Made by a program: the position numbers and the translations under genes. Shown here piece after piece: positions 1 through 64,000 of a stretch of 64,000 nt of DNA. Under the pieces are notes generated by a model. It was not told the DNA's origin. It did no database searches and saw nothing but the letters and a program-made list of their open reading frames with translations. The stretch comes from Tetrapyrgos nigripes (Eukaryota > Basidiomycota > Agaricomycetes > Agaricales > Campanellaceae), in NCBI GenBank assembly GCA_013368315.1, contig JAACJM010000068.1, forward strand, positions 62,001-126,000, read 5' to 3'. Each line of letters opens with the position of its first letter. The first letter of the stretch is position 1.

Positions 1-1165
1 AGAATGCACCTTGCTCTTTCAAAGCAGCCTTAGCTGCTTTCAGTGTGTCCTTGTGGTACAAGGCGTCCTGGTCCTCCTGGTCACTACTCCTCCCACTCTC
101 ATCTTCAGAATCTTCTCCAGTGTTGGATTCATTGTCGTCATTGTCATCTGGGTAAGAGGGGGTTTAGTACCTGCAATTTGTGTTCCATGAAGTGACTGAC
201 TGACCTTTTTTGTCATCTTTTCGGAGATGAAGAGAGGGGATCGGGACTGCAAGCCGTGGTCAAAATGAAGCTGAAGGAGAAAACAGGTAAACGATAACTT
301 ACTGACTAGGCATTTATGAGTCAAAGTGACAAAAAAGCCCGTGTAGTCTACCCTGGGATCATCTTGGGGACGGGAAATCAGCGTGTACTTGGAGAATGGC
401 GCGCTACAACTTGAGATATGAGGACAGTGGGGGGTTTCCAAGAGGCCATGTCGGTCAAGGAGTTGAATCTTCTTGAAACAGAGCCCCTTCCTAAAGAAAA
501 TTGTAGACTGAATTTAGCTTTAGCGTAACAAACAAGGTGAGTCGGAAACATACCTGTTCCAAGCCATCCACTTGCCTTTCTCTGCATCGAAGTCTGAAAT
601 AATGCCGTCTTCCACGAAACTCTTCAGGTCATTAGCGTACCCCTTGAACTGACGGGGGGTGGGATCTTCTGAAGACAAGTGGTCTTCAATTTCTGGAGGA
701 ACCTTGAAGAGATTTGTCAGAGGTTTTGGTGGCTGGTTTCAGCCTTGGCGCCTCCAAAACCAGCGGTCGCGGCACAGGTGCTGAGGGGAATGACAGGATA
801 TGGGTTGTAGGGAGTTCTCCAGTATGGAGAATAGGAGGGAGAGGAAGCACTTGGATGGCGGGAAGTTTGAGACGAACGAGGCATTCTGGTAAGAAAAGAG
901 GTGATGAGCGGGCGAGGATGTGAGTCCGGCGAGAAACCTACAAGTTCCTTACATCCCTTATAACTCGCTTTCTCTCTGTCCAGTTTGGTGCCGAGCGCAA
1001 AGACCAGATCCACATCCAGAAGCAGGCTGGCGGAAAGTACAGTTCCCAAAACCATGAGCTGATTTCTGAGAACTTAGAAAGAAGAGCAGCTGGTTGTCGT
1101 GCAAATCCTCTTGCAGCTTGTTGCAAGGCACGACATGAGGGAGGAAAAATCGCCGCGGACGACAA
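1..1165 (-). CDS. Hypothetical protein, 3' end cut by the window edge
   Basis: I do not recognise this gene. A reading path enters from an ATG at 1165 (start SSAAIFPPSCRALQQAARGF, Arg/Ala-rich and compatible with a mitochondrial presequence). It continues through several short introns: one near 900-955 (GTAAGG or GTAGGT donor, TTACCAG acceptor), one ending near 698, one at about 500-555 and others near 270-300 and 150-205. The clearest exons encode PEIEDHLSSEDPTPRQFKGY with SFVEDGIISDFDAEKGKW further on, then KKIQLLDRHGLLETPHCPH, then an acidic segment DDNDDNESNTGEDSEDESG that runs toward base 1. The last part is Lys/Ala-rich and still open at the edge. The joins in the 5' half (700-1060) are ambiguous: no single frame is open and the intron edges there are guesses. 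No domain is visible to me. It could be an intact but badly resolved gene or a decaying one. Confidence 0.4.
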
Positions 1166-1892
1166 CTGTCACAGGTGAATCATGCTTGGGACATCCTCCG
1201 GTCATGCATGGTCGGGATTTGACCAAACAGGAAGGAGTCTAGACCTAGCGTCTGTCCGACGGTTCTTCGGGCTTCTTTTGATGGGATCGAAAAAGAGGAA
1301 TCAACTATAGACTCCTGTCAGAGACCATACTCTTGACAGAGAGCACATGATTACTCTAGAAGTCGCAATATTGACTGCAGTGGCACAGTACTTCCTAATG
1401 GGTGTAGAGATGCCTTAAAGCATATAGGGGAACACTATTTAACTACTGTTTTTCTATAGATCAAGATCAGCGACTTTTATAAACACCCCTGGCTCATCCA
1501 AATGACTACGGAGTTTTGCCTGAGTGTGAAAAACAGTCCCACACTAAAGTGGAGGCTGCAAAGCATGCCAGTCACTCTGCATACAACAATCTGTAGATCC
1601 ATAAGGGTTCCACAAATAATTGTTACAGGTATAATGTGACTTATCTAGATCTATAACTAAACCAGCAAAAAGTGTCTAATGCGACTCTAAACTGAACCCT
1701 GGTTATATATTTTACCAGGAAATATAGATGAAGAAGGAGATAAAGTGAAACATCAATCCACCAGCTGCACAACATCAAGTCTGACAGCTTACTTGGTGAT
1801 GAGCTCGCCGTTGACCTCGACAACGCGATCCATCTTGACAACAGCAGTTGTATGGGACAAGACCAACGTCGATGGCCCTTGGGGCCCATAAC
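1166..1892. other. Stretch without a recognisable gene
   Basis: I see no supported coding sequence, RNA gene or clear repeat here. An 82-codon minus-strand ORF at 1641-1889 has no recognisable motif and no splice context, and is probably chance. Confidence 0.5.
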
Positions 1893-2236
1893 CTAATGAA
1901 GCAGCAACTAATCAGCGTAGGGTGACCAGTCAATGGAGCTCACCAAATAGAACATTGAGGAGAAAGCTTGTAGAGCTTAGATGCAAATTGCTTGAATAGC
2001 AGATAGAACTGGATATTGTTCTGTAGTAAATACGATTTTACAAAAGAGCATGTAATTACTAATATCTACATTGTCCGTGGACACACCTAGAGACTAAGGG
2101 AATACTGCCATTGGCCATATTGCTATCTACAGATACATCACTACATACTTAAAGATCAGAGTAATGTCTGGAGAATATCCTGGAGGACTAGCCATACTTA
2201 TAGCTATGTAGAAGTTTCATAATAACTCCATATAGA
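1893..2236 (+). repeat. Dispersed repeat, copy 1 (about 344 bp)
   Basis: Bases 1893-2236 are repeated in the same orientation at 9947-10290. Both start CTAATGAAGCAGCAACTAAT and end TCATAATAACTCCATATAGA, and they match nearly throughout with scattered substitutions (for example GAGCTCACCAAATAGAACAT against GAACTCACCAAGTAGAGTGC) and almost equal length. The second copy lies close to TE-like AT-rich sequence. The length and clean ends suggest a mobile-element fragment or solo terminal repeat. I see no target-site duplication that would settle this. Confidence 0.75.
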
Positions 2237-2580
2237 TCCTTCAAGTTGTTCTTACTTTGCTGAGTGAGGGTAGGGTTTGTTTGTAGTAGCTATCAAGGTA
2301 TGTTTTCTGTTCACTGTCTCATAGGTTTGTGCTTGTCATTAACTTCCATTGCTCACCAGGATTTTGTCACCGTGCATCATACCTGTTCAGGACCCAATAA
2401 GTATGTCCATTTTTTTTTGCGTTGACGCACACTGACCCTCCAGTGGTAGGTATCCTTCGTCAATGTTTTGGTAAGTGTTCTCAGGCCCTCGTTGGGCTAT
2501 GGTAGTCAAGCTGTGTGAATACCGTTGTGGGATATGTAGGTGCAGGATAGATATTATAGCTAGGAACTATCATTGTGTGC

Positions 2581-2984
2581 TAGTGTTGCACCGGCTCGAC
2601 TCCGGCTCACTCCGGCTCGGCTATTAATGGCTTGATCATGTCATAGCTGTGGCTTGGCTTCGAGCCGTAAACAGCTCATTGGCTTCGGCTTGAGCTGAAT
2701 GGAGTCGACAATTTCGTTTCAATACAGTCATTCAAATAATTTTCTATAGCTAGATTGAATGACTATTCATATTTGATTGTATTATTTCGCCACTCTAGAC
2801 CTTGGGTCGTTGCCTAAAAGAGATTGTATTCACCGTTTTGTATGGGAGCTCTCCATTTTAAGCTGCAAAGTGAGTCAGAGCCGAGTCACATAGAGCCGGC
2901 TCAATGTTTATTTGACTCAGCTTGGCTATACATCGGCTTGGCTACCGGCTTAGCCGGAGTTGAGTCGAGCCGCATGCAACACTA
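2581..2984. mobile_element. hAT-type MITE with 8-bp target-site duplication
   Basis: The element starts TAGTGTTGCA (2581-2590) and ends with the exact reverse complement TGCAACACTA (2975-2984). The inverted similarity continues inward through GGCTCGACTCCGGCT-like sequence. Directly outside, the 8-mer TTGTGTGC occurs at 2573-2580 and again at 2985-2992. An 8-bp duplication with TAGNGTTGCA-like ends is the hallmark of the hAT superfamily. At 404 bp with no ORF it is non-autonomous. Its ends are rich in GGCTCGGCT / AGCCGAGCC words that could fold back on each other. Confidence 0.9.
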
Positions 2985-3229
2985 TTGTGTGCAGTAGCCC
3001 ATGCCAATATATGACTTTTTACTTGTTCATATTGCTTTTCTTGTGTCAATTGTGACCACTACTATGTGATCATCTGGGTACAAATATCACTGGAATATTG
3101 TGAGTAATGGAGTATAACTTATGTATCTCATCGGAGGACTTGCATGAGGTGCATAATTTGCATAATCACACAATTTTACGTGTTTTCATGCAAATTTCAG
3201 GATCTTTTATGCTACTAATGCATGAAAGT

Positions 3230-3400
3230 GCCTTTGAGGATTTCCCTGATGATACTCCGTTCTCACAGGCTGGTCGTTTCCGTAAATGAAAACAGCCCGA
3301 AGGCAGTTTAGGCACTGGAGCTGGTGAAACATGCCACCACTTCCAGGGAGGACGAGCTCGCAGTTTGTTAGACTGCTGTAGATCCATCTGATTATGGGGA
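3230..3400 (-). pseudogene. UstYa-like (DUF3328) gene fragment
   Basis: The minus strand encodes MFHQLQCLNCLRAVFIYGND followed by QPVRTEYHQG. This matches, almost base for base, the stretch around the first His motif of the intact UstYa-like gene at 28630-29372 (FHQLQCLNHLRAVFIYGND). The fragment has lost the second motif: the position of EHC reads EYH here. The frame breaks on both sides, and no start, membrane segment or 3' half is present. It is a decayed partial copy of that gene about 25 kb away. The sequence from 3410 to 3780 has short ORFs but no recognisable continuation. Confidence 0.75.
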
Positions 3401-4039
3401 CCGCCAAATATTACAGTGAATACATACTAGTACACTAGGAGTATCTACGTTGATCTTCGCTGGAATTGAGACCCCCAATCATTCAGAGCCAGAGCCAGAG
3501 TCTCCGCTGCAATACCCCGCCCAGATATATCAGCGGACGACATCTTGAGTGATAGGACCCGTACCTTAGATGCCTCTTGCAAAACTCTCTCGTTATATGA
3601 GCGCTCGCCTCTTGGATTTTCCTGGAAAACCACCGAATGTTTCCTTTGGGCCCAACGTCCTCAGGGAAAACTGATTTATAGGAATCCACAGATACTCGGT
3701 ACTCAGCTGAAGTATATACAGATAAATTAGTATTACAATTAGCAAAGCACGACGGAATGTGTGTATGTGTATGTAGCTTCAAGTTATGGTATCAAAGTAG
3801 TACCCAACACTAACCAGTTACAAAAAGACGACTTTTCTCGCAACTCGATGAGCCGAGGCCAATAAACTTTCCATAAATTGGATCTCAAGTTCCGGTTCCG
3901 CAGTTCCACACCCGCTCCCTCCTCCTCCTCCATGCTGCTGCTGTGAAGCCTCAATTCCAACTACACACGTACATAGAACCACCAACGACAGAGAACGGAA
4001 GAATCAAATCGAATCGATCCATGGCCACTGGGGAAAGGT
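3401..4039. other. Stretch without a recognisable gene
   Basis: Three short overlapping ORFs occur here (minus 3445-3633, minus 3483-3782, plus 3545-3730). None has a recognisable motif or consistent splice signals. A TCCTCCTCCTCC-like run lies near 3916-3932. I see nothing else that I can name. Confidence 0.4.
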
Positions 4040-4456
4040 GCCACTGCTTCGCATGGCAAATTACGAGGCCCATTATTGGATAAATAAAATGGTTTCATAT
4101 GCAGTAAAAAATCAGATAGAGCCCAATATCTCAATGTAACGACACCTTCAATTATAAATGACCTTGGATTGGGTGGAGGAAGCCATAGTGATTCAGAGAG
4201 CGGCTTTTGACGGCTACTGAGGGAAGGAAAACACGTCTGAAGCTCGTTGTGGTTGGGCCTGTAGTCGTCGACAGCGGAGGGAAAGGACTTATGACGTACT
4301 CACATTTGACTCACATCGTATCAAGCATCAGTTGAAATGGCAGTGTTCGGGCACTTCGGAGCGCTGAGGTGGCGTGTAAAAGTTAGAACCCGTGAGAACC
4401 TTTGGTACTCAATTGGGGGGTCGACATAAGTTAACTCGGCCTAAAGGGCCTCGTAA
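4040..4456 (+). repeat. Inverted-repeat arm 1 (MITE-like) beside a lipase gene
   Basis: This 417-bp block is repeated in opposite orientation at 7307-7733 with very few differences. The clearest difference is a 10-bp insertion in the right arm (TTGGTGACTT, seen in this orientation). Each arm also contains its own short terminal inverted repeat, TTACGAGGCCC near one end (from 4061) and GGGCCTCGTAA at the other (ending 4456), so each may be a separate MITE of about 396 bp. About 21 further bases outside (GCCACTGCTTCGCATGGCAA) are also shared. The lipase stop codon lies only 27 bp beyond the inner end. Confidence 0.88.
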
Positions 4457-4482
4457 TTTCTCTTCATGCATGCAATAATATT

Positions 4483-6086
4483 CTAGCACGACATGTCCAC
4501 ACCATCATACGGTCCATCATGGTCTCCCAAATCCCCATCAAGGATGTTTGAAACATCGCCTGTGGTGCAGCGGGAGTCTGTGTTGTCGTGGCCTGTAATG
4601 TAAATATGAAAGAGGAAAGGAAAGGAAAACATGAAGAGTGTTAGTCACGGTAGAAGGAGGAAGGGTGCGTCAGAGTGGAACTGACCTGGACAAACATCCC
4701 AAGCTCCACTATCTAGAATGTGAACCTCTCCATTAGGGTGTGCATAGCCTAGGAAGCGACCTGGGAGTATGGGGACGATGTCTTCTCTATAAGCAGTAAA
4801 GGTCGGTCAGCTTGAATCACAATCCAGTTATCCAGAACTTGGAAATGGAAGAACTATACTAAACGTACTTGTTGTTAATATGCGTCACAGAAGCATGAGC
4901 ATCCACATAATCCGCAAACCCTGGGTTTCCGACTCGGGGTAGAGCGTATAGGATTGTACGGAAGGTAGTGCCCGATGGGAGGTGGAGAGGGAGGTAGATA
5001 GAGTCTATGAGAGAGATGGCAGCGCCTGCGATAGATGAAGGAAAATTGGTTTGGAGTTAGTTATGTTGTCCCAAACGAAAAGACTCATAAGATACCCAGC
5101 CAGGTACTACCCAGCCTGAGGAAGATAGATACACACCAAGCGAATGCCCGACTATAGTAACGCTGTTTGTTCCATGTGCTGACATGGCGGATTGGACAGC
5201 TGAGAGAATGGTCGTTGCGGTCCTAATGCCATTCTCGATCAGTAAACGTAATAATATAGTAGTGAGGAATGATAGACGCACTTGGCTTGTTCATCAGCAA
5301 ACCCATTATGCGCCTTAATGGAGGAAGAGACTCCGGGGAATAGTGTCGCGTCTAGGGGTTCTAGGAAGAACTCCGAGTCCGTGACGAGGGACTCGCTGTA
5401 TAGAAATAATATATATCAGTACTATAGATCTTTGTCAAATAGATAACGGGATTAAAGGATGGCCATGGGGATTCTGAAACTAAGGGAACGTACATTTCCG
5501 ATGGGTCAGTTCCTTGATGCGACACTATCACCGTCTAGAAGGTGTACGTCCATCAGTTGTTATGCTAGGCCCTCTTTTGAGAAAACAATCATTCACTTTC
5601 TGCGATGGTGAGAATCCGACAAACCCTGTTTTCCATTATGCATGAGCGAAAAATTCGGTAAGCAGAGAGATACAGGCTAGTAACTCACAAAACTGAACAG
5701 ACCCTCCGTCTCCTCCAGATGCGACTGGAATAAAATCGGCGTTTGCGTTACAATTGGCTGTCAAATGAAATGATCAGTAAGTCGTCGAGACCATGCAAAG
5801 ACGGTTCTGGAAATGGCAGTGACAGCAATGTGATAGATAGAAACAATCTCGTCTTTGACAGATGGACATGCGACGGGAATTTGGACTCGGACTTACCTCC
5901 GCAATTCCACGCCAACGTTGTCGAAGGATTGCAATAGCCCGCAGCAGCGAAGAAGGTAAACGGTTTAAACGAGGATATTTGAGCAGTCGCGAGAGTAGTG
6001 ATAGTTTGTCGAAGAACTAGAGGAGAAGCATAGGTTCCGATTCCACCAAGCAGAGGTAATGCTAGAGCGAAGAGAGCACGGTTCAT
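4483..6086 (-). CDS. Secreted class-3 lipase / feruloyl-esterase-like alpha/beta hydrolase
   Basis: This is probably a secreted triacylglycerol lipase or related esterase (Lipase_3 family). The start at 6086 opens a signal peptide (NRALFALALPLLGGIGTYAS). The first exons are 5897-6086 and 5689-5757, and further exons run to a TAG at 4483. Spliced, the product is about 300 residues. Family features: SHQGTDPSE in the oxyanion region, the nucleophile elbow VTIVGHSLGAA with the catalytic Ser (split by an intron after GHSLG), ALPRVGNPGFADYVD with the likely acid, VTHINNKEDIVP, and a C-terminal DHDGPYDGVDM that could hold the catalytic His. All introns have GT-AG ends and the frame stays open, so the gene looks intact. 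It lies alone between two inverted-repeat arms, with its stop 27 bp from the left one. The exact substrate is unknown. Confidence 0.85.
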
Positions 6087-7306
6087 CGTTATGACGGCTT
6101 TATCTTGGCTTTAGCAGGATTCCTCGAGCCAATCGCTGTCTGAGTCCCAGACTGAATGTCCGAAGAGACAGACGCAGACAGCCTGCGCCCTTCTTATAGG
6201 TACAGGCCCGAAGTGTGTCACAGTCTATTAGCAGAACACCTTGAGAACACCACATCCATGCGCTTCTGTTTGATCTGCTGATTTATGGCGGTACCTAATC
6301 AGCAGCAGCACCGCAGCTCGATCGTCAAAAATATGTCTGTCATCCATGAGTAATAATTACATACCTCAGACCGAGCTGGTAGTGCTGTCAGTCAGCGAGA
6401 AGTTGGTGGTCGTCGGAACACAAAAATAAGGAAACGCTGCACAAGCATATCATCATACGTCGCACGCATGCCTCAACCTGCCAGAAGACTGCGGGATGAT
6501 TAGCTTGAAGCAGTTCTAAGTCCATGTGGTGCACTCGATCAGCGTGATGGCTTCTTCAAGAGCAGGGCGCCTTCCCGGAACTGTCAAAACCCTGTTTCCA
6601 GCCTATTCCTGGTGAGCGTGGTCTCAGACATCCTAAAGCGGGTCACAAAGGCAGTAGTGGTCTTCGCTCAGTAGCTGTGGTCGTCATCGATCGGCGATGA
6701 TAGACTGGGACACTAGAACTGCAACTGTGGAAACGCAGACTCGTTGTCGAAGAAGGGCTGAGCGTGGTTAAGAAGGAAGTAAGCAAAGCACGGCGGTTCT
6801 ATTTTTGACGATGGAGTCAATAACTTGCAATTGAAGAGTCGAATTGAGAACTCACCTAAATAAGCAGGCTCAGTGCAGTCCATCATGTTCACTGCTGTGT
6901 AGAGATCCAACACCACAATCAGATTTATAGCAATGCAACAGCCCATTTCTTCGAGGATCCATCCTACATGATTGATATCAAGGTTGCTGTAACCCCCTGA
7001 GCACGACATTGTTGTATAGACTGGCTGACCTTGTGGAGGATATCAGAACACGGACGGGAACGTCAGACAAGTACCAGATATGTACAAACGAAAATCTATG
7101 TGGTCCATATGGTGTCGCGGTCACCGAATTTTTCAATTGGACGAACGTTTGCATACGTTAGCATTCTGGGGATTTCTTCACTCCGGACTCAGGTTAGGCA
7201 AACCGATAGTGGTACCAGAATTGAGGGCTCTCTTGCCATGCCTGGGAAATTCTTTTAAAATCAAAAATTAGACTTCACTACTTGGGAATTAGATGTCCTC
7301 TTTTGG
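6087..7306. other. Lipase upstream region, no firm gene
   Basis: This holds the presumed lipase promoter (6087-6300) and about 1 kb with no supported gene. A minus-strand ORF at 6713-7009 (98 codons, containing CCIAINLIVVLDLYTAVNMM) could be an exon followed by a GTGAGT donor near 6850, but I found no partner exons and do not call it. Confidence 0.4.
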
Positions 7307-7733
7307 TTACGAGGCCCTTTAGGCCGAGTTAACTTATGTCGACCCCCCAATTGAGTACCAAAGGTTCTCACGGGTTCTAACTTTTACACGCCACCTCAGC
7401 GCTCCGAAGTGCCCGAACACTGCCATTTCAACTGACGCTTGATACGATGTGAGTCAAATGTGAGTACGTCATAAGTCCTTTCCCTCCGCTGTCGACGACT
7501 ACAGGCCCAACCACAACGAGCTTCAGACGTGTTTTCCTTCCCTCAGTAGCCGTCGAAAGTCACCAAGAGCCGCTCTCTGAATCACTATGGCTTCCTCCAC
7601 TCAATCCAAGGTCATTTATAATTGAAGGTGTCGTTACATTGAGATATTGGGCTCTATCTGATTTTTTACTGCATATGAAACCATTTTATTTATCCAATAA
7701 TGGGCCTCGTAATTTGGCATGCCAAGCAGTGGC
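7307..7733 (-). repeat. Inverted-repeat arm 2, partner of 4040-4456
   Basis: This is the reverse complement of 4040-4456, near identical apart from a 10-bp insertion (AAGTCACCAA on the plus strand, near 7560) and a few substitutions. It starts TTACGAGGCCC and contains GGGCCTCGTAA followed by TTTGGCATGCCAAGCAGTGGC. The near-identity implies recent duplication or ongoing gene conversion. A tRNA-derived SINE begins within a few bases of its outer end. Confidence 0.88.
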
Positions 7734-7737
7734 AATC

Positions 7738-7905
7738 ATAGCGAAGTGGTTTGAGCGGCTCCCTTGCTTACATAACTTTTTGCGTTGATCCCCCAAGAGT
7801 TCAATTCTTGTCTGTAACCATTCCTTTTTTTTGTGCTTCTTCAACTTACCCTTGCACTAAGCTTGTTCACATTAATATTATCACATACATAATGAGAAAT
7901 AATGA
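7738..7905 (+). mobile_element. tRNA-derived SINE, copy 1
   Basis: The head contains a pol III A-box-like TAGCGAAGTGG and, about 55 bases on, a B-box-like GTTCAATTC. This is the internal promoter layout of a tRNA. The same head and about 110 bases of tail (ACCATTCC, a T-run, TGCTTCTTCAACTTACC, then ATATTATCACATA.CATAAT) recur on the minus strand at 63645-63805. Sharing both the tRNA-like head and an unrelated tail over about 165 bases indicates a SINE family rather than a tRNA gene. The head does not need to fold as a functional tRNA. Confidence 0.75.
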
Positions 7906-8124
7906 CCATATTCATTGATATATCTCAGGTTACAGTACAAATTCAATGTGATGTAAAATTAAAGACAATCACTGTTACTATAATCTTTATTAGCCTAGAA
8001 ACTGAACTTAGCAAAAATAAACAGTAAGCTTAACAATGTCAATGTCTTATTTAAATCAAACATACTGAGGTGTTCTTGCCACTGAGCACTGTGTCAGACT
8101 CAGTCTGTTTGCAATTACATGAAA

Positions 8125-8379
8125 TTACTTACTATTGAAGATGGGAAAGATCCCTTTAGTGTCTTTTCTGACATTTGATAAAGCTAGTAGAATGCTAATT
8201 AGAAGTAATAGTATCATAAAGAAATCCAACACACTTGTAGGTATTCCTCCACTATTTTTATCAGAGCGCGTAGCTGATTTTGATGGTTTACGGCCTGCAT
8301 TAGGCCTAGTTCCACCTGCAGAATGCCCAGGTTTGTTTAGAACACCTGGCGGCCTACCCCTTGCATTTTTCTCTGACAT
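8125..8379 (-). CDS. Short basic ORF with AT-hook-like motif, possibly TE-derived
   Basis: The 84-codon ORF begins SEKNARGRPPGVLNKPGHSA followed by GGTRPNAGRKPSK. The RGRPPG core resembles an AT-hook, and the Lys/Arg/Gly/Pro-rich head resembles the N-termini of transposon-encoded proteins I know from mushroom genomes. The C-terminal part (VLDFFMILLLLISILLALSN) is hydrophobic and may be read-through into non-coding sequence. The ORF lies in AT-rich DNA just after the SINE. I regard it as a fragment; the family is not identified. Confidence 0.3.
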   Translation of the reverse strand: MSEKNARGRPPGVLNKPGHSAGGTRPNAGRKPSKSATRSDKNSGGIPTSVLDFFMILLLLISILLALSNVRKDTKGIFPIFNSK

Positions 8380-8566
8380 TTTTTAGGCTCAAAACGCGAA
8401 ACGCAGGCTCAAAAGACAAAATGCGCAAAAGTATCGCTTGCACATGACTTACAGATGAAGTAATCAAGTGCCTGCGCCGGCAAAAAAGATTATTAATGAT
8501 GTTTGCTGTCAGCGCTCGTTCCTCATTTTTGTCGCAGAACCATTTTTGGAGCTGAGTATAATCATT

Positions 8567-8950
8567 ATTACGAGGCCTTTAGGCTGAGTTAATTTATGTT
8601 GTAGCGACCTCCCAGATCTTTTCCACGGGTTCAAACTCCCACCCCTTTTTGTTGCCACTCCAATTAAGCCGGTCTCTACCTTCCCGACAACCGGAATGCC
8701 TAGATTCGGTCTGGACTGGGTTCTAAAACCCATTGATGACAACCATGACATCATGCCAGCCTGTCACTACCACCATCCTTTCTCTCTCAGCTGTCACCCC
8801 ACACTGAAACCCCAATCAAGAGGTATCATATGCACATCCACTCTCATCAAACCCTTGACTAACCCTTTGTTTAGAAGAATATTTGTCTCGGCTCGTTGCA
8901 TATCTCTACAAGCCGTCTCAGGTTTCTGTGATTGAGATGGTGTGTTTGCC
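8567..8950 (+). repeat. Diverged relative of the 4.0/7.3 kb inverted-repeat element
   Basis: The sequence starts TTACGAGGCCTTTAGGCTGA and continues with GTTAATTTATGTTG, CCACGGGTTC and a CACC-rich part. This follows the order of arm 2 (TTACGAGGCCCTTTAGGCCG, GTTAACTTATGTCG, TCACGGGTTC) at clearly lower identity. The right end is not recognisable. A further fragment of the other end of the family (GGCCTCGTA then GCCATGCGAAGCAGTGGC) lies at about 11939-11976. Together they suggest a multi-copy MITE family. Confidence 0.55.
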
Positions 8951-9946
8951 GACCACTTTTTATCGGAGCTTTGATACGCAGCTCACAAAGAGCTACACAA
9001 GACGCTCAAAGGCTGACTGATAGCCAGAGAATCCCATTAAGTCGAAGGAGAGGTTCGATCTGAAGATATGGACTGTGGCAAGGTGGAATATGGGTAAGTG
9101 GCTGCGCTCTGGGGCAAACTGTGATACTGAAAACTTCTCTATAGACACCAGACTTTCACTGGTGTTAAGCAGGCATGGTACGGCTTGTACACTACTAAAC
9201 GCAGTGGCAACTACGCTACTTACCTGGGGATAAGTGATAGCTTGTAAGGCTTGTTAGAGGCTTGTAGAGCGATGTGGGTTAAGTATAAAACTTGTTATTT
9301 GGAGGACTATCTATGAGTCCTTATATACCTTTGAGAAGGTACAAATACATGTAAACTAATACTAGAGTAACAATAAGATTCTATTGTACTTGATAGTACA
9401 ATGCTGGTTTCGTACACTATTGTCGTACTACATCTATTGTCTATATAATCTTATTGTTCTATTTATAACTACTACTATTGTTCTACATAGATGTCGTTGA
9501 AGGCTGCAACTGAATGTGCCAATTCAACAACTGGCAACAACGAAGGGGACTGGAGGACGGTTTAGACGAAAGAGGAGGACTCTGGAGCTGAAAGTGAACT
9601 GTCACTTAGACTGGGACTTGAGTTAAATGGTTGAACTGGTTTGTATTGTCTACTAATACTAGTATTTATACCTAATTCATACCAAGTATGGAGTAACTAA
9701 GTTTTATAGGAAGTATCACTAAATGGAAGTCAGAGTGTAAGGAAGTAAGGAAACAAATGAAATAACTAAGTAACAAATGCATTGTAAAACATTGGATAAA
9801 AAAGCTGTAAAGTGAAGCTTGTAAGAGGTACCAAACATGCAATAAAAATATCAAAAAAGTCGAAACAATTTAAGAAAGGTCCGTAACCAAAAAAAAAATA
9901 AAAGATCGAAACAGGAAAGACATGAGCAAGTGATCAATACCAAAAA
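8951..9946. other. AT-rich stretch, no gene called
   Basis: The sequence from about 9250 to 9490 is AT-rich with repeated words such as TATTGTACT and ACTACTATTGTTCTA, ending in CATAGATGTCGTTGAAGG. It recalls the end of a retroelement terminal repeat, but I cannot find a matching second copy, a primer-binding site or a gag ORF. No gene is supported. Confidence 0.35.
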
Positions 9947-10290
9947 CTAATGAAGCAGCAACTAATCAGCATAGGGTGACCAGTCAATGGAACTCACCAA
10001 GTAGAGTGCTGAGGAGAAAGCTTGTAGAGCTTGGATGTGAATTGCTTGTAGAGCAGATAGAACTGGATATTGTTACAGAGAGCTTTTATACTAGATAAAG
10101 AGCTTGTAATTACTAATTTCTACATTGTCCATGGACATACCTAGAGACTAAGGGAATACTGCCATTGGCCATATTGCTATCTACAGATACATCACTACAT
10201 ACTTAGAGATAAGAGTAATGTCCGGAGAATGTCCTGGAGGACTAGCCATACTTATAGCTATGTAGTAGTTTCATAATAACTCCATATAGA
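9947..10290 (+). repeat. Dispersed repeat, copy 2 (about 344 bp)
   Basis: Direct-orientation copy of 1893-2236 with a scatter of substitutions and matching start and end words. Identity stops sharply at TCCATATAGA on the right. Confidence 0.75.
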
Positions 10291-13200
10291 ATCATAGTTA
10301 CTATACATAGAAGGTATATATTTCAACAAAAACAGACGTGTCGCGTTGAGAACGGGGAGAGGAGGATTAAAGTAGTACCAAAATATGGTACTATAGCTTA
10401 CACAAACGTTTTCTACAGGACAGCTCGGAAAACTTCAACAACTCGCATTTCAAGCTCTCAAAGATCTAGTGTGTCTCTCGTCTTCTCATCATAACCACTT
10501 CTGACGAACACATGTTTCTTTTTCCCGTCTCTCTAACTAGCCCGTCTGATTCATCCTTCCACTACTCGTACCCAGCGCCCTGAAGCCACCCTAGCAAAGT
10601 CCGAGCAATCATTAGCGAAATTGTAGAATATATTTCAGATCTCGTCGGGATTACAAACATAGAAAGTGTGAGTTTTCCTACTTAGTACTTGCCCTTCATT
10701 CCTCAGGTGTTTGCCATTTTAATTTTTACTTGAGGTGTTATACTATGCTAAATATTTTCTTTACTTCTTCCTGGCCACATCCACATCAGTATTTCCGTCT
10801 CGTGTTATTCTCTGTACCTGCCTCTACTTTTAGATGTCGAAACTATCAACCTGCCTCAATGAAGCTGTCGAAAGTATCCAACAAAAACAGTCACTTAAGA
10901 ATTCTCCATCGCCATCACCATATCTAAAATTTTGTTGAGGGCAGCTGATATTACGCCCTTGCGTTTTATATTTTGGTACTGTTTTACTTGACATAGTCAT
11001 TCACATTGTTTTTCGGTCATTGTTGTGGTTCTGGTATTCTCGTCTCCACCTCAGTTTTGATTCATCTTTCTTTTTCCTTCTTTCCTTTTTGGGAGGATGA
11101 TAAGAATGAGAAAGGACGCTGAGCTGAGCGCTGTGCATGACAGAGATAGATTTTGATGTTTACGGCTGAGGATGCCTGGACATTTCTTTGATGTACAATG
11201 TTACCTATGGATAGATTGGTTGGACGGATGTTTGGAAGGGTTGGTCGGGAATGAGCTTGGAGAAGTGAGAGACTGTGAGAGACTAGGATTGAGGCAGGAG
11301 GCACAATAGTGTGTATTTTTGATCTTTGTCTGGCATTTGCATGGGACATGGGACATTGGCCATCAGACGTTGACATCGGTGTTGGTTTTCTTCGCGGCGT
11401 GTGGTTGATTTTTGGACATCGGTCACATTTTCCTCCTTTTCTTTCTTTTCTTTATACAAATCTTCATTTCACTCATACTACTTACTGGTTAGTACCTGCC
11501 GTGTAGTTAATCACTTAAGAATGAAACTTTGGTATTGATATGGGGAGGCCTCTAGTCCTGTTTTTTCGTATTAGGAGCTGGGCGGCTGCTTTTTCGATTA
11601 CAAATCCTTGAGATTTGCTAATCACACTGCCACCGGGAATCACTGCCAGGCCTTTTATCGCTTTCCAGGTGTCCATTTTTTCCGTTATGCGGGCGTAGAT
11701 AGTCTCAATACATTACAAGAGCTTTGTCTGAATGATATTCATTGCAATTTTGAGAAGTTTTGAAGTCTCTGTAGGTACGCCGACAGACTGGCGGTTGTGT
11801 GGCAGTGAGGATTAGCAAATTTTCACAATTCATTTTGCGTGGGAAAGGAACCAGCCGCCAGACGCGGCGACTTTAACAACAGACTACCTATACATCACTT
11901 CTGTGATCGTCATATTGTCTGTCTACGAGAGACTAGGAGGCCTCGTAGGCTGTAGCTTGCCATGCGAAGCAGTGGCCCCTTACCCCAGTTTGTCGTACTG
12001 CTATATTGGGTTCTGGCCAGAGCCCAATTTGGCTCTGGCACTTCCCAGGCACCGCGCGAGACCCGAATTGAGAGGTTTGTTGAGGTTGGGTGGAGGAAGG
12101 TGCATTACAAACAGAGCTTTCGACCACGTGTAGGTTTTCATTGTTTTCGCAGCGTCGCTCACCGTCATCGTCAAGCGTATCTTAAACGTCGCTGTCTTTC
12201 TGGTCCAAAATCCTCTGTGAATATCTGTTCTGCTGATAGCAACACCTGTCTCCGTTTTGCCAGAGCAGCCACTCAATATTGCCCCAATGCTTGCAAGTCT
12301 ACACCGAATCTCTTCGAAATAGCGGCCAACCACGAAGAGGCTCTTACTTCCGTATACATTTTTTGCCTCTTGTACTGGGATATGATCTTGCGGGTCGACC
12401 TGGTTCACTCCTAATGATGCGACTTTCCGACTTTTTCTACCATTCTCTACGTAGTGGGCCTATCTATGTGCGTTTTTCTTTCGTTGCCGTATCTTTGCTG
12501 ATCCTCGTTTACCAGGTTGCCAAACTGTCCAGGAACCTGCTTACGAATACCTCCCTCTCATCCAGACGGGCCTGTTGCCACCAAGGCTTTTTCCACTCAA
12601 GTTTGGCCTTCGAGGCGATGTCAGGTTGATACAATGATAGAACTTGAAACCGACAGATGTACTGTGCTTTGCTACAGAAATACACACTGATGCAGGTTTT
12701 GATCAGAATTGGAACAAGCGTTCGGTGCTATTGTGCAGCCCCTCCCAAGCTCCCTCGGCGTATCGGTCTGCTCTTGGTTCCTTGGTTCCTTGGTTCTAGC
12801 CCCGGTAATCGACTCCTAGTATCCTCCTCCTTGAAAACAAAAGAGTCTCTACCTTTCTGAGCCGGTTCGGTCCTAGTAATATCCTAGTAATATCTATTCG
12901 GACTCGACATGTTTTCTCTGCCAGCGATGCTCCTCTTCGCCAGTTGATGATACCTTCTTGGCCGGGCCCGGATCTGTCTTCACACGCGCTGAGCACCATC
13001 ACTCTCCAACATCTTACCCGCTGTTCCACTGATGTTTTGGGGCGCTGTCCCAGCCTATGACTTCACAGTCTACTCCTGCTGTCTTAATGTCAACAACAAC
13101 ACACCAAGTCGACTTGCATTCATATCCCAAGCTCGTACACTTGAAGTTTTTAGCCCTTTCCACGCGACCAATTTCATTGTCAAAAGAAGCCAGGCTCCTA

Positions 13201-14071
13201 ACCTAAGGCCTAAGGTAGTCACATTTTCAGAGATCGTGGAAGCCGTGCAGTCGAAGTAGAATCTGAATGAAGCGTTCATTGGTAGCGGTACCAAAGTAGC
13301 GACCCATGACACTATTCTTCTGCTGGGCCGACATGGCCTTACTTTTCTCCGAGGAACTGTGGTACAAAGGATTGTTTAGTTCGGGAACCTGTAGAGCGTC
13401 GAGCCTTGTAACATGAAGGCTCAACACAATCTCTCTCAGCCAGACTTTGTTTGGCTGTTCTACTAGCGCATGAGGCTGATGGGCTTGGAGGGTGCTTCGT
13501 TGTTGCAGGCGTGGGCCGGTCGAGGGAGATGGGGACAGGTCATGGAGCTGGGACATCGAAGCAAACGCTTCTGCAGACCTGTATGTACACATCACATCAA
13601 CTGGCGTCGGCGTCCTGCAGTGCCTCGTGCGCAGATGTACTGAAGTCCGCTTTCCTTGTTCGTGACGACACAATACCACCGCCAGAGAACTCGCGAACAC
13701 ATCTATCTTCAAGGACAGAGCGTCGATGTACCACTCACGCAGACACATAAAGAATACAAGTACATGAAGCATTTATTCATATGCAACATTTCTGTTCACT
13801 AGGAGACATCAAGAACATATTTTGAAAACAACCCAACGACAACTATACGGCTCGCTTGTCCACCGTAAAGTTGAAAGGACCATCTCGGTACGAGGATGAC
13901 ACAAAAATGCAAGCCGATACAAGACACGCCAGGACGTCAAGAAAGCACTACCCAGAGTCGTAGAGCGAGTTTGAGAGCGATGTCATGGTGCCGCTCATAC
14001 GATACGAGACGTGCGGTTAGTTTGAGACAACGTCCGAAGCGGAATGCGTGGCTAGCACCTCGTCAAGTCAT
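10291..14071. other. Long gene-poor interval
   Basis: This interval of about 3.8 kb has no gene that I can support. Candidates considered: overlapping ORFs on both strands at 11903-12414 (up to 150 codons) and a 181-codon minus-strand ORF at 13227-13772. None has a recognised motif. The 12.0 kb ORFs lie next to a fragment of the repeat family of 4.0/7.3 kb (GGCCTCGTA and GCCATGCGAAGCAGTGGC at about 11939-11976), so they may be repeat-derived. The 13.2-13.8 kb ORF is the longest and could be an exon of an unrecognised gene. Confidence 0.4.
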
Positions 14072-14204
14072 TTACTCTGGAAGATAAAGTCAGTCGAAAG
14101 TAACGGAAAGGACGGGTTCGTGTGTACGCACTGGAACGGGCTCTCATCTTTCTGCGCTTGCGCCTGAGTCTGCGGGATCTCTTTTTCTTCCACTTTTCTC
14201 TCAT
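14072..14204 (-). CDS. RPL41: 60S ribosomal protein L41 (eL41)
   Basis: This 25-residue, almost purely basic peptide is the smallest ribosomal protein, part of the 60S subunit. The ATG is at 14202-14204. Exon 1 (14132-14204) encodes REKWKKKRSRRLRRKRR and then KMRARS. An intron follows (donor GTGCGT at 14126-14131, acceptor CCAG), and the 5-base exon 14072-14076 completes Ser-Lys and the TAA stop. The intron placement just before the last codon fits the family. Upstream, 5'-UTR splice signals (donor GTACGT near 14255 and acceptor CTCCAG one base before the ATG) indicate a leader intron, common in ribosomal protein genes. It matches the family at nearly every position, so identification is strong despite the size. 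Confidence 0.93.
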
Positions 14205-14374
14205 CCTGGAGGACGGTCAGTGAGGTGCAAAAGGGGATAGACAAGACTACGTACTTGTGCTGGGATGGGAGAAGATGCTAAGGAAGACGTCAGTGGATTT
14301 GGGTTTACATGGAGGCTTGCTGTGGCTATGTAACTGTACAGTAGTACTTCAAATTTGAAACTCAGCTTCTACAG

Positions 14375-16769
14375 ATGTCAGACGATGACATCATCAGTTC
14401 TGTTAGCCTGCTCATGGCGCGCAAATGGGTACCTGCAGCTCTGCACTCAGAGTTGACAGAGTACGCGTCTCTTCTTCGTGCATTACGGACAAGTGATACT
14501 CTTGACGTTACTACGCAGTTGACCCGACACCAAGAAAAGACTAGAGCCATCGAAGACACCGACGACGAGGAAGACTACGAAGATAATGATGAAGATGTTG
14601 GAACTAAACGGCCAGGGCCATCCGTGTCCTTTGTCGGAATGGATGTTGATGACGACGGACCTGTAACAGGCCCTAGCAACTACGAGGACGTTCCTGACCA
14701 CTCTCAGAGGAAACGAAAACGACAGCCTTCTACCACTTCAGCATCTCTATCTCGTCCTACTTCGCCAGAAGTCGCCCCCAATCAGCCCGGAGCCAGGAGG
14801 AGAAGGCGCAGAAAGGATACTTGGACTCTGTGGCCTCTTCTATTGGAGGATGTTCCTGTACCTGAGTGGACCCTACAGGACGAAGTTGCCATTATAGCAA
14901 AACAACTCTTGAAGCAGCAAAGACCGCTATCTTCGAACACCCGGTCTCCTTCACGTTCATCTTCACCACCCAATCCCTCACCACCCGTGTCGCCGACCTC
15001 TTCACTCCAACGACCACCACCTACATCATCTCCGCCGCATTCTGCTCCTTCATCTCCTTCTTCACCCGTGTCTCAGTCTCATTCCCTCTATCTCGAGGAT
15101 GCCGACGTACACTCTGACTCCGACTCCGATTATGAAACCGAAGACGACGAAGACGAGGAGCTGTCTTCCTACTTGCCCGCTCTCACACACTCGACCGAAC
15201 TCTATCTCCACCATATCCTGTCCTCCATAGCTGCGATTATCCCTCCACGTCCCGCAAGTATGCAAAATCGCATCAGAACAATCAACTGGGAAACAGTCCT
15301 GGATGCACTCGTCGCTTGTGCACCCATGGAGAATGGTACGAGTGAGAATGAGGATAAGGATTCGGTCATGGCTACTAATGGAGTTTCAGCAAAGTATGTA
15401 CCACGTAGCTCGTGTAGTGCATACATCATCAATAATGATCATTTTTTCCATTTCCTTTCTTTTGTCGTATAAACAGGACCCTCAACCGAGTACGTGAGAG
15501 GATGCAAGCTATCTATGGCCCAAGTAACTCGCGAGGGAGAACACAAACACAAGCTCAGGGAGAGTCTTTGCATCAGACGAGTCCAGTACGAGTAATCTCC
15601 TCACCACATAAACAAGGTCAGGCTCAGGACGCGTTTGATCCATTGTCAACATCTCATCCCCACTTCGACGACGCATTATCCGTGTCCTTTCCAACTTCTG
15701 TCTTGGCACCTCCCATGCCCACATTCCTCGCAAACGCACCTGCAGCTATCTCTGTGTCAGAGACTGACTCAGATTCTGCATTAGCCGCACCTCCCATATT
15801 TCCGGACGCCATCGCGTCTACCTCCCTGGACCAGGACCATTCTCATTCCCAGTCACAACCCCAGTCCCTCAACCAGCCTCCTGCTGCAACACCAAACTAC
15901 CCTCCAGCCCCATCCTCAGTCTACCCGGACTCTCACTCCGAGTCACATCCAGCCCTAACTACACACCGTCTCGCCGCCTTCCTCTCCTCCAAAAATCGCC
16001 TATTAAAAGCCCTAGATCGATACGGTGCGACCGAAGATACCCTGTTGTCAGATTCTTTGGCTTTCTTAGAAGCAGAGAGAAACGGTGACCTCATCTCGAT
16101 TGTGGACGACAAAACGAAAAATGCAGTTTTGAGAAGGCGGAGTAAGTTGAATAAAAAGGAGAGGGAGAGGGAGAAGGGGAGGAAAAAGAAGGGCGAAAGG
16201 ACAGAGAGAGATGCGACGACGCGAGATGAAGAGGGTACATCAGGCTCAGTATCTGCGCGACGAGATCAGGCGGAGGGGGAAGCTGATGAAAATGACGAAG
16301 ACAATGGGGACGTCAACGGAGAGAATATATCAGCACGTTCGCGACCAAGGAGGAAAGCCAAATCACTCAGTCAGAGGTCGACGATTCTCGGAGCGACCGA
16401 ACCCAAGGAGATGAAAAGTTTGAGTGCTAAACCAAAGCCACGCAAGAAGAAGAACTCGGAGGTTTCTGCGGGGACGAGTAAAAAAGGAACTAGGAAGGGA
16501 AATCCAAGAAAGGTGAGTCTGTTTTCTGCTTCTAAGAGGTATTAAATCAAGCACTGACGAATTGGACCATTTCTGCGTTTGGTTTTGATGCCCATTCACA
16601 GGCTACAAGAGTGCAGCCTTCATCGAGGATAGCGGAGACGACGAGGACAATGTTTCTGAACTCGAGTGACGTTGAGGAAGGAGAAGACTCTGCAGCTGCT
16701 AAGGAGCGAATAGATGGCGCAGAAGGGACCAATAGGGTGTTTCACGCGGACTTTTTTGGCGTTTTTTAA
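14375..16769 (+). CDS. RRN9-like RNA polymerase I initiation factor, 3' end altered by a MITE
   Basis: The gene has three exons: 14375-15393, 15477-16512 and 16602-16769. The recognisable segment is RRRRRKDTWTLWPLLLEDVP followed by VPEWTLQDEVAIIAKQLL (about residues 145-180). It fits the W-x-x-WPL pattern of the Rrn9 domain, a subunit of the upstream activation factor that recruits RNA polymerase I to rDNA. The N-terminal helices (SDDDIISSVSLLMARKWVPA) precede acidic and basic low-complexity linkers. The second exon has S/P/Q-rich sequence and then a folded-looking part (LLKALDRYGATEDTLLSDSL) followed by a Lys-rich tail. The last 11 codons before the stop (RVFHADFFGVF) are read from the terminal inverted repeat of a MITE. 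Exon 2 and its Lys-rich tail were copied to 18555-19600. The Rrn9 assignment rests on one motif and is moderate. Confidence 0.7.
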
Positions 16770-17376
16770 CGCGTTTTTTCAGTCGTTTTTTGATTGTTTC
16801 TTCGTTGAAAAAAGGTCCGAAAAACACCCAAAAAATGACAGCGCGTGAAACCCCTCAACGCGTCCTCTTTTCACGTCTGGTCAATTGTTCGTACATAAGG
16901 ATATTCGGTCCTTCTAGTATGGCGTCCTAGTGCATGTCCTCGATCAGCAGACAATGTCCTCCAGAGTGTTTTCCTTGGCTGAGTCTGGGAAGATGATGGC
17001 GTAGGTAGAATCTTTATCTTTCTGAAGGTGTCAAATGTACGCGTACGCTCACAGCGGCGGCGTCGGCGAACGTCGGAGGTGACGGAGGGTGTCGGGCAGC
17101 AAGCTCAGCGTATGGGGTGCTTACGAACTCCATATGACACACGATGAATGAATGAATGAATGAATGAATAAGAGGACTGGAAAACGCAGTGAAAAAATGA
17201 GTCTTCAAAAAAAAAAAAAAGGTTTTTTGCAAAAGCAGGATCAGAGCCGCTTTTGCAAACTTGCAAAAACGACTAGTTTTTTCGAAAAGTGAGATTTCAG
17301 ACGGATCGAAAAATGATCAAAAAAACGACATCAAAAAACGGCTGAAAACACCAAAAAACGCCCGCGTGAAACACCC
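16735..17376. mobile_element. TA-flanked MITE with long terminal inverted repeats
   Basis: The left end is GGGTGTTTCACGCGGAC and the right end reads, in reverse complement, GGGTGTTTCACGCGGGC. Similarity continues inward about 55-60 bases through T-rich sequence (TTTTTTGGCG, CAGTCGTTTTTTGAT). TA dinucleotides flank both sides (16733-16734 and 17377-17378), consistent with a TA-specific family such as Tc1/mariner. The 642-bp element has no transposase. A third TIR-like word, GCGCGTGAAACCCC near 16843, suggests a nested or rearranged structure. A short TGAA tandem repeat (about 17143-17170) lies inside. The left end lies within the reading frame of the RRN9-like gene and supplies its stop codon. 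Confidence 0.85.
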
Positions 17377-17422
17377 TATTACTTGCTCAGCTGAATCTGA
17401 CAATTGTTGTCAACTCAGCAGT

Positions 17423-18385
17423 ATGCTTGTCGGAATAAGCCCAAGTTCCGGCCTTCGCCGACGTAAACACAAAGCATCGCAAATAGAACTGACCAATCAG
17501 AGGCTTGAAACAAACCATCATGGAACTGAATTCTCTACCCCTCCGAGTGCCCTTTTCCTTATCCTAATGCAGACCAGATATCTGAATCTCATACTTCAGC
17601 TTTTACAAAGGGCATAGACGAGTGTGATGTATTCCAAGGCGTCAAGCGTTGTGTAGTCTGTGGCGTGCAAATGCCTGTGCTGTTGGTACACGCTCACATT
17701 ATTCCTCGAGCTGAAGACCTTACGGTGAGCCAACACATTACCTCGTGTACTTGCTTTGAACTGATAGCATCACCAGTGGAATAATTTAAAGGCTCGCGGC
17801 TGGGTCCCTAGCACAGTCAAAAGGGTATATCTCGAGCCACGAAACGGTATCTTACTCTGTAGGAACTGTCATTGTTTGTTTGACAGCTATGACTATTTTA
17901 TTCGCTACATCCCCGAGGTTAGTACTTTGGCTTGAACGCACTCGACGCCATACCTCTGACTCTATACAAGCCAAAAGGTTCATTTTGTCAATTATGGCGA
18001 CACCAATGAACCCTATAACAAACTTCATTTCAAATACATCGGACTTCAACCTGAAGAACGATATTCACCCATACCCGCTCTCTTCCTCATCCATGAATGC
18101 CGTGTCCGTAGTTTTCATCCATTCAAATCAATCCAAGAGTTGCCATCTGACTTCCAGTGGGCGGATTGGGTACCTCGGACAGCGCAAAATGATATTGACA
18201 GGTCATTACCTCCGCCGCCATCTCCCCCTGACGAGTCTCCACATCAAGACAATATGATCAGTGCAAACGAAACCGGTGGTGGTTATGACAGTACTAGAAC
18301 AGCGACTGGTGAGACCTCGAGGTTAACCTTTGACGAGCACACAATACAGGAAATTCTCCAGGCACAGAGGGATCTCCCTACTTAG
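17423..18385 (+). CDS. HNH-nuclease-domain protein
   Basis: Exons run from about 17580 through a donor at 17724 (CTTACG/GTGAGC), then CAG/TGGAATAAT to CCCGAG/GTTAGT, then AG/GTTCATTTTG to a TAG at 18383-18385. The HNH fold is read as CVVCGVQMPVLLVHAHIIPR, then EPRNGILLCRNCHCLFDSYD. These give the His of HAHIIPR, the Asn of RNGILL and the final His of CHCLFD, with CxxC-type pairs around them. Such HNH_2-type proteins are frequent in mushroom genomes and their role is unknown. The C-terminal part is Pro/Ser-rich. The 5' end is uncertain: an ATG at 17423 opens a frame (LVGISPSSGLRRRKHKASQI) that must change frame by splicing before the HNH exon, and I see no convincing intron. The gene starts right beside the MITE. 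Confidence 0.65.
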
Positions 18386-18554
18386 AAGGCATGTATCATC
18401 GAAAACACGAGTTGGGAAGGTAGTGCAGAGGAGAACATTAAGAAGTATAAAGAGGCTACAGGGCTGTAGAAACTCGATGATAACTCAACATTGCATGCAA
18501 AGGAACTTTTGTATAAAATTTTCAAATTGGACTTTGGAAGTCTTTTTGAGCTGC

Positions 18555-19600
18555 CCCGACGTGTCATCGTCGTTGACTACGACAACACCCATTCTCATTC
18601 CCAGTCATAACCCCCTGTCCCTCGACCGGCCTCCAGCTGCAACACCAAACTACCCTTCAACCCCGTCAGCCTCATTCTCAGTCCACCCGGACTCCCACTC
18701 CGATTCGCATCTAACCCTAACTGCACACCGTCTCTTGACCGTCTCACCGCCTTCCCCTCGCAAAAATATCTCAAAAGCACTAGCCCAATATGGCGCGACC
18801 GAAGATGCTTTGTTGTCAGATTCTCTAGATTTCTTGGGAGTAGAGGAAAATGGTGGCTTCGTTCCGATCTTAGACGACAAAACGAAGGAGGCCCTTTGGA
18901 GGGGGTGGAGTAGGTTGAATACGAAGAAGACGAGGGAGAAAGAGAAGGAGAGGAAAAACAAAAAAATACTAGAGACAGAGACAGATGCGACGACGACGAC
19001 GTCACGAGATGAAGCTGAAGAGGGTGCGTTCGGAGCCGCTGAAAATGACGAAGAAAACGGGAATGGAGAGGACTATCAGCACGCTCACTGGCACAACCAA
19101 AGAGAAAGGCTAAATCAGTCAAACAAAGGTCGATGATTCTAGGAAAGACAGAACCGAAGGAGATGAAAAGCTTGAGCGCTAAACCAAAACCACGACGAAA
19201 GAAAGCAGTGAAGGACTCGGAGACTTCCGCTGCGACTGCGATGACGAGTAGAAAGGGCACTAGGACCTGGAAAGGGAAATCCAGGAAAGGTGAGTCCGTT
19301 TTCTGCTCATGATCAGTACTGCCTCTCTGAGGTTTTTTCTGACTCAGGCTGTGATGCTGGAACTTGATCATTGACGAATTGTTCTGCCTTTTTAGTTAGA
19401 TGGTGAAGATGATGGCGTAGACCACGACAATAGGAGGCAGGAGCCTACCAAGGGGAAATTCGGAGACGAATACGAAGATGAAATGGACGGTGAAGAAGAC
19501 GACGAGGCTCGAGATCGATGACACTGATAGCGAAAACTCGACAGAAACTGGACCCGTAGTTAGTAGATTAGTAACCATAGGAGAGGACTACGTCGGAAGA
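18555..19600 (+). pseudogene. Partial second copy of the RRN9-like gene
   Basis: The stretch encodes segments parallel to exon 2 of the gene at 14375-16769: PAATPNYPSTPSASFSVHPD, SKALAQYGATEDALLSDSLD and ILDDKTKEALWRGWSRLN, followed by the same Lys-rich tail and a matching GTGAGTC donor near 19288. The N-terminal half with the WPL motif is missing. The frame shifts repeatedly (near 18600, and after the Lys-rich tail near 19130), and there is no start of its own. Beyond the donor an acidic exon-like segment (about 19396-19520) may preserve the original C-terminus of the family, which the intact copy lost to the MITE. Confidence 0.75.
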
Positions 19601-19964
19601 TGGTCATTGGCAAAAGTTTACCTGCAGAAATTACGTTGGAGATAGTAATAGTTAATGCGTTGTCGTACGCTTTAACTACTTACAACTTGTATCGTATTTA
19701 TGATGCTGATCCTAGGTACATCATATGTTGACCTTACGGGCACCGATGTTTCGATCTTGAGATATACTGGGAACAGGATGATTGTGAATTATAGTACATG
19801 AATACATGGACGACCTCCAGTACATCAGTCTTCAAGTAATATCAACAGTATTTATTGATTATTTATAGAGCTAGTACACAGACCCGGAGACAATCTGAGT
19901 CCAACACCCTTCCTTGTCAAAACCGTAGACGTGAGGAACACGTTTGTCAAGAGCTTCGACTGCA

Positions 19965-20359
19965 TCAACACAGAAAACACTGAGGAACACGCTTATCGAA
20001 AGCTTCGACAGCGTCAGGACCGTAAACGTGAGGTACTCGCTTGTCAAGAGCTTCGACGGCGTCGGGGCCGTATACGTGAGGGACTCGCTTTTTAAGAGCC
20101 TCAATAGCATCGGGGCCATAGACGTGAGGAACACGTTTGTCGAGAGCCTCTATGGCGTCGGGACCGTATACATGAGGGACTCGCTTGTCTACAGCTTCGA
20201 CAGCGTCGGGGCCATAGACATGAGGCACACGCTTGGAGAGAGCGTCCTCGACTGAAACTTCATCAGTGACTAGAATACGCCGCAATAAAAAAGCTACTCA
20301 CGAGGAACTGCAGCGCCCAAGAGGGCGACAGAAAGAAGAGCAAACGCTTTGAGTTGCAT
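19965..20359 (-). CDS. Kex2-type repeat-peptide (RiPP-like) precursor 1
   Basis: This is a secreted precursor of small repeated peptides. Exon 1 (20302-20359) encodes the signal peptide MQLKAFALLSVALLGAAVP. A 50-base intron (GTGAGT...TTTCAG) follows and exon 2 starts LEDALSKR. Five complete units then occur: VPHVYGPD followed by AVEAVD, AIEALD, AIEALK, AVEALD and AVEAFD, each closed by KR. KR is the cut site of the Golgi protease Kex2. A sixth unit starts KRVP and then loses the frame by one extra base, ending QCFLC and a stop at 19965. In the next frame the repeat resumes (AVEALDKRVPHVYGFDKEG) to a stop at 19874. Layout, signal and KR spacing match dikaritin-type fungal RiPP precursors. A TATA box lies about 85 bp upstream. 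The truncation would still leave five usable cores. Confidence 0.85.
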
Positions 20360-20440
20360 GCTGAAGGAAACTTGGAAGATTCCGAATGGCCAACGATACA
20401 ACTGGGTGGCTCTACTTCGGAAACAGAACTAAGGACAACC

Positions 20441-20447
20441 TTTTATA
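20441..20447 (-). promoter_or_regulatory. TATA box of precursor 1
   Basis: TATAAAA on the minus strand lies 82-88 bp upstream of the start codon. The same box in the same place precedes precursor 2, within a conserved context (GGGTATAAA). Confidence 0.7.
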
Positions 20448-21184
20448 CCCAATGTAACCACCAGGGCCTGCGAGGTGTGGCGAGTATTCGTGGCTGTTTG
20501 AATGTGGCTGCTAGCTAGCGCGCGCTCCGATCTAGATTGATGGTTGGTTCAGCTGACCTTTGAGGCTAAGATTGTAACGACTAACCAAAGGAGAATAGCA
20601 TCTGGAAAATCCAATAATATCTCGCTAGCTCGATCCTCTCTAATCCGTGCTGAGCACAGGAAAACAATACCGTACAACTGCCTACGCTAACACAAAGGCG
20701 ATCATCAACGATTTGCCAGTTACGAAGAGGTGTGCCACACTAGGTAGGGTACAATCTCGACAACGGAGGTATGTCTCATAACATTCTGCCTTCATATGGA
20801 TGTAAGTGAGCAGAAAAAAGGCCTCGTCGAAGTGCCGCTGCATAAGTGAGGTTTCGGGTAGAATTACTACAAACAAAAGAGCAACAAAAGAGTGTTAGCC
20901 CGACGTTGCAAAAATACCATGGTGAGCTTCGAACCGGATATACGGGCCCATATACACACGAAGGGAAGTTATTATACGCCCAAAATGTCGACATTGTGTA
21001 GCTCTGCAGGGCTTAAACCCAGGAAGAGTTGTGGAATACGTCTTTTGCAAATATGGTGCAATGTGGCGCATCATAATGGGTGCATTAGCAAGACAAATTA
21101 ATTCGCCTGACTCCTCAGCTTACTACTAGAGACAGTCGATTATAAGTACAAGTTGGATACATACCCAACACATACCTTAAAATC

Positions 21185-21590
21185 ATGAAGCTTAAGACTG
21201 AAGACCAACTTGAATGGGTCGATAAAAGATACCTGTCCCAATTGGATTGCTGCAGCTGGAAGGTACTAGAGTATACAGAGTCAGTGCAAAATGACAGATG
21301 GCCGAACGGAAAGTGGTTGCTCCCTGGATGGATGGCTTATTCCACGGTCGGACCTCTTTCCGGTCATCGTACGCGTCGACAGTGCTCAGCCTTCTGATCC
21401 CTCGGTTCCTGCTCCGCAACGGCTCCAAATGGATGGTTCAAACCAGTTATATGGATTCTATGTCGAGGCCGGCGTCGACGATTCCGGAGTCGAAGAACTT
21501 CGAGATTCTTTCTCGAAATATCAAGTTATCAAATAACAACCTCGAGCTCTTGTGGCGGGCTAGACCGCGTCTACACCCGGCATGTTCGTA
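21185..21590 (+). pseudogene. 5' remnant of an N2227 methyltransferase gene
   Basis: In shifting frames the stretch encodes DGWLIPRSDLFPVIVRVDSA, then PSVPAPQRLQ and GVDDSGVEELRDSFSKYQV. This parallels the N-terminal part of the intact gene at 23648 (GGWLLPRSGPLSINLNVPLP, then VTVRIDNPHALPVPNSGVDV, then EELK). The catalytic domain is missing and the frame closes at 21534-21536. It lies in the same divergent position relative to precursor 1 as the intact gene does to precursor 2, so it is the decayed partner left by the tandem duplication. Confidence 0.8.
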
Positions 21591-21922
21591 GAGGACCACG
21601 CCGTGTATTTCTATCTATCTATCTTGCAGAGCAATTATAAATTTCCTCGAGAAACCTATATATATGAATTTTCGTGGATTTTCTCCAGAAGACTAGACTG
21701 CACCGTGACCTCGTCTGAGATTTTCTGGGCTACATCGTTAGGGAATGAAATGTCAAATCTTTCCGACAATATTCCGGAGAGCACACAGTGTCTTGAAAAA
21801 AGTACAAGTGTATAGGACTTTAGTACATCGATCTTCATGTAATTTTAATTCTTATAGTGACTAGAGCTCCTCAACTTCCTCCCCCTGCTTGCCAGAATCG
21901 CCGAAATGGTGTATAACATTAA

Positions 21923-22670
21923 TCAAAATGCTTCCACAGCATCGGGGCCATACTCGTGAGGGACGCGCTTGGTAAGAGCTTCGACAGCGTCTGGACCGTA
22001 CTCGTGAGGGACGCGTTTGGAGAGAGCTTCCACAGTATCAGGACCGTACTCATGAGGTACGCGCTTGGAGAGAGCCTCCACGGCGTCAGGACCGTATTCA
22101 TGAGGGACACGTTTGGAGAGTGCTTCTACAGCGTCGGGACCGTACTCGTGAGGGACGCGCTTGGAGAGAGATTCAGCAGCGTCAGGGCCGTACTCGTGGG
22201 GGACACGCTTGGAGATAGCCTCCACGGCGTCGGGACCGTACTCATGAGGGACGCGTTTGGAGAGAGCTTCCACAGCATCAGGACCGTACTCATGAGGTAC
22301 GCGCTTGGAGAGAGCCTCCACGGCGTCGGGACCGTACTCATGAGGGACGCGTTTGGAGAGAGCTTCCACAGCATCAGGACCGTACTCATGAGGTACGCGT
22401 TTGGAGAGAGCCTCCACGGCGTCGGGACCGTATTCATGAGGAACACGTTTGGAGAGTACTTCTACAGCGTCAGGACCGTACTCATGAGGGACGCGTTTGG
22501 AGAGAGCCTCCACAGCGTCGGGACCGTACTCATGAGGTACACGCTTGGAAAGAGCATCCTCGACTACTTTTCATCAGTGACAATGATAGGCCAACATGAA
22601 ACAACTACTCACGAGGAACGGCAACACCCAAGAGGGCGACCGAAAGAAGAACAAAGACTTTGAGTTGCAT
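21923..22670 (-). CDS. Kex2-type repeat-peptide (RiPP-like) precursor 2, 13 units
   Basis: Exon 1 (22613-22670) encodes the signal peptide MQLKVFVLLSVALLGVAVP. The intron runs from GTGAGT at 22612 to TAG at 22564. Exon 2 (21923-22563) starts LEDALSKR, and thirteen units follow, nearly all VPHEYGPDAVEALSKR. Variation is confined to the spacer after GPD (AVEVLS, AVEAIS, AAESLS, TVEALS, AVEALT), and the last unit ends AVEAF and stop. VPHEYGPD itself is invariant in all copies. The mature protein is thus almost pure repeats, with Kex2 sites every 16 residues. Each released peptide carries one Tyr and one His. The precursor shares its upstream region with the N2227 methyltransferase (starts about 980 bp apart, divergent), and two UstYa-type proteins are encoded within 7 kb. 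A TATA box lies 80 bp upstream. The product is not known to me. Confidence 0.9.
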
Positions 22671-22749
22671 GTTGAAGGAAAGGTTACGAATGACTGAGGA
22701 TACAACTTGGTGACTCTGCTTTTCTTTTAGAACGGAAAATGGAGCAGCC

Positions 22750-22755
22750 TTTATA
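22750..22755 (-). promoter_or_regulatory. TATA box of precursor 2
   Basis: TATAAA on the minus strand lies about 80-85 bp upstream of the start codon, in the same sequence context as the box of precursor 1. Confidence 0.7.
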
Positions 22756-23647
22756 CCCCAATGTCAGCATAACTTGCGGGGCAGCTGTGGAGAAATTTCG
22801 TAGCTCTTTGCATGCGGCTGCTAGTACTTGCCGACCGATCTAGATCGAGAATTCGGGTCAGGAAATATTTGAGGTTCTAATTAGCAAGCAACAAAAATAG
22901 AAAAGTGTCTGGTCTGGCAATTCGGGATAATCTGATATCTCCACCCTCTTGGATCCGTGTCTAATTATAGGGGAAACTAATCCTCATGGGCCATACCCCA
23001 CGCTGGCTCAAAGACGACGAATTGTTGGTTACGAAAAGATGCGCCTCAGTTCACAACAATGCATCCCAACGCTTGCATTTCATGCACAGAGCAACAGAAC
23101 GCCGAACTATGGATTGAAATGCTACCGCGTGATTGAAAATTCGGCATTTGGGGAGTCACTAAGATCAAAAGAGGTATCAGCCCTGACGCTACAAGAGATC
23201 ATCAGCTACGAACCGGCAATCCATGTCCCCAAAATACAGTCACCCAGGAGTCTTGAAGCCGAGGAAAGATTCATTCGTGATACCATGCCCAAGGTTACGA
23301 ACCGTTACGTTCAGCGCTCAAAGCTACTAGTGGATGATCATGTTGATCAGAGCTCTTCCTGACGAAGCTTCTGATGCAGCTCCGTCTTTTGCAAATCTGC
23401 GATGCGGCGCATTGACAAAAACGAAGAGTTTGCGTAGCTTCTCAGCTTAGAGCTCAAGTGCACGGACAAGTTAGATACCTAGGTTGAAACTTCGAGTGCA
23501 GGAAGCTTGGAGCTGGAAAACACGGCAGTCGACATGAAAGAGATCCAAGAGACCTGCACTATACGGAGTTAGTACAGTTAAGTCGGTACAGATACTTAAT
23601 AAGGGGCAAAAAGAGAGATATACGAACCGAGTCCTCATCCAACTCCA

Positions 23648-25014
23648 ATGTCTCGCCGTGTTATACGCGTTTTGCTGTTGCTCATCGTGGTTGGTGTTGG
23701 AGGATGGCTTTTACCACGGTCAGGACCACTCTCCATCAACCTCAATGTTCCCCTTCCGGTCACTGTACGTATCGACAATCCTCACGCCCTTCCTGTTCCG
23801 AACAGTGGGGTCGACGTTGAGGAATTGAAGCCAACGCTGAGGACATTATCTTCCAAGCAACTTTCTATCTTGACCTCGATAACTGCCTTTTCCCGGTACT
23901 TGGAGAACGCGCTCAACATCATTGCGTACCGCGAAGAGCAATTTGGCCAGCTTCCTAGCAAACAGAAACCTCTTGCAGAGGCAATCGGTTATAGTACACA
24001 TCTCGAGGACGCTCGGAGCTGTGCTCGAGAAAATGCCAAGATTTTAGGCAAAGTCGCCGACTTTGCTCGCGATACCTACGGGTTTTCTCCAGAAGAGCAG
24101 ACTACAGAGGCACATTATGAATTTGTCGGGGATTTTCTGGGACATGTGATGAGGGATTGGAGTGACGAGGGAAGGCATGAGCGAGCTGTTATTTTTCCAC
24201 CTATTCTCAAAGCTTTGGAAGAAGGCATGTCGGGTATCAGAGGAAAGAAGAAAATTCTCGTTCCTGGCTTTGGTCTCGGGAGACTTGCTCATGAAATTGC
24301 CAACCACGAAGGTGTGTTTCTTCCACTTCTTTTTGCCCATTTCAATTCATCCTATCTTGTGAACAGACTGCATCGTTGACGCTTGCGAGCTAGACTACGG
24401 CTCGATCATCGCGTACAACTACCTCATAAACCAGACCATTATTCCGTTTGAGCACACTCTCTACCCCTACCTTACCAAATGGCAATATCAACAGACTGGC
24501 AAGGGACGTTACAAGTCCGTCCGTTTTCCAGACGTCCTTCCCACTTCTCGCGTCAATCTCGTGGAAGGCGACTTCCTCACTGAGTTCCCAGATTCTGAAC
24601 AGTACGATGCTATCGTCACGCTCTTCTTCATCGACGTCTCCGAAAATATCATTGACTTCCTATCGACCATCCACCGACTCTTGAAGCCAGGCGGTTTGTG
24701 GATTAACCTTGGTCGTACGTTTGGGATTTTCCTACTTAGACAAGCATTGGCAATCTTAATCATGCTGCATTATAGCTCTGAAGTGGGGCTCTTTTTCCCA
24801 TATGCAACTTTCTGCCGAGGAAGTCCTAGACCTTGCTGAACGGCTGGGCTTCAAGGTTGACCATGACTCAAGGCAGTCTATTGATGCTGTTTATGGTCAT
24901 CAAGTTGGGTCTCTGCTCAAATTTACATATGGTAAGGGTCTGGTCCCTGTTCTTGAAGAAAATAATTCTGATGTTCTCGTAGTCACACAGTTTTGGACAG
25001 CTCGCAAGATATGA
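23648..25014 (+). CDS. N2227 (carnosine N-methyltransferase-like) protein, membrane-anchored
   Basis: This is a predicted SAM-dependent methyltransferase. The N2227 family includes CARNMT1, which methylates the imidazole of His in carnosine and in some proteins. Exons: 23648-24311, 24367-24714, 24776-25014; a possible 48-base in-frame intron near 24933 leaves the ending FWTARKI either way. The product is about 400-416 residues. Residues 5-22 (VIRVLLLLIVVGVGGWLL) form one membrane segment. The family signatures follow: ITAFSRYLENALNIIAYREE, FVGDFLGHVMRDWSDEGRHE, the SAM loop ILVPGFGLGRLAHEIA, CELDYGSIIAYNYLINQ, PGGLWINLG and, across the last intron, GPLKW. The CELDYG word replaces the more usual NEFS-type motif. 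The N-terminal anchor would place the catalytic domain in the secretory lumen if type II (inference). It is divergent from precursor 2, and the pair is duplicated. The natural substrate is inferred only. Confidence 0.87.
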
Positions 25015-25049
25015 ACAAAGCATTTTCTTCATTACTATGTACTATATTC

Positions 25050-25779
25050 CTACCACTCATCCGGCATGGGAATCAAGCTATCATTGTTCCTTGCACACAT
25101 CGCAGGATGGTCTTCAGATTTCGCATCGTCGTTGTCCACCATGTAAACGTCCAAGCACTACAATATGAATAAATACAGATTCAATCAATCATTCATCCCA
25201 TATTCTCAGTTAACTCACATGGTAGTCCGCAATCTTGCTAGTTCCAGGATCGATTGCTTCAAACAAGAACATGCCATGCTCGTTTTCTTTCAGAGGGATA
25301 GGCATCTGCACGTCAAAACATAGCTGGCCTGTGGGTGAAATGGGGACATTTGAAGCAATGGTGATGGGGAACGCGTCTCGATTACGAGCAACACGTGTAC
25401 GTCCGTAGCGGACAGTCACTAACACTGACGTGTAAGCAAGATGGTTTTGAGAATTACGCGCTGTCACTCACCCAGATCACCAGGATGTCCGGAAAACGAG
25501 AAAAATGTTGTTTGGTACGCTGCAAACCTTTGAGGGTTGCGAATAGGGATACCTAAGTATCATAGTGAATTCATCAACTTCTTTCCCCATGACCTGTCCT
25601 TGTGTATACACACCGCAGAATGGCTTAAAATCCTCCAGTGTAGACCGAATGTCATTCGCAGGTCGACGTGTAGCCCATGGATAATGCACACTGAAGGATG
25701 CATGCGCGGATGTGGCCGTCTGGGCGTACGAGAGAATGACCGAGCTCAGAAAGAGCAGACCTTGCGTAGAGAGCAGCAT
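25050..25779 (-). CDS. BIM1/X325-like secreted copper protein (LPMO-related)
   Basis: This small secreted protein (184 residues) is of the LPMO-like X325/BIM1 type. These bind copper and act in copper uptake or at the cell surface rather than in polysaccharide oxidation. Exons: 25614-25779, 25472-25552, 25219-25418, 25050-25157. The signal peptide ends TATSA, leaving His26 as the mature N-terminus (HASFSVHYPWATRRP). An N-terminal His is required for the copper site of the family. Splicing restores PFCGGIPIRNP, the family's CGG signature. The middle has FFSFSGHPGDLVTVRYG and QLCFDVQMPIP, and the end EAIDPGTSKIADYHCLDVYM with further Cys. No GPI-anchor-like hydrophobic tail is visible. The unspliced frames look broken, so a pipeline could miss it. 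It lies tail to tail with the methyltransferase gene, 35 bp apart. Confidence 0.8.
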
Positions 25780-26397
25780 GGGGTTTGAGAGTCAAGGATA
25801 CCGATGTGGCTCTAGCGACTAGATCCTGTATTGTGAACAACCGAGTACTCGAAGGATTTGTGGCGAGCAAAGATTCTAGAATAGGTCTGCTCTATACACA
25901 TCTATGATTATCCTCGTAAGCCTAGGAAGACTAGGTTCAACCTGGGGCACTATTAATCTGAGATTGGGTAACTTTGGGTTGCGGATCCTTTCAGAATTCC
26001 CACTCGGAGATGATCGCCAAGTAGAGCAATTAAAAAAATACGACTACACATAGAAATGGGGCGCTCAGCAACTTCTAGTGCAACTTATTCCAGATTTGGT
26101 TGGAGGGTTTGAAGGGAGACCGGCGGTAAATGTGGCTACCAACGTTGCAGTATATCCGTTTCATTTGCTCGGTCAGCGACTTCGGTGTTCACTACTAATC
26201 AGCTTATAATTTTCCACATGCACGGTGTTAGCCTTTACCGGAATCCAGCACAATAGTACCACTTCAGTTCGTTATCCGATTCAAATCGGCGCCTTGTAGT
26301 TCCTAATTACCCCTGGCTTTACGGACTATTGAACCATTGGCAACATTTGGTGGCGTATTGGAAAACTTCCTGCAAGCTTACCCCCAACGTTGCCACG

Positions 26398-27166
26398 ATG
26401 TTTTCGATGCCTTCAGTGTTCAAAGTCGAAGCTGGCTCGCATCGCGTCGCTGCCATTGCTCTCGGTCTATCCCTCGTCGGTAACCTATTCGTACTCTTGT
26501 ACCAAACGAACATCATCTTCGGGGTCACTACTCCCAAATACAGTACGTTCTCTCCCTAGACTTCGCTCCAGGGAACTAGCTCTAAGCATTCTCCTATCAA
26601 TAGCTTACATCGACGCTGATCACCCACGAAACCTGCCTCTGGCCGTGCGACCCGCTAACATGGTCTTCAAAAGCAACCTAGGCCACTTCGGCATGGGTAA
26701 AGATCCCAAAACCTGGGCAGAATGGAGCACCCTGCGTCCTGTTGAAGCTGGGTATCTCTTCCTTGGCCAAACGTATCTCCCCATTGGTCTCTCAATGTGG
26801 CACCAATACCACTGTCTCGACCATATTCGTGCCTTAATCGCCCTAGGAGACGACGGCTCTGATCACACCGAACATTGTTTCCACTACATTCGTGCGAGTA
26901 TTCTCTGTGGTGCTGATTCGACGCTGGAACCGAGGTCGAGGCGAAGCTTTGATGTTGAAGGGAATGAGATCTTTCCGGGAGACGGGGTTACCCATACGTG
27001 CAGAGATTTCCAGCAAATTTATGATTGGACGATGGAGCAAAGGAAAGGTTGGTCACAGGAACAAGTAGACAGGTTTGGGATATTCGGGACTGCGAAACAT
27101 GGTAGTCATGAAGGAGGTACTAACACCGAGCATGGCATGCATGAAGGCACGAGGAGCGGCGAATAG
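26398..27166 (+). CDS. UstYa-like (DUF3328) protein 1
   Basis: UstYa-family proteins install oxidative crosslinks, usually at Tyr, in dikaritin RiPPs such as ustiloxins, and act in other oxidative steps. Exons 26398-26542 and 26604-27166 give 235 residues. A membrane anchor lies near residues 18-37 (RVAAIALGLSLVGNLFVLLY). The metal-binding hallmark HxxHC is complete: WHQYHCLDHIRALIAL (about residues 114-129), and the second motif is EHCFHYIRASILCGAD (about 137-152). A third conserved part, THTCRDFQQIYDWTMEQRKG, lies near the C-terminus. The ATG at 26398 is preferred because it leaves the usual short cytosolic head; an in-frame ATG at 26329 is possible. All expected parts are present, so it looks functional. 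It is the best candidate in the window for crosslinking the repeat-peptide cores. Confidence 0.9.
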
Positions 27167-27384
27167 ATGCATTGATTAATTAGCAGCTGTACTAGTACAA
27201 TGTTGTGAAGGCCTTGTCCACTGTAGCGAGCTCGATCTTTCATTGTTTCAAAAAAGTGAAATGATTCAGGTTGAAGCGGCCGTAGTGACTTGAACATATG
27301 TACTAGCTGAACATTTGCAAGAATAGACCCTTTCAAAAATAGATTGACGTGATTGGGATGGGGACTACAACTGAGCGCTGAGCG

Positions 27385-28335
27385 CTAAGGGATCTGCCTG
27401 AGTAACTCGAATCCTGTTAATCCCATTAAGTTCAGTTCACCGGCTCAAATTGACCACACATGGTAGATGGACTTACCCATATTCGGATGCACATCCTTAA
27501 TCTGACTAAAGCTGACCTGACAATCAACCCTAACGCATCTAAACTCCACCACCAAATGCTTATCTTGGCTAGGACATGCAAAGTTTTCCGTCGTCGCATT
27601 CACCAGATCGTTTTTTAGATCCATTGTGCCCAAAAGTTCTCCACGCACAGGCCGGTTGTTCCAAGACACGTTGTCAAAGTCTAGGTTATCGACGGTCCCA
27701 GGAGAACCGACCATAGGTGAGATGATGGACCAGACTTCGATCTCGGAGATATCGCCTTTCGTGGTAAGGTCCTGCTTACGCGTTTCGACAGGGCCTTTCC
27801 AGCCAAAGGCACAGAGCTGGTCAGTGGAACCCTTTGGGACGACGAATCTCATGAGGGTTGAGTCCTAGCAGTGAGAAGATAATTAGAATGATGACAAAAC
27901 AGATGCGATAGGACGGTTCACCTTGACAGAGATAAACACCTCTTGCGAGTTCCCATAGACGGTGTCCTTGATTCCTTGATTGATCCTCGCGATTTGCAAC
28001 GGCCATGTACGGATGTAAGGTCGAGGCAGTGTGTCATGCAAGAGTTTGTCGATGCGGTTGAAGCCGATGTGCAAATCAGGATAGGGCAGCTTGGCAAGGT
28101 CTTCTTCTGAAAGCTGATAGTGAAGGATGGTGTTGGGAATTAGGATGAGATTTACGAAGGACAGCAGAGCGACGATGGCGGAAGTCCATATAATGAATGG
28201 AGAGAGACGTCCTTTGGGAGGCGGGCCCGAGACTGGATTCTGAAGATTGGGGTCGACGTCCTCGGAAGAGCCACCATCTTGGTGAGTTGCGAGAGGAACG
28301 TATTCAGCCGAGTCTTTCCTGCCTGTGCTGAACAT
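27385..28335 (-). CDS. Single-pass membrane protein of unknown function
   Basis: Exons 27922-28335, 27477-27864 and 27385-27413 give about 276 residues; the last exon adds FELLRQIP. The polar head (about 45 residues) precedes one membrane segment, FIIWTSAIVALLSFVNLILI, and an extracytosolic domain. That domain contains RPYIRTWPLQIARINQGIKD, VYGNSQEVFISVKDSTLMRF, DQLCAFGWKGPVETR and EFRCVRVDCQVSFSQIKDVH. The C-terminal domain looks like a beta-sandwich of the kind found in But2-type proteins of fungi, but I cannot assign it firmly. It sits between the two UstYa-like genes and diverges from the second by about 295 bp. Its topology (short head, one TM, outer domain) matches theirs. A role in the same secretory pathway is a guess from position. 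Confidence 0.75.
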
Positions 28336-28629
28336 TGCTGCCTGAGGGCACGGAAGGTATGGGATGTGGGATGTATGAGGATCTGGTTTCTAGTAATATG
28401 ACAGGGATCTGAAAGTAGACATCGGGGCTATGTAATCCCCTGTTGTGCGCTGACTGTATCCAAAAATGAGGAGATCCAGATCTCGCTAGAGTTGATTTCC
28501 GTCTGATCCAATCTACAGACCCCGCAAGCGGGGTTATCCTGAAATAGTGTAGTCTCGACTTCGTGTAACAAAACTCGTATCCCGTCAACCCTGGGGGATT
28601 CTTCGTGCTTCAATCAAAGACCAAAACCC

Positions 28630-29372
28630 ATGCCCTTCATGAGTCACTTCTCAAAGCTACTTCGACCTTCACCGTTCACAATTCTTTGCACGGTCCTCAC
28701 ACTTTCCCTCTTCGTCAACCTGGTCGCAATCGTCAAACAAATTCGACTCTTGACTCCATCGTCAGATACGTACAGTGAGGATACGTTCGGAAATTACTGA
28801 AATCATGTTGCTGAGACCGAATCTGAACTTCCGCAGGTTATGTCGGACGTGACTATCCACGAGAGGCACCCATCAAACTACGCACAGTCAACCAAGCCTT
28901 CTCCGACGATCTTGAGCACTACCACCTTGAAGGTCGCCAGGCTGCAGCTGAATGGAATGCTCTTCATCCCGAAGGCCAAGGAAGCATCTACCTCGGCGAG
29001 TCAGCACACATCAACGAGGAAGTGAATGCACCGTACCAGATATCTATGTTCCACCAGCTCCAGTGCCTAAACCACCTTCGGGCCGTTTTCATTTACGGAA
29101 ACGACCAACCTGCGAGAACGGAGCATTGTAGCCAGTATTTGGTACAAAGCATTGTGTGCCTTTCAGATACGACTCTTGAGGAAGGAGGTGTTGGGACGAG
29201 ACTGATGGATGGGAGTGTGGTTGCACCTGCAAATAATAACACGCATACGTGTAAAGACTGGACTCAGTTGTACGATTTTGCAGCCGAGAATAGAGCGGGA
29301 TGGAATGATGAGCAGATTGAGCTAGAAGCCGAGCTCTCAAGGGGAACATTGTTGGCAGATTTAGACAGATGA
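28630..29372 (+). CDS. UstYa-like (DUF3328) protein 2 with altered HxxHC motif
   Basis: Exons 28630-28774 and 28837-29372 give 226 residues. The anchor is FTILCTVLTLSLFVNLVAIV (about residues 17-36). The outer domain starts SYVGRDYPREAPIKLRTVNQ and contains GSIYLGESAHINEEV. The first motif reads FHQLQCLNHLRAVFIYGND, so the second His of HxxHC is Gln (about residue 124). The second motif TEHCSQYLVQSIVC is conserved, as is HTCKDWTQLYDFAAENRAGW. The missing His could weaken metal binding, or the protein may act as a partner of an intact UstYa paralogue, as heteromers are known in the family. A near-identical fragment with the same Gln is found at 3230-3400, so the change is old. The gene is in the same orientation as UstYa-like protein 1, 1.46 kb downstream of it, beyond the membrane-protein gene. 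Confidence 0.85.
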
Positions 29373-31067
29373 TGGTTCCAGTTCAAGACGCGTTCACTTG
29401 TCCCTCATCACTACTTATATTTCCAATGAATGACTTCAACCTTCTCTAATGCAGAACCTACGTCGCATTATGCATATGTTCTACTTTATGGTGCTAGTAA
29501 CCTTTCGGTCCCAGCTTGCCCTACAAACGGATATACATCCCCCTGCAGTCCGACTCTGTCCATGAGCCGTTTAGCTGGCCACCCTTGCCCAAAATTTTGT
29601 GAAAGTCTGCCCTTGGTTTGTCTTTGGCCAAGGCATTGCATAGTGGGTCGACTTGTCGACGTAGTAAATGGGACAGTCGTCGATGAACTCGAACGCAAGT
29701 CGTAAACGACGCATGACTGGCGATATCGCAGAGCCGGCAAGTAATTCGTCCCGACTCAGGTCGGAATGTCGGATTTCGAGACAATGATCTCTGGTTGGTG
29801 GTAAAGTCGACGACGGCGCCCGACGAATCCGTAAGATCGAAGACAAGCCTGTCTACCAAGTTGGCCTATAGCTATGTCCTGTCAAACATTACGAGCGCTG
29901 GGCTGTGCGGTATATCGTACGCTTGTCTTTTGCTGGACAGCATTATCCACTGGAAAGCGAGACCATGGAGCTGGCATGAGGACCAAGAGAAGAAAACGAA
30001 GAAATGTACGTAAAAGGGCATACGTGACAATAGAGATAAACAGATTGAGAACAACTGGAAGAACAGGGAAAGTTATCCGATGGATAGAAACACTGATTGA
30101 AGCGAACACAGGAATGGAGAGAGAAAACAGGAGATAGAAAATGAAAGAAAATATCAGATCTGAGATAGAGAAAATAGTGGGAAGGAGCATGCAAGCCAAA
30201 AAAGGAGAGAGAAACTGAAAGAAAAACGGAAAAACACAAGAGGAAGCAGGACAGAGGCAAGGAAAATGAACAGAGATTGGGACAAAAATGTAAAATAGCT
30301 AGTAGAGCGAAAAAGAGAAGAGAAGCGGCGCCTCTTCCCTTCCCTTTTTCGCTCCACCTTGCTGGGATAGAAGTAGTAAAAAAGAGAACAGAATCGGAAA
30401 GCAGAACAAAGAATAAGACATACATCTACAGAAGAATGCAGGAAAGCGTCCAAACAGAAAGCAAGGAGATGGCGGGAATAAAACAGAATGGGACCAAAAA
30501 ACAAAGGACGAGAAAGGACCGGAAAGACAAAGGAAGAGGAAAGAGACACGAAAAAAGATAGACAGGCACAGCAGGAGGATAATGAGATCGAAGTCGGAAA
30601 CGGGACAACAGAGAGCACAGAGAGAGAATGAAGACAAAGATCAGAAACAGAATAGAGATACAGAGCAGAAGAGGAGAACGAGGAAACAGGAGAAAAGCAG
30701 GGAAAGCAGAAAGAGATGGACGAACAAGGAAATATGAAAAAGAGAAGACTGGAGGAAAAGATAGTCCGTAGAAAGTCTGTATCGATGCCAATGTCTGGTC
30801 CGTAAGTAATTACAAGGTCCATGAAACGACTGTCCAATGAAGAGGTCCAATGAAGAGGTCTGTAAAAAGTCTGTGTCCGATGGAATCGTCCGTAGAAAGT
30901 CTGTCCAATAAAGCAGTCCGTGAAGTCTGTAGAAAGCATGTCCGAGTCCAATGAAGATGTCCGTAAAAGTCTGTCTGTGGCCAAAAGGAGCCAAAATAAA
31001 AAAGGGAAAAAGGGGTCTCATGCTGGCGTCCATATCACTGTCCGTTCAGTGCCATATCCCAATATCC
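29373..31067. other. Gene-free stretch with purine-strand bias and short degenerate repeats
   Basis: From about 29980 to 30760 the plus strand is strongly enriched in A and G (words like AGAAAAGAGA, GGAAAGACAAAGGAAGAGG). This opens long ORFs in antisense (such as 276 codons at 30154-30984) made of Ser/Phe/Leu low complexity, which I do not regard as genes. From about 30770 to 30990 a degenerate tandem repeat of the words GTCCGTAGAAAGTCTGTCC and AATGAAG occurs. No recognised gene or RNA is visible. Short ORFs at 29430-29860 have no motif. Confidence 0.6.
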
Positions 31068-31577
31068 CTAAAACCAATTCCTGACCATCCTTCCTAAGAA
31101 TCCCTTCGTTTTTCCTTCTTTCTTGCTATTTTCGAACCCGAAGAGATCATCGGAGGATGACGCCGGCGTCATAACTCCATCCGAATAACTCTCCGTCCTT
31201 GGAGACATCCAGAAAATCGGCGTCGAGGGACGAGGGACGTATTCGTTCAAGTGGTCAATGACCAAGAACGCGAGTTCCACCTCTTCGACAGTCTCCTCGA
31301 ATATGCTCCAGGGTCTAACGACTTCTGGGTGCGAGGCCTTTCCCAACAGCTTCAATCCTTCCATAACCCCAGCATCCATAGAGCCATCATCGTACTTGAT
31401 GATACACACGACCGCGAACCAAGAAGGCTGGTCGGCATCGTGGTCGAACGCGGAGTATACGGGACCAATAGGGGTTTCTTCGATAAAGTCAACGAGCTGG
31501 AGACGTCCATTCGATGCGATTTGGTGGTGAGCGTAGTTGAAAGCGATACGCTTGAGAAATGCTGTGAAGACCGACAT
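31068..31577 (-). CDS. Hypothetical protein, 169 residues
   Basis: This single-exon ORF has ordinary amino-acid usage: SVFTAFLKRIAFNYAHHQIA near the start, then LQLVDFIEETPIGPVYSAFD, SWFAVVCIIKYDDGSMDAGV, PWSIFEETVEEVELAFLVID and a basic tail KTKGFLGRMVRNWF. I do not recognise a family. The compact alpha/beta-like pattern and a Ser/Thr-rich linker before the tail suggest a real cytosolic or membrane-associated protein. The antisense ORFs over the same bases are shadows. It lies about 470 bp beyond the 3' end of the MFS transporter gene, same strand. Confidence 0.6.
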   Translation of the reverse strand: MSVFTAFLKRIAFNYAHHQIASNGRLQLVDFIEETPIGPVYSAFDHDADQPSWFAVVCIIKYDDGSMDAGVMEGLKLLGKASHPEVVRPWSIFEETVEEVELAFLVIDHLNEYVPRPSTPIFWMSPRTESYSDGVMTPASSSDDLFGFENSKKEGKTKGFLGRMVRNWF

Positions 31578-32048
31578 TGCTGTTGTTGACGCTAGTTGAG
31601 TTGCTTTTGTAGATGGAGATGCGTGAAGTTGTGTTGCTGTGCGTTATAAATGGTGGTTGAGCAGCAAGGAGGGTCTTGACTAGGAGGTACAGACTCCTCT
31701 GGCTTTTGAGACATCGCGTTGAAGAAAAGGAGCAATCCAATCAGATGACCGCGAATCTTTGCTAGGGTTAGGTTTTGCGACGAACCATTTTTCGTCAATT
31801 TCGTCATCCTGACCCTTCGCAGCGCTCACCCTCCCTGACTCTGAGTCTTTAAGCTCATACACTTTCCAAATCCTTTGTTACCGCTTGACCTCGTCACTGC
31901 AGTTGCGTGCTGCATACATATCCTGATGCAATGTACTTTGCTTCAACTCAAGTCCCAAGGGCCAAGTTCATGCCCTCTGAGCTGATCTTACACACCACTA
32001 TTCCTCTTAACACCTCAAATTCACTGCATGTACTTCTCAAACCTGAAC

Positions 32049-34379
32049 CTAATAAGCCTTCGGTTGACCCAACCTCTTCCTCCACTTTTCCCCGTAAAAC
32101 ATCAATGCGACGATGGGTAGGAATGTTACGACGCTGTCAGTGCAAACAGAATTCTCAATGAGACAGTGAGAGGAGTCAACCTAGGCCAACATGGCTTACC
32201 ACAAAAGCGTAAAAAAACGTGAAAGACCATTGATATCCGACTTTTTCGCCAAAGGGAATCCTAGAATATAGCGAGAAAAAGTTGAAAAATACCATATATC
32301 AGAAAGGTGACATGAAGGAGAAGAGGTGGGCGATTTTAGGCGAGGCGTACTTACGAATAAAACCCAAGTGTTAAGCCAAAGGCCTGGCGTAAAGAGCTGC
32401 ACACATCGACGTCAATACGTGTACCACGCGGCATGCAGAAGGAGAAGACAGAAAAGGTCAAGCCAAGGGTATAAAATGAACGATAAACAATTAACAGAAA
32501 CGTCTCAACTTCAATATTCAACAAAATGACGACACTCACTTGAAACATTGACTAACATCGACACTCCTCTCCCTATAACAATCACCACAGCTGTAGGAGT
32601 ATAACACGGAGGAGACGATTTGAATTCCGAAGCAGGCTATTGCTGTTCATTGGGAATTTGAAGAGGTGAGATAAGAAAGAGGTGGACTGAGGACCAGGGA
32701 AGGGGAGAAATTAAAAACGTTGGAACGCACCCATGCCTATACAAGGTGCAATAAATGTCGTTTTGTAGTGTACTGTGAGTCCATATCTTTTAACAGAAAA
32801 AAAGGGGAAGAATTGAGGAGTATCAGCAAGCTTTTACCGAATACTCACATCAACAACCCCGCTGGAACCGTAATCGCTCCTGTCCAGATCCCTTGTAATC
32901 TTACTTCTGCTGGTAATGTTGCCTCCTCGTCCATATCTCCCTCTCCCTCTCCTTCTCTTTCACCCACTTTCTTACCCCTTGCCCTCATCAGCGCCCTCGC
33001 CCTAGCCCTCTGCATCATCCAATCGGTCACCGGCCCCGAAAATAGTTCGCCCAGCGAAGCACCAACGAGGAGGCTTACACCATTAGCCAAACCGTTCCTG
33101 ACAGTGTCAAATCCGTAGAGTTCGGTAAATATGGTAGCGAGAGTAAGAGCTGGTTCGATTGAGGCAAAACCGTAGGTTACTGCACTGGAGGAAAGAAAAG
33201 GTGAATAAATCTAATAAAAAGGAACACATAGCATTGACACTCACAAATACAAAGCAGGAAACACGACCGAAGGGTATTTCAACATGCTTAGAGGCTTAAT
33301 GAAATCGGTGGGTTTTAGCTTCCTGGTGGGAGGCCTTTCGAGATCCCAGAACCATAAACGGTTAAGGTAGGTCTTTAGGGTGAGGGGAGGGGGTTGGTAA
33401 GGAACGTAGTGTGGTTGGCCTTGTCCGGATATAAATTCCGGCTGGCTACTTTTATCCACCATTTGCACAGTAGGCTTCTCATCATCATCATTCGACTCAG
33501 AGGTGAGAGGATCAGATATGGCAACATGCATTTGAGTTTCTCGTGGCCGGTCAAATAACGTCTCGGGCATGAGAAACAGGCAGACAACGAAGAATCCACC
33601 TATCAAGTCGTTGTCAAATTCAATAAAGATAAAAAAGACCGCTCATAAACAACTACTCACCATTCAAAATCGCTCCCGTCCAAAAACACCACCTCCATCC
33701 TCTATCCCTGGCAACATATCCTCCAGCAATAGGCGACAAATGCGCTCCATTGGTCAACATCAACGTAAAAATACCCATAGCCTTGCCCCTTTGATGCACA
33801 TAAAACAAATCCACCACTGTCCCTGCACCCAACGCCAATCCAGCTAAAGCACCAAGCCCATACATCGCTCGTGCGAGGATGAGTGTTCCGTATGATTTCG
33901 CACAGGCTGAACCTATAGCGGAAGCGAAACCTATCAACACAGAGATGAGGTATATGGGTCGTCTGCCGTAAATGTTGGCGAAGGGAATGAAGAGGAAAGG
34001 GCCGATGGAGGAGCAGCCGATGAGGATTGCACTTTGGTAGGTTCCGGTTACGGGGGCGATACCGAATTCGGCTGAAAGGGGGACGACTGCGGGGTTGATG
34101 ATGGTTGCACCGAGGGTTCCGAGCAAGGCAAGCATGGAGACGAGGGCGAGAATGATGTATTTGAGCCACTCCCCGAAGAGAGATTTAGTTTGAGGAAAGA
34201 CAGGTGGAAGATATGAAACGTACGTTAGGATAGTTCAAGGGATCATATAGAGAGGTGGTTGGTTGAGGAATGAGAGGTAGACCTACGGGGTCGAGTTGGA
34301 TAGTGGGATACCGAAGTTTGTCGAGTGCATTGCTTCCTTCAATGATTCTGGGTTCATCTTGGGCAGAATTGATGGCCAT
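32049..34379 (-). CDS. MFS transporter (DHA1-type, 12 predicted TM)
   Basis: This is a polytopic plasma-membrane exporter of the drug:H+ antiporter type; its substrate is unknown. Exon 1 (34224-34379) encodes a cytosolic head with PTIQLDPVGLPLIPQPTTS. Exon 2 (33661-34168) begins WLKYIILALVSMLALLGTLG and carries PFANIYGRRPIYLISVLIGF and LTNGAHLSPIAGGYVARDRG. Exon 3 (about 33246-33599) holds the central loop with PTDFIKPLSMLKYPSVVFPA. The following exons carry AVTYGFASIEPALTLATIFT, LFSGPVTDWMMQRARARA, a Glu-rich insert, GIQIVSSVLYSYS, then GEKVGYQWSFTFF and PIVALMFYGEKWRKRLGQP to a TAG at 32049. The join between the last two exons (about 32113-32210) does not stay in frame with canonical sites; a run of seven T lies just before it. 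This may be a sequencing slip or a real lesion. The gene is about 2.7 kb beyond the RiPP-like block, so a role in product export is possible but unproven. Confidence 0.8.
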
Positions 34380-34442
34380 TAGACGACTACCTCCAGTTCA
34401 AGAGGTACGCTCATATTTATAGCTAAGAGATACAGAACATGT

Positions 34443-34497
34443 GAGCGTTGGGTACTTGAGCTACTTTAACTCAAAGTAGCTTAAGTACCCAACGCTC
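34443..34497. other. Near-perfect 25-bp hairpin
   Basis: The arm GAGCGTTGGGTACTTGAGC continuing to TACTTT is followed by the 5-base loop AACTC and the complementary arm, with one mismatch in 25. It lies between the MFS gene start and a tandem copy of that start, and is followed by AAGCTTAAGCTT. No T-run follows, so it is not a pol III terminator. It may mark a duplication junction or be a small palindromic insertion. Confidence 0.85.
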
Positions 34498-34946
34498 TAA
34501 GCTTAAGCTTGAATGGTGGGAAGAAAGTTCTTGTTAGAGAGAGTAGCGGGCAAAAACGGTCATGAGGACACTTGCTGGGAGTCCACAGCAGGGGAACCCT
34601 TTGGTTGAGAGGAGGAGTGAGAGGTAGACCTGCGGGGTCGAGTTGGATGGTGGGATACCGAAGTTTGTTGATTGCTTTCTTCGATGATTCTTCGTTCATC
34701 TTGGGGGTTCAAACGTTCATCTTGGACAGAATTGATGGCCATTAGACGACCTCCAGTTTAAGAGGTGCGCTCGTAATTATACCCAAAGAGATACAGATTC
34801 CAGAACACATGAGCAGGATGGAAGATTCTTGGTGGATAGAGTAGCGGACAGAAACGGGCATGAGGACACTTGCTGTGGGTCCACAACAGGGGAACTCCGT
34901 TCAAAATGCGACAGTGTTCGTGAAAGATTTCGGTTCCTGGTGGCAT
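34481..34946 (-). pseudogene. Tandem partial copies of the MFS gene 5' end
   Basis: Bases of about 34600-34812 repeat 34250-34445 (exon 1, start codon and upstream region). The minus strand again reads INKLRYPTIQLDPAGLPLTP, and an ATG with AINSVQDE precedes it at 34742. The region 34480-34600, with the word ACACTTGCTGGGAGTCCACA, repeats again at about 34812-34905. There is no membrane domain behind either copy, so they cannot encode a transporter. They might act as extra promoters or upstream exons of the real gene. Confidence 0.8.
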
Positions 34947-35452
34947 TGAAGGAAGAGAGACGCGATCACGTGTAGGATTGACGCTTCATCTTTTTGACGC
35001 CCGGGAACAACCTTCCTCTCTAAAGAGAGTCAGGGAGCCTGAGACTACGTCGGGTTCTAGCTCTGATCTTCAGGGCAAGCCATGGTTGGACTCTGCATAG
35101 AACAGTATTGGAACAGTCAAGTTTTATGAGTACTTAGTATATATACATGTGCACCACGTTCGACGAATGTCCCGGTCCAAGCGAGCCTATGCCATTTGCC
35201 ATGGTCCAAGATCCTCCTAGCTCATTTTCTCAAAATTAAACTCTATTGACACCCAACGCATAAAGGTAAAGACCAGTATAAAATGGCGCCAAATTCGCAG
35301 AGAAAACCGTGACCAACCCGCACCGGGTAGTAAGGTTATCGTCACCTTTGGACAGAGTGAGCACGCCCCAGGTATTGGTTTCCCCCAATCCCGAGTCTGC
35401 ACCGTCTGCCTTCGCGCCCTGTTGACTCCTCTGTGTGCTCTGTTCACCTCGG
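34947..35452. other. Intergenic stretch, no gene called
   Basis: I see no coding sequence with recognisable features. Two minus-strand ORFs at 35217-35478 overlap the 3' end of the next gene and have no motif. Confidence 0.4.
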
Positions 35453-36907
35453 CTAGGCTGAAGAATCCGTTTGCGCATTTTGTTGGTTGGAGGTCTGATA
35501 TTTAATTTCGATCTGTTGACCTTCCGACCACTTCGCTTCCTCTTCTGTGCTTCTCTCCCTTTCCCACTGAGTCCACTGAGTCACCTGCTCCTCGTTCTGC
35601 TCGTTCTGCTCGATTTCTGTGACCCTGATATACGCCTTTAAAAGGACTTGGGGGGCATCTGCCAACAGCTGCTGTGGAGGCCAACATTCCCCCACCTCCA
35701 GAGCGGACAATTCTGATGTGCTCGGACCGTCCATTTGCGGATTCACAATTCCTCCAAACCCCCCTTCGTGGTATCGCAATCGCACATCAAAATGTTCATC
35801 TTTGGAATATTCGTCTGATTGTAGGTACAACACCGCCTTGGGGAATCCAAAGTATCCCTCCAGGGAAAACCTTGCAGCGACCGAACCATCTGGGTTTACG
35901 ATTTCGAATCTGGCTGTATTTTTCTGACCGAAGGGATTGGGATTGTGCCATTTGAAGTAGATTTTGAGGATCAACCACTTGCGTGGAAGCGGGTTCTGCA
36001 ACATCATTTTCAAATTAAAGGAACGAGCGTAAGGCGGTGTTTCTGCGAGCTTTTCGAGGTTCTGACTGGCGTTCTTCTCTTGCTGGACGTTTGGAGGATC
36101 TGCATTATCTATGTACGTCAAGTCAGGTCAAGATCCACACGGGGTAAACTGAAAAGGAAGAACGCACCAGGTCTTAACATTGTGGTAGCCGCGACTGGAT
36201 GTCTGGGAGGAACAGGGGGTTGAGAATTGGAAAGGAGAATGGCTTCGTGACTGGGAAGAATGGGTTGCGAAAGAAATTGTCCACTGATTTGATCACTGAA
36301 CTGAGAGCTGGGCTGAGACGCCAAATCTATCACACACACTCAGCACCACAAAGATACCATATAAGCGTAGCTTAAACGTACTGTCAATCGGTTGATGACT
36401 GGAGAGAACAATGGATTGCGAACTGGGTTGACTAGTGAGTTGAGAGCTAGCTTGGGAAGACCCGAAATCTGCACACACATACGCTCAGTACCACAAAGAT
36501 ACCTTGTAAGGCATAGCTGAAACGTACCGTCAATGAATTGATAACTAACAATGGTTTGCGAACTGGGAGTAACGATGGTTTGCGAACTGGATTCATCACC
36601 GAACTGAGAACTGACTTGAGAAGACCCTTGATCTATCACACACACACGCTCAGTGCCATAAAGATACGTTGTCAGCATAGTTAAAACGCACAGTCAACAT
36701 GAAATTCCTGGGACTGAGTGTTCGGAGAAGGTGACGCTAGATACGCGGATAATAAGCTTGCGATTTCAAGATATGCAGCCCTCTGGATAACGTACGGATT
36801 CTTGCATCGGCGACGAGTTCCATGGACCATTGGGAAGAGCTCTGAGGATTCTCAAGAGGTTCGAGATAATCAGACCGCTGGGATTGAGACATGGTAGGTT
36901 GAGACAT
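35453..36907 (-). CDS. S/Q-rich protein with tandemly duplicated exon-intron modules
   Basis: I do not recognise a family. The start at 36907 (MSQPTMSQSQRSDYLEPLEN) opens exon 1, which ends AGAATCC/GTACGT near 36797. Three short modules follow, with exons near 36540-36632, 36382-36468 and 36169-36326. Their products are alike: QGSSQVSSQFGDESSSQTIV, FGSSQASSQLTSQPSSQSIV and LASQPSSQFSDQISGQFLSQ. All intervening introns are phase 1, start GTACGTTT or GTGCGTTT, contain GGTATCTTTGTGGTACTGAG and end TGTG(T)GATAG or GTGCAG, so exon and intron were duplicated together. The last exon (35453-about 36111) encodes a globular domain: KWLILKIYFKWHNPNPFGQK, RFEIVNPDGSVAARFSLEGY, HFDVRLRYHEGGFGGIVNPQ and a Glu/Gln-rich tail. 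Module copy number may vary between strains. Confidence 0.72.
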
Positions 36908-38091
36908 GGTAGGTTGCAGTATCCCTGTGGAGAGCTTGACGAGGTTATATAGTGGTGCCGCTCGAGTGTGTGGAAACAAAGGATGCACTTCAGCCTTTAT
37001 TTTCTGTCGATAGTCATCATCAAAGAGAAAATCCAGCAGACAAAGGCAGCAGCTGAGCTCCGAAAGACAATCAAAGGCTTTGGCAGAAGCATAATGCAGA
37101 TAAAGCAACGAGACAGCAAAAAAAATTGAGTGTTCCAGAACAAATCCGGAGTCACGGCAGATGAGAATTATCGACCAATGTTGGACTCGTAACCAGTCAT
37201 TCGCGAAAGAAGGGCAATGTTATGTACTATAACCCGTGGCAATGAGATAAAAGAAAGAGCTGATTCTCACGTCATCTCTACGTCTTCCAGCTCCGTCCAG
37301 ACTCTACACAAAAGGACAGACCTACATGCTGTGGATGTAAGTACTGGACAAAGGTGCGCAGCACGCTCATTCCACTTCTCATAGAGAACTGAGCCCTGCC
37401 GCAGTTTTTCGCAGTTCCAATCGTTTCAAAAATGGCTCTGGAGATATTTCGTCGCAAAATTCTTTCTTCAGCCTGTTCCACATTCAGTACCTCCTTCGCC
37501 CATACGGCAGGGAAAAGCTCAAGCCAAGGATCTGCAAATAGCACGACCTAAGATTAATCAATCCTCAAGTTCTGTGCGCCAAGGAACCGTGCCTAACGCC
37601 GTCGACGTCTCATTGAACTGCATTAAGCTGTCCTAACCCAACTCAGTTCTTCTTTCCCAAGCCATGTGCGGCCCCAATCCCTTGATTCCGACAACCCTCA
37701 TTCAAAGCCTCGAGATGCGGCCCTGCTGAAGACCGTATTTGCATCTTCTACCCCAAGGATCCGTTTGCACCAATAGTATCCAGACTTCTTTCAAAAATTT
37801 TCGATGTAATTCTGTGCGGGTTCCTTCATCGCCGTGCGTAGCGTGACAGTCGATTGCGGGCATATTTTAGTATCACTAGGTATAAAAAGTCAAGCTGAAA
37901 AAGTTGGCTTCAGCGTACTCATCGAGTGCACATCTTGCCATTTCCAAGGCCAAGAATCCTGTGAGTAGATCTCTGAGTTCTCTGTATCTTATCGTCCTCA
38001 TCCATTTACAAACGCAGTCCTAAACAATATAGATGTACAGTGCACTTCTGTCGACCTACTACTTTCTCTAACATCTACGACAGTGTCAACG
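36908..38091. other. Intergenic stretch with one unassigned ORF
   Basis: A minus-strand ORF at 37278-37544 (88 codons; WLELFPAVWAKEVLNVEQAE, then RNISRAIFETIGTAKNCGRA) has normal composition and could be an exon, but I find no partners. From 37600 to 38080 there is only the upstream region of the next gene, with a probable leader intron (GTGAGTAGATC near 37960). Confidence 0.4.
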
Positions 38092-38448
38092 ATGAAGACC
38101 TTCATCTTTACCATCCTCACTGTTCTTCCAGCAGCTCTCGCTCAAGGTTCCTACAGCGTCACGGCTTACACCTCCCCCTCCTGTGACGTCAATAGCGGCA
38201 CCATCGAAACCGTCAGCGGTCCCACCAGCTCGAATTGCATTCCTTTCCCTGGTGGTCGTTCCCTTGACCTCGTAATGACGGGTTCTTGCAGCCGTATGAC
38301 GGCCTACTTCAGTGACGACTGTACCCCCGGCGTTGGGCCTGCTCCTGATCAAAGCGATATCGGGAGCCCTTGGAACGCAGGTTGCCAGACGTTTGCTTTG
38401 AACGCTGGGCAGCCGGAATCTTTCAATTCTCTTCGGGTTTTTTGTTGA
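38092..38448 (+). CDS. Small secreted cysteine-containing protein
   Basis: This 118-residue protein has a clear signal peptide (MKTFIFTILTVLPAALAQ). The ATG at 38092 is chosen because the longer frame begins with GTG. The mature part has six Cys: SPSCDVNSGTIETV, SSNCIPFPGG, TGSCSRMTAYFSDDCTP, NAGCQTFAL and the final RVFC. The even number suggests three disulfides. There is no membrane segment or GPI signal. Similar small secreted proteins are common in mushrooms and are linked to fruiting or substrate interactions; no function can be given here. It has no introns in the coding part. Confidence 0.8.
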   Translation: MKTFIFTILTVLPAALAQGSYSVTAYTSPSCDVNSGTIETVSGPTSSNCIPFPGGRSLDLVMTGSCSRMTAYFSDDCTPGVGPAPDQSDIGSPWNAGCQTFALNAGQPESFNSLRVFC

Positions 38449-38672
38449 GGGTACTGCTTGTCGTAGACGGTAGCCGTTAGAGGTCAAAGTGATAGTTATA
38501 GTGAACTGGTGTACAACGATATGTATATGAAATCGAAATGATTAATGATACATATTCCTGCGTATAATGAGAGAGTCAACTAAGATTAAGAGCATTCATA
38601 TGTCGCGCATGTAGTACACCATCCATCCAGGTTTGAAGTTTATAAGGAAGGCTGAGGAAGCTTAAGAAATTC

Positions 38673-39279
38673 CTAGTGGAGCTTGTCGTAGAAGTGCAGA
38701 AAAGGGAGACATGATGAACGACTGGTCCCGCTCAGCACCGACGCCAAAACCATTATCCTCTTTGCTATTGGGCTAGCCAGCAAATTGACGACAAAATGGA
38801 TGAGGTGAAGGTATCTTACCGTAATTCGTTGTACCGCTGCATGACCATATTCTGCTGCTCCTTCATCAACTTCTTCATGTCGACAGTCACCACATAAGCA
38901 CTCAATGTGAAGGCTGCTGAGAGGACGTTCAGACGGCTGCAAATAGACGTCAGTGTCCCTTAGTCAAGGTATTGGTATATAATACTCACTCTTCCAAGGA
39001 AATAATATCTTTCCGACACTTCTGCTCCAGCATCGACATCATCTCAAGTTCCTTGTCAGTCCTCATCTGCTCTGTCAACTCTTCCGGGGAAGGACAATCC
39101 AAAGAGGCAACAACATCGCAGTATCGCTTGTCCTTCCAGTATCCAGTCCCGTCAGATAAAACACCCGTCCGGAGAGTATCGAAGATGAACTGGTAGCGGT
39201 GGAGTCTTTGAGCAAGATGTTCAACAATAAGATCACTTTCGGTACTGCATGGTTTAGTGAGAGAGATTGATTGAGACAT
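38673..39279 (-). CDS. Hypothetical protein, probably helical
   Basis: The first exon (about 38998-39279) encodes SQSISLTKPCSTESDLIVEH, LAQRLHRYQFIFDTLRTGVL and SPEELTEQMRTDKELEMMSM. A GTGAGT donor follows, then a second exon (about 38823-38938) with RLNVLSAAFTLSAYVVTVDM and KKLMKEQQNMVMQRYNELR, and a short last exon to a TAG at 38673. It reads as an alpha-helical protein of about 160 residues with a possible coiled coil. I do not recognise it. The last exon edge is uncertain. Confidence 0.55.
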
Positions 39280-39686
39280 GGTGTTTGAGCGAGGCCAGTT
39301 TTCTTCAGTGACAGCAGGGGGAGTTAGGGCTCACAATGAGCACATTTGCTGCTTATATACCTCAGGTTATCTAGCGCTTTGACTCGGAGCTGAGAATTGA
39401 CGCGTGTCGTTTTCAGACTTGGGCTTTGTCCTCATTTGGAGCGTTGGAGGGTGGATTGACTTCTTTTGGAAGCTTTGACCGATATGGAAATGGACTTTCT
39501 TAGGGAACAGTGAGATACTGCAGCTGTTTTCCCCGTGCGCAAAGCTCGAAAGGCACCATTCAAGGAAAGCCCTATGTCTTGTGAACAAGATTTGCCGAGC
39601 CGTTTTGTTCTTCTGCGAAGCAATTGGAACTATAGTGGGATTGAGACAAAGGATTGATATCGTTGAGACAAAGTACAACGCCGCCA

Positions 39687-41780
39687 TCAATTAATCATTT
39701 CGCGCGCAACTTTATCCCTTTCAAACTCTCTTTGCACCTATTAGTATCCGATTTCGCGTCAGAAGTCGTTCTCTGTGTCCAACGGCATATGAGGACTCAC
39801 TCGGTCGTGGAAGTCAACATCAATCAAATATCTCACTCCAGTCACCGCCAAAGCCTTTGAGACATCTAGACACGCTTCATGAGCAGCCATTGTTGCAGCT
39901 GCTGTCGCAAATTCCCGTGTGTGATTTCCTCCTCCAATTATTGTGGGGATAGCTGAAAGATGAAAACAACGGGAATGAGCACCCATGACGAAAAATGAGA
40001 AAAAAGTCCTCCCACCGAAGCCAGGGTGTAAAGAGGGTATTTCTGCATATCGGACAGTCAGTATTCTTGGAACAACGAAAAAAAGGCGACATGAACTATA
40101 CGCACCATAGGAAACATTTCCCTAGGAAAATCAGCATCAGTCATTCAGCACATGGACCTGAAAATGATGATACTCACAAAATCAGTCGATGCACTAGCGA
40201 TTCCCCACTCGTAGTCCACAGTTCCATATCGGCTCCGGACGATATTCGCTACTTCCTCTCCCAGCACCTTATTTTGACGCAAATCATACATATGCACTGT
40301 GCTGGTGATCTTAGATGTGCACCCTGTAGCCAGTGCACCTGATCTGAAGACAGACTGTCAGCAAGATATGATTAAAAAAGATGAAGGCACTTGCTCAAGA
40401 CAAGGAATAACCCGTTCTGCGGCAGCTTCTTGCCTTGCGAGGGTAGGTGCTCGTACAGCGACACTAAAATAGGAAAAACGTTGGGTACAAGAGAGGCAAA
40501 CATATCTGATGAATTGTACACTGACTGGTACATTGCGTAGTCCGGAATGACTATCGGATAGCCAAACATCAGTCACAGTCTAGGACTCAGAGAGACTTGC
40601 ACTCACTATTCGTTACCCAATCCTTTCCTTTGAATATTCCGTGCACCCGGATATCCGGTTTGAGATGTTGACGCAGGGCGTTGACGTTGTTGTACGCAAG
40701 AACAGCAGCGTCCAAAGCATTGACACCCTCCCAAGGTGAAAGAGCGGCGTGAGCGCTAGTTTGTCGAGACGGGAAATTAGAAAGCATTCACATCGAGTTC
40801 GCAGAAGCAAGCACTCACGTATGTCCAAAATATTCTGCTTCAAATCCTTTGATGGCCAAGGAACTGCTCAAGGACACAGAACCCTTCGGTCCAGGAGCAG
40901 GATGGCACCTAATAGTCATGGTTCGCGTGAGTTTGAATATTAGACAGCAAGAGCATGTACTCACATTAAGCAGATATCCATATTGTCATAAGCACCTTTC
41001 TGCAGTAAAATGATCTTTCCTACAGCGGCTTCTTCAGCTGCAGAATTGTGAGTGTTCGTTTATGTACTGAAATAAAGTAGCAATAATATACCAGGTGTCC
41101 CAAGTAGCTTTACAGTTCCTGAGATGTCGAATCTTTCAAGAGCGGCTTTCATAGCACATGCAACAGCTACTCCAGCGATCGCAATCAGATTATGACCTAT
41201 ATACATCAACTTTAGTTAATCGTCATATTGCCTGTCTGGAGAGACTAATTATGACCGCAGGCATGTCCAACGCCAGGTAGCGCGTCCATCTTCCGCAGGA
41301 ATAAGCCAATCGTAAGAAGAGGAATGATCTGACCACACACCTCAGAGTTAATCCCAACAGTTCGCCCGCGCTCGCCGTGTCTAAATGTTGCAAGCCAGGC
41401 TGTAGGCAGAAGGTAATGCGATTCGACTTGGAAACCTTGGGTGGACATGAATTCGGTGAGGACGTCGTGCGCATGTCTTGGAAAGCTTTGAGACGAGTGA
41501 AAGTCATGAAGAAGTCCGTATGCAGCTTACTTCTCCTCAAATGCCAGCTCAGGATTGCCTGTACAAAAGCTGGTATCTAAATGATGCAAAACAAGAATCC
41601 GACTAGCGACGTACTATGTAGGTCCATACTGAGTTTCCTCAGTTCTCCGCTCAATCCCTGAGTCTTTTGCTCGATGAAGTCCAGGATATCGGGCCTGAAA
41701 ATCGGTAAACCTTCCGGACATTCTGCTGTCGGTCGCGTATCGTCTTCAGGTCGCCAGACTTGGGTTTGAGTAGAGTTCAT
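39687..41780 (-). CDS. M20 family amidohydrolase (PM20D2/aminoacylase-1-like type)
   Basis: This zinc-dependent peptidase/amidohydrolase probably acts on small peptides or N-acyl amino acids in the cytosol. The start at 41780 is followed by [20 protein letters not shown] and [20 protein letters not shown]. Family residues are spread over many short exons: [20 protein letters not shown] (metal ligands), [20 protein letters not shown] (catalytic Glu pair), [60 protein letters not shown], a late [20 protein letters not shown] (final ligand), and an end [16 protein letters not shown] with stop at 39687. All landmarks are present, so the gene appears intact with roughly a dozen introns. It starts about 255 bp from the CLF1 pseudogene, divergent. 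Confidence 0.85.
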
Positions 41781-42035
41781 GATTGGTCGTCATCTGATGT
41801 TGGTGGCCCAAACATCATTGAGTGATTGATAGAAGAATTAGACCAGGCATGTCACGCTGATGACACAGTAAGTACACACCCCGACGAAGACCAAGCAGTT
41901 TGTCTAGATTCCCTTGATTGTATTTTGGAATAATGAGGAAGCCTTGAGGAAGCCTCAAGAATTTACACGCCCACAGAAGCGCCGAGGATTGAGAAGTCAG
42001 CGGCAGCCGATGAACTTCTGACCCGGACAACCACA

Positions 42036-44556
42036 ATGGACGGACAAGTTAGGTGCGTTTGTAGCTCATTCTTGAGACTGATGGGATGGGTTATTCATCT
42101 GTCTTTGATTTAGAGTCAAAAATCGCGCCAGCTGGGGTACAGGTAAGTTTTCTTACTTTCAGTTTCAAGCTGAACCGCTGAACCGACAACGATTTTACAG
42201 ATCACCACCGAGCAAATTCTTCGTGAGGTAGGTATATTCATGCAGCACTCGGACAGATGGCTGACATAGGCTCAAGAACGTCGAGACAGTGTATTCAGTG
42301 TCCCGAAGCAACGCGTTGATGATCTCGAGGAGCTTGACGAACATAGAGGCAGGAAAAGAGTAGAGTTTGAAGAACGTGTCCGTAGAACAAGAGGCAACAT
42401 GTGGGTTACCTGAACTCCGGCCATGAACTGACTCACTGACTCTACTACAGAAAGGAATGGCTGCAGTACGCTAATTGGGAGGTATGGACTGTTCGCTTTT
42501 GGTTCTCCACTCTGCCCTTAACCTTATGACTCTGTCAGGCATCCCAGAATGAATTCACCCGCTCCCGTTCTGTTTTTGAATGCGTTCTTGACGTCGACTC
42601 ACGCAGTATCCAAGTATGGCTCAATTATACGGAAATGGAACTCAAAGCCCGAAACGTGCAACCCGCCCGCAATCTCTTCGACCGAGCTGTGGCTCTCCTT
42701 CCCCGAGTAGACCAGCTGTGGTACAGATATGTCTATCTCCAAGAACTCCTCCAAAACATCCCAGGTGTTCGTCAGGTCTTTGAACGATGGATGCAGTGGG
42801 AGCCGGAGGATAAGGCGTGGCAGGCCTATATCAAGATGGAGGAACGATACCAGGAACTGGAGCGCGCTAGTGCGATATATGAGAAGTGGATTAGTGTGAG
42901 GCCAGAGCCTAGGGTCTGGGTGAAATGGGCCAGATTTGAGGAGGAAAGAGGCAGGACTGATAAAGCGAGAGAAGTGTTGCAGACTGCATTGAACTTTTTC
43001 AGGGACGAGGAAGAACAAATTGAGAAGGCTCAATCTATCTTCAGCGCCTTTGCCAAGATGGAGACGAAGTTGAAGGAATACGATCGGCCAAGGGCTGTAT
43101 ACAAGGTTGGTTGGCTTTCTTTTCTCTCTGTCGTGGAATAAACTCAGTGATTGGAAACAGTTCGCATTGGAACATTTGCCGAAAACTAAGTCGGAGGTCT
43201 TACTCGCAGCAGCATACACAAACTTTGAAAAGCAGCATCGAACCCAATCGACACTGGAATCTACTGTTTTGGGGAAACGAAGAATTCAGTACGAAGAGCA
43301 GGTATCTCAAGACGGCAGAAACTACGACATCTGGTTCAGTTGCGCCAATCTCGAAGAAGGCACTCTCAGACATCTACGAGACGGAGGTACAACTGCCGAC
43401 AAAGAACAAGCTACTATAGGGCGCGTAAGGGAAGTGTATGAAAGAGCAGTGGCCCAAGTTTCCCCTGGTAACGAAAAAAGGCATTGACGTCGATATATTT
43501 TCTTCTGGCTCGACTATGCGCTGTTTGAGGAGATTGAAACCAAGGTATGTACTTCCTTTCTCTGGCTTTGTACTGGTTCAGAACGCTGACATTTTTGTAG
43601 GATTACAGTCGGGTCAGACAGGTCTATCAGACGGCCATATCTGTAGTGCCTCACAAATTCTTCACATTCGCTAAACTGTGGTTACAATTCGCCAAGTTTG
43701 AAGTCCGACGGCTGGAACTCGGGAGTGGACGTAAGCTCCTAGAAACGGCTATTGATCTGTGTCCGAAAAAGAAGTTATTCAAGGGTTATATCGAGCTCGA
43801 GTTGGAGGTATGTATCAAAAAGAAGCTCTCCCTTGTCAGAAGTCTCACTTTCCTTCTGAGCTACGTGAATTTGACCGTGTGCGGAAATTATACGAGAAAT
43901 ATATTGAAGTAAGAAGTACCCTTGCCTCCCCAACGCCAGTTTGCTTAATACCTTTCCCGAACAGTTTTAACATACCTGCGTGGACCCAATTCGCTGAACT
44001 TGAAGCACAAGTACACGACTTAACTCGGGCTCGTGCCATTTTCGAATTAGGTGTTACTCAAACCCTACTATCTATGCCTGAGGTGCTATGGAAAGCATAC
44101 ATCGACTTCGAAGTGGAAGTAGGCGACAGAGAAGCTGCACGTACGCTCTACGAGCGTCTGATCTAACTCAGCGGGCATGTGAAAGTTTGGCTGTCGTATG
44201 CTCTCTTTGAGGCTGAAGCCATGCCATTTCCATGGGACCAAAAGGGAAGAACGAGACGATGAAGACGGGACCAATGAGCAGATGATGGTTCCCGGTGACC
44301 CAGACCGTGCTAGAGCTGTGTTTGAGCGTGGATACAGCGATTTGAAGGAGAAAGGTCTGAAGGAAGAGGTGTGTTATGCCAGCATATATTATCTTTCCTT
44401 CACTAATTCAATGACAGCGAGCTGCACTTTTAGAGGTCTGGAAATCTTTTGAAGAGGGGCAAGGCAACGAGCTTGGTGTGCAGAGAGTAACAGACATGAT
44501 GCCAGTTGTATCCAAGACACAGCACTTTGATCTTGAAACTGGTGTAGCAGTGCAAG
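42036..44556 (+). pseudogene. CLF1: CLF1/SYF3 (crooked-neck-like splicing factor) pseudogene
   Basis: CLF1 is a HAT-repeat scaffold of the NineTeen complex needed for pre-mRNA splicing. The copy is long and very recognisable: [80 protein letters not shown] and [20 protein letters not shown]. It keeps its introns, so it is a DNA-level duplicate, not a retrocopy. It carries several lesions: a frame break near 42126-42145 where exon 2 should lead into QITTEQILRE; a TGA at 43485-43487 (EKRH-stop-RRYIF, normally Trp); a TAA at 44164-44166 (YERLI-stop-LSGHVKVW); and frame breaks after 44220. The C-terminus fades near 44556. As the gene is essential in other fungi, an intact copy should exist elsewhere in the genome. 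Confidence 0.88.
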
Positions 44557-45061
44557 GTACGACCCATAGTGACGGTCAAGGAAAAAGAACAGTTTTTTAT
44601 CTCCCTATCGATACATGGCTCGAGGCACGGGCGTGACTTCCCATTTGGGCCAGCATGACATTACTTAAGCAATCCCTGGACCGTTGCGGCCAACCAACGG
44701 CCAACTTTGCATGGAGTATAGTCTATATCGTAACTGCTATGATAGTGCACTAGTAGTCTCATTCGCCTCCACCTTCAAACCCTATAACGCAAGTAAGCAA
44801 ATTGTCGTCGCTCAAACTTCGACTTCACGTCACAAATTATGAACACACCATCCTCCTCCTTCCCAGTCGTCCAGGCCGGATCGTTCGTGTGTGGATTTCT
44901 TGACGCTGAGCCTGGAGATTCTCCGATACCGAAGTTGTCCAGGCTTGCAGACTTTTTTCTCGAGACAAACCGTCCGGGCACTTTACGACATCTTCAACCA
45001 GTGCTATATAGAAATGTTCCTACGGAGATCTAGACTTCAAGCTTCAGGAACCAAGGTGACT
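44557..45061. other. Intergenic stretch before a SINE
   Basis: A plus-strand ORF at 44839-45033 (64 codons, start NTPSSSFPVVQAGSFVCGFL) has no recognised motif. Nothing else is supported. Confidence 0.35.
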
Positions 45062-45391
45062 TTTTTTTTTTTGTTTTTGTTTTGGAGGAGTGCTTCACGG
45101 TTGCGGACAGGGACACAGTCACCTTCCACAACCACACGGTAGGTGCGGGGTCCATTGGCCTCGCGCATGTGAGCATAATCATAAAGCCATAACGTAGTAA
45201 CCATAGCCAATCAATCAATTCCTTTTCCTCCCCGGAGAAATGCGTTTACGCACTGAGTGTGGGACTCGAATCCGGGTGACCGCCGGGTACTTACCTTACT
45301 TACCTCTCCCCACTTCCTGTTCTGCGTCGGCGATCACCTTCAATACCTACTAAAACTCCGGTCTTGTCTACCCAGTCGTCTGGGAGTTCAT
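45062..45391 (-). mobile_element. SINE-like retroposon with poly-A tail and target duplication
   Basis: On the minus strand the element ends in an A-rich tail (plus strand TTTTTTTTTTTTTG then TTTTTGTTTTGG at 45061-45086). A 14-16-base direct repeat, GGAACCAAGGTGACTT, flanks it at about 45048-45062 and 45392-45406. Within the element, the minus strand has a B-box-like GATTCGAGTC (about 45266-45275). The A-box is not clear. Tail plus long target duplication is typical of LINE-driven retroposition. A 71-codon minus-strand ORF across the end is not a gene. Confidence 0.75.
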
Positions 45392-45406
45392 GTGGAACCA
45401 AGGTGA

Positions 45407-46153
45407 CTTGACATCCTAGCAAGTCTGAGCCTGTTTGAAGATTTTTCAGCGTGCCGCAGTTTTCTTGATAAGCTAGGATTAAGTAGTAGTTGACGTCAGG
45501 TCTCAATTGCAACAAGGAATTTGGTTTGGCCTACAGCAAGGGATAAAATGCCCGCATGGACTTGAGCAACGTCAACCTGATCGAGACAGTTCTTGAAGTC
45601 AAGATAGGTTGAAAGTCTCCCAGTTCCACGCTGAAAAGTGTCATATTCCCGAGGCATGCCCGTTGTATGAAAGGGCGACCAGGGCAGATAACGACACTTC
45701 GGAAATGAAGTGAAGTTGGTATGAGTCGCACTAGTAATTAGCTTTTGTAGCTACAGTTGCAGTGGATATTGAGTGTGCTTTGACTGACGACGGTAGTATG
45801 GCTAAATACTTCCGAGTCCCTGGGAGGACTCTGGAGGAGTGTCATTTCGTATGACCGTGAGCGCCGTTGGATAATACGAACTTGTCACTTGGCGAAATTG
45901 AAATGCTTGGCATCTCGAATGCTCCACTCGCAGTGAAGCTGTTTACAGGCCAGAAGCATTGCAGCCCATGGCCAGCAGAGCGTTGATGCCAACTTTGAGC
46001 AGTAATAGATGAGAGTATACGCGTCCTATTGTGGCCATTACAGAGCTGAGGTGGAAGAACGGGAAGAGAGATCAGTGTCACGTCACAGTATACATGTACA
46101 AAACTTTTATATACCCACACCTAAATATTGTAGCTGGTTGAATTCGTCCAGTC
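45407..46153. other. Intergenic stretch, promoter side of the CNNM gene
   Basis: There is no gene in these roughly 750 bases that I can support. Short minus-strand ORFs at 45531-45731 and 45842-46120 have no motif. Confidence 0.4.
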
Positions 46154-49152
46154 ATGGCTCCTACCCCGAGACTGAATCCTCGTTCGACCCGTCTCATCTA
46201 CTCTCTGTTTTCCATCGTCTCCGCTGGGACCAAGTACCTTCGTTCAGATGAACCAAATGGAAACTTGCATACCTATGCCAAGCGTAAAGTTCCCTTTGAC
46301 CCCCACAAAAACCAAGACGTTGCCTTTGCTGTAATCATCCCAATTCTGGTGTTGCTTTCGGGTCTCTTCGCGGGTTTGACGCTGGGTTATATGAGTTAGT
46401 TATCGAGAAATTTATTTCCTGTATCCTAACTCAACAACATTTAGGTTTGGATCAGACACAGCTGAATGTCCTGAGTGGTGCGTCATGGTTGGATTTCGTT
46501 GATTACTTGGCTACTGACTTGGCGTTTCCTGGCGTTTCCTCGTTTAGTTAGTGGAACTCCGTAGGTCCTTTACCCCGCTCTTCTCGTTTCATAAACTAAT
46601 CTCGACCACCCTCTATCCCGACGTCGTCAGTGAGCAGCGCAAATACGCAAACCAGATCAAGCCTATTCGCCAACATGGTCATCTTTTACTCGTCACTCTT
46701 CTTCTCGCAAACATGATTGTCAACGAAACGCTTGCCAATTCTTTTCGACGAGATTCTCGGTGGAGGAGTTCAGAGTGTGGTTATTAGTACGGCGTTGATT
46801 GTTATGTGAGTCTTCCTTACTCGTTGCCTGCTTCACCATTTCGCTCTTGGATTCTCGTGAGTGACGTCACTTCTCGAGAGACACGAGGCTATAATTTCTC
46901 AACATCCTCCCTACTTTCATCTGAAAGGCTCATGAGCTGACGAATACCTTCACAGCTTTGCGGAAATCATTCCACAATCCCTTTTCACCCGTCATGGATT
47001 GTATCTCGGTGCAAAGGGAGTCTGGATCACCAAGTTCCTTATTCTTGTGCTTGGTGTCGTAGCCTGGCCTGTCGCAAAACTTTTGGATTGGGTTTTGGGC
47101 TCAAACCATGGTATCATCTACCGCCGAGTCGGTGCGTGTCCATTCTCTCACCTTTCTCATCAGAGACTTACCATTTCTATAATTCCGCCCAACAGAACTC
47201 AAAGAACTCATCGCAATGCATTCCTCTACCAGCGCTCACGGAGGTGACCTCAAGCACGACACTGTCGCCATCATCGGTGCTACTCTAGATCTCCAAGAGA
47301 AAGTCGTCTCACAAGCTATGACGCCCATCGACGACGTTTTCATGCTCGACATCGAATCCAAGTTGGATTACAAGTTGCTGAAGAAAGTCGTAGAGTCAGG
47401 ACATAGTCGTGTCCCGGTGTATGAAGAGGTCGATGTACCTGTTAGTGTCAGGATGGATGAAAGCTCCAACACTCTCCAGAAGACCGAGAAGACGCAGAAG
47501 GTCAAGAAGATTATTGGTATTTTTTTGGTTAAGCAATGTGTTTTATTGGATCCTGAAGGTATGGTTTATTAGCTTGCTTGCTAGTTTCCATCTGACAAAC
47601 ACCTGCAAAAAAAAAAAAAAAAAAAAAAAACAGACGCTACTCCCCTCCGTAGCCTCCAGCTCAACAAAGTACCCTTCGTACCCAGAAACGAACCTCTCCT
47701 CGGTATCCTCGACAAATTCCAAGAAGGTCGATCCCACATGGCCATCGTCAGCCGTTTCAGCGTCGAAAAGGCTAAAAGCGTGAAAAAGGCTGTTAAATCC
47801 ACTCTTACGCAACGACTCAAACAACGTGTTGGGATCGATACAAGCGATAGTAGTGATAGCGAAGATGAAAGTGATTCCGACTCCGAAGATAACGGTGTAG
47901 AGCATGATAGAGATACAACCCTCCGAGGTGATGGTGCTTTGGAGAAAGACGGCCAGGGTAGTGATACTGGTAGCGCCAAGGCCCAACGCAAACGCCCTTC
48001 CAAAGGCAGAAAACGGTCAAAGAAGAATGAGGATGTCGAAATGGGCGATATGAGCCAGAAGAAGACGGGTGTATTGGCTATCTCGAATTTGGAAGCGTAT
48101 ATGCCTGCTGATGCAGTCCTCGCTGAAGATGATGCCAATGAGGTGAGGTGATTCATTTGGCACGAAAAGAATTTGTATATTGATTCTGGATTTCGTTTGT
48201 CTAGTTCTTGCAAGGTTATGATCCTGCTATCATGCCTCTCGGTATTATCACGTTGGAAGATATCTTGGAAGGTTTGTCTCGACCTGCGTTGGGTTCTAAG
48301 TCTTGACTGACTGCGGGCCCTAATTTCTACAGAACTTATCGGTGAAGAAATCTACGACGAATTCGACAGTGAAGGTGCTCACGGTGAACCTATCCTCCAT
48401 CCTTCCGCGACTGCGCCTGCCAAAGTCAATGAACTCAGTCCTCCTACTCCCAAACCTCTTGCCAACGTCAAGAATCTCAGCTTCTTCCGTTCTCGCAGCA
48501 CTCCAGGACACCCTCATAATCCCGAAGATAACAACAACAACAAGAACGCAGAGAAAGCCCCAAGTGATGATCCCAACGCAGCCGATACCAACACTACAGA
48601 GAAAACTTCTCCTCAGGCACAGGCCCAGGCCCAGGTCAGGGTTCCCAGGGTCTGCGTCCTTCTGTTATAACGGATACACCAACGGTCACTGTTACTGGAC
48701 CCTCGACTCTCACTGGTACTGGTGCTGGTGTTACCTCCGAGCATCCCACCAACGCATCCGGACCCGCACCCATAGAAGCAGTCCTCTTGGCAGGAAAACG
48801 CCGTCAACCGTCCAACGTCGCAGGAACGAGCAGCTCCGCCGCACATCGTACTGGCAAAGGTCGATTCAAGAGTGGGCCTTTGAGTATGACAAGGGTCCGT
48901 AGTAATCCTGTTGTGACAGAAGCGGGGGCAGGGGACGCTGGTGTTGCTAGCGATATACAAAGTCAAAGCCAAGATCCAGCTGCAACTGTAGGGACAAATC
49001 AAGATCAACTGAACGCCAGCCAAGTCCAGGGAAGTGCCAGTGAATCGGAAAGGAAACCAATTCGTTCAAAGAGTGATGGGGATCGGATAGCTGGTGTTGT
49101 GGAAGGTGCTGAACGGATATCGAGTGAGAAGAGTAAAGGGGATGCTGAATAA
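46154..49152 (+). CDS. CNNM/Mam3-type membrane protein (DUF21 + CBS)
   Basis: Proteins of this family (yeast Mam3, human CNNM) act in divalent-metal and mitochondrial homeostasis at the vacuole or plasma membrane. The start at 46154 leads to the DUF21 core: VAFAVIIPILVLLSGLFAGL, TLGYMS (split by an intron) with LDQTQLNVLS, HGHLLLVTLLLANMIVNETL, FAEIIPQSLFTRHGLYLGAK and KFLILVLGVVAWPVAKLLDW. The CBS pair follows: VSQAMTPIDDVFMLDIESKL, VVESGHSRVPVYEEVDVP, VPFVPRNEPLLGILDKFQEG and MPLGIITLEDILEELIGEEI. A long acidic/basic insert splits the second CBS motif, and a Ser/Pro-rich tail ends at 49152. Two oddities: one intron ends in a run of 24 A directly before CAG (47607-47630), and the reading frame slips by one base near 48620-48650, in a GGCCCA repeat. 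The tail may therefore be misassembled or truncated. Confidence 0.83.
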
Positions 49153-49410
49153 CAATGATTGAATGAGGGTGACCTCCAATGTTGCCCAGGAGGATGAGTG
49201 CACGATATCCTTCATGACTTCGCTTCCTATTTAATGATTTTTTCGTCGGTTCCCTTTGTTTGTTAATAGTACTTAGATCTTAGATACTTTTGGATGGATG
49301 TTATAACGGTATAATGCACCCTTTCATGTCGTCGACATCAAATACTACTGTGACAAACCTCAGTAATCTATGGGGTACTACATACTACGCTGCAACCTTG
49401 CACCGTTAGT

Positions 49411-49948
49411 TCATACCGATGGCCAGAATGATCTGGATTCTGCAAGCTTCTTGAACCGTTGCATACTCTTTGACTCGGAATCGAGCTCATCGAGCTCACA
49501 AAAGTCCAATCTGAAAAACTGCAGATCTTGATACTCTGGATCCTCCACTCGTGGCTTTAGCATTTCGCAAGCAGTAAGCAGTCTATGAAATCTCAGAAAT
49601 CTTTCATGTTTCCTTGATGTTTCCTCCTTTGGAATGATCAAGAGATCCTTGAGACGGGGAAAAATGCCAGTGCCATTCTACTTCTCTCGAAGAAGCATCT
49701 GATGCTGTCCGGACAAAAGCGTGAAAGTTGATGATCAACGGCAGGGAATTTGAGCGACTCAGATATATTTGGACCAACGGCCGAAGTCTGTGGTATCTGT
49801 CGTAGTGGGCACTGAAAATACTGAAAATGTCCAATCTACCATTACTCTTTGCTCTGAAAATCAACGGGTACGAAATATCGCAGGTACGAATTATTGGGTG
49901 TCTCCCCGGGTATAACATGCGAAACCTCTCAATAATTCCCATTCGCAC
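49411..49948 (-). pseudogene. Remnant of an F-box/LRR-type gene
   Basis: Two separated parts resemble the F-box protein at 61564-63444. LSRSNSLPLIINFHAF corresponds to LRLSKSLPLSIDFHAFG in its middle. LTACEMLKPRVEDPEYQDLQ, then FFRLDFCELDELDSESKSMQ and RFKKLAESRSF corresponds to its C-terminus (GTACKVLESRLDDDGYYEVL, then EYFNLECSRLEGIDEDSENM and RRFKKLASRPG). The order is kept but most of the protein between them is missing, and the F-box is absent. It abuts the 3' end of the epoxide hydrolase gene. Confidence 0.65.
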
Positions 49949-51330
49949 CAGCTTTCAAAGCCGCTTCCCATTTCGCTGAACCTCCCTTCTCTCTCAGAAT
50001 CCGCACAAACTCTTGTATATCTTCAATCAGAGCTTCAGGGCATTCTACACTTGCAAAGTGCCCACCCTTCGCATGTTCCTTCCAGAACACAATATTCTCT
50101 GCAACGCTCGCTACTGCCCACCACTGTGGAATGTAACCCACATCCAATGGGAAAGAGCTGTACCCAAGTGGAACTTGCGTAGCTATCGTCTTCGACAGCA
50201 CTTCCTTTCCCAAGTTGTTAATTCCAACCTTGTAGATCCTAGCGTGCCAAGCACTTCCAGAAAGCAGGTAAAGGATCGTCCAGGTTATGACGACCTCGGG
50301 ATCCCACACATAGTCAGGCTCTGCAAGTGACTCGAGTTTTTCCCGAATCCACGCTAGCATGCCAATGGGGGAGTCAAGAAGACCGTACGAAATGGTCTGA
50401 GGCTTCGTCCCTTGGATACGAGAATATCCCGACTCCGACTTCATCCACCATTGCATACGTGCTAGTTTCTTCTTCTCTTCTGCGGTGAACCAGCGAACGA
50501 GAAGGGAAAAGATTTTGAAGGGGTAGCGAATGGCAGAGGGTGGAAGGCCAATCATGAAGTTGAGGTGGACACCAATACATGCATCGGGGAATTGCAAAGC
50601 AATAGACCGTGAAATAAAAGATCCCCAATCACCTATAGCGAGCTTGTGAGCCTATGTACAAGTCAGGGTAGGAAATTACCAATAACCTCCTTGCGCGACA
50701 TAGTGAGTATATCCGAGGCCTTGCATGAGCTTGTGATAAGTAGCAGCAATTTTGGCTATGCTGAAATCGGGTTTCTGTTGGGAACGAAGTTTAGACATGG
50801 TCACAACGAGGCGCGTAAGGACATACGCTCGGCGATGACGACAACGTGAAACCTGGAATACTCGGGGCGACGATATGGTAGGCTTGTGCTTGAGGGTCTT
50901 CAGGATCTGTCAGTTTGAGCAGATTCTCGACCTGGGGGACGCGTTTAGGTTCTGTCCGCTGCGCGACAACATGTCCACGTACCTCTAGAAAGTTACCGGG
51001 CCACCCATGGGAGACCAGCAATGGTAAGGCCCCTTCTCTCTCACTGCGATGATGCACAAAGTGCAGAGTGATGACTTCTTCACCCTCCTTAATATCCATT
51101 GTAAACATCTTAAAGTTCTCGTTTATCTTCTTCTCCACAGCTCTCCAGTCAAACTTCTCCTTCCAATAGTCGACCAATTCCGTCATCACACTGGAAGGAG
51201 TACCGTCGGCCCATTCTTGGCCTGGTTCATGAGCAACGTCAGGGATAATGCGCGCAGTTTTGACGCGGTTGTCGATCCAGTCAAGGAGTTCCTGGGACAC
51301 GGACAGCTTGTATGGCTTGGTAGCGCCCAT
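49929..51330 (-). CDS. Epoxide hydrolase (EHN + alpha/beta hydrolase)
   Basis: This is predicted to hydrolyse epoxides to diols, in detoxification or secondary metabolism. The start at 51330 gives the EHN head (PYKLSVSQELLDWIDNRVKT, then VDYWKEKFDWRAVEKKINEN). HGWPGNFLEV is the oxyanion-hole motif. YVAQGGDWGSF holds the nucleophilic Asp and is rebuilt across an intron with the unusual donor GTTATT (near 50690). GYSRIQGTKPQTISYGLLDS holds the lid Tyr, ENIVFWKEHAKGGHFASVEC the catalytic His, and ALIEDIQEFVRILREKGGSA ends the fold. The stop is at 49929. Length (about 400 residues) fits microsomal-type fungal enzymes, but I see no N-terminal membrane anchor. No pathway partners are next to it. 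Confidence 0.88.
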
Positions 51331-51655
51331 GGTGGTAGAGAGGGAAGGGTCACACTTGAATTATAGAATAGAGAGGTTTACAATGACACTTTGGGACGGA
51401 GGATAGATTGACCCGACTCCGACTCATTGACCCGTGTGACCATGTCCGGGGCCATGAGGAGCAATATAGGCTCTGAAGGGGCCGCATCAGGGACCATAAT
51501 AGATTGTGCTCTGGAGGAAGATCTTGAATATGACAGTCAAATTGGAAAAAGAAAAAAGATGGTAAACATCACTATTACTAACGTTGAACCACAACATGCC
51601 CAGTATTTAAATACAAACTAAAAACTACATCTAAAACATTAGAACAAACTACCTC
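51331..51655. other. Intergenic stretch
   Basis: This is the presumed promoter of the epoxide hydrolase and the 3' flank of the next gene. A 64-codon plus-strand ORF at 51427-51621 shows no motif. Confidence 0.4.
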
Positions 51656-53451
51656 CTAGAAAGCCCTCCCAGTCAGATAATTTTCTTCTTCCGGGGTATA
51701 TCTTTCAAATTCTTGGTACTCAGAGATAACCTCCCTGGTAATTAGTATGATTGGGTCCAGAACTTTGCCTCTTTCTGCGTCCGATATGTCGTTGTTGGCG
51801 ATTGTTGGAGACCGCAGGGTTGTTGCCGACTGCTGGGACTTGATTTGCATCTCGACGTCCTGGGACTGACAATCGAATGAGTACAAGAGAGAAATTGGGC
51901 TAGTAAAAGGCAATCGGCTTACCGTAACGCCTCGACTATCTCGCCTCCATGATTCGTACCAGTTTGCAACGGTGGTAGGTGAAAGGGAATAACTCTCGTT
52001 GTTCCTGGACGGGGTTGTAAGTTTCTGAAGTTGTTTTCTGCCGTTGAGTCTATCGCGACAGAGGTATGAGCGACGGAATAGACAATAGACAATATAGCTT
52101 ACGATGCAACGAAGCAGTTTGAGAAGACTTAATTATAGGATAATCAGTCTTCAGTTCATCAATTCCGCCAGCATCAGAACACTTACTCTTTGATAGTATA
52201 GCGAGAAGCGCCAACCAAACGACTGTTGATATCAGTCAGCGTGACAAGAATGGGACGAGAAAAGAGCCGCACATGTATTTTTCAAGGTAATGAACTAAAT
52301 ATATGGGATTAGCTGTAGGTGATAGATAATGTGAAGGATTCTTGAGACATACTGTTGTCAAGGTCGTCAGAAAAGCGGCGCTGGATAGAAATAATGATTC
52401 AATAAAAAGATAGAAGATGGACAGAAAAATACGAACCTTGCTATCGCGCCGGTCTCTGCGGGTTACGAGAAGTTGAGTTAGTATACACTCATTAGCCTCC
52501 GGTGAGAATGGGTCCACACTCACGAATAGTCCATCTTACAACACGGGTCACAAGTTTTGACGGACTTGACTTATTTCAGCTCCGTTTCACGTACTCGTTG
52601 AAAAAAGAGACTCACCCATCCACCTCTTCAAACGTTCGTCTTCTTAGAAAGAACACAATTGTAATTGCAATCAACGCGTCCATGAAGGCCCCCAGGCTCA
52701 GTTGTAAGATCATCAGCCAGGACCACTTGGCAAGAAACTTGCCGTCCAAGATGCCTAATCTCAACACTTGGACAGACAAGAAAAGCCATGCCCCGTATCG
52801 TGCCCAGACCACGAACAAGGCGATAAAGACAGCAATGATCACTCGTGGTCCCGCAAATCTGTAGATACGAAATAGGTAGAATGTCTTTGCGATGTTGGAG
52901 AGGAAATTAGTTCGTCGGTTTCTGTTGGTATACGGAATTGATTCACCTCGACCATCGGTGTAACCGCAGAACAGAGATAGAAAGTAGCGGTGAGCTCGGC
53001 AGGGTGCTCTGTCAGGAGCTTGAGTAATTTGCCCCAGTCAGTCACGGTCAGGGTATAAACAAGTCGTGATCCAGTGATATGACTCGCTACTTCCAGGCCC
53101 CTAGCATTGCGTGGTATGAGTTTCTCGGTCGCTTAGACTTGAAAAGAAGGACTAACTCACCATATAAGGAACATCTGTGCCAAGTCAGAATGAAGGCGTT
53201 AGAGAGAGTATTGATTGTTGGTTTGCAAAACCGTACCAGGATCCTTATAGAAAGCCTATCCTTAGGAAAGCTGGAAAGCACAGGTCAGTAAACTGAAGAC
53301 AAAAATATGCGGGAGTGTGCGAGCACACGCACCTCTGAAAGTAAGCGTAGGTTTGGACAGTCAAACATCCCAGCAAAGCCGCCGACACGTTCATCGCGAT
53401 TTCCAGAGCTCCCAAGGTGAGATCGAAGTTAGTGGTGACAGTGAGGACCAT
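51656..53451 (-). CDS. DUF6534-type multi-pass membrane protein
   Basis: The pattern is that of a large mushroom-specific family with about seven membrane segments and a DUF6534-type C-terminal half; the role is unknown, and a receptor-like topology has been suggested only by layout. The start at 53451 leads to TLGALEIAMNVSAALLGCLT and VQTYAYFQR, then PKDRLSIRILV. Later exons give PAELTATFYLCSAVTPMVEV, VIIAVFIALFVVWARYGAWL, SWLMILQLSLGAFMDALIAI and TIVFFLRRRTFEEVD. The cytosolic tail ends with YQEFERYTPEEENYLTGRAF, stop at 51656. At least eight short exons occur; several edges between 52000 and 52530 are uncertain. Confidence 0.72.
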
Positions 53452-54856
53452 TATCCTAAGCAGCCCGCTCAGGGAAGGGAGGGGTAGATTCAGTAGTGAT
53501 GAGCAAAGCAAGAGAAGTTCGTCTGGGGGAGGTTGAGGACCTATTCCCGAAGTGCCCAACTCAAATGGGTTCTCAAAAAATGCTCCCGTGATGTCTCACC
53601 ATCCGAATCACTTCTCGCCCACAGGCACATGATTGGAACCTCCGAAACTGGAATACAATCCTTCGCGGGGTCCTCAAAACTCTGTTAAAACCATATCATC
53701 ATTCATGGGCGCCACTAATGCTCACCTGAGACCTCATTTACGCTTTTCTGATTTCTGGCCAATTGTATGTATGTGAAACATAGAAAATTGAGAGAGTAAA
53801 TTATTCCGCTACGCTGAAGTATTCCTCCGAGAATGGTCACGATCTAATGATGATTCGCCGGAGAAGTCGTGTCAGTGAGAAAGTCTCGGGCAAAAATGGG
53901 GCGACAGCTGTTGGACAGAACCCGAAGTGGTAATCTGTTAAGGCATTCTTTATTTATGGTCAGGCGATTCCAGCTCAATACGGAACTGTGCACTCATCTG
54001 ATAGGGCAACTCGGTCCCGTTAGTACTTTCACCTGCAACTACGGCAACTGAGAAGAGCTCGCTATTGGCATCAAAAATATATAGCGCGCTGCGCTGGACG
54101 AAGTTAGCAATGAAGAGCAAGATGGGATACATCATGGCTGAGCATGCATACAGGAATTTGTTGCGAACTGCTGATAACATGTCACGAAGACTGACTGCGT
54201 TGATCTAGGTGTCCCTAACAGCCAACCCAACGACATCAATATGACCGTTAAAAGAGTCTAAAGCCCGCTGCTGCTGATGAACTTTCAAGACGGAATTTAC
54301 GGCTAAAACACAGCAAAGCGATTTTAATTTTGGAAAGACGGGCTTTGAAAACTAAGCTTTAGAGTTGAGCAGATCCCTAGGCCTGATGAAATCATTTTGT
54401 GAGTAAACGGGCGACAGAAGAGCAGAGGACGTGCTGTACTGCTGGTTGGCACCAGATTGGTGCCCAATGGCCCGGGGTGAGAGTCAATCACGTTCATGAG
54501 AAGTTGAGAACTAGGTCGATATTCGCGTGAATAGCAGTAGAGCGAGTCAGTTGCGTTGCATTGGAAGATATTGAGGTACTGAGCTGTCGTGCAAACAGGG
54601 CTAGAAGAGAGCGGGATTTCGGATGTCTGAACAACGGTTACAGAGTACGCATCATGGTCATTGTCAAGGTGAAGCAATGGAAATTTCGCACGCCTTGTTG
54701 GGCAAAAATTCGTTTGCAAAGGATCCATTGTCCAGTTCGCCATTCGATTACAACGTAAGTACCGTACAAAGCGCTAGCAAAACTACTCAAGGGTACCTGA
54801 CGGGCAACTATGAAACAATTTGACCAGTCATTGCCAATAGCTAGGTTAAGAAATCC
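53452..54856. other. Intergenic stretch with unassigned ORFs
   Basis: I see no gene that I can support in these 1.4 kb. Candidates were minus-strand ORFs at 53950-54180 (76 codons, with a hydrophobic MMYPILLFIANFVQ) and 54324-54743 (139 codons, with SSSPVCTTAQYLNIFQCNAT). Neither has a motif or partner exons. The second could be a genuine lineage-specific protein. Confidence 0.4.
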
Positions 54857-55888
54857 TTAATGTAAATGGGCGGCACTGTCAGGTCCTCTTGGAAATTTCG
54901 ACTCGGTAAATTTCTGCATGACCGCTACAGAAGACAAAAGCTCCAGCGGTTCAACTTCCAACTCCTCGCAGGTATCACTGTACGCACGGTTGACGACCCG
55001 GAAGGCCGACGTGAGAGACCCAGGATAAGGAATGTCAGGATTTCGCCCTTCCTCAACAGCCTGCAAGCGCTCGAGCTCCATCTGCTCCTCGATGGCGACG
55101 CCTAGCTGCCATTTGCGTATCCGGATGTCTATAGGCATGACACCTGAGTCCTTCGTAGTGTGCTGAGACCAACAATCAATGAAGAGAGGTTCAGGGAGGT
55201 TCTCTGGAGTCGGGGCATGCTCGGGATGCTCTTCATCTACGACTGTACCCGCTGAAAAACCGTCCTCAGCTTTTGAGAATCCCTCTAAGAACGCTTGGCG
55301 AGCTTCACACCAGGGACATCCTGGTCTACCACACTTTCGTAGATCCACTCCACGACAGTCAGGTACAAAATTAAGTTTTTCGAGCACGCCTTCGAGGTTT
55401 TGTATGAACTCTGCACCTGTGCAAGGAGAATATAAGATTGATTAATTGACAATCATGCGTTGAGAGTACGTAGACACACCGCTCCGCAGGATCCAATGTT
55501 GACTCCATGTCAGATATCCCTTAGTAGGCAGCACCGATTTCAGGTACTCAAATCGCTGTTGAGTTTCGATAATCTTTTCACCTTGGGTCAAACCGCGGAG
55601 GTGACTGGATTCTTCTTTGTGTCGCTCCAATAACTCTATCTGGGAATTAAATTTATCTGTAGAGTAGGAGGGCAATACGAGTCGCAATATTTCACGTTGC
55701 AGGCGAATAATATGGAGAGTAGCTGCGTGAAGTTACTATTAGACCATAAATTGCAATAAACATTTGCGTAGCTACGTACCAAAGACGGTTATGATAGACA
55801 GTCGTCCAGGGATCTTCGACATATCCTCAAATCTGGGATGAGGAAGAGTTTTCATCAAAGAGCTATAGCCATCTTTGTTTATAGTCAT
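54857..55888 (-). CDS. Hypothetical protein with Cys-rich segment
   Basis: Four exons are likely. The ATG at 55886-55888 opens TINKDGYSSLMKTLPHPRFE, and a GTACGT donor near 55783 follows. Then come RLVLPSYSTDKFNSQIELLE, LRGLTQGEKIIETQQRFEYL, LPTKGYLTWSQHWILRSG, and after an intron near 55420-55478 EFIQNLEGVLEKLNFVPDCR, DLRKCGRPGCPWCEARQAFL and PIDIRIRKWQLGVAIEEQME. The stop is at 54857. The CxxxxxxCGRPGCPWC cluster could bind a metal. I do not recognise the family. The protein looks intact and soluble. Confidence 0.65.
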
Positions 55889-56543
55889 TATAATTGAGAT
55901 GAATCGTAAAGAGAGTCGTGAAGAATTAGAAGTAACTTAGTCTTGAAAGATCGTAGCTCAGCTGTCTTGCAGTCAAGTCTTGGGTATAGAGAGTAAGTAT
56001 TACGAGTGGAGGCTTCTTTATAATTTATAAGGCTTCCACTGTTGTCAAAGAGATTGCAGTCAGGGAATTGCCGAGAAGATACTCTTTTGTTGACCACTTT
56101 CGTGCGTAGCTTCGAATTAAGTTCCGTCCTGATGTTTGGTGAACAATAGTGTTGGAATCGAAACGAACAAAGGAGACCTGCTTGATGGAGGTTATCCTGG
56201 AAACGAGGCAGCTGAGCGGTTAGTTTACAGGCTACATGGAGGTCAAAGTTCATGAAAGACGAATGCGGTTGACCACGCGTGACAGGCTTGTTTTCTTACA
56301 ACCATCATCATCATCATACCTTCCTTTGTCTCCCTACATTCCGGTAACAAACGAAAGTGTATCTGAGCGGGCCCTCCGTATCAAGACAGTATAGCTCTGG
56401 GACTTGAAGTGGGTGCGGGCTATCCTTATTCTGGATTCAAGAGTGGGTATGTAGCTTAGTGTTTTCTATACATGCAAAGTTTGTCCAAGGTGCTTGAATA
56501 TACTTACATACCACAAGGTTCATGCCCGATAAGTTCCAAAATA
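55889..56543. other. Intergenic stretch
   Basis: This is the upstream side of the hypothetical gene and the downstream side of MUS81. The 121-codon minus-strand ORF at 55888-56253 has no motif and ends at the neighbour's start. A short (CAT)n run occurs near 56306-56317. Confidence 0.4.
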
Positions 56544-59024
56544 TCAATCGGACTCGCAGTCGTCTTGCACACTGCCCATAATCACGTTGTAAATCTTCTC
56601 ACTCAACGCCGGTCCTATCCTCCTCCCTGTATTCCCTCCAATATCCTCCAGCATATGCTTCACCTTGAATCCCTTCTTCAAGTGTCTCTCCATCCTCTCC
56701 TGCTCTTCTCCCTCCAGAAACGCAAGATACATCGATCGCATCGTCGGATACCTCTTAACAATCTCACCAGCCTTCTCGGGACTGACGCCAATAACACAAA
56801 GTAACATCCTTGCCCATGTTTCCTGGACGGTGATAAACCCAGATTTGGAGTTGAGGAATTGGAATTGGGTAAAAGCTGTCAGGTAGGACTTGTTGGGCTC
56901 GCGGTGTCGGAGTTTTTTCTGGAATTTGAGAAAGTTGTAGCGTCTGATGTGTTGGGAAGGGATGACATGGAGTTCTTTGCCCTAGAACAGGATATTGTGA
57001 GTTGGGAACGGAAGGAAAAGAAGGTGAGACTTACTTCGTAACGATGTTGGATATGTCGATGCAGAGTCCAATAATAGTTGATTGTGTCTTCAATACTCTT
57101 GGTTTCCTTCACCATAAAGCCATCGATAACCTGGGTTTGCGACAATGCAGTGTCAATTGCCAAGTCGAATCTGTTCTTGTCCTCATATACGCCGTCTGAA
57201 GTAGTCAGAAAGCGAAGACTTGGACCTATTGGCCAAAAACAAACGTACTTTTGTATTCCTCGACGACGTAGAATACCTGTTTGATTGCACTGTTGGCTAA
57301 TCGGAACTAGAATAGCCTTCGGGTCAGCAGATGAAAAGATAACGATATCCACTACCCTCACCTTCTGTTCGTGAAACCGTCCGTCCTTGATACTCCCAAC
57401 CAAATCATCCAACCTCTTCCTCTCAAGGATCACGTCCAGAGTAATCGTGTCATACTCTGTACCATCACAGAAATGGGGCTTTCGCTTCGCAATCCAGCAG
57501 ACGTCGCCCAACTCTAATGCTCGTCGTTCAACATCCACGCCCTTGGCTCTCAAAGCACGAGCAATGCCATCGGGGTTCTCTCTAGCACTCTTTTCTCGAT
57601 TATCGAGCACGAGCACAACGTCGTACTGACTACCAGGGATGACCTTCCCTTTAAAGTCCGCGGGGATCTCGAAGCGGTTTGTCGTCGCATAGGGATCTTC
57701 GATGTCAATGTCCACATCCAGGACCTCGAGAGCATGAGACAAGCGAGGACGTGTTCGGCCGGTATTTCGGGAAGGAGCTGGAGCTGGAGCAGAGGCGGTA
57801 CGTGGCAAAAGAGTATTTGACGCGTTGGAGGCCATTTCTAGGACTGGAGGAGGCATTGTAGGGTTTAGCATTGTATAGGACTGAGCGAGAGGAGCGGGAT
57901 TTCGACTGGTGGATGACCCGGCTTGAGATAAGTTGGCAGGGGGTACGCATGATGTATTGCTGGACGCTGCTGAGGAAGAGGTTAGGTTCGGGCGAGCGAG
58001 CGATTGAGAAGGTTCGGAGATTTTTCGGGATGAGCTCGAGCTGGATGGAAGAACCCAGGTTTTATTGGTGAACAATTGTCGAGATGGATCTAAGCTGCCT
58101 CTCTGACTAAGGCGTTTGTCGAAGGCCGCGCTCTCAGCTGCGAGATCGACAGTGCTCGTTTTGGTTTGGATGATCCAAGTTGATTTGGGGAAATTTTCAG
58201 CAAAGGACCAGGGGGCATAGCCGACAAAACTGTCAAGGCGATTTGGACGACGAGGTGCATGTATGTTGTTACGACTACAGGGGTTATCGGGGTGAAGGGA
58301 AACCGATTTTCGGAAACTCGATTAGGATACCAGGTCCTGAGGCTAACTCGACATCTACAAAAGCTTCTTCAGAGCGTTGAACCCATCGTTCGTCTCCATC
58401 TGCGATAGACATGAGAGAAGTCCCTTCAAATCGGTTAAAGACACGCACCAAGATATGAAAACAAGAAAAGGTCATCTAACGTCGAAAAAGGGCGTGCCAC
58501 TGTTGATTGGGCTTGCGAATGATTGAGACTGGGCGCCTGACTTCCAGAAAAAGAAGATCTGGTGCTATTCAAAGCCGCACTCCCAGGCTGCTGAGAAGAC
58601 GTCGGTAAGGAAGGTGTGCTGGAATCTAGAGTGCTGGTGGATGCGGCGGACGCTGATGATTTCGTACGGTGAGGTGCCTTTGACGTGGTGGTTTTGGACT
58701 TTGAGTTCGCTCCAGAAGGACCTCCTGCACTTGGCAGACCTGCTTCCCTGGCCCGTTTCTCAAGATACGCCACTGTTTTGGGACCGATGTTTGGGACCTT
58801 GGCCGCTTCTGAAGGTGTGGCAAGAATATCGGAATATGCGTAGAGCGAATTTGCAGCTTTGTTGTAAGTCGTGTAGGGTCTGTCGATATCTGGAAAAGTA
58901 GTCCATCTCAGGTAGAGGACGCGAGAACGGCGACAAAATAAGTACCTTTGTCATATTTATCTCGCAGTTCGCAGATCCACTCGTAGAATATCGGATTTGC
59001 ACACTCTCGACGTCGTGGTGGCAT
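56544..59024 (-). CDS. MUS81: MUS81 structure-specific endonuclease subunit
   Basis: MUS81 is the catalytic ERCC4-type nuclease that, with EME1, cuts branched DNA such as flaps, forks and nicked Holliday junctions in the nucleus. The start at 59024 reads PPRRRECANPIFYEWICELR followed by DKYDKG, typical of the family. The N-terminal HhH part includes YLEKRAREAGLPSAGG. The linker is Ser/Pro-rich. The nuclease domain has VVLVLDNREKSARENPDGIA, ALELGDVCWIAKRK and LDVILERKRLDDLVGSIKDG, giving the acidic catalytic set with ERK-x3-D. After introns come DKNRFDLAIDTALSQTQVID, INYYWTLHRHIQHRYE and the C-terminal HhH domain with LCVIGVSPEKAGEIVKRYPT and stop at 56544. All key residues are present. It is divergent from EME1, sharing a 147-bp promoter region. 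Confidence 0.92.
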
Positions 59025-59171
59025 GGCGATGGTTGGGGAGACAAAAACAAATAACTCGGGTCAAAGGAGCGCGAAAAGTAACGCCGGTAACACGAATAGT
59101 CACATCACGTGCAGTGACCTTCCGCGGTGAGACCCGAAACTCCCCCTCTCCTCTCTTTCCTCCTACCAGCG
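59025..59171. promoter_or_regulatory. Shared promoter of MUS81 and EME1
   Basis: Only 147 bp separate the two start codons, so both genes must start transcription from here. The region contains TCACATCACGTGCAGTGA, with a palindromic CACGTG E-box at 59107-59112, and several GGTAACACG-like words. No clear TATA box is seen in either direction. Confidence 0.75.
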
Positions 59172-60994
59172 ATGCCTCTGTCTCGCAGCGATACCATTGA
59201 CCTCGACGACTACGACTTTGACGAAGAAGAATATACACAGTCACAGGCGACACTCCCTCCCTCATCCCAACTAGACGTCATCGAGCTCACCGACTCTGAC
59301 TCTGAAGATGCCATTCAGTCTCAGCCTCCACCCCCTTCTTCCTCGCCACAGTATGGAGTAATTGAGTTATCTTCGGACGAGGAAGATGCGGTCACCCAAA
59401 TGCGTCCTGTCTCTGTGGCATCTACAATTGCCGTGGACGCCGATTCAGACGATGACCTTCCGAGCATGGATCAGGTCCTTAACGAATATAGAAACCGTCC
59501 CGCAGTCCCTCGCCAAACTTCTTTTGGCCAGTCATCCAAACGCCGTTACAGCCAGGGCGCGGCTGATAATCCTTCCGGCTCTGATGATACACCATCTCCT
59601 CCCAAGAAATCGCGTCTTTATTCGACGATCAAGACCTCACCGAGCCCTCCGCCTAAACCCAAAAAGCGTACCAGAAAGACTCCGGAGGAGAAGCAGCGTG
59701 AAAAGGTATGATTCTATTCCTTTCTATTCATACAATATCTCAAGTCCCTTAATTACAGGAAGAAAAAGATGCCGCAAAAGCACGGAAGGAAGCAGACAGA
59801 AAGGCGGAACAGGTTCGGAAAGAGCAGGAGAAGCTCTTAAAGAAGCAACTGAAGGATATTGACAGACTGAAGAAGCAGGAGGAGAAGGACGCGAAGCAAG
59901 CTCAGCGAAAAGCCAACAATCGTCATGCAGACAAGAAGAAAGCCCTTGAAGACATGACCATCGTCCTTTCCAGTACTTTCGGACAACATTTCGTCGAGCT
60001 TCTGAACATAAAGATGCAAGAATTCGGAGCCAGCGTCGAAACTTCGCCTTCTCGCCTCCAAGGATACGATTGTGTCCGTTTTCGTCGACATATTCATCGG
60101 CAATACGATACCAAAGTCCGCGCCTTTGTACCTGTCGACCCTCCCTTTGACAAAGAGGAACCCGCCGTCCTCGTTCGCCTTTCGAAAGAGACTCTCTTTG
60201 ACCTCGTCAGGAACCAGAATCTTCAACAACTCGTCCTTACCCTCAGAGCAGCCTACAACCTTCCCCAAAGCAGTCAGACCCGCATTTTTCTTATGCTTTT
60301 CGGTTTGGAGAAATGGAAGAAATCCGCTCGTCATAAATGGCAAATAATCGAGGACGAATTGGCTGTTTTGCAATTTGACGAGCATACACATCATATCTAC
60401 GTGGAAAGTGACCAGGAGGCTGTTGATAGATTGTACAACGTTGCTGCTGACTACGGTGCGTGTTTTCGTGTTGTTATTTCTTTCCTTGACCTGACCCGTT
60501 AATTTCGTTTGTCAGGTATCAAGGAACAGAAGTAAGTCATTCCAGAATTTTTTCCAACTCATGCTCTTATACATGATTTGTTGCAGACTCGTCGAACGCT
60601 CATACCTCCCATTCTGCCCCAACGTCAAAATTGAAGCGGCCAAAGGCAAGGGCACGTATTGTCAGATGCTTGATCAGGTCCACCGTCTCACCATCTCCGC
60701 CGCCGAGGGTATTGTCGCTGAATTCCCCACTATGAGGGAATTACTGGATAGCTATCACGAGCTTGAGGGCGATCCAAAGGGGCGAGAGAGGTTGTTACAA
60801 GGGTCTGCGGTATGTCCAAGTCTTTCCATTGCTACGTTGTTGGCGTGTCGTGTTCATGGTATTTTCAGGTCAAACAACGTCAAGATGGTCAGGCAAGCGC
60901 AAGGGAGAATCGTAGACTTGGTGACGTGTTGTCGAAGAGAGTGGCTACGGTGATGTATGGAAGTGATCCCAATGAACTGGTTGTAAAAGGATGA
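59172..60994 (+). CDS. EME1: EME1, partner of MUS81
   Basis: EME1 is the non-catalytic ERCC4-like subunit that forms the endonuclease with MUS81. The start at 59172 leads to an acidic N-terminus with SUMO-interaction-like words (DVIELTDSDSED, GVIELSSDEEDAV). A coiled coil follows (KARKEADRKAEQVRKEQEKL). The inactive nuclease-like domain includes DMTIVLSSTFGQHFVELLNI, LFDLVRNQNLQQLVLTLRAA and QTRIFLMLFGLEKWKKSARH. The middle has KGKGTYCQMLDQVHRLTISA and AAEGIVAEFPTMRELLDSYH, and the end ENRRLGDVLSKRVATVMYGS with DPNELVVKG, a tandem-HhH tail. The catalytic ERK-type motif is missing, as expected of EME1. Introns lie near 59706-59759, 60454-60515, 60531-60586 and 60810-60870. Confidence 0.85.
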
Positions 60995-61205
60995 ACTGTT
61001 TTCATACTAGCGTTGTATCTGGTGGCTATTTTGACATGTATTTTTCTCATCTTCGACGATATACTACACTCATACGTATAATCATTCTGTAACAGATACA
61101 TAGTCTGAACACTTCAGATAGAGATTACTATAGTACATTGCAGAAAGCATGCCTAGGCAGCTCCTGAGCGGGCCGGCGATCATCAGTTATGTGTATATGG
61201 AAGGG

Positions 61206-61310
61206 GAAGAGAGAGAGAGAGAGAGAGAGAGAAGTTTATTACACGGCATGGTCCATGAGTTGAACGCCAGTTTCCGGGAGGCACACGCTTAGTAGCGTTC
61301 CCGGGAAGAC
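61206..61310. repeat. GA microsatellite next to a repeat shared with the window end
   Basis: A (GA)n run (about 61209-61232) is followed by AGTTTATTACACGGCATGGT and by GCCAGTTTCCGGGAGGCACA, ending GTTCCCGGG. The same block in the same orientation lies at 63909-63973 (TTTATTACGCGGCATGGTCC, GCCGGTTTCCGGGAGGCACG, CGTTCCCGGGA). These direct repeats flank the F-box gene. In reverse complement the block ends ...TAATAAACTTCTCTCTCTC, as a SINE tail might. Confidence 0.75.
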
Positions 61311-61563
61311 GTCTTGGGGTCAGCGACGGTGCATACTACCATCTTGGTGCTAAAACTTAGAGTAGAAGAATAAAGAGTTCATATTAACAAAACTACGACC
61401 AAGATAGTCAGACAAAAGCATGTTGTATCGAGTAATATATACAATAGATGGTAAAATCCCGATAGCGATTACAAGAATTTACAACGTATGGCAAAACGCC
61501 CAAGAGCCTTTTAATAAGCGAGGGTACCGAGTTAGAGTCTGCCTAGGGGAGACCAAGGGGAGA

Positions 61564-63444
61564 CTATCGATCCCTTGAAGCATACGGGTCAGTTGAGATC
61601 GTATATCGGCACCCGGGACGACTAGCAAGTTTTTTAAACCGACGCATATTTTCCGAGTCCTCATCAATTCCCTCCAGGCGAGAACACTCCAGGTTGAAAT
61701 ACTCCAAAACCTCATAATACCCGTCGTCGTCCAATCGCGACTCCAAGACTTTGCAGGCTGTGCCCAGAGTGCGAGCATCAACATCTTGCGTGCTACAGCC
61801 CACATCCAGATGAACCAAGTTTTCGGGTATTGCCCAATCTTCTGTTGAAGAGCTATCATTCGACTCGGAGTCCAAGGCATCAGGGACGCAAAGGCCCTTC
61901 AGTATGCTGCAGATAAGACCTCCTCCTTCGTACTCATCCGGAGTAACAATGAGACGAAAGGTGAAATGCTCGAGGTTTGGTGTCCATGCCAGGGCATCCC
62001 GTATCTCATCTGGATCCATCTCGACGCCTGAGAGAGAAAGCGTCTCGAGATCGCAGTCGGAACGATGCATCATGAGGTAGAATGCGTGGCCATCCCACGT
62101 TGGATTTCGATAATCCCAAGGAGCCCCATTGTGACACCCCTCAACAACCAAGGAGGACAAGGAAGGAAGCTCCAGGACTTTGAAAAGGTCTACAGTGTTG
62201 CGATTCTCTTCCGAGCTCGTCAAAGTAATGTCCAAATGCGAGAGATTTGGGTACAAACACACCATGCTCTGATTGAATAAGAGGTGCTCGTTATTGGACT
62301 GGTAGGACAGGATTCGGAGTCGCTGTAAATTGTGACAATGGACCAGGGAATGAGCAGAGCGGTAATCGAAGTAGTGGATAGTAAGGGTGGTCAGGATTTC
62401 TGATCGACAGTCTAGGCCTATCACCGATGGTACCATGAGCTGCTGGACAGGAGCAGTGAGCACACAAGAAGCGAAATCCGGCTCCCATCGGAAAACCTGA
62501 GCGCAACGATTGAGCTCCCATACAAAGTCCATGCCAGTCAGGGTATTCTGCAGTCTGGCCTCTTCGGATAGTATAATGGAGAAACTCTCGAGCTGAGGAA
62601 ATACGATCCCGGGCTGAGAGCTTCGGAGAAGTCGTAATGCATTGTCAAGGGGATGGCCATGGAACGTTAAGATACCAGAATCAAGGGCAAGTGCAACGGA
62701 TTGCCACCTCCCTGCTTCTCTCATCAAGAGGGCAAGAACCTCCTTGGAGAGCCTATGAAAGTCCAAGGAGTAGCGTTCAGACCTGTCTGGGCCAAAGGCA
62801 TGAAAATCGATACTCAGTGGTAAGGATTTTGAGAGACGGAGATAGTATTCCACCATCGATAACAAGGGGAGTTCTGGTAGATTGTCGGGCCGGTAGCGAG
62901 TCGCACCAGGATAGAAATTGGTATCATACAAGACGTCCAAGCGAAATTTTATATTCGTCCAGAAATTCGGTCTCCGTAGACAGATATTTCTCCATAAACT
63001 GCACGTCTGAGCGACATTGAGAATGGGCAACGTCACGGAAAGCACCTGCTTAGGTTCCCTTCCATGTTGGGAGAGGATCTGCTTGTGATCGAGCTCTTGG
63101 AAACCAGAGCAGAGGGTGAAGATGAGCTCCAAAATTTCCACGGGGACCTTCCGTATGGGGGAGAGTAATGCAGGCCGAATCGCCTTCACTCGCACCAGTG
63201 CATCCCTTGCTTCTTCCAGGGCGCTCAGTGAGTCACGAAGTCGAGAAATCTCCGTGTCAAACCGATTTATTTCGGTGTCAAGGAGGTCGGTATCGTTATC
63301 CTGGTATATTTGAGACTCATCGTCTTTCGTTGGCCAGTAAAAGCTTCGAAGTTGGTCCAATATCTCGGTCAAGAGGCTGTCGCAGCGGAATTTAGGAAGG
63401 AAGGAGTGACCGCATTGGTCGCAAAGTGATATGGGAGTAGTCAT
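61564..63444 (-). CDS. F-box protein with leucine-rich C-terminal part
   Basis: This intronless ORF of 626 residues resembles the large Agaricomycete families of F-box proteins, thought to select targets for SCF ubiquitin ligases. It starts TTPISLCDQCGHSFLPKFRC, with a CxxC pair. A coiled-coil stretch follows (FDTEISRLRDSLSALEEARD), then the F-box-like SPIRKVPVEILELIFTLCSG. Leucine-rich irregular repeats make up the rest, for example LPELPLLSMVEYYLRLSKSL, SVALALDSGILTFHGHPLDN and ALAWTPNLEHFTFRLIVTPD. The end is EYFNLECSRLEGIDEDSENM followed by RRFKKLASRPGC. It is intact and flanked by direct repeats, and a remnant of a related gene lies at 49.4-49.9 kb. Confidence 0.8.
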   Translation of the reverse strand: MTTPISLCDQCGHSFLPKFRCDSLLTEILDQLRSFYWPTKDDESQIYQDNDTDLLDTEINRFDTEISRLRDSLSALEEARDALVRVKAIRPALLSPIRKVPVEILELIFTLCSGFQELDHKQILSQHGREPKQVLSVTLPILNVAQTCSLWRNICLRRPNFWTNIKFRLDVLYDTNFYPGATRYRPDNLPELPLLSMVEYYLRLSKSLPLSIDFHAFGPDRSERYSLDFHRLSKEVLALLMREAGRWQSVALALDSGILTFHGHPLDNALRLLRSSQPGIVFPQLESFSIILSEEARLQNTLTGMDFVWELNRCAQVFRWEPDFASCVLTAPVQQLMVPSVIGLDCRSEILTTLTIHYFDYRSAHSLVHCHNLQRLRILSYQSNNEHLLFNQSMVCLYPNLSHLDITLTSSEENRNTVDLFKVLELPSLSSLVVEGCHNGAPWDYRNPTWDGHAFYLMMHRSDCDLETLSLSGVEMDPDEIRDALAWTPNLEHFTFRLIVTPDEYEGGGLICSILKGLCVPDALDSESNDSSSTEDWAIPENLVHLDVGCSTQDVDARTLGTACKVLESRLDDDGYYEVLEYFNLECSRLEGIDEDSENMRRFKKLASRPGCRYTISTDPYASRDR

Positions 63445-63644
63445 AAGTGAGCCTAGAAAGCGACGTTTATATCACAGATATGGCCAGAGAAGTCAAATAC
63501 CTGCCGAGGAAAGCCTCTGTTTTATTTTCAAGCTGTTCAACCCAATGAGAAGAAAGAGGAACGATGAGAACGATGAGATTCAGAAGAAGACTGATAGAGT
63601 TACGGGGTCTCGCGCGGTGCTGGTAAGTGCCAGAAATTATGTAT

Positions 63645-63805
63645 ATGTGATAATATTGGTATGAACAAGCTCAACAGCAATGGTAAGTTGAAGAAGCAGC
63701 AAAAAAGGAATGGTTACAAACAAGAATTGAACTCTTGAGGGTCAAAGCAAAAACTTATATAAGCAAGTGAGCGGCTGAAACCACTTCACCAAGAACCTTG
63801 ACTAA
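63645..63805 (-). mobile_element. tRNA-derived SINE, copy 2
   Basis: On the minus strand the sequence reads GTGAAGTGGTTTCAGCCGCT, then AAGAGTTCAATTCTTGTTTG (B-box GTTCAATTC), then the tail AACCATTCC, a T-run, GCTGCTTCTTCAACTTACCA and ATATTATCACATATACATAA. It follows copy 1 (7738-7905) throughout, with scattered substitutions. It lies in the promoter region of the F-box gene, about 200 bp upstream of its start. Confidence 0.78.
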
Positions 63806-63908
63806 GTACGTACACATGATTCCCAAGTCACGAAGTCTAATTTTTGATTTAAAAAAAATTTCCCAGGCATGGCAAGAGAGCCGAGTTACGCGATAGGTAG
63901 GAGGAGTT

Positions 63909-63973
63909 GTTTATTACGCGGCATGGTCCCGTGTGGAACGCCGGTTTCCGGGAGGCACGCGTTCCCGGGACCG
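63909..63973. repeat. Second copy of the repeat at 61236-61310
   Basis: Direct copy of the block beside the GA microsatellite. It contains TTATTACGCGGCATGGTCC, GGTTTCCGGGAGGCACGCG and TTCCCGGGA, and lacks the few extra bases (CTTAGTAG) of the first copy. Confidence 0.75.
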
Positions 63974-64000
63974 TAGGGCAGGTACAGGACGATTCTTGGC

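Follow-up and report, generated by a model that had tools for sequence, protein, structure and literature searches.

A probable dikaritin-like RiPP locus with a fixed PHxY core and a CARNMT1-like methyltransferase in the basidiomycete Tetrapyrgos nigripes

The dikaritins (ustiloxin, phomopsin, asperipin-2a, and victorin) derive from precursors with a predicted signal and multiple cores between dibasic sites, and they share adjacent UstYa/DUF3328 genes and a conserved Tyr in the core. A 2022 review, in the section that we cite, places them under ascomycetes (PMC9233826), and we found no dikaritin product from a mushroom in the literature that we searched. The initial annotation of our locus stated that nearly all described examples are from ascomycetes, but UstYa-linked repeat precursors in basidiomycetes do have precedent: in the portion of Umemura 2020 that we draw on, 103 of 1680 basidiomycete KEX2-processed repeat proteins (KEPs) have DUF3328 genes nearby, and it is suggested that the cyclisation factor might differ in basidiomycetes or that cyclisation might hardly occur (PMC7329392). 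In an excerpt of Vogt 2022, the Agaricomycete KEP peptides that were detected were linear or minimally modified (PMC9769878). These KEPs have a predicted signal peptide, KR-bounded units, and the x-P signature of Ste13 in common with the cassette that we describe here, which adds a conserved set of predicted modifying enzymes.

As for those enzymes, the DUF3328 protein CctR is described in part of PMC12435403 as a membrane-bound di-copper enzyme that uses the motif HxxHC(x)nHxxHC and depends on Cu(I); the authors postulate that an accessory protein delivers the electrons or the Cu(I). In the passage cited, a lichen survey mentions neighbours of UstY genes that encode O- and SAM-dependent methyltransferases (PMC12048977). 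Within the open-licence PMC literature listed, we found no CARNMT1-type enzyme that was linked to a RiPP and no system that joins an N2227/carnosine N-methyltransferase with UstYa/DUF3328 in fungal clusters.

The gene set and its recurrence

The window (the whole stretch of 64,000 nucleotides that was analysed) is from contig C68 of the 98.5-Mb, 587-contig genome of Tetrapyrgos nigripes, an agaric in the family Campanellaceae. When the genes are modelled with GT-AG introns, which are 47-63 bases long, the set reads, from left to right, PRE1(-), PRE2(-), MT(+), LPL(-), UY1(+), BUT(-), and UY2(+). The two repeat precursors that had been proposed from the sequence are indeed there, each with a hydrophobic N-terminus and 16-residue KR-bounded units; their signals are predicted from hydropathy rather than by a signal-peptide program. 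PRE1 (19965..20359, minus strand; exons 20359-20302 and 20251-19965) has 114 amino acids, with five intact VPHVYGPD units and one broken unit, and PRE2 (21923..22670, minus strand; exons 22670-22613 and 22563-21923) has 232 amino acids, with 13 VPHEYGPD units. The proposed pair of UstYa/DUF3328 proteins also holds up against PF11807 (cut-off 25 bits), with 60.4 bits for UY1 (26398..27166, plus strand; identical to T. nigripes D9758_009381) and 69.1 bits for UY2 (28630..29372, plus strand), as does the N2227 methyltransferase, MT (23648..25014, plus strand; four exons; 399 amino acids), with 196 bits against CARME PF07942 (N2227; cut-off 27). A gene for the supposed LPMO-like copper protein exists, but its product, LPL (25050..25779, minus strand; four exons; 186 amino acids; predicted signal), is better described as BIM1-like (PF20238; 26.3 bits, just under the cut-off of 27). 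To the single-pass membrane protein, BUT (27385..28335, minus strand; 276 amino acids), we can add a weak But2-like match (21.3 bits against a cut-off of 24.2). We also compared 10 flanking ORFs with Pfam.

PRE1 had been drawn to end at 19871, but its stop is actually at 19965: one of the distances between repeats is 49 rather than 48, and the C-terminal end is the broken unit VPQCFLC. Contig C87, which is 98.8% identical to the window over 4.7 kb and starts inside PRE2, is likely the second haplotype of this locus. There, the broken unit reads VPQCVLC and the stop is at the identical place, and because the stop is present in both haplotypes, we reject a sequencing error as its cause. Between PRE1 and PRE2 are the decayed remnants of a second MT (exon 1 and the region upstream of it; 21039..21729, plus strand; identified by blastn, alignment, and internal repeats), which suggests that PRE and MT were likely duplicated in tandem and that one MT was then lost.

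We ran tblastn with the window proteins on stretches around other UstYa matches and found the complete set of six genes twice more, with order and alternating strands unchanged, on C93 (110.4-120.9 kb) and C31 (557.1-566.3 kb). Given this recurrence, we do not regard the repeats as a product of chance. None of the 12 stretches that were read at other UstYa loci had repeat precursors; UstYa matches on C441, C178, and C71 fall outside this scope. The C93 cassette has an extra gene, a tyrosinase, between UY1 and LPL (PF00264 match at C93:114.2 kb), and where the codons of its UY1 could be mapped, one apparent stop lies close to the border of an exon. Both paralogous cassettes have further UstYa-like matches past UY2. 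On C31 there are, in addition, two precursors that are small and irregular (574.6-575.6 kb), one of which is D9758_009356, and a second UY2 and BUT (579-581 kb); the motifs in the extra UY2 are HQLQC and RTGYC. Among the best-scoring candidates in the genome, BUT homologues are in four places, all within cassette loci; LPL is in the three cassettes and two other places (C31:624 kb and C38:35 kb); and CARME matches are in the three cassettes, on C25 (two), and on C20.

Between cassettes, the 15 gene pairs have amino acid identities of 60-79% and dS values that all exceed 1, and dN/dS is 0.035-0.184 in the 14 of 15 pairs for which it is defined. Judging by these values, the three cassettes are old copies under purifying selection.

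The PHxY core

We counted KR-bounded units of at least 8 residues, of which there are 71 (5 in PRE1, 13 in PRE2, 28 in C93, and 25 in C31). The unit opens with x-P-H-x-Y in 5/5, 13/13, 26/28, and 24/25 cases, respectively; the three exceptions are SPYGLDDVDKR and LPHKTVNRR (C93) and GYDFSEDDEFVGKR (C31), and the broken unit of PRE1 likewise does not have PHxY. The His is kept in 69 of the 71 units. If we consider only full 16-residue units, which excludes those three, VPQCFLC, one 15-residue unit from C93, and the truncated units at the ends of PRE2, C93, and C31, then P2, H3, Y5, E11, and R16 are invariant across 64 units from four genes. Meanwhile the flanks after PHxY diverge among genes (GPDAVEAL, GLAKEEVV, and ALSEDEAV). 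Of the 68 PHxY units, 27 encode the His as CAT and 41 as CAC, and the Tyr codons are mixed too, so the units are not simply recent copies. PHTY, PHIY, PHRY, and one SHIY are present in the two small irregular precursors on C31 as well. When we searched across species with a precursor profile, the sole match was D9758_009356 of T. nigripes itself.

Could these be pheromone-like peptides, with Kex2, Kex1, and Ste13 freeing an unmodified, linear His-x-Tyr signal while the neighbouring enzymes act elsewhere? Position 2 is P or A, as Ste13 would need, in 70 of the 71 units; P2 is thus also a Ste13 signature, and trimming there would leave His at the N-terminus. Some of the linear peptides in the excerpt of Vogt 2022 seem to be Ste13 trimmed (PMC9769878), and DUF3328 neighbours are compatible with a pheromone because the cited part of Umemura 2020 places 17 of 76 (22%) KEPs that resemble putative Basidiomycota pheromones near DUF3328 genes (PMC7329392). 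On the other hand, that same part has KEPs of the yeast alpha-factor or ascomycete pheromone type almost never beside DUF3328 genes, so our locus has the x-P or x-A after the dibasic site that is expected of alpha-pheromone-like KEPs but not their usual neighbourhood. Also against a linear signal are the fixation of PHxY beside diverging flanks and the fact that the precursor has kept its enzyme neighbours at three loci that have diverged. We consider a linear pheromone quite unlikely.

We think instead that there is good support for a RiPP locus of the dikaritin-like kind in this basidiomycete. There are repeated cores between dibasic sites, behind a hydrophobic N-terminus that is a predicted signal (as in any KEX2-processed repeat protein), and UstYa/DUF3328 genes are in the cluster; the recurrence, the purifying selection, the di-copper motif of UY1, and the conserved core Tyr all point the same way. 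The cassette differs from known dikaritins in its x-P-H-x-Y core, its histidine-type methyltransferase, its BIM1-like and But2-like genes, and its basidiomycete host. Because the window has no match to tyrosinase (PF00264), we do not file it as a ustiloxin or phomopsin subtype; the text cited names tyrosinase as a requirement only of the ustiloxins and phomopsins (PMC7329392).

The methyltransferase and the copper proteins

The initial annotation was right about the N2227 domain, but it did not notice that the His is as conserved as the Tyr or that MT is of the histidine-N type. These two points change the predicted chemistry. Besides its PF07942 score, MT has the CARNMT1 fold, a histidine-methyltransferase fold that is read from a predicted structure of its C31 paralog, P0001 (75% identical to MT over 95%). 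By our alignment, MT shares with CARNMT1 (carnosine N-methyltransferase) the fold, the SAM domain, and the Asp that holds the imidazole: the equivalent of D316 lies in FFID in MT. FFID is present in 114 of 120 rows of the alignment, while Dendrothele P0004 has FFIY. MT differs in having a hydrophobic N-terminal anchor, in having GP[LF]KW instead of GPLL[YW], in lacking His at the H347 position, and in being clustered with a precursor. We do not read the missing H347 as evidence against His as the target of MT, as it is also lost in nearly all rows with GPLL[YW]. In the comparison, ovothiol enzymes tie with general methyltransferases.

The N-terminal His of fungal LPMOs gets methylated, so MT might act on LPL rather than on the peptide, which the UstYa pair alone would modify. 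In all three cassettes, LPL adjoins MT and keeps the His (in SAH; His26 in the window) that is its predicted mature N-terminus, with the cleavage site read by eye. But C31:624 kb and C38:35 kb each have an LPL where there is no CARME match, and the His in the peptide would need a reason of its own. We doubt very much that LPL is the substrate, and we favor methylation of the peptide.

Both HxxHC motifs are intact in UY1 (HQYHC and HTEHC) and in 9/9 homologues, and UY1 also shares an N-terminal hydrophobic helix with CctR. In contrast, UY2 has HQLQC and RTEHC in 3/3 cassettes, which leaves it with two of the four His that serve as ligands. Given these degenerate motifs, UY2 is likely unable to hold two coppers, and it may be a partner of UY1. 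The predicted structure of UY1 has a pLDDT of 44.7, and we found no credible match among PDB sequences for the UstYa profile or for LPL.

Another difference from CctR-type systems is that a candidate copper protein is encoded alongside. Like BIM1-like copper proteins, LPL has a predicted signal, a predicted mature N-terminal His, and a weak match to PF20238; unlike them, two of its three cassette copies are below the Pfam cut-off of 27 (26.3 in the window and 23.6 in C93, with 27.5 in C31), and any binding of copper is putative. Because of the borderline BIM1-like score, the conserved His, and the presence of LPL in 3/3 cassettes, we propose that LPL may be the accessory protein, for Cu(I) or electrons, that has been postulated for DUF3328 enzymes.

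It is not a given that UY1 and UY2 make a ring. They might hydroxylate or desaturate the peptide, and the product would then be methylated, oxidised, and linear. DUF3328 proteins do also hydroxylate and halogenate, according to the portion of PMC12435403 cited, and the tyrosinase is missing from the window's matches. But UstYa-type proteins form rings on Tyr in ustiloxin, phomopsin, and asperipin (PMC7329392, in the part cited), and in 64/64 full units, an invariant Tyr is two residues from an invariant His. We view a product without a ring as unlikely.

A proposed pathway and its distribution

We think it probable that the cassette makes a ribosomal peptide whose His is N-methylated by the CARNMT1-like MT and whose Tyr is cross-linked by the UstYa pair, likely in a copper-dependent way. 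Three points lower our confidence slightly: FFIY in Dendrothele, the tie between ovothiol enzymes and general methyltransferases, and the DUF3328 neighbours that 17 of 76 pheromone-like KEPs have. They also make the linear peptide slightly more likely, and the wider class that we outline below slightly less so. The precursor would enter the secretory pathway, and Kex2 and Kex1 would release 14-residue peptides, VPHEYGPDAVEALS and VPHVYGPDAVEALD. A Ste13-type dipeptidyl peptidase may then strip the x-P pair to give an N-terminal His-x-Tyr. MT, anchored via its N-terminal helix and presumably facing the lumen, would methylate the imidazole of the His. The Tyr would be oxidised, and a ring probably formed, by UY1, which has the full set of di-copper ligands, together with UY2 as its likely structural partner. 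Copper or electrons would come from LPL, and BUT presumably has a role as well. The computed [M+H]+ for VPHEYGPDAVEALS is 1483.71 if linear, 1497.72 with a methyl, 1481.69 with -2H, and 1495.71 with both; for HEYGPDAVEALS, the corresponding values are 1287.59, 1301.60, 1285.57, and 1299.59. The likely product, a small modified peptide, would be of a kind that we did not find described in the literature that we searched.

More tentatively, there could be a Dikarya-wide class of RiPPs in which a histidine methyltransferase of the secretory pathway and a di-copper UstYa act on a PHxY core, with a cross-linked N-methyl-His-Tyr product that perhaps binds copper and a BIM1-like protein as the dedicated copper or electron donor. 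We would call this conceivable rather than expected. The locus offers a ready test system: its motif is short and fixed, the fold of its methyltransferase is known, an intact and a degenerate UstYa are naturally paired, and LPL may be the accessory protein for copper or electrons that was postulated for CctR in the text cited (PMC12435403).

A search with UY1 gave 10 matches: 2 are our own, 5 are unnamed metagenomic sequences, and 3 are from named species. Each of the named matches sits on a contig of the same size as one with an MT match, which we take, from its length, to be the same contig. These contigs are of 214,206 in Dendrothele bispora, 698,870 in Cyathus striatus (where the MT record is short at its C-terminus), and 3,849,251 in Cordyceps militaris, where the locus tags are two apart (A9K55_001987-001989). 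From these shared contigs, it seems likely that the pair of MT and UY1 has been kept together across two phyla. The relatives in Cordyceps and other ascomycetes suggest that the same chemistry may exist in further fungal genomes.

Paralogous cassettes and scattered family members

The paralogous cassette on T. nigripes contig C93 includes a tyrosinase gene (C93:114.2-115 kb, stretch L030), which lies between UY1, a UstYa/DUF3328 gene, and LPL, the gene for the BIM1-like protein; there was no tyrosinase match in the window or on C31, the contig with the other paralogous cassette. C31 carries two small, irregular genes for KEX2-processed repeat proteins (C31:574.6-575.6 kb, stretch L034), with the units PHTY, PHIY, PHRY, and SHIY, and close to them, at 579-581 kb, are a second UY2 (UstYa/DUF3328) and a second BUT (the single-pass membrane protein). 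Further LPL paralogs are found at C31:624 kb and C38:35 kb, with no precursor or CARME methyltransferase matches nearby.

Methyltransferase homologs in other fungi

Artomyces pyxidatus has two LKW-clade methyltransferases, P0006 and P0007, on contigs of equal size (348,044). These may be a tandem pair, like the pair of methyltransferases that the window likely once had. The Dendrothele bispora homolog of MT (the methyltransferase in the window), P0004, has FFIY where FFID is expected, so from its sequence it might be inactive or have a different specificity. Given contigs of equal size, P0004 probably adjoins a UY1 homolog.

Other features of the window

A UstYa fragment of 42 residues stands alone at 3252-3377 (-), about 25 kb from UY2, to which it is 67% identical. 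ORFs with matches to the ERCC4 domain lie at 56882-58321 (-) and 59753-60499 (+).
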